DNA of 20,261 nucleotides. It comes from a virus. This document shows, piece after piece, positions 1 through 20,261 of this stretch. Positions within the stretch are counted from its first letter, which is position 1. Every line of letters starts with the position of its first letter. The notes below the pieces were generated by a model, which ran no database searches, was not told where the DNA came from, and was given only the letters and a program-made list of their open reading frames with translations. The translations under genes and the position numbers were made by a program. The stretch lies in the IMG/VR virus record IMGVR_UViG_3300046821_000143, positions 1 to 20,261 of that record. One strand, written 5' to 3'.

Positions 1-599
1 AATGCGAAAAAATAACTAACTCATTAGATAAGTTCTTTAGAGATATAGATCCAAAACTAACTAGATCAGTAATGAATACTGATATGGATAAATACATTTT
101 TTGGACTGATAAGGGTATTGTTGTCTACGATTACCACTATAAGCGCTGGTACATATGGGACTCAATCGACGGATCTAAAGGCCTTACGGTCGATAATTCA
201 CTGTCATTGAGATTCTTTGGTCCAACACTGGCTACCAAATTACAAACGGCCCTAAATGACTATGGATTGGCAATTGATGCCTATATTAGATCAGCATGGC
301 TTGATCTTGGTGAGCCAGGGCTTCTTAAGAAAGCAACATTTCTGAGACTGTATTCGTTTAACAACACAGGTCAGTCAGTATTATTGAAGTACTATCAAGA
401 TTGGTCTGAGTCTAAATTTAAAGGTCCATTTACAATTGATATGACGACTGAGAAAACTGTAAAAAGGAATCTTGATATTATTCAAAATCAATCTTTTTCA
501 TTTGAATTTAGAAATAATGTAATCGACGAAGATTTAAACATCTCTGGATACGAAGTGAATACTGCGGTTATTCAGGAGAGAGATAAGAATGTTAAATAA
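1..599 (+). CDS. Tail/virion protein, 3' end only (possible beta-propeller, P22 gp10-like)
   Basis: The reading frame is open from the left edge (first full codon at base 3), so this is the C-terminal ~199 residues of a longer gene. The internal ATG at 72 is not a likely start. The visible protein is beta-rich and aromatic. A segment with YDYHYKRWYIWD looks like a propeller blade, and WLDLGEPG followed by an LRLY strand resembles the C-terminal part of podoviral tail or DNA-stabilisation proteins (P22 gp10 type). No signal peptide or membrane segment is seen. It is followed directly by a small tail-like gene and then ejection-type proteins, which fits a structural role in the tail hub. The family assignment is by general resemblance. 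That it is a structural protein is fairly safe; the gp10 analogy is a guess. Confidence 0.55.
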   Translation, partial: CEKITNSLDKFFRDIDPKLTRSVMNTDMDKYIFWTDKGIVVYDYHYKRWYIWDSIDGSKGLTVDNSLSLRFFGPTLATKLQTALNDYGLAIDAYIRSAWLDLGEPGLLKKATFLRLYSFNNTGQSVLLKYYQDWSESKFKGPFTIDMTTEKTVKRNLDIIQNQSFSFEFRNNVIDEDLNISGYEVNTAVIQERDKNVK

Positions 600-1008
600 A
601 CCATCAATTAAAATAAAGCTTCCCTACGCTAGTGGTGATTCTGATTTATTGAGGGCATTTAACTTTATGGTTAAAACTATAAATAGTTCATTTAATACTC
701 AAGATTCATTTAATACTCAAGATTCAGTTGAGCAACTGGATCCAAAAGCATCGCTTCTTGGAGTAGAGTTTGAGCAATCATATAGCTCTGGAAGTGGAGC
801 ATTTGCGGGAACATATACCTTTAATCATAATATTGGTAGTATCCCATCTGGCTTTATTATAATAGATAATGTCCACCCTACTATTGGTTATGGTGATTCA
901 TTTACACGAGTTTCATGGACAACAACGCAAATTACAATTAAAATATCTGTAGATACAGGTATAGCAGCGGCCTTCAGTGGCTCATTTAAAATTTTAGTTT
1001 TGAGGTAG
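589..1008 (+). CDS. Small beta-rich virion/tail protein with a hexapeptide repeat
   Basis: A 139-residue protein. Its start overlaps the previous gene by 11 bp and has an AGGAGAG Shine-Dalgarno 6 bases upstream. The N-terminal ~45 residues end in two exact copies of SFNTQD (residues 34-39 and 40-45). The rest (about 60-139) has alternating beta-type sequence, with YTFNHNIGSIPSGF followed by strands rich in Thr, Ser and Ile. This is like the small beta-sandwich domains at the ends of phage tail fibres and tail-needle or adaptor proteins. It lies between a tail protein and an ejection-type protein, so a minor virion component is the best inference. No enzymatic motif is seen. Confidence 0.5.
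   Translation: MLNKPSIKIKLPYASGDSDLLRAFNFMVKTINSSFNTQDSFNTQDSVEQLDPKASLLGVEFEQSYSSGSGAFAGTYTFNHNIGSIPSGFIIIDNVHPTIGYGDSFTRVSWTTTQITIKISVDTGIAAAFSGSFKILVLR
687..722 (+). repeat. 18-bp perfect tandem duplication inside a virion gene
   Basis: Two adjacent identical 18-bp units (687-704 and 705-722) each encode the hexapeptide SFNTQD in frame. The perfect nucleotide identity, including third codon positions, points to recent slippage or duplication. Confidence 0.9.
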
Positions 1009-1011
1009 TAT

Positions 1012-1701
1012 ATGGGATGGTTTAAGGACGCTATAGGAATTGGAACAGGGATAGCTACTGGTGGATTGTACTCTACAAGTGGCAATGGTCTTCTTCAAGG
1101 TGGTGGTCTAGAGGGTTTAGCAAATACGGCAACAGGTGGAAGTTATGGATTAGCAAAAGAAGGAGCCCATAAAGCATGGGGTACGCAAGGTTACTTAAAC
1201 CAAAACAATGGATCAAGTGACCCAAATGCAGGTATGGTTGCAAATAACAATTATAAAATAGCTCAGTCAAAGCAGTCTGGAATTGATAAGCAAAATAGAT
1301 TCTACGGATCAAGTTTAGATAATATTGGGCAGGAATCAACTGATTATGCGAACATGCTTAAGGGAAACCTTAATAAGAACGTAGCAAAGGCAGATCAATA
1401 CAATCAGCAGGCAGGACAACAAAGAGGTCTTGATAATGCTCGTGCAGGATTATCTGGCGTAGACACTTCAGCTATGAATGAGCAAGGTCGCAGAAATGCT
1501 TCTTTTGGAGCTGCTGCCATTAATGAAGACGCTCAAAGACAAGCCTTAGATCTTTACGGCCAATCAATTAGCAATAGAATTACAGGTGCAAACACAATCG
1601 ATACTCAGGAGCAAGCTTTAGGGATCGCATCTCTCCAGCAACCAGTGGCCCAAGCAGGTCAAGGTGGAATTTTATCTAGTATCTTTGGGGGATTATTTTA
1701 A
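1012..1701 (+). CDS. Probable DNA-ejection (internal virion) protein, P22 gp7-like
   Basis: A 229-residue protein starting at an ATG with GAGG upstream. The N-terminus (about 1-45) is Gly/Ala/Thr-rich with a hydrophobic run, FKDAIGIGTGIATGG. The middle (about 85-185) is polar and helical with many Gln, Asn and Ala residues. The C-terminus is again Gly-rich and hydrophobic (GGILSSIFGGLF). A hydrophobic Gly-rich head, a helical Gln/Ala-rich middle and a short hydrophobic Gly/Phe tail are common in podoviral ejection proteins, which leave the virion with the DNA and form a conduit across the envelope. Its position after tail proteins and before two large helical proteins fits the gp7-gp20-gp16 type order. 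The stop overlaps the next ATG (TAATG). Confidence 0.55.
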   Translation: MGWFKDAIGIGTGIATGGLYSTSGNGLLQGGGLEGLANTATGGSYGLAKEGAHKAWGTQGYLNQNNGSSDPNAGMVANNNYKIAQSKQSGIDKQNRFYGSSLDNIGQESTDYANMLKGNLNKNVAKADQYNQQAGQQRGLDNARAGLSGVDTSAMNEQGRRNASFGAAAINEDAQRQALDLYGQSISNRITGANTIDTQEQALGIASLQQPVAQAGQGGILSSIFGGLF

Positions 1702-2159
1702 TGACACCTGAAGATAGAATTTATAGAGAGCTTATGATTCGTGGATCAAAAGCAAAGCTACCTGAAGGCTGGGGAAGAACTGAATCTTCTTTGGGTGTAA
1801 ATGTAACTCGTCCTAAATCGATTGCAATGGCCAATCCTAATACGGATTTCAGTTTAGATAAAAATCAAATGATGGATGAAATTAATAACTCAGAGATGAG
1901 GGATACAGTAGAGATCCCTGATGACTACGCTTTAACTGCGGGAGATTTTACTCCTGACTCCGAAGGTTTTATTGGTGGATACCATCAAGATGATTTAATT
2001 GATCAAATGTCTCAGATGAGAAATGACGATAGAATGACTGATAGTGATTTATCTGCATTGTTGAATGAGATTGAATCAGAAAGAGATATTCAAGATCCAA
2101 AGAGAAAGGAATCAAATAGATTCCTAGAGTACTCAATTAGGCAAGGAATGGGAAAATGA
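1701..2159 (+). CDS. Unknown acidic virion-operon protein
   Basis: 152 residues, with its ATG overlapping the previous stop (TAATG). It is strongly acidic and Met/Asp-rich, and mostly helical in the second half (about 95-150, with DQMSQMRNDDRM and LLNEIESERDIQDPKRK). No known motif is recognised. Its place inside the ejection-protein cluster suggests a small virion or assembly protein. A scaffold-like or chaperone role for the neighbouring ejection proteins is possible but unsupported. Confidence 0.65.
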   Translation: MTPEDRIYRELMIRGSKAKLPEGWGRTESSLGVNVTRPKSIAMANPNTDFSLDKNQMMDEINNSEMRDTVEIPDDYALTAGDFTPDSEGFIGGYHQDDLIDQMSQMRNDDRMTDSDLSALLNEIESERDIQDPKRKESNRFLEYSIRQGMGK

Positions 2160-2461
2160 ATCCAGTAGATAAGGGTTTAATTCTGGAGCAGCTATACAGA
2201 GAAAAGCTTATGAATAAGTTAGTTGGTGAATCTCAAGTAAAGGAAGATTTGGCCGACAGAATCATGTATGGAACAGACAACCAAAACAGCTTAGATCTTA
2301 TGATGAATAAGCCTGTATATGAGGAATTGAGACAAATTCCTATCAATGAGCAATTGAAAATGATGAATGAAAACTTCAACACACTTCCAGAAAAAAAAGA
2401 AAAGGTAAATGAAAACCTAAGGAATACATTTCCTCTATACAAAGGTGAAAGACTCTCATGA
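2156..2461 (+). CDS. Unknown small helical virion-operon protein
   Basis: 101 residues, starting within an ATGA overlap with the gene before and ending in an ATGA overlap with the gene after, so translation is probably coupled on both sides. The composition is charged and helical, with many Glu, Lys, Asn, Met and Leu residues. There is no signal peptide, membrane segment or catalytic motif. No family is recognised. Confidence 0.6.
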   Translation: MNPVDKGLILEQLYREKLMNKLVGESQVKEDLADRIMYGTDNQNSLDLMMNKPVYEELRQIPINEQLKMMNENFNTLPEKKEKVNENLRNTFPLYKGERLS

Positions 2462-3648
2462 ATCAAAAACAATTAAAACCTAGATTCTATACTGATGATC
2501 AGAAAGATCTTCCTTATAATCTTTTAGATGAGCATATGCCAGCAATGGAAGAGGCACCTAGAGAGATCGATCCCATGACTTCAGTTATGGCAGAAATGGA
2601 TAGATCTCCATCGTCAATTGACCCCAGATCAGCAGGATTAATTGCAGATGCGGTAGCTGCTGGATTGCCAGCATTATCAGCAGCTTTATCTGGTGCATCT
2701 CCGTCTATTCAAAATAGACAATTTGGTAGAATGGATCAATACGCTAAAACTAGAGGTGATGCCCTGGTTCCAAGTAAAAACAATCTGGCCACTCTTGAGA
2801 ATGATCAAGGTGAACCTTATTATGAGTTATTTGATAACTCGCTTGGTATGAAACCTTATATTGCTAAAAAAGGCATTGGTGGAGGAGCTGGTGCAGGAAG
2901 AGACCGCCAATTTCAGCCAATCACACTAAAGAACATTAAGACCGGTGAAATCGCTGGTGCGAAGCAGACAGCTCAAGGGTATTTCTCTCAGGATGATGAG
3001 CAATATGACATGAGAGAGTGGTTGCCGTTTAAGAAGGAAGAATTAATTAAGGAAAAAACTGTTCAAGGTGGATCAAAAGTTAAGGCCAGAGATGTGTATG
3101 ATGGGAAATTAAAGCCAGTTTCATCTCAGGCGGGACTTGGAGACTTCTACGGTGGAGTTCCTAAGGAACAGGCCCAAGCTGGTATTAAAGCTGGAGAGAA
3201 AGCAAAAGCATCTTCTCAAAAAGCACTAGAGGCGGCCGTTGGAGCTGAAAGAGCGTCTTCTATTTTAAAAAGACCTGATCTATCACCAGAATTAGCAGCT
3301 CAAGGTATTTTTGCCATCATTAAAGCAAATAACGGAGAGAGACTTTCAGATTCAGATTATATTCAAGCTAGAGGTACTGAATTTAAGTCATACCTAAAAA
3401 CAGCTGAAGAATGGGCAAGAGGAAGAATTGCTGGAGATATTCCTCCGAGAGTCTTGAGAGCATACGCTGAGGCCGCTGATTTAATGTCTCAGTCAAAACG
3501 TGCTGAAGTCGAAGCGATTAAATCTAGTTATGTCCCTAAAGGGATGCTTCCTAAGCAAGGTCAACGTGAAGTTGAAGAGCAAGCAGGAATTGAAAAGCCT
3601 AAGGTAAAAAATGATGACTGGAAGAATAAACTTAAAGGATTAAAATAA
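2458..3648 (+). CDS. Probable ejection / internal virion protein, 396 aa
   Basis: The N-terminal ~110 residues are Met/Pro/Asp-rich, with a weakly hydrophobic Ala-rich helix at about 58-82 (GLIADAVAAGLPALSAALSG). A Gly-rich linker (GIGGGAGAG) follows near residue 140. The region about 235-360 is helical and Ala/Lys/Glu-rich; it contains SPELAAQGIFAIIK, then LSDSDYIQARGT and an EEWARGRIAGDIPP segment, which resembles helical bundles in phage ejection proteins. The C-terminus is basic and charged. It lies between the gp7-like protein and a 664-residue protein. The role is inferred from position and composition; no enzymatic motif (for example a transglycosylase) was found. Confidence 0.5.
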   Translation: MNQKQLKPRFYTDDQKDLPYNLLDEHMPAMEEAPREIDPMTSVMAEMDRSPSSIDPRSAGLIADAVAAGLPALSAALSGASPSIQNRQFGRMDQYAKTRGDALVPSKNNLATLENDQGEPYYELFDNSLGMKPYIAKKGIGGGAGAGRDRQFQPITLKNIKTGEIAGAKQTAQGYFSQDDEQYDMREWLPFKKEELIKEKTVQGGSKVKARDVYDGKLKPVSSQAGLGDFYGGVPKEQAQAGIKAGEKAKASSQKALEAAVGAERASSILKRPDLSPELAAQGIFAIIKANNGERLSDSDYIQARGTEFKSYLKTAEEWARGRIAGDIPPRVLRAYAEAADLMSQSKRAEVEAIKSSYVPKGMLPKQGQREVEEQAGIEKPKVKNDDWKNKLKGLK

Positions 3649-5642
3649 TGTCCGAAAAAATTGATAAGATAATCGACAATTCTCCAACTGAAAATCATGC
3701 AATGTTTGAGATTTCAAAAATTGCCAGAAAGTCTCATGGTGATGAACTTGTAGATAAGTTAATTGATGAATCTCCAGATGAAGAAACTGCAAAAGCGGCC
3801 ATTGTTAAGCTTGCTAGAAATCCTAAGCAAAACTGGCTTGATAGGAACCTATGGGGTACCTTGGATACCTTAACTCCATTGGGTAAAGCTCTTTCTCATG
3901 TTATGACTCCTGTGACTGAAGCGGTTCGTGGACCTATTCAGTCATTTGCTCAGAATGTTGGTGAAAATACATCTCAAACACCTCCAATCGATCCATTAGC
4001 TGAATTTGGTGAACCGCTAGGAAGACCGTCAAGCAGAGCTGGATTTGGCCCTTTATTGACTGATATTTCAAATGCCATGGGGATCAAGCAGAAACCTCTG
4101 GCCAATGTTAATATTGAATCTATGCCAACAACTTCAGCGGTAATAAATCAATTATCAAACCCAGCTGAAGGTGGTGGAGCTATTCTTGAAGCGGCCATGG
4201 GAACTAAAAACTTTAAGATTCCTGGTACTCAGAAGATTGGTATGGCCCCGAGATTAGCTTCAGTTGTTGAAGATATTCCTCAAGGTGTTAAAGATTTAGG
4301 TAATGAATTTTATCCATCTACTATAATGGATCCAATCACATCAAGATTCAATCGTAGAGAGATGATTAAAAACTATGTTACGGAAGCAGCTAAAGATCGC
4401 GGTCTTCTTAATGAAGTTCTTGAAAACGGCCAGTTCGACTATATGATCGACATGCTGGAAAATAATCAAGATCTAATTAAGCCATTCAACAAGAAAGGCT
4501 CACTAGACATGCTTGAAGGCCCTATTCAGTCTCAATTAAATCCAGAAACAAATAGAATGAGCTACAGAAGAGCTACTGAACAAGGTCAAGTTGGCCAATT
4601 GGCCAAGCAGCAGGGATTAATCATTGATGAAATTCCTGATATGTACTCAGTTAACAGAGAAGATTTCCTTGCTTCGGCATTAAATGAGCTTCCTGGTGGA
4701 TTAGATCAATCTCAAAGAACAAGCTCAGAAAGATTGATTTCAGAGTCAGTTAAGCCAGTGACTCGTGATCCAATGAAGGTTCAAAGAGTAATGGCAGGGC
4801 CGGATTCACCAGGATTTGACCCTACAATTCCAGATATGGATGCATATAATGAGTTCGTATATAATTTAAACCAGGAAAATGCTGCTCCGTTCTTAAATGA
4901 GCAGAGAAAGATTGGTAACGTGTACAAGGACCAAAATAGTCCATTTACTGATCCTAGGGATGTTGCTTCAAGAAATCTTTCTGGTGATGCTTTAGAGCGT
5001 GCAGCAAGTGAGGCATTAAAGGGCCCAATGAGTGAGCTTCCAGGATTAACTCAAGAACTATACCAAGATACTAATCGTGGGATTTCTACGCGTAGAAACT
5101 ACCGTGATCTTTTATCAGGATCTCGTGCTGAAAAAGATGCATTTGGAAGGGTGGTTCCTCAAGGTGACGTGGAGAGAGGTATTGTGTCTAGAATTCTCGG
5201 ATCAGCTGATGAGTTCGTGGTTCCAACAGGTCATAAAGTAGCAGATTATTTACAACGCCAAGGCGTACAATATGGAAGTGCAATGAGTAAATTAGCTCCA
5301 GTATCGCTTCAGTCGTATAGAATCCCAAGAGATTCAGCTCAGATCATGGAAGAAAAAGAATTTGTGATCTCAAAGATTGGGAAAGAGATGGGACCTCAGT
5401 TTTCAGCTGATCTTAAAAAGATCGATGACCCAGATGCAGTTAAATTATTTCTTCGTCAAATTGAGCAGATTAGACCTGATATTTTTGTGAAAGATCCATA
5501 CGCTAGAATGGATGGAGTAATTGAGAATCCAATTCTTAAGCAAAAAGCACTAGAAGACACTATGAAAAATAATAATGTCTCCGTGCTTGATAAGGCAAAT
5601 ACAGTGGAAGATCTTTTAATCAATAACAGATTCTTAGGTTGA
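3648..5642 (+). CDS. Large virion protein with duplicated N-terminal helical repeat (probable ejection protein)
   Basis: 664 residues, with its ATG overlapping the previous stop (TAATG) and an AGGA site 5 bases upstream. Residues 5-28 and 35-58 are two copies of one ~24-residue helical repeat: xDKxIDxSP, then about 10 residues, then (I/V)xK(I/L)AR. The rest is a long polar protein rich in Pro, Asn and Gln loops with helical stretches, typical of internal or ejection proteins. No lysozyme, peptidase or polymerase motif was seen. It is the last gene of the rightward virion operon, and its stop overlaps the end of the opposing exonuclease gene by 9 bp. Structural role: moderately sure. Exact role: unknown. 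Confidence 0.55.
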   Translation: MSEKIDKIIDNSPTENHAMFEISKIARKSHGDELVDKLIDESPDEETAKAAIVKLARNPKQNWLDRNLWGTLDTLTPLGKALSHVMTPVTEAVRGPIQSFAQNVGENTSQTPPIDPLAEFGEPLGRPSSRAGFGPLLTDISNAMGIKQKPLANVNIESMPTTSAVINQLSNPAEGGGAILEAAMGTKNFKIPGTQKIGMAPRLASVVEDIPQGVKDLGNEFYPSTIMDPITSRFNRREMIKNYVTEAAKDRGLLNEVLENGQFDYMIDMLENNQDLIKPFNKKGSLDMLEGPIQSQLNPETNRMSYRRATEQGQVGQLAKQQGLIIDEIPDMYSVNREDFLASALNELPGGLDQSQRTSSERLISESVKPVTRDPMKVQRVMAGPDSPGFDPTIPDMDAYNEFVYNLNQENAAPFLNEQRKIGNVYKDQNSPFTDPRDVASRNLSGDALERAASEALKGPMSELPGLTQELYQDTNRGISTRRNYRDLLSGSRAEKDAFGRVVPQGDVERGIVSRILGSADEFVVPTGHKVADYLQRQGVQYGSAMSKLAPVSLQSYRIPRDSAQIMEEKEFVISKIGKEMGPQFSADLKKIDDPDAVKLFLRQIEQIRPDIFVKDPYARMDGVIENPILKQKALEDTMKNNNVSVLDKANTVEDLLINNRFLG

Positions 5643-6380
5643 AAATTGCTCATGAAGCTCTGACAGTACTGCTGCCAGGGCATGCTTATCTTTCGTTGTT
5701 GCTGGTGAAATAAATACCGATCCGTCTGGATTAATTTGAATATACTTGGGCTGAATGTATTCGGCCCTTGGTAAAGCGATAGCAGGCGTTTTAAATCCTT
5801 CCATTGCTTCAAGTGCATCCCATAAAGGGATTAAAGGTGTCGCATCCGATAGGGCCTCGTGGGCGTTTTCTAGCTTGATTCCAAACCATTCACACAGAGT
5901 TCCCAATTTGAAGTTTGCAGGCCTCTTTCTTTCTTTTTCAAATACCTTCTTAGCTTTTTCCAAGGTGCATTGAAGCTCTGGACGGAATCTTTTAATGTAA
6001 TCCCCGTGTAATCCCTGACGCGACATGAAGTGATAAAGGAAATCCTTATCAAACTGTGCATTGTGGGCCCTAAGAGTAAACTTGCAATCAAATTGATCCA
6101 CAAATTCTAACATGCTTTTAGTAAATTCTTCGATAGATGGAAATGTGTCCAAATCTTCCCTATTGATGTTATTTACTTTAAGTGCTCCGTCTTGAATGTC
6201 GGAGCCTTTATGTGGGCGTACATAGCTAACAAAAGGTGTTTTTACGACTCCATCGATGATTGGGATTAGAGCAATTTGAAGCATTGCTGATTTCTTGGGG
6301 TCTAGGCCCCCAGTTTCCGTATCCATGACTAAAATATTCACTCTCTTTTCTCCATTTAATATAAAATCATCCGCACCCAT
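5634..6380 (-). CDS. DnaQ-like DEDDh 3'-5' exonuclease
   Basis: 248 residues. The three motifs of the DEDDh family (DNA polymerase III epsilon/RNase T type) are intact: ExoI VMDTETGG (Asp20, Glu22), ExoII HNAQFD (Asp111), and ExoIII HEALSDA (His174, Asp179). These residues bind two metal ions and cleave the 3'-terminal nucleotide, so the protein should be an active 3'-5' exonuclease for proofreading, end trimming or nucleotide recycling. The exonuclease domain spans about 14-190; the C-terminal ~55 residues are an extra tail of unknown role. It is the last gene of the leftward module. Its ATG overlaps the TAA of the upstream nuclease gene by one base. The phage replicase partner is not in this window. 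Confidence 0.92.
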   Translation of the reverse strand: MGADDFILNGEKRVNILVMDTETGGLDPKKSAMLQIALIPIIDGVVKTPFVSYVRPHKGSDIQDGALKVNNINREDLDTFPSIEEFTKSMLEFVDQFDCKFTLRAHNAQFDKDFLYHFMSRQGLHGDYIKRFRPELQCTLEKAKKVFEKERKRPANFKLGTLCEWFGIKLENAHEALSDATPLIPLWDALEAMEGFKTPAIALPRAEYIQPKYIQINPDGSVFISPATTKDKHALAAVLSELHEQFST

Positions 6381-7048
6381 TACTCATCACTCCAGCAAGT
6401 CTTGTTCCATCCACAGAACTTGCATTTGAAGTAATTAGATTTTGGGTATTGGCGCTCAGGAGGCTCACTCATAGTTAAAATATGCTTCCCACGCTCTAGT
6501 AATCTCACGGCTTCGTATTCATCGTATTGAACTATCTCCATATGTAATTCCTGGGTATCCTTATTCATCACCACAAATAAACACTTCTTTAATTTAAACT
6601 CTTTCATGTAGATATTTACTTGGCCTTTGTATTTCTCATTGGCACTAATTCCATCTTTCACGAATTGCTTAAAGTAGAAGCTATTTGCCGTTTTAATTTC
6701 GAGTAAGTAAGGAGTTTCTTCATCTCCCTCTATACCTTTAATCACTCCGTCACCTGAACCAGCGATCTCTCCATCTTCAAATCTAATCTGATTTTCGCCA
6801 GTACAGAATAATTGATATCCGGCCTTATTGAAGAACTCAACAATGATTGGTTCAAGTGCTGTACCAACTGCAAATTTCATTAGTACATTGGGATTATCAA
6901 TGTTTTTAGAATCAAACTTCGTGTACCAAAGTTGACGAGCACACTCAGTCCCGAGAATACTTGCACCTAAATATGTTCTAGGTTTCTCTCTCTTCTCAAG
7001 CATTGCCTGGTTAACTCGCTCATGGATTCTTTCGATTATTTTATTCAT
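6380..7048 (-). CDS. Cas4/RecB-like PD-(D/E)XK nuclease with Fe-S cysteines
   Basis: 222 residues. The core motifs of the RecB-like PD-(D/E)XK family are visible: GTALEP near 62-67, Asp100 in AGSGDGVI, Glu117-x-Lys119 in LLEIKTA, and QxxxY at 143-147. Four cysteines frame the domain: Cys36 (TECARQLW) and Cys209, Cys212 and Cys218 (CxxCx5C). This is the pattern that holds the 4Fe-4S cluster in Cas4 and AddB. The expected activity is DNA end resection by a 5' or 3' exonuclease. It is next to a Sak4-like ATPase and a DUF669 protein, so it likely makes single strands for phage recombination. The start has AGGA 4 bases upstream. No cas1/cas2 is present, so this is a phage recombination nuclease rather than a CRISPR protein. 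Confidence 0.88.
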   Translation of the reverse strand: MNKIIERIHERVNQAMLEKREKPRTYLGASILGTECARQLWYTKFDSKNIDNPNVLMKFAVGTALEPIIVEFFNKAGYQLFCTGENQIRFEDGEIAGSGDGVIKGIEGDEETPYLLEIKTANSFYFKQFVKDGISANEKYKGQVNIYMKEFKLKKCLFVVMNKDTQELHMEIVQYDEYEAVRLLERGKHILTMSEPPERQYPKSNYFKCKFCGWNKTCWSDE

Positions 7049-7055
7049 TTTATCC

Positions 7056-7086
7056 TAAAAACCAGGGCAGATTGAGCTACCCTGGT
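7056..7086 (-). terminator. Stem-loop plus T-run between two leftward genes (weak terminator/attenuator)
   Basis: On the - strand, ACCAGGG (7080-7086) pairs with CCCTGGT (7061-7067), a 7-bp GC-rich stem. After one mismatch, AG/CT can add two pairs around a 6-base loop. It is followed by five T residues (one shared with the stem). It lies in the only sizeable gap (67 bp) between the DUF669 gene and the nuclease gene. The short T-run suggests partial rather than complete termination, or an mRNA-processing or stability hairpin. Confidence 0.5.
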
Positions 7087-7115
7087 ACACAATACTAACT
7101 CGATTAATTACTTAA

Positions 7116-7628
7116 TTAACCTTCGTATCCAACTTCCCATGGAAGTAAATCTTTCTTTTCTTCTTCTTTTACTGGAGCTTCTTTCTTCGTAGCAACTTTA
7201 GTCACTGGAGCTGATCCTTCAATCAGGTTAAGCTTCTTAACTCTATTTGTAGTCGTTGGCTTATCGTTGTAAGTCCCTTCCTCAACAGTTAACTCAATCT
7301 CAAATGCAACAGCTGAAATTAGTTCTTCATCAGTTCCAAGTTTGAAAGATTTTCTCTTTTGAACTTCCATGATTTTTCTTAATCTTCCAAGGCCAATTTC
7401 AACTGCTTTTTCATTGTTGTTTTGGATATTAATAAAGTCCTGGATCATTTTTCCAGTATGCTCACCTTCCTCAATCATGTATCCAATTTGAAGTCCAGCT
7501 CCACCAGATGCTGTGTCTTTAAATACTGAGTGAGCTACAACTGCAACATACTTTCCAGCTGGAACCGTTGAGAAGATTGAGCTTGATTCAGCTTTTACTT
7601 TTGTTAAATCTAAATTAATTTTTGCCAT
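7116..7628 (-). CDS. DUF669 family phage protein, SSB-like acidic tail
   Basis: 170 residues. The N-terminal ~130 residues match the general look of DUF669: VPAGKYVAVV, then a GLQIGYMIEEGEHTGKMI region, a GLGRLRKI helix, and a strand with VEEGTYNDKP. DUF669 proteins sit in phage recombination modules beside Sak4-type ATPases and PD-(D/E)XK nucleases, and are thought to act with single-stranded DNA. The C-terminus (about 140-170) is a Lys/Glu-rich linker ending in KKDLLPWEVGYEG, which recalls the acidic, partner-binding tail of SSB. The start has AGGAG 7 bases upstream. It follows the ATPase gene after one base. A single-stranded DNA binding role is inferred, not shown. Confidence 0.8.
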   Translation of the reverse strand: MAKINLDLTKVKAESSSIFSTVPAGKYVAVVAHSVFKDTASGGAGLQIGYMIEEGEHTGKMIQDFINIQNNNEKAVEIGLGRLRKIMEVQKRKSFKLGTDEELISAVAFEIELTVEEGTYNDKPTTTNRVKKLNLIEGSAPVTKVATKKEAPVKEEEKKDLLPWEVGYEG

Positions 7629-7629
7629 T

Positions 7630-8307
7630 TTATGCTCCTAAAATTTTGCGAGTAATTTCGCCTAAGTTTGCGTTTTCGTATTCTGATAATTTTCCTGAAC
7701 GATCTTTAGCAAGCCTGCTTACAGATACATCAGTTATTAGCTTTCTTATCTTTTGATCATCTTTCTCAAATATTTCATACTTCAAAACAAGGTCGAACCA
7801 AGCTTTTATACTATCCTTTACCTTTGCTCCAGGAAATGAAAACTCCTCTCTCATTTCAAGTCCATCTTTCTCATACTTATTTAAGCAAGTGAAAAAGATG
7901 TTATAAGGCTTAAGATCTCTTAGTGCTTTTACGAACTTAGTCATGTCATCGTTATACTGCCCATACATTTTTAATGCGTGGCTATCCTGACCGAGCTTTG
8001 GATCCATTTTTAGTTCGCTTAATAACTTTTCACCAATCTCAGTTAAAGAGTCGATATAGAGATTTTGATACTTTTTCTTTGTTTCTTCTTTCATACATAA
8101 TAAGAAAAAGTCCTTAAAATCTTGCATTGTTTTAATTTCAACATAATCATGATCTTTACCAGCAAGGCACAGTAAACCCGACTCAGCTGAAGCTATTAGT
8201 GTCTTACCATCTAGAGTATCTGCTAGAGAAGTCTTACCAATTCCTGATGGTCCTACAATTAGTGCCACCACTCTGTGGTTCTTCATGTCCTTAGTATTTT
8301 TAATCAT
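7630..8307 (-). CDS. Sak4-like RecA-fold ATPase (single-strand annealing/recombinase family)
   Basis: 225 residues. Walker A is GPSGIGKT at 19-26. Walker B is LYIDSLTE, with Asp86 and a likely catalytic Glu90. The segment ASAESGLLCL (39-48) is typical of the phage AAA_24/Sak4 group, which are minimal RecA/Rad51-like ATPases that help pair or anneal DNA strands. No DNA polymerase or helicase extension is present. It lies in a tight cluster with the DUF669 protein and the Fe-S nuclease; together they make a plausible resection, coating and annealing set. The start overlaps the upstream gene by 8 bases and has a strong GAGGAG site, so it may be coupled to the gene before. Confidence 0.83.
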   Translation of the reverse strand: MIKNTKDMKNHRVVALIVGPSGIGKTSLADTLDGKTLIASAESGLLCLAGKDHDYVEIKTMQDFKDFFLLCMKEETKKKYQNLYIDSLTEIGEKLLSELKMDPKLGQDSHALKMYGQYNDDMTKFVKALRDLKPYNIFFTCLNKYEKDGLEMREEFSFPGAKVKDSIKAWFDLVLKYEIFEKDDQKIRKLITDVSVSRLAKDRSGKLSEYENANLGEITRKILGA

Positions 8308-8668
8308 TTTTTAACTCCTCAACTGAGAACGAGGGTTTTGCCGGTTTTACTGTTACTGCTTCATTAAGCATTTGAACCTGAGTATCATCTAATCCCTTAA
8401 GTAATGTTTTTGAATACTCAAATTTGTTCTTAAATAAATGAGGCATTGTAGATGCCATATCTTGATCAACTGAATAAGTTAGCTTAGTAGTGATCTTTAA
8501 TTTCAGTCCATTTTCCTCATGATTCGTAGTTCCTTCCATTGGGAATTTTACCTGCTTCATCATTAACTTGTAGATCTCAGCTTCAACAGCTACTCTCTGT
8601 GCATTCACAGAATTCTCTAGTTTTTTGTACTCTTTCCAGTCGCTCATTAACTCAGACAATGTTTTCAT
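8300..8668 (-). CDS. Unknown phage protein, first gene of the recombination operon
   Basis: 122 residues from the ATG at 8668. The N-terminal half is helical (LSELMSDWKEYKKLENSVNAQR and on), followed by beta-type LKLKITTKLTYSVD, then a short C-terminal tail. This layout is seen in small unknown proteins that accompany Sak4/DUF669 modules; I do not recognise a function. A longer frame starts at 8707. That start is unlikely, because the promoter's -10 box (8719-8724) would put the transcript start near 8712, leaving only about 5 bases of leader and no usable Shine-Dalgarno. The ATG at 8668 has GAGGTG 4 bases upstream and a normal leader of about 44 bases. Confidence 0.7.
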   Translation of the reverse strand: MKTLSELMSDWKEYKKLENSVNAQRVAVEAEIYKLMMKQVKFPMEGTTNHEENGLKLKITTKLTYSVDQDMASTMPHLFKNKFEYSKTLLKGLDDTQVQMLNEAVTVKPAKPSFSVEELKND

Positions 8669-8711
8669 TTTCACCTCAAATAATTTTTCAAACGCTACGT
8701 TTCTCATTGAT

Positions 8712-8747
8712 TTTTCCTATAATATATAGTACATTTACACTTGTCAA
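8712..8747 (-). promoter_or_regulatory. Consensus sigma-70 promoter for the leftward recombination operon
   Basis: On the - strand: -35 TTGACA (8742-8747, 6/6), a 17-bp spacer, and -10 TATTAT (8719-8724, 5/6). The expected transcript start is near 8712. It lies in the 97-bp gap between the operon's first gene and the divergent HTH gene, so the HTH protein is a likely regulator. The spacer contains GTGTAAATGTAC, a possible imperfect operator. On the + strand a perfect TATAAT (8718-8723) overlaps the same site, but no fitting -35 was found for it. Confidence 0.7.
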
Positions 8748-8765
8748 CATCTTTTTAGGATAAAT

Positions 8766-8969
8766 ATGAATTTAAAACAATACATGACGAAAACAAATAT
8801 TGGATACAGAGAATTAGCAAAAAAAGCAGGGGTCCATCACACAACGATCTTTTCTTTTCTCAATGGGCGAACTAAAACATTTCGCCCTGAGATTGCAGAA
8901 AAGATTTCAAAAGCTACCGACGGCAAGGTTAGTTTTTTATGCTTGGTTACCGGAAAAGATCAGCCCTAA
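8766..8969 (+). CDS. Small Cro/CI-like helix-turn-helix regulator
   Basis: 67 residues, with AGGA 5 bases before the ATG. The HTH covers about residues 15-34 (RELAKKAGVHHTTIFSFLNG), followed by a helix FRPEIAEKISKAT. This is the XRE/Cro fold, with no oligomerisation or peptidase domain as in full CI repressors. It is the only + strand gene between 5.6 and 19.6 kb, divergent from the recombination operon, and its last bases overlap the end of the opposing helicase gene by 4 bp. It likely binds the shared 97-bp promoter region and controls the leftward promoter and itself. It could be a Cro-type switch or a simple timing repressor. The target site is inferred from position only. Confidence 0.85.
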   Translation: MNLKQYMTKTNIGYRELAKKAGVHHTTIFSFLNGRTKTFRPEIAEKISKATDGKVSFLCLVTGKDQP

Positions 8970-10378
8970 TTAGGTAGGGGTAAAAATCTTTCTGGTACCA
9001 TCGTAACTTCCTTTAAGTGGACCATTTCTTCTCTTGAAAAGTTTTTTCTCAACTGAATAAATGTCCACTCTGGTCGCATATTTCCCTTTTTCCTTCCCCA
9101 CTCAAGCTCTCTATATTTGTTAACGATCATCGTTTTTCGTCTTTTCGCTGTATCGTCTTGATGTTCTTCATATTCGATTAACTTCCCATCAATCGTATTT
9201 ACTCTTCTTTCCTTAGCTTCTTTTACATATCCACAGTCAGGGCATTCTCTGTGAATTGTTGGATCATAAATGAAGTAACACTCAGGGCATGAAGTAATTT
9301 TTGTGTCGTATTCTTTTTTGGTTTTTTTGTCTTTGGGTGCTAGTGAAACTTCTCTTATTCTATAAGGTGATCCATTGCGAAAAATATTTCCAGCATTGTC
9401 TAAAAAGATGCAATCCTCTTTATCGATATGGGTTCTTAATCCACGTCCCGAACTTTGGATAAACCAGGCCAGCGAGAATGTAGGTCTAGCAAATATAACA
9501 CAGCTAACGCACGGCGCGTCCCATCCTGTGGAAAATATGTCAACATTGCAAACTACCTTAATGGTTCCATTCTCCAGGCCAATCTTTGCCTTATCTCTCT
9601 CTTCTTCGGTTGAGTGGGCATCTACATGAATGGCCGGTATTCCAGCATCTAGAAAAGCATGCTTCAATTGTAAGCTGTGATTGACTGAGGTTGCGAAGCA
9701 AACTGAAGGCCTGTTTTGTCCTAGGTCGATGTAATCTTGCACAATATTTCCAACTACGGCTGAATTGGTGACGACTGACTCTAATTGTTTCTGGTCAAAG
9801 TCCCCCATGCGCATTTTTACATCAGCAACATTTATCAAATGAGGCACGTAAAACTTAGCTGGAACAAGGTATCCCATATCTCTCAATTCATATGGCTCAA
9901 CAACTTGAACAAAATCTTCATACTTCTCTACGTGCTTAGTCCAGGGAGATCCAGTCCCCCCAACGATAAAAGCTTTTGGATACATTTCAAAAACAATTTC
10001 ATAATTAAGATGTGCTTCATCAATGATTACTAGGCATCCACCTTCATTATATGGAAATGCTTTTCTCGCCTTCATGGTATCAATTGATACAATTTGCACT
10101 AATTTCTTAGCATCAAATCGCCACGATCCTGCCATAAAAACCGAGTGATCTATTCCATTTTTTGCAAATCTCCTAGAAGCGTTTTTAACTAACTCCCTAC
10201 GACGCACAATGAAAACAACTGGAAAATTATGCTTAATAGATCTCTCGATCATCTTTCCCATAATCTCCGTTTTCCCCGCTCCAGTTGGAGCGACCATAAG
10301 AATTCTCTTCTTACCTTCACGAAGTTTTTGATCAATTTGATCTATGGTTTGTTGTTGATAAGGGCGAAGTTGGATCAT
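8966..10378 (-). CDS. SF2 DEAH-box DNA helicase with C-terminal zinc ribbon
   Basis: 470 residues. Motifs in order: RPYQ near the start; Walker A APTGAGKT (30-37); Walker B DEAH (120-123); motif III GGTGSP (140-145), a variant of the usual T/S-A-T/S-P; an FSTGWDAP segment (282-289); and motif VI QSSGRGLR (308-315). This is the RecG/UvsW/SSL2-like group of SF2 helicases found in phage replication modules, which unwind or remodel branched DNA using ATP. A four-cysteine zinc ribbon follows (Cys364, 367, 379, 382), then a charged ~90-residue tail. The start overlaps the previous stop in ATGA. Its 3' end meets the antisense HTH gene with no terminator between them. Confidence 0.92.
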   Translation of the reverse strand: MIQLRPYQQQTIDQIDQKLREGKKRILMVAPTGAGKTEIMGKMIERSIKHNFPVVFIVRRRELVKNASRRFAKNGIDHSVFMAGSWRFDAKKLVQIVSIDTMKARKAFPYNEGGCLVIIDEAHLNYEIVFEMYPKAFIVGGTGSPWTKHVEKYEDFVQVVEPYELRDMGYLVPAKFYVPHLINVADVKMRMGDFDQKQLESVVTNSAVVGNIVQDYIDLGQNRPSVCFATSVNHSLQLKHAFLDAGIPAIHVDAHSTEEERDKAKIGLENGTIKVVCNVDIFSTGWDAPCVSCVIFARPTFSLAWFIQSSGRGLRTHIDKEDCIFLDNAGNIFRNGSPYRIREVSLAPKDKKTKKEYDTKITSCPECYFIYDPTIHRECPDCGYVKEAKERRVNTIDGKLIEYEEHQDDTAKRRKTMIVNKYRELEWGRKKGNMRPEWTFIQLRKNFSREEMVHLKEVTMVPERFLPLPN

Positions 10379-10617
10379 AAAATTAGTTTTACCTTAAAAT
10401 TAGGAGTCTCAATTCCACCATAAATTGGATTAGGCCAACTTCTACCTTGAATTTGTTTTTCTGGTTTTATTAGATCAATTAGCCTTGATTTACTCGACAT
10501 AAAATCATGCATGCAATACTTGGCCTTAAACATGTCTTCCATCGTTTTACAATTAACGAATGATTGGATTGCCTGGAGTCTGAATTGGGATTGGTATCCC
10601 ACGAATTTATATTTCAT
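10375..10617 (-). CDS. Unknown small protein between the homing endonuclease and the helicase
   Basis: 80 residues from the ATG at 10617. A longer frame begins with TTG at 10653 but has no nearby Shine-Dalgarno. The ATG start overlaps the HNH gene by 11 bp, and the end overlaps the helicase ATG (ATGA), which suggests coupled translation. The N-terminal part is helical and basic (FRLQAIQSFVNCK, FKAKYCMHDFM). The C-terminal part has SWPNPIYGG followed by a FKVKLIL strand. No known family is recognised. Confidence 0.6.
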   Translation of the reverse strand: MKYKFVGYQSQFRLQAIQSFVNCKTMEDMFKAKYCMHDFMSSKSRLIDLIKPEKQIQGRSWPNPIYGGIETPNFKVKLIL

Positions 10618-11179
10618 CTCTATAGTCTTTGAATGAGTTTTTCTTAGCTTCAACTACTAGTCTAAATATTTCTCCAAAGGATTCATTTCTTTCACCCCTG
10701 GCCATCTTGCTAACATAATTAGAATTAACATTGAAATGCTCTGATATTTTCGTCATAGGCATTTTTACTATCAGTGTAGCCATTGTGAGCTTTTGAATAT
10801 CATCTGTTGACCTCTCTTTATTTTCTAGATGCCTACCTGCCTTTGCAGAGTGGCTTATATTTTCAGCAAGAGAGCACCACTCTAGGTTGTCTAATCTGTT
10901 GTTAGATGGGTTAAAATCTATGTGATTTACTGTTAGATTGGGTTGATCACCTAAAAAGGCACATGCCACCAATCTATGAATCCACATATGCTCTATCTTA
11001 TTTTCCCTATATAACGAAATCAGTTTATATGGCCTAATTCCTCTATCCGACAAAAACCTCTCTCTTATTCTTCTGTGACCACTAGGAGATCTTACCAATC
11101 TAGACAGTGACCTAACTCTCCCATAGCTTGAGACTTGGTAAAGCCCTTCATATCCTTTAATGTCTTTCCATTCTTCCAT
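10607..11179 (-). CDS. Free-standing NUMOD4-HNH homing endonuclease
   Basis: 190 residues. Residues 1-25 form a NUMOD4 motif (EEWKDIKGYEGLYQVSSYGRVRS), a DNA-recognition module of phage homing endonucleases. An HNH motif follows at about 85-105 (VNHIDFNPSNNRLDNLEW), with catalytic His and two Asn. Further on, helical DNA-binding segments (about 125-165) include a possible HTH (MTKISEHFNVNSNYVSKMARG). It should cut DNA at a specific site and help its own gene spread. It sits 8 bases after the primase stop, with no sign of a split host gene on either side, so it is free-standing rather than intron-borne. Confidence 0.9.
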   Translation of the reverse strand: MEEWKDIKGYEGLYQVSSYGRVRSLSRLVRSPSGHRRIRERFLSDRGIRPYKLISLYRENKIEHMWIHRLVACAFLGDQPNLTVNHIDFNPSNNRLDNLEWCSLAENISHSAKAGRHLENKERSTDDIQKLTMATLIVKMPMTKISEHFNVNSNYVSKMARGERNESFGEIFRLVVEAKKNSFKDYRDEI

Positions 11180-11187
11180 TTTAATTC

Positions 11188-13539
11188 CTATAGTAAAAAA
11201 ACTTGAGGATTCACATGAATCACCATTGAGTTTTCTCTTTGCTTGGCCAGGTACACATAACCTCTAATCTCCAACTCCTTCAGTGCATGATAGAAAGTCC
11301 CTGGAAATCTCACAGTATGTCTGACTTGCTGATAAGCTTCTGATTGAGTCATTTCATCTTTAAAGAATCTAATCCTGAATAACTCAGCTACCTCGATTAG
11401 AGTCTTGTGATCCTGGTCATGGTCTTTAATGTTGAATAGGAATTTGGCGCATTCCCCCAGGTATATTAAAAGTCTCATGGCCATATCAAGACCATACTTA
11501 GTGATGAACTTTGGCTTCTTCCCCTCTTTCGCTTCCATAAACTCATATAAATAAGCAATCGTGCAGAGAAGCCCCTCATGTTTTGATAGGAATGATCCCA
11601 CTGGAATATGTGAGTACTTAATAGCATTTGCTCTAATGTGAAAAATTAGATCATTGTAGTATTCAATCCAATCGGGATGGATATGAACAATGGCCTGCTC
11701 AGAGTGAAAAGCTCTATTGTAATGCTCATATTGTTTAACGAATTTTGCATAATCAATCTGCGTGGGCTTTGTGGCGATCGGTTCACCGAAAGGTACCAAT
11801 ATAATTCGTTGTAGGAATCCATCATTTTCTCCATATGCGCTGTACAGTGATTTAATGTACGCGGATAAAACATCGGGCTGAACATTGGTTAAAAGAGAGA
11901 GATAAAAATCGTCGATAGTATCGTCGCCACGGCTAATAGTAGAATAAGAAAATGATTGATTCCCATCGAGTCCCTTCATGTAAAAAGTTCTAGCGTCTTC
12001 ATTGCCCTTCTTTTTGAAGTCAGCAAAGATTTGTTTCATTTCATCTTTTAATAATAATAACCCAGTTCCCTGGTTTCTTTTTGCATCTAATATCATTTTT
12101 TGAATTGGTGCATTCTCGTATAGGAACTTTGTTCCACGTGGAGCATTTTCATCAAGTTCATCTTGCAGCTTGAATATTTCAGCATTAATGGACTCGATAT
12201 CTTCCCCAGGCCTTTTCTTCTGCTTAGTAAGCATCTCTATTTTAGAAGTGATATCCTCTATTTTAGTTAATAACTCACGGCTATTTATCGACTTTAGGCC
12301 CTTATCGATCTTCACCAACTCGCGTACAGCATTGTTAACGATATCTGATTTCTTAGATCCAGAAGTTGCAACCATGGCAACAGCTAGATTGGTACGTTTG
12401 AAGAATGGATTATTAGGAAGCGGCTGAACCTTGGTATTCCCCTGTAGACATGCCCCCATTGCTGTGAACATAGACATAAAGATCCCCTGGTGGGGAGCTC
12501 CTTGGGCCAGATGTAGTTCATCAATCATCGATCTCCAAGACTCAGGAATAAGGCCCTTGTCGAAAACTGGCATACCTTCGTACATATTCTCTGGACGATC
12601 GATTACCGGCTGTAAGGGCCTAAAGGTGATTCCTGGGACTTCTAGTGGCGACATATAGTCAACAATGCCACCAGTGTTGTTGTGAACGGTTGTGAGCATA
12701 CTATGAAGGTAGCCCATGACATTGATTGATTTATTATTACTTTTATTGTGGGCCTTTCTAGTGTCTAGAAAGAATGAATTGTCTGGGAAGTGTTTTGCAT
12801 CAAACTCAATTAGCTCAGATGCTATTTTATTAACGTCTGGCTCTGGATTATCTTTCAGTAAGCGGCCACATAATGCATTGATGGCAATCGTGCGATTCTG
12901 GCCATCTTTAAACTGTTGATGCTTAGGAAGGTTTATATTCAGCGATTTTGCTGAAGCTGAACCAATAAGCTTTCCAATATTCTCAACATGAGCTGAATTG
13001 ATTACCGGAAGATTATCAGGATCAGTCTTAAGGAAATCTACAGTATGATCAAGCCATACGTAATTCTTGTCTCCCTCATACCAAGAGGGAGGCATAACAA
13101 TCTGACGTTTGTTATAAAAAACTTCAATTATCCCAAGATTTCCCGGGCAAGTGAATTTGTAATAGTCTCTAGTATTCTTATCATCAGTCTGGAAGAATAG
13201 AGTTAAACCTTTCCCTCCACGCTTTTTAAAAGGAGAGTGAAAGTATTTAACAATTTTCTCGATGATCTCATCGTCTTCAGTATCAATATCTACAGCTACT
13301 AGCCCTTTAGATGTAGGGCCCATAAGCAGCCCAAGTCCTGTGATTTTATCACCTAATTTACTGAACCATGAATTTACTAGATCCATTGGATCTTCGTAGT
13401 CTTCCCATGGGAGGTCCAGGTAGTTATCGATTAATGGCCTTTTCCCCTGTGATTTCGCAGACTTACCTACTGGTATTACTTTGTAGCCTAATAGTAAGTA
13501 CGCCTCGAAATCGTCGGGGGTAACTAGATTCTCATTCAA
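11188..13539 (-). CDS. PrimPol-DUF3987 fused primase/helicase-like replication protein
   Basis: 783 residues. The N-terminal ~190 residues are an archaeo-eukaryotic-type primase-polymerase domain: GLGLLMGPTSKGLVAVDID with catalytic Asp84 and Asp86, the RGGKGLTLFF segment (107-116), and IEVFYNKRQIVMPPS (138-152) with Glu139. The C-terminal part (about 330-783) looks like DUF3987, a helicase-like ATPase. Its Walker A is weak (ATSGSKKSD near 390, keeping Lys-Ser but lacking the first Gly), and its acidic LLLLKDEM near 495 is in the Walker B place. A coiled coil lies between these (about 415-465). It likely primes and unwinds DNA at the phage fork. The only fitting start is TTG at 13539, with AAGGAA 7-8 bases upstream. 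Confidence 0.85.
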   Translation of the reverse strand: MNENLVTPDDFEAYLLLGYKVIPVGKSAKSQGKRPLIDNYLDLPWEDYEDPMDLVNSWFSKLGDKITGLGLLMGPTSKGLVAVDIDTEDDEIIEKIVKYFHSPFKKRGGKGLTLFFQTDDKNTRDYYKFTCPGNLGIIEVFYNKRQIVMPPSWYEGDKNYVWLDHTVDFLKTDPDNLPVINSAHVENIGKLIGSASAKSLNINLPKHQQFKDGQNRTIAINALCGRLLKDNPEPDVNKIASELIEFDAKHFPDNSFFLDTRKAHNKSNNKSINVMGYLHSMLTTVHNNTGGIVDYMSPLEVPGITFRPLQPVIDRPENMYEGMPVFDKGLIPESWRSMIDELHLAQGAPHQGIFMSMFTAMGACLQGNTKVQPLPNNPFFKRTNLAVAMVATSGSKKSDIVNNAVRELVKIDKGLKSINSRELLTKIEDITSKIEMLTKQKKRPGEDIESINAEIFKLQDELDENAPRGTKFLYENAPIQKMILDAKRNQGTGLLLLKDEMKQIFADFKKKGNEDARTFYMKGLDGNQSFSYSTISRGDDTIDDFYLSLLTNVQPDVLSAYIKSLYSAYGENDGFLQRIILVPFGEPIATKPTQIDYAKFVKQYEHYNRAFHSEQAIVHIHPDWIEYYNDLIFHIRANAIKYSHIPVGSFLSKHEGLLCTIAYLYEFMEAKEGKKPKFITKYGLDMAMRLLIYLGECAKFLFNIKDHDQDHKTLIEVAELFRIRFFKDEMTQSEAYQQVRHTVRFPGTFYHALKELEIRGYVYLAKQRENSMVIHVNPQVFLL

Positions 13540-13571
13540 GATAGATTCCTTTTTGTTGATGAACGTAAATC

Positions 13572-13739
13572 CTAATCGGTCTCTTCTTCTTTTTCAAGCT
13601 CAATTTTGGTCCAACCTAACTCTTTTGCTTGATGCTCACTGTCCAGAATTACCATTTGTAGGAAATGTGCCAGGGCAAGCTTCTTGTGACCTGGCAATTG
13701 ATAATAAATTTTATTTGATGGGGATAACCATTTAATCAT
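13572..13739 (-). CDS. Unknown 55-residue protein
   Basis: The frame runs from the ATG at 13739 to TAG at 13572. The ATG overlaps the previous stop (ATGA) and has an AAGGGGTGGGG Shine-Dalgarno. The protein begins MIKWLSPSNKIYYQLPGHKK, has a helical middle and ends in a Lys/Glu-rich tail (ELEKEEETD). No motif is recognised. It fills the gap before the primase gene exactly, which supports it as real. The + strand frame over it is a shadow. Confidence 0.7.
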   Translation of the reverse strand: MIKWLSPSNKIYYQLPGHKKLALAHFLQMVILDSEHQAKELGWTKIELEKEEETD

Positions 13740-13936
13740 TCCCCACCCCTTAACAGTCTTATAAAATCATGATAAGCTTCTTGCCCTTTATTTATTTCAG
13801 CAGAAAACATCTCACATGCTCGCATAAATCCTTTTTCATAATAATGCTGAGGTACTGAGGTTTTGCTCCCATCAATGCAGATGGCTTGTGTTTCTATCTT
13901 TTTAAATTCCCTGGTCGCCAACTTAGAAGTTTCCAT
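13736..13936 (-). CDS. Unknown small protein
   Basis: 66 residues from the ATG at 13936. A GTG at 13951 extends the frame, but the bases between form the Shine-Dalgarno (GGGGAGG, 6 bases before the ATG), which decides the start. The protein is mixed helical, with PQHYYEKGFMRACEMFSAEI in the centre. No motif is recognised. It overlaps the upstream gene by 14 bp and the downstream ATG by 4 bp. Confidence 0.7.
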   Translation of the reverse strand: METSKLATREFKKIETQAICIDGSKTSVPQHYYEKGFMRACEMFSAEINKGQEAYHDFIRLLRGGE

Positions 13937-14141
13937 ACTCAACCTCCCCACATTCCATACAGCATGTTGCTATTCTCACATTCCCAGTCGTCTGGGTTTG
14001 AATTACCTTGTCTTTACATTTTTTACCACAGAAGTCACAGGTCATAGATATAACCACTTTTACAATGATATGTTTTTGGTGCTTTCCATCTATCACTTCT
14101 CTTTTTAGAACACGCCCTGAGGGCAATTGCGCTATATTCAT
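13923..14141 (-). CDS. Small zinc-ribbon protein (CxxC...CCxxC)
   Basis: 72 residues. Five or six cysteines are arranged as CDFCGKKC (Cys35, 38, 42) and CCMEC (Cys60, 61, 64). The CxxC pair at 35/38 and the pair at 61/64 can hold one zinc ion. The N-terminal 30 residues form beta-type strands. Proteins like this often bind nucleic acid or partner proteins, but nothing here fixes a target. ATGA overlap with the upstream gene. Confidence 0.7.
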   Translation of the reverse strand: MNIAQLPSGRVLKREVIDGKHQKHIIVKVVISMTCDFCGKKCKDKVIQTQTTGNVRIATCCMECGEVEYGNF

Positions 14142-14350
14142 TTGTTCACCACTTTAAAATATTCATCATCTCTCACTCTTAATCTATCCGCTAATTCACT
14201 ATACGCTTTTAACAAATGTTGATTGTCGGTGTACAATGTATCTACATCAATTCCAGGATTCACTTCTCCACACTCACCACACTTAAAAGATTCTGTAATG
14301 TTATCGACTAAGTTGGGAGTGTCGCAGTTTATACAATCTAGGTCTTTCAT
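14138..14350 (-). CDS. Small zinc-ribbon protein (CxxC...CxxC)
   Basis: 70 residues from the ATG at 14350, chosen because AGGAG lies 8 bases upstream. The frame extends to 14389, but that part is leader and the end of the gene before. Cys6/Cys9 (CINC) and Cys24/Cys27 (CGEC) form a compact zinc ribbon at the N-terminus. The C-terminal ~35 residues are a charged helix (LKAYSELADRLRVRDDEYFK). It may bind nucleic acid or a host protein; no family is recognised. Confidence 0.7.
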   Translation of the reverse strand: MKDLDCINCDTPNLVDNITESFKCGECGEVNPGIDVDTLYTDNQHLLKAYSELADRLRVRDDEYFKVVNK

Positions 14351-14368
14351 TTTATTTTCTCCTATTTT
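14343..14368 (-). repeat. Duplicated translation-initiation cassette, copy 1
   Basis: This 26-base segment spans the Shine-Dalgarno, spacer, ATG and first codons of the 70-residue zinc-ribbon gene. It matches 14677-14702 in 25 of 26 positions on the same strand. Confidence 0.85.
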
Positions 14369-14684
14369 AAATATAAAGGCAGATAGCAATCTGTAAAAAG
14401 TGTAACAATTGATCTATTAATAAATCACTCCCTAGCTCTTTTCCATTTCCAGACCTTGAGCATTTCCATTTATCAATTGCCATATGGCCAAAGAATAAAA
14501 AAGGCATCGACCATGCTTTATCTATTCCAAGATAAATAAGACCAGCGTAAATTAAACCAGACCATATTAAGCAGTGAGCAGTCATAGCTATCCAATTTTT
14601 ACCTTTGAATTGTGCTAAGAAGTCTCCTTGAAGTGGATAATCTGCAATTGCGTGTAAAGTTAAGAATAAGTAAATTTCTTTCAT
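14367..14684 (-). CDS. DUF3307-like membrane protein
   Basis: 105 residues from the ATG at 14684, which overlaps the previous stop (ATGA) and has CGGAG upstream. About three hydrophobic segments are seen: residues 1-17 (KEIYLFLTLHAIADYPLQ), 33-54 (IAMTAHCLIWSGLIYAGLIYLG) and 90-105 (LLIDQLLHFLQIAICLYI). The HxIxDYxLQ opening with an AHCLIWSG segment resembles DUF3307, a family of small membrane proteins of unknown function that is common in phages. It should lie in the inner membrane. Confidence 0.65.
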   Translation of the reverse strand: MKEIYLFLTLHAIADYPLQGDFLAQFKGKNWIAMTAHCLIWSGLIYAGLIYLGIDKAWSMPFLFFGHMAIDKWKCSRSGNGKELGSDLLIDQLLHFLQIAICLYI

Positions 14685-14702
14685 TTTATTTTCTCCGATT
14701 TT
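14677..14702 (-). repeat. Duplicated translation-initiation cassette, copy 2
   Basis: Second copy of the cassette at 14343-14368. It carries the Shine-Dalgarno, spacer, ATG and first codons of the DUF3307-like gene, and also encodes the last residues of the upstream gene. Confidence 0.85.
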
Positions 14703-14977
14703 TCTAACCATTTTTCACAAGCTTCTTTATTTTTAATCATGTGCGAGAATCTTAAATCTATTTCAAATATGGAATCTAAGGATTTCTTAACGTGTGGAGT
14801 AGCTTCTTTAATCAAAGATTTTAATTCTTCGATTTCTTCTTGCCTCTTTTTGCAAGCTGCGAGATAAAACATTTCACCTTGAAAGAAACTAAACCCCGAC
14901 CTTGAATAACCTGGAATTTGCTCCCTAAAAATAGCGTGTTCTGCCTTCCACTTTTCTTCTGGAATCTCATTGCTCAT
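14681..14977 (-). CDS. Unknown helical protein
   Basis: 98 residues from the ATG at 14977; the frame extends to a TTG at 15034 inside the upstream gene. The Shine-Dalgarno is weak (GGGG ten bases upstream), so coupling to the upstream gene, which overlaps by 11 bp, is likely. The protein is charged and mostly helical, with a probable coiled coil around KKRQEEIEELKSLIKEA. No motif is recognised. Confidence 0.6.
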   Translation of the reverse strand: MSNEIPEEKWKAEHAIFREQIPGYSRSGFSFFQGEMFYLAACKKRQEEIEELKSLIKEATPHVKKSLDSIFEIDLRFSHMIKNKEACEKWLEKSEKIK

Positions 14978-15077
14978 CTCTACAACCCCACTCAATACTA
15001 TATTTATCTTTAGGACACCCACGATACTCGCCAATTAATAGACCTGCTACGAAGGCGAGAAGTATAAGAAGCTTCAT
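14967..15077 (-). CDS. 36-residue single-pass membrane or secreted peptide
   Basis: From the ATG at 15077 (GAGGGG upstream, ATGA overlap with the previous stop). Residues 1-14 (MKLLILLAFVAGLL) are hydrophobic and act as a signal anchor or signal peptide. The rest is short and polar with two cysteines (EYRGC, EWGC). A longer frame to 15167 runs antiparallel to nothing but overlaps the upstream gene, and its earlier start lacks a clear site. The function is unknown. Confidence 0.6.
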   Translation of the reverse strand: MKLLILLAFVAGLLIGEYRGCPKDKYSIEWGCRDEQ

Positions 15078-15256
15078 CTCCCACCCCTCACTATCAACAT
15101 TATTATTTGTTCTATTCCTATCTTCATTGTGAATAGCCCTACTGATAACCAGGCCACGTTTTTCCAATTAGAGACGAAGGATTTTATTTTCTCAAAGCGA
15201 GTTTTTATCTCAGTAAGTGTTAGGATTCTTTCTGCTAGCACTAGATTGATTTTCAT
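15074..15256 (-). CDS. Small protein with one C-terminal membrane segment
   Basis: 60 residues, with AGAGGT 4 bases before the ATG. The N-terminal half is an amphipathic basic helix (TLTEIKTRFEKIKSFVSNW). Residues about 33-56 (VAWLSVGLFTMKIGIEQIIMLIV) are a membrane segment. It is directly followed by another tiny membrane peptide. The pair might act together at the inner membrane. No family is recognised. Confidence 0.6.
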   Translation of the reverse strand: MKINLVLAERILTLTEIKTRFEKIKSFVSNWKNVAWLSVGLFTMKIGIEQIIMLIVRGGR

Positions 15257-15258
15257 AA

Positions 15259-15612
15259 CTACCTCTCACACACAAATTTAAGTTCTATCCATTCGAGTTT
15301 ATCTTTAGATATTCCATCAGTGTAAAAATGCTCCTCATTTTCATATAGACATATTGATGCTAAAGGGATTTCACTATTCAGCATCTTATAAAAAACTTGA
15401 TACCACTTCCTTTTCTGTTCTGGTCTACGAATAAGGATTAAGAGTGGATGGGTGTGGTTTGTACTTATTCTTCCGTCTATCGTGAAGGTGTTTATGTCCT
15501 TAATGAATAATGGATATGTAATGCCCATATTATCCTCTAGTACATATTCCTTATCGCCCATTGGGATGTAGCGAACTATGTCACCTGCCATAAACTCTTG
15601 TCTTACTATCAT
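15259..15612 (-). CDS. Unknown protein
   Basis: 117 residues; GAGG lies 5-6 bases before the ATG. Mixed alpha/beta: MAGDIVRYIPMGDKEYVL near the start resembles a small beta-barrel opening, and HPLLILIRRPEQKRKWYQVFY forms the middle. No motif is recognised, and there is no membrane segment or signal peptide. Confidence 0.65.
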   Translation of the reverse strand: MIVRQEFMAGDIVRYIPMGDKEYVLEDNMGITYPLFIKDINTFTIDGRISTNHTHPLLILIRRPEQKRKWYQVFYKMLNSEIPLASICLYENEEHFYTDGISKDKLEWIELKFVCER

Positions 15613-15630
15613 TGCATCCTCACTAATAGT

Positions 15631-15834
15631 TTATTGTTCATCTTGATATTCCTCGACTGCTAGTTCTATATTTAATTCTTTTGCTATTTCTAATATACTT
15701 TGAACCATAGAGGCCCAATTACCAATGTCGTAAGCGTCCCACGAAATATCTTGTGTTTGACGTAGACTAAGTTCTTGGGATTCACAGTCTGTTAGTAATG
15801 ACTGTAAGTGACCTTGTAATAATTGTTTATTCAT
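15631..15834 (-). CDS. Unknown small acidic helical protein
   Basis: 67 residues, mostly helical, with a strongly acidic C-terminus (ELAVEEYQDEQ). The start overlaps the stop of the HNH gene upstream (ATGA), so it may be translated by coupling. No family is recognised. Confidence 0.65.
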   Translation of the reverse strand: MNKQLLQGHLQSLLTDCESQELSLRQTQDISWDAYDIGNWASMVQSILEIAKELNIELAVEEYQDEQ

Positions 15835-16271
15835 ACATTTAATCCCTTCCTTTTTAAATATCTATTATGCATACAAACTCTACAATCCCTAGCAAGTGCG
15901 TTTTTTCTCCTGTATGTGTTTTCATAAGAAAATACGTGTCCATGTTTACAGTGGGTTTTAATCTTGTTTGCTGCTGATGTGCTATTACTATTATTTAAAA
16001 CATTTTCTCTATTGCTGACCTCTCTGAGATGATCGGGATTACAACATAGCCTATTTTTGCAAATATGATCTATTACCAGTCCACTATTTATTCTTCCGTG
16101 GAACATTAAATAGCTACACCTATGAGAGTAGTAGTACTTTCCATTAATATGGAATTTGCCATATCCATTTTTCTTACTATTGGAATAACCTGTCCAGTTC
16201 CAGCAGTTACCATCGGATATTGAAATTTTAGATATAAATTTTATGTGGTCAAATTCTGGTATTTCTTTCAT
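15831..16271 (-). CDS. HNH endonuclease (paralog A)
   Basis: 146 residues. A cysteine/His frame (CWNWTGY, HRCSY) is followed by the HNH core VIDHICKNRLCCNPDHLREV (about 65-85), with the catalytic DH and N-H positions. A second zinc pair follows (HCKHGH, CRVC). This matches phage HNH_3-type homing endonucleases that nick or cut at defined sites. It is a clear paralog of the gene at 17910-18368: both begin with (I)PEFDHIKFISKI and share the core. GGTG lies 4 bases before the ATG. It is free-standing between small genes. Confidence 0.88.
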   Translation of the reverse strand: MKEIPEFDHIKFISKISISDGNCWNWTGYSNSKKNGYGKFHINGKYYYSHRCSYLMFHGRINSGLVIDHICKNRLCCNPDHLREVSNRENVLNNSNSTSAANKIKTHCKHGHVFSYENTYRRKNALARDCRVCMHNRYLKRKGLNV

Positions 16272-16274
16272 GCT

Positions 16275-16586
16275 TCACCACGATAGACAGTAGTAAGTTT
16301 CACCATCTACTTTCCAAGTAAATAAAGCGTCATCTAGTGATGACTTCGAATAGTCTGACACTTCATTAGGTGTGACTATTTCAGCATTAATTGAGTAATT
16401 ATCTGCTAAATTGCTAACATCTATCAGGTCACTTGTTTTGACTCCGATATCACTCAATAATTGTGCCATTGCTTCCTTTTCAGGTTCAGACATAAAGTGA
16501 TTAAAGTTTTCTGCTCTCGTGGAAATACGCTCGACAAGGTCAAGTGATTGGTCGTAAGTTAAATAGTTAATTGTTTCATTTTTCAT
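16275..16586 (-). CDS. Unknown acidic protein
   Basis: 103 residues. The first 50 residues are helical (LDLVERISTRAENFNHFM, EKEAMAQLLSDIGVK). The C-terminal part is beta-type (LFTWKVDGETYYCLSW). A GGAG site lies a little far (about 9 bases) upstream. No motif is recognised. Confidence 0.65.
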   Translation of the reverse strand: MKNETINYLTYDQSLDLVERISTRAENFNHFMSEPEKEAMAQLLSDIGVKTSDLIDVSNLADNYSINAEIVTPNEVSDYSKSSLDDALFTWKVDGETYYCLSW

Positions 16587-16587
16587 T

Positions 16588-16866
16588 TTACTCGTCTCCT
16601 CTAATTGTTCCGAAATACATTAGCGTTAAGTCCCCTTCACTTTCCTGGTACACGATATCGTCGATATAAATCATGTATGGATGCGCATGCTCGTCTTTTT
16701 TACTGTTAAGATATTTGAGCAATTCGCTGCGATCTTCGAAGGATAAAGAATTATAACTATGCTGAGAAAAATACGGCTGAAAATATATTTTACCATCACG
16801 CTCCATCATATCCGAGTCGCTAGTATGGCCTGAAATTGCATAATGCGGTCTAGTAACGTGAATCAT
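16588..16866 (-). CDS. Unknown protein
   Basis: 92 residues, start in ATGA overlap with the gene before. Mixed alpha/beta with many Tyr, Ser, His and Asp residues. No signal peptide, membrane segment or catalytic motif is visible. No family is recognised. Confidence 0.65.
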   Translation of the reverse strand: MIHVTRPHYAISGHTSDSDMMERDGKIYFQPYFSQHSYNSLSFEDRSELLKYLNSKKDEHAHPYMIYIDDIVYQESEGDLTLMYFGTIRGDE

Positions 16867-17048
16867 TTTTTACCCCATTTATTTGTTTTGTCGTTGTAGT
16901 AAATATATCCAATAGATTCAAATTCCTTAACAGTCGCAAGAAGTTTAGCGTTACCTATGGGATATTTAAAACCTAAGTCATTTGTGGCATTTAATGCTAT
17001 TATTAAATCTTTAATTTGCTTCTTTTCTTTTGTGCTTAGTGCGCTCAT
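16863..17048 (-). CDS. Unknown small basic protein
   Basis: 61 residues, in ATGA overlaps on both sides. A basic N-terminal helix (STKEKKQIKDLIIALNATND) is followed by a short Gly/Tyr-rich end. It may be a winged-helix-like or partner-binding mini-protein; nothing decides this. Confidence 0.6.
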   Translation of the reverse strand: MSALSTKEKKQIKDLIIALNATNDLGFKYPIGNAKLLATVKEFESIGYIYYNDKTNKWGKK

Positions 17049-17386
17049 TTTATACCTACTTTTCTGGTCTTCTTTGATGCTTCAACTTCTTTATGCTTGA
17101 AAGGAATGACATTTTCAGACTGATCGGGTTCTTGGTAGACGCTACCTATGCCTTGCTTCCAAGCTGAAGCTTGCGACGACATTAGAGTTTGCATGGCACG
17201 TTCCGAATAATTCTTGTAATGAGCGTTACGTCCTATGCTTCCATTGCTTATTTGATAATAAATGGTTCCTTTTGGCGCATATGCTTTGACGTCAATGTAA
17301 GGCAAAACTCCAGTCGGGTCATCTGCGACTGTGTCGTCAGAGTGCATACGAGTTTTTCGTAGTGCGAATTTTTTTGTTATCCACAT
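17045..17386 (-). CDS. Unknown protein
   Basis: 113 residues, with AGGAG 6 bases before the ATG. The middle (about 25-70) is beta-type (YIDVKAYAPKGTIYYQISNG). The C-terminus is a charged, Lys-rich tail. It contains no recognisable motif. Confidence 0.65.
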   Translation of the reverse strand: MWITKKFALRKTRMHSDDTVADDPTGVLPYIDVKAYAPKGTIYYQISNGSIGRNAHYKNYSERAMQTLMSSQASAWKQGIGSVYQEPDQSENVIPFKHKEVEASKKTRKVGIK

Positions 17387-17395
17387 AAATTTCTC

Positions 17396-17623
17396 CTAAT
17401 AATTAATTGCTTCATAAACATTGTCGTCGATATTGCTGTCTTCCCATTCAACGTGGAAGTCTCCCGAATAACCTGAACCATCACAACTTTTGCAAAACTC
17501 CCGCGCATCATCCACACAAGCGCAGCGATTAGCGTCTAGTACTGTGTCCACCTCTGGAGAGTTATGAGGGCCTTGATAAAGAATTTTTCCAGTCCAACAT
17601 ATAATTTTAATATTTGGATTCAT
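17396..17623 (-). CDS. Small DnaJ-like zinc-finger protein (CxxCxGxG)
   Basis: 75 residues. Cys34/Cys36 (RCACVDD) and a CxxCxGxG motif (Cys44-Lys-Ser-Cys47-Asp-Gly-Ser-Gly) form one DnaJ-type zinc site, with the paired cysteines spaced unusually (CxC rather than CxxC). Only one such motif is present, against four in DnaJ, so this is a stand-alone mini-finger like those of some phage and plasmid proteins. It could bind unfolded protein or nucleic acid. ATGA overlap with the gene before. Confidence 0.65.
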   Translation of the reverse strand: MNPNIKIICWTGKILYQGPHNSPEVDTVLDANRCACVDDAREFCKSCDGSGYSGDFHVEWEDSNIDDNVYEAINY

Positions 17624-17913
17624 ATTAACCTCATTTCTATACTATCAGCTAAATAACGCCACGAATTAAATGCCTTATTAACATAATCTTGGATCCCAAC
17701 GTGAAAAGCTTCGGGTTCAATTTCAGCTCTATAACCATACTGTGAGATGACTGGGAATAATTTCCTATCAGATAAGGCCCAAAATTGACTTAGAATCTCA
17801 TTTTTAAAGTCGCTATAATCAACTTGCTTTCCTCTCCTGTCATGCTCGCCAACAAAATCAGCGTCAATAATTCGCTTACATTGTGCAAGTGTCATATGCT
17901 TAACTCGACTCAT
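17620..17913 (-). CDS. Unknown protein
   Basis: 97 residues. Mainly helical and charged, with a His/Asp/Arg-rich N-terminal part (DADFVGEHDRRGKQVDYSDF). It overlaps both neighbours by ATGA. No family is recognised. Confidence 0.65.
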   Translation of the reverse strand: MSRVKHMTLAQCKRIIDADFVGEHDRRGKQVDYSDFKNEILSQFWALSDRKLFPVISQYGYRAEIEPEAFHVGIQDYVNKAFNSWRYLADSIEMRLI

Positions 17914-18368
17914 ACTAACCCCATTTTTAGTTTAGATACTTTCTTTCTTCTTCCTGATATAGAATGTTTATTTGCGCATTTTCTACATGTCCTAGACCCA
18001 TGGGCCGAATATCTAGTATTTTCTTCATTAAACTCATGTCCTCTTTTGCAATGAGTTTTTTTAGAATTTAAAGCAGACATTGATCCAGAGTTTTCTAGCG
18101 TATTTAGTGTTCTTGTAACCTGTCTTAAGTGATCAGGGTTTACGCATTTTTTATTCATACACATGTGATCGATTACCAGGCTATCTAAAAGCTCCCCATT
18201 AAATAAATAGTAACTACACCTATGAGCTAGAAATGCCTTACTTTTGAAAGAAAACCTTCCGTAACCATAAAATATATTGCCCTGCCATTCCCAGCACCCA
18301 GATTTAGCCACTTTTATCTTGCTAATGAATTTAATATGGTCAAATTCTGGAATTTTAACCGCTTTCAT
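17910..18368 (-). CDS. HNH endonuclease (paralog B)
   Basis: 152 residues. It has the same plan as the 15831-16271 protein: a short N-terminal helix (IPEFDHIKFISKI, identical in both), CWEWQG, HRCSY, the HNH core VIDHMCMNKKCVNPDHLRQV, then HCKRGH and CRKC zinc pairs. The C-terminus is basic (GRRKKVSKLK). It should cut DNA at a site of its own. It differs from its paralog by a shorter CWxW loop and a longer basic tail. The ATG overlaps the previous stop by one base. Confidence 0.88.
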   Translation of the reverse strand: MKAVKIPEFDHIKFISKIKVAKSGCWEWQGNIFYGYGRFSFKSKAFLAHRCSYYLFNGELLDSLVIDHMCMNKKCVNPDHLRQVTRTLNTLENSGSMSALNSKKTHCKRGHEFNEENTRYSAHGSRTCRKCANKHSISGRRKKVSKLKMGLV

Positions 18369-18643
18369 TACAAACCCCCCTTAAAGCACTGATTCATTAC
18401 TACTGTACAGTCGATTTTAGCCATTCTGACAGGTTTTCTAGCCTTGGCCTTAACTACCCTAGCCTCAAGCTTATTTTTAGCTAATTTGACTGAACTTGCG
18501 TGGCATAACCTATCATCCAGTCTATAATAATAATTTACTGGGCATTTATATCCAACCAAGTAGGTATCATGACGCTCTGATCTAATAATCCTGGAATTAT
18601 GAGCACAGCTAGTAAATAATAAACACAATAATACAATTTTCAT
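18368..18643 (-). CDS. Small cysteine-rich lipoprotein
   Basis: 91 residues. Residues 1-12 are a short signal sequence ending in a lipobox, LFTS-Cys13, so the mature protein should be lipid-anchored in the host envelope. Four more cysteines (34, 47, 79, 86) could form two disulfides in the periplasm. The middle is basic. Possible roles are superinfection exclusion or a lysis accessory role, but there is no spanin-like Pro-rich stretch and no partner gene. It lies in the early, non-structural cluster, which favours a host-envelope change over a lysis role. Confidence 0.72.
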   Translation of the reverse strand: MKIVLLCLLFTSCAHNSRIIRSERHDTYLVGYKCPVNYYYRLDDRLCHASSVKLAKNKLEARVVKAKARKPVRMAKIDCTVVMNQCFKGGL

Positions 18644-18873
18644 TTTATTCCCCTTAATATAATTTCACTCTTATTACTCTTATCTACCCATTCAATACTC
18701 GCCCCAGGATTCGCCCTAATAATCCCATTAACGACTGAATCATCTTTATGGCCCTTGAATAATATGCGGCCATCTAGCTTGATTTCGATTTCAGACTGAC
18801 GGTTGTAGTGCTTCTTATGAGCACTCTTCTCGTCATTAGCTCTTTTTTTAAACCATGATGACTTACTCGACAT
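18640..18873 (-). CDS. Unknown basic protein
   Basis: 77 residues from the ATG at 18873, which has GAGAGGT 4-5 bases upstream. A frame to 18912 exists, but its ATG has no such site and lies in the gene before. The N-terminal third is basic (WFKKRANDEKSAHKKHYNRQ). The rest is a small alpha/beta fold with IEIKLDGRILFKG. No family is recognised. Confidence 0.65.
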   Translation of the reverse strand: MSSKSSWFKKRANDEKSAHKKHYNRQSEIEIKLDGRILFKGHKDDSVVNGIIRANPGASIEWVDKSNKSEIILRGIK

Positions 18874-19018
18874 TATTACCTCTCGACTCCAAGACCTCAA
18901 CTCGGTCACCATTTCTAATCAACCATCTTGCTGAATCAATAGTTCGGTAATGGGCCATTGCTAGCTCAAGGTCTTCGTAGTCCAAGTTTTCCAGATTAAA
19001 TAAAATTATAGAGTACAT
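18863..19018 (-). CDS. Unknown 51-residue protein
   Basis: The frame runs from the ATG at 19018 to TAA at 18863. The ATG overlaps the stop of the gene before (TAATG), and the 3' end overlaps the next gene by 11 bp. It opens with MYSIILFNLENLDYEDLELA, then a Trp/Arg-containing helix (ARWLIRNGDRVEVL). It fills an otherwise empty 145-bp space, which supports it. No motif is recognised. Confidence 0.65.
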   Translation of the reverse strand: MYSIILFNLENLDYEDLELAMAHYRTIDSARWLIRNGDRVEVLESRGNNVE

Positions 19019-19257
19019 TACATTTTACCTACAGCTAAACGCTCTTTAATTGACTCGGTAACCACAAGCATGACCATTGACTCAAGATTATCCATCTCAG
19101 CTTCACAATTTACTGCGCTGTGGTATTTGATCAGGTGTCTAATATGCTTAAAGGAGTGTAACGCTTCAAGTCTGGTAATCTCCATTCTTTCCAATAACTC
19201 AATAAGAGCTTTCATTCTATTAATCACATGCTCAAAATTCATTTCATTACCTTTCAT
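19018..19257 (-). CDS. First gene of the leftward early operon, unknown helical protein
   Basis: 79 residues from the ATG at 19257, or 74 from the ATG at 19242. The first has GGGGGA six bases upstream, the second AAAGG seven bases upstream; the sequence does not decide between them. All helical, with a Met/Leu-rich core (MKALIELLERMEITRLEALHSF). It sits right after the consensus promoter, so it is one of the first phage proteins made. No motif is recognised. Confidence 0.6.
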   Translation of the reverse strand: MKGNEMNFEHVINRMKALIELLERMEITRLEALHSFKHIRHLIKYHSAVNCEAEMDNLESMVMLVVTESIKERLAVGKM

Positions 19258-19271
19258 AATCAATCCCCCGT

Positions 19272-19307
19272 TGAAAACAAGATAAAATAAGTGAATACGA
19301 TTGTCAA
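19272..19307 (-). promoter_or_regulatory. Sigma-70-like promoter for the leftward early operon
   Basis: On the - strand: -35 TTGACA (19302-19307, 6/6), a 17-bp spacer, and -10 TATCTT (19279-19284, 4/6). The transcript start would be near 19272, 15-30 bases before the first ATG. It shares TGTTGACAA with the promoter at 8742-8747, and lies just outside the left arm of the inverted repeat. Confidence 0.62.
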
Positions 19308-19320
19308 CAATAATAATTCA

Positions 19321-19436
19321 ATTAAGTTTTTACTAACGGTTCGTTAAGTTGGTTAAGTGAAAATTAACTGGGAATTAACGGGTTACAGCTTATTCCTTAA
19401 TGTTGCTAATGAATTGAGGTGCCAAAACAGAACATC
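19321..19436 (+). repeat. Left arm of a 116-bp imperfect inverted repeat
   Basis: Compared with the reverse complement of 19528-19643, it aligns without gaps over 116 positions, about 82 identical by hand count. Matching blocks include TTACTAACGGTTC(G/A)TTAAG, TTAACTGGG(A/G)ATTAAC, TTCCTTAATGT and AAAACAGAACATC. TTAA occurs at 19322, 19344, 19353, 19364, 19375 and 19397. Confidence 0.88.
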
Positions 19437-19527
19437 TTCTTTTTTTTTAATCATCAAAATACCTATATAAAAAAAATACTCTTTTTTTATTGTGTATATA
19501 CAATCACGAAGAGTGAAAAAAAAAATG
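19437..19527 (+). other. AT-rich core of the inverted repeat (possible DNA-unwinding element)
   Basis: 91 bp between the two arms. It is very AT-rich: a T-run (19438-19448 region) on the left, an A-run (19515-19525) on the right, TATATAAAAAAAAT in the middle, and the perfect palindrome GTATATAC at 19494-19501. Such a core flanked by binding arrays is typical of replication origins or strong divergent control regions. Short A-tracts also bend DNA. No gene is seen here. Confidence 0.5.
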
Positions 19528-19643
19528 GATGTTCTGTTTTACCACCTAGGAAACGCTCGTACATTAAGGAAAACTCCCTAACCTGTTAATCCCCAGTTAA
19601 AAAATAATTAATAGACTTAATGAACCGTTAGTAATATCTTAAT
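19528..19643 (-). repeat. Right arm of the 116-bp imperfect inverted repeat
   Basis: Mirror copy of 19321-19436. TTAA occurs at 19564, 19586, 19597, 19608, 19617 and 19639, so the spacings (22, 11, 11, 9, 22) are the exact mirror image of the left arm. It ends 18 bp before the ATG of the next gene and overlaps no coding frame. Confidence 0.88.
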
Positions 19644-19660
19644 GAAAAAAAGGAGGAAAA

Positions 19661-20203
19661 ATGCCAAGAAAAAAAAGAGTTTATGATGAGAATGGAAAGG
19701 TTGTACCAACTTTCAAAGAGTTAGGAATCACCCCACAAATTGAGCAGAGCAAAATGGAAATGGGTCGAGAGCTGTATCAAGATTGGTATGAAAAGAAAGT
19801 TGAAGCATGGCAACTAGTAAATGAACCAAAGATTCAGCAAGAAAAGATGGCAAAGGCCGCAAAAGAGAAACTTAAGGAGGTTAATCACTGGTATAACGAA
19901 ATGCCAAAAACTAAAGTTAGATCATTAATATTATCAGCTGCGTCGAAAAAAGACGTAGTATTTGAGGTTTTCTTGACCAAAATTAAGATGACCTCACCTC
20001 TTTATATGTATTACTTAAATCTAATCAGCAGAATAGAGGAAGAGAATCTAGATATTCCCACTATTGAATATAGTAAGTTAACCAGGTTTCCTAAGTATTC
20101 ACGAAAAGATGATAAGTTAATAGGTTCATCTCATACATTTGTTGCTATGTTTACTAGCTGCTTTCCACCAGATAGAAGATCATCTAAGTCATTAATGCTT
20201 TAA
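19661..20203 (+). CDS. Unknown basic helical protein; first rightward gene after the inverted repeat
   Basis: 180 residues, with a near-perfect AGGAGG 5 bases before the ATG, the strongest site in the window. The N-terminus is very basic (MPRKKRVYDENGK). Residues about 25-90 are long helices rich in Lys, Glu, Gln and Trp (ELYQDWYEKKVEAWQ, KMAKAAKEKLKE). The C-terminal half is helical with a basic end. Size, charge and place at the start of a rightward unit would suit a terminase small subunit, an initiator or a regulator, but no family motif is recognised and none of these is shown. It may bind the adjoining inverted repeat. Confidence 0.75.
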   Translation: MPRKKRVYDENGKVVPTFKELGITPQIEQSKMEMGRELYQDWYEKKVEAWQLVNEPKIQQEKMAKAAKEKLKEVNHWYNEMPKTKVRSLILSAASKKDVVFEVFLTKIKMTSPLYMYYLNLISRIEEENLDIPTIEYSKLTRFPKYSRKDDKLIGSSHTFVAMFTSCFPPDRRSSKSLML

Positions 20204-20205
20204 CC

Positions 20206-20225
20206 GCTAGGGCGAATGCCCTAGC
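20206..20225 (+). terminator. Perfect 8-bp hairpin after the 180-residue gene
   Basis: GCTAGGGC and GCCCTAGC pair fully around a GAAT tetraloop, 2 bases after the stop codon. The following bases (TTCTATCTATCT) are pyrimidine-rich but not a clean T-run, so this is a weak intrinsic terminator, a processing site or an mRNA-stabilising hairpin. Confidence 0.5.
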
Positions 20226-20261
20226 TTCTATCTATCTGCCCAGGTGAATTGCATGTAAGTT

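Follow-up and report, generated by a model that had tools for sequence, protein, structure and literature searches.

Mirrored direct-repeat arrays around an AT-rich core form a candidate replication origin and control region in two related phages

The window, the whole stretch of DNA analyzed here, is a 20,261 bp fragment of the record of a phage, an uncultured virus of bacteria. A long inverted repeat is located in it between the head of the leftwards-transcribed replication and recombination genes and a rightwards-transcribed gene coding for a 180-residue protein. This agrees with a preliminary description of the sequence, which had placed the site between divergent operons, and it raises the question of what a repeat of this size and regularity does there; the roles offered in that description were a replication origin, a partition or packaging site, or a master control region.

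The left arm (19321–19436) and the reverse complement of the right arm (19528–19643) form a gapless alignment of 116 positions, of which 82 (71%) are identical, matching the earlier hand count. Chance is excluded as an explanation: none of 200 dinucleotide-shuffled versions of the region gave an ungapped inverted-repeat score above 21, whereas the best score in the real sequence is 70. A BLASTN comparison of the window with itself recovers this repeat at E 1e-40 and no other strong one, the runner-up having an E value of 0.17. The mismatches are clustered, with 27 runs versus 49 +/- 4.4 and none of 5000 shuffles as low, and the 13 consecutive positions at outward offsets 20–32 all differ between the arms; the identity is thus concentrated in blocks separated by drifted stretches, as had been noted by eye. 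Although the arms differ at 34 of 116 positions, none of these mismatches falls on the 24 TTAA positions (P about 7e-5).

Each arm has six TTAA sites at mirrored positions, and the spacings of 22, 9, 11, 11 and 22 bp given in the preliminary description hold for the window. The offsets are 1, 23, 32, 43, 54 and 76 in both arms, corresponding to positions 19322, 19344, 19353, 19364, 19375 and 19397 on the left and 19564, 19586, 19597, 19608, 19617 and 19639 on the right. Six TTAA sites within 120 bp also occur near position 592, so such a density is not unique to the repeat. The organization is better described by a longer unit, ACCAGTTAAT, returned by an unsupervised motif search, with six shared units at identical positions in both arms (steps of 11, 11, 9, 11 and 11 bp). 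The left array (19321–19400) contains about seven such direct-repeat units by EM consensus, in 9–11 bp steps and reading outward on the minus strand, and the right array (19564–19643, plus strand) is its mirror image; the count of about seven units per arm follows from degenerate units (TTAG, TAAC) present in the 22 bp gaps between TTAA sites. Clusters of at least three units on one strand within 45 bp are found in the window in the two arrays only. The units are kept while the spacers drift, which favors selection acting on the sites.

A search of viral and genome contigs with the Prim-Pol, 180-residue, tail and TerL proteins, and with a TerL DNA pattern, yielded one useful relative, IMGVR_UViG_3300035436_000189 (38,276 bp; hereafter G001), which is the sole close relative found. 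The other contig fragments recovered, L012, L013, L014 and L017, are without the repeat region, searches of phage and plasmid collections gave no close relative, and the portions examined of the more distant phages G003 and G004, which need not include the orthologous region, have no comparable inverted repeat. In G001 the site has the same layout, with leftwards-transcribed replication genes opposed to a rightwards-transcribed one-gene unit (about 180 residues), and an inverted repeat at the same place, whose arms are 66% identical with gaps, is seen after the contig ends are joined. These ends (L009:1–141 and L007:337–477) overlap by exactly 141 bp inside the repeat core; the overlap is probably the assembler k-mer and the contig circular, and we take the junction to be true because the conserved core and promoter flank it. 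By our estimate, a contig break at this very spot has about a 1% chance if breaks are random.

The repeat unit in G001, again from an unsupervised search, is TTTTACTTAT, with steps mostly of 9–11 bp in the left arm and less regular in the right, and the units of both phages point outward from the core on both sides; clusters of at least three units are almost confined to the arrays, with a single three-unit exception at 17561–17581. TTAA itself is not kept, G001 having two such sites on the left and none on the right. Contrary to what the preliminary description had proposed, it is therefore neither these tetranucleotides nor their exact spacings that are conserved, and what persists is an array with 9–11 bp steps; the grounds for rejection named in that description, relatives in which the TTAA spacing is lost, apply to TTAA and not to the array. 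We do not claim a common register of the units for the two phages: the first two lie equally distant from a shared ACC, but the lag test is weak (0.18 at lag 0 and equally high elsewhere). The other part of the earlier proposal stands: comparison of the sequences supports reading the arms as an array of putative protein sites that has two-fold symmetry, roughly follows the turns of the helix and is under selection as units.

Each of the four arms was divided into three segments (array, inner part and core half), and all pairs were compared with shuffles. With the borders drawn after the sequences were seen and the shuffles keeping base composition only, the arrays are alike within each phage (z 12.4 in the window and 7.8 in G001) and no better than chance between phages (z 1.5 left, -1.5 right), whereas the inner parts are alike both within each phage (z 4.9 in the window and 6.5 in G001) and between phages on the same side (z 4.0 left, 3.7 right), and not crosswise (z -0.1 and 1.2). 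The inner left arm (19401–19436, minus strand) includes one block common to the right arm and another, arm-specific, whose match is in the left arm of G001 (ACCTCAA..CATTA), and the inner right arm (19528–19563, plus strand) has an arm-specific block matching the G001 right arm (AAACG.TCGTACA). These arm-specific blocks indicate that both arms already existed before the two phages diverged, and hence that the left and right arrays have been rewritten together since that time. In-step change is thus a well-supported reading of the pattern in these two genomes, and it could reflect a shared binding protein, gene conversion between the arms, or both.

The core between the arms (19437–19527) is about 90 bp of 81% A+T, located between T9 and A10 tracts, and is a candidate DNA unwinding element. 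It is the least stable 90 bp stretch of the window (rank 1 of 20172 windows), and the G001 core ranks 73 of 37783, the third-lowest independent place in that genome; its right half (19483–19527) is conserved in G001 at 37/43 positions (z 7.7, with the borders and shuffles described above). The cumulative GC skew, suggested earlier as a check, turns at the inverted repeat in both the window record and G001. Such a turn is consistent with an origin, but because the direction of the genes also shapes the skew, it does not separate an origin from the gene layout.

A predicted leftward early promoter (19279–19307, minus strand; TTGACA-17-TATCTT, 10/12 matches) is located 13 bp outside the left arm and is kept in G001 at 38024–38061 (85% over 38–39 bp). 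The operon that follows is headed by an 81-residue open reading frame (19018–19263, minus strand) with a TTG start, or possibly a later ATG, and no family match. On the other side, a Shine-Dalgarno sequence (AAGGAGG, 19650–19656, plus strand) immediately follows the right arm and serves the gene for the 180-residue protein (19661–20203, plus strand). The product is 41% identical to that of the G001 gene at the equivalent place and has no match in PHROG, Pfam, NCBIfam or PDB; its predicted model is of low confidence (mean pLDDT 60) and gives no significant fold match. An intrinsic terminator follows the gene (20206–20225, plus strand; 830–849 in G001), and the G001 genes beyond the homologue have their own promoter (TTTACA-17-TATAGT, 973–1001), so the gene looks like a separate unit and not like the head of a late operon. 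A search for a sigma-70 promoter in front of it found no good one.

The leftwards-transcribed genes include one coding for a Prim-Pol and DUF3987 fused primase-helicase (11188–13539, minus strand), a candidate replication initiator or helicase that is 82% identical in G001 and whose C-terminal domain gave an unusable predicted model (pLDDT 40). Further products are a helicase, a Sak4-like annealase, an SSB-like protein, and Cas4-like and DnaQ-like exonucleases. Within this gene group, in the region of 8690–8780, is a rightwards-transcribed gene for a 67-residue HTH protein of the Cro/CI type (86% identical in G001), which faces a second conserved leftward TTGACA promoter across a short intergenic gap. 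Three HNH_3 genes are also found here (10607–11179, 15831–16271 and 17910–18368), one with a NUMOD4 motif, and a further HNH gene follows the homologue of the 180-residue gene in G001.

G001 also codes for a putative terminase, a portal and other structural proteins, with the putative terminase genes starting about 2 kb from the repeat. We note that its TerL-like gene (L009:3180–3800) has an in-frame insert of about 110 residues right after the Walker A motif (GRKFGKS), ending HN|T, which looks like a mini-intein lacking the endonuclease; the TerL genes of L012 and L013 are without it. A separate region of G001 (L003:3551–3661), near an HNH-like coding sequence, has a perfect 24 bp inverted repeat, CATCGGTATTAAAGGCAAAAACAT, within a 108 bp palindrome-like match (E 3e-10) unrelated to the main repeat. 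On a contig of a more distant phage, near the terminase genes, an open reading frame at L014:244–705 resembles by eye a sigma-70 region 2/4 protein.

The reading that we favor, tentatively and at a probability of roughly 0.45, is that the two mirrored iteron arrays around an unwinding element are the replication origin of the phage, with a layout like that of the origins of phage-inducible chromosomal islands (PICIs), and probably also the control region of the divergent transcripts. A phage-encoded protein would bind cooperatively to the repeats, on a single face of each arm, and the two protein filaments, related by the core dyad, would help to open the AT-rich core; a primase-helicase would be loaded at the opened core, from which replication would proceed bidirectionally. 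Binding within the approximately 320 bp between the leftward promoter and the gene for the 180-residue protein would also control both transcripts. Counted in favor of an origin are that the repeat is real and unique, the presence of units in both phages, the stability minimum of the core, the shared layout in G001 and the turn in GC skew, together with the coding of the Prim-Pol/DUF3987 primase-helicase, SSB, Sak4 annealase and Cas4-like exonuclease by the phage. Counted against it are the distance of the site, 5.8 kb upstream of the Prim-Pol gene where PICI origins are directly 3' of rep, the fact that AT-rich intergenic DNA is often least stable anyway, and the comparison being of two genomes only. 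No repeats that might indicate a rival origin were found beside the Prim-Pol gene. Among the roles offered in the preliminary description, origin and master control region emerge as the two best readings, and no positive evidence points to partition or packaging.

The candidates for the array binder are the 180-residue product and the Prim-Pol/DUF3987 protein. The former is suggested by its position and its divergence (41% identity), both of which fit. The Prim-Pol protein is conserved through to its C-terminus, whereas the arrays have diverged beyond alignment; this contrast also counts against the origin reading, and it would suit a more quickly evolving binder such as the 180-residue protein.

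The PICI origins (SaPI and E. coli PICI) consist of two short sets of direct repeats, or iterons, flanking an AT-rich stretch and lie directly 3' of rep or pri-rep, and PICIs code for a primase-helicase that is sometimes fused (PMC6092414, PMC7581432). The locus described here resembles them in having two iteron sets on either side of an AT-rich stretch, and in a primase and a candidate initiator helicase being encoded, here as the Prim-Pol/DUF3987 fusion. It differs in being between divergent operons and on the 5' side of the Prim-Pol gene, in the sequence of the iterons, and in that iteron binding is here only putative. The elements differ too, PICIs being helper-dependent satellites with an integrase, and this being a phage that has terminase, portal and tail genes; a Pfam search of the window record and of G001 gave no integrase or resolvase domain. 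With its position not being 3' of rep, the site would work like a PICI origin rather than being a member of that class. Origins of the lambda type (O protein and ori lambda) and of iteron plasmids also have direct repeats beside an AT-rich unwinding region, as seen here, and their initiators may regulate their own genes; they differ in having a single set of iterons of about 18–22 bp, in one orientation and on one side, rather than two mirrored sets in 9–11 bp steps.

The main rival is a transcription switch with no replication role, in which an early regulator bound to both arrays would silence or tune the leftward promoter and activate or autoregulate the transcript of the 180-residue gene, in the manner of phi29 p4/p6 or of lambdoid operators. 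We hold this to be possible, with a weight below that of the origin, and one site could serve both. The left array ends close to the strong, conserved leftward promoter, the rightward unit ends in a conserved terminator and has no good sigma-70 promoter that was found, as expected of an activated one, the core has kept its right half in G001, and arrays alike within and different between phages are what operators tracking one regulator would give. In phi29, the DNA that separates the divergent early (A2c/A2b) and late (A3) promoters has p4 sites with A-tracts and is remodeled by p4 and p6 (PMC3100819), and the array of putative regulator sites and the A-tracts seen here, between an early promoter and a rightward transcript for which no good -35 was found, may be reminiscent of this. 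The four p4 sites are, however, inverted repeats with a 15 bp gap (CTTTTT-15 bp-AAAATG; PMC3100819), whereas the locus has about 14 direct-repeat units of 9–11 bp in one mirror arrangement, and no relative of p4 or p6 was noticed. Moreover, the regulator is hypothetical, and about seven units per arm with a core at the stability minimum exceed what a promoter switch needs.

The remaining explanations carry much less weight. A packaging or genome-end site (pac, cos or a terminal repeat junction) is suggested by the opening of the G001 contig within the core, but its overlap has the length of a common assembler k-mer, which we take to indicate circular assembly, the window runs intact through the site, and the putative G001 terminase genes start about 2 kb away; we regard it as very improbable. 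Slightly less probable again are RNA leaders, each arm acting like a nut or put site in the 5' leader of one divergent transcript. Such sites do come in pairs in divergent phage operons, the arms point outward and the right one abuts the Shine-Dalgarno sequence, but the predicted folding of the arms does not exceed that of shuffled sequences (z +1.2 and -0.4), the mismatches have no G-U bias (11/34 transitions), an Rfam search gave no match, and the best leftward promoter is outside the left arm, which is therefore not transcribed from it. The least probable is that an inverted duplication has left a neutral relic here. Some stretches of the arms have indeed drifted completely, but the mismatches avoid the repeat units, and an inverted repeat persists at the site in both phages despite their differing array sequences. 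Intrinsic bending as the purpose of the site is also disfavored, with a wedge-based prediction giving average curvature for the window arms and a high value for the G001 right arm alone.

Returning to the origin, the site is most likely where copying of the phage DNA starts and the gene switch is controlled. A more specific proposal, which we consider unlikely in its full form, is that one nucleoprotein site would be both origin and early/late switch, with its mirrored arrays rewritten in step with a fast-evolving and hitherto undescribed binder, the 180-residue protein, so that the origins of related phages would be mutually blind. The different immunities of lambdoid phages offer a likeness, their OL and OR operators being different in related phages whose other genes remain similar; these operators have three dyad sites of about 17 bp each, in contrast to the long direct-repeat arrays here.

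The most interesting part is the apparent in-step evolution of the two arrays, a pattern drawn from two genomes. Rewriting of mirrored arrays between related phages would provide a natural test of co-change between a binder and its sites, and the 180-residue proteins, should they be what binds the arrays, would constitute a new DNA-binding family. A PICI-like origin in a phage with structural genes, if true, would either link satellite and phage replication or show their convergence.
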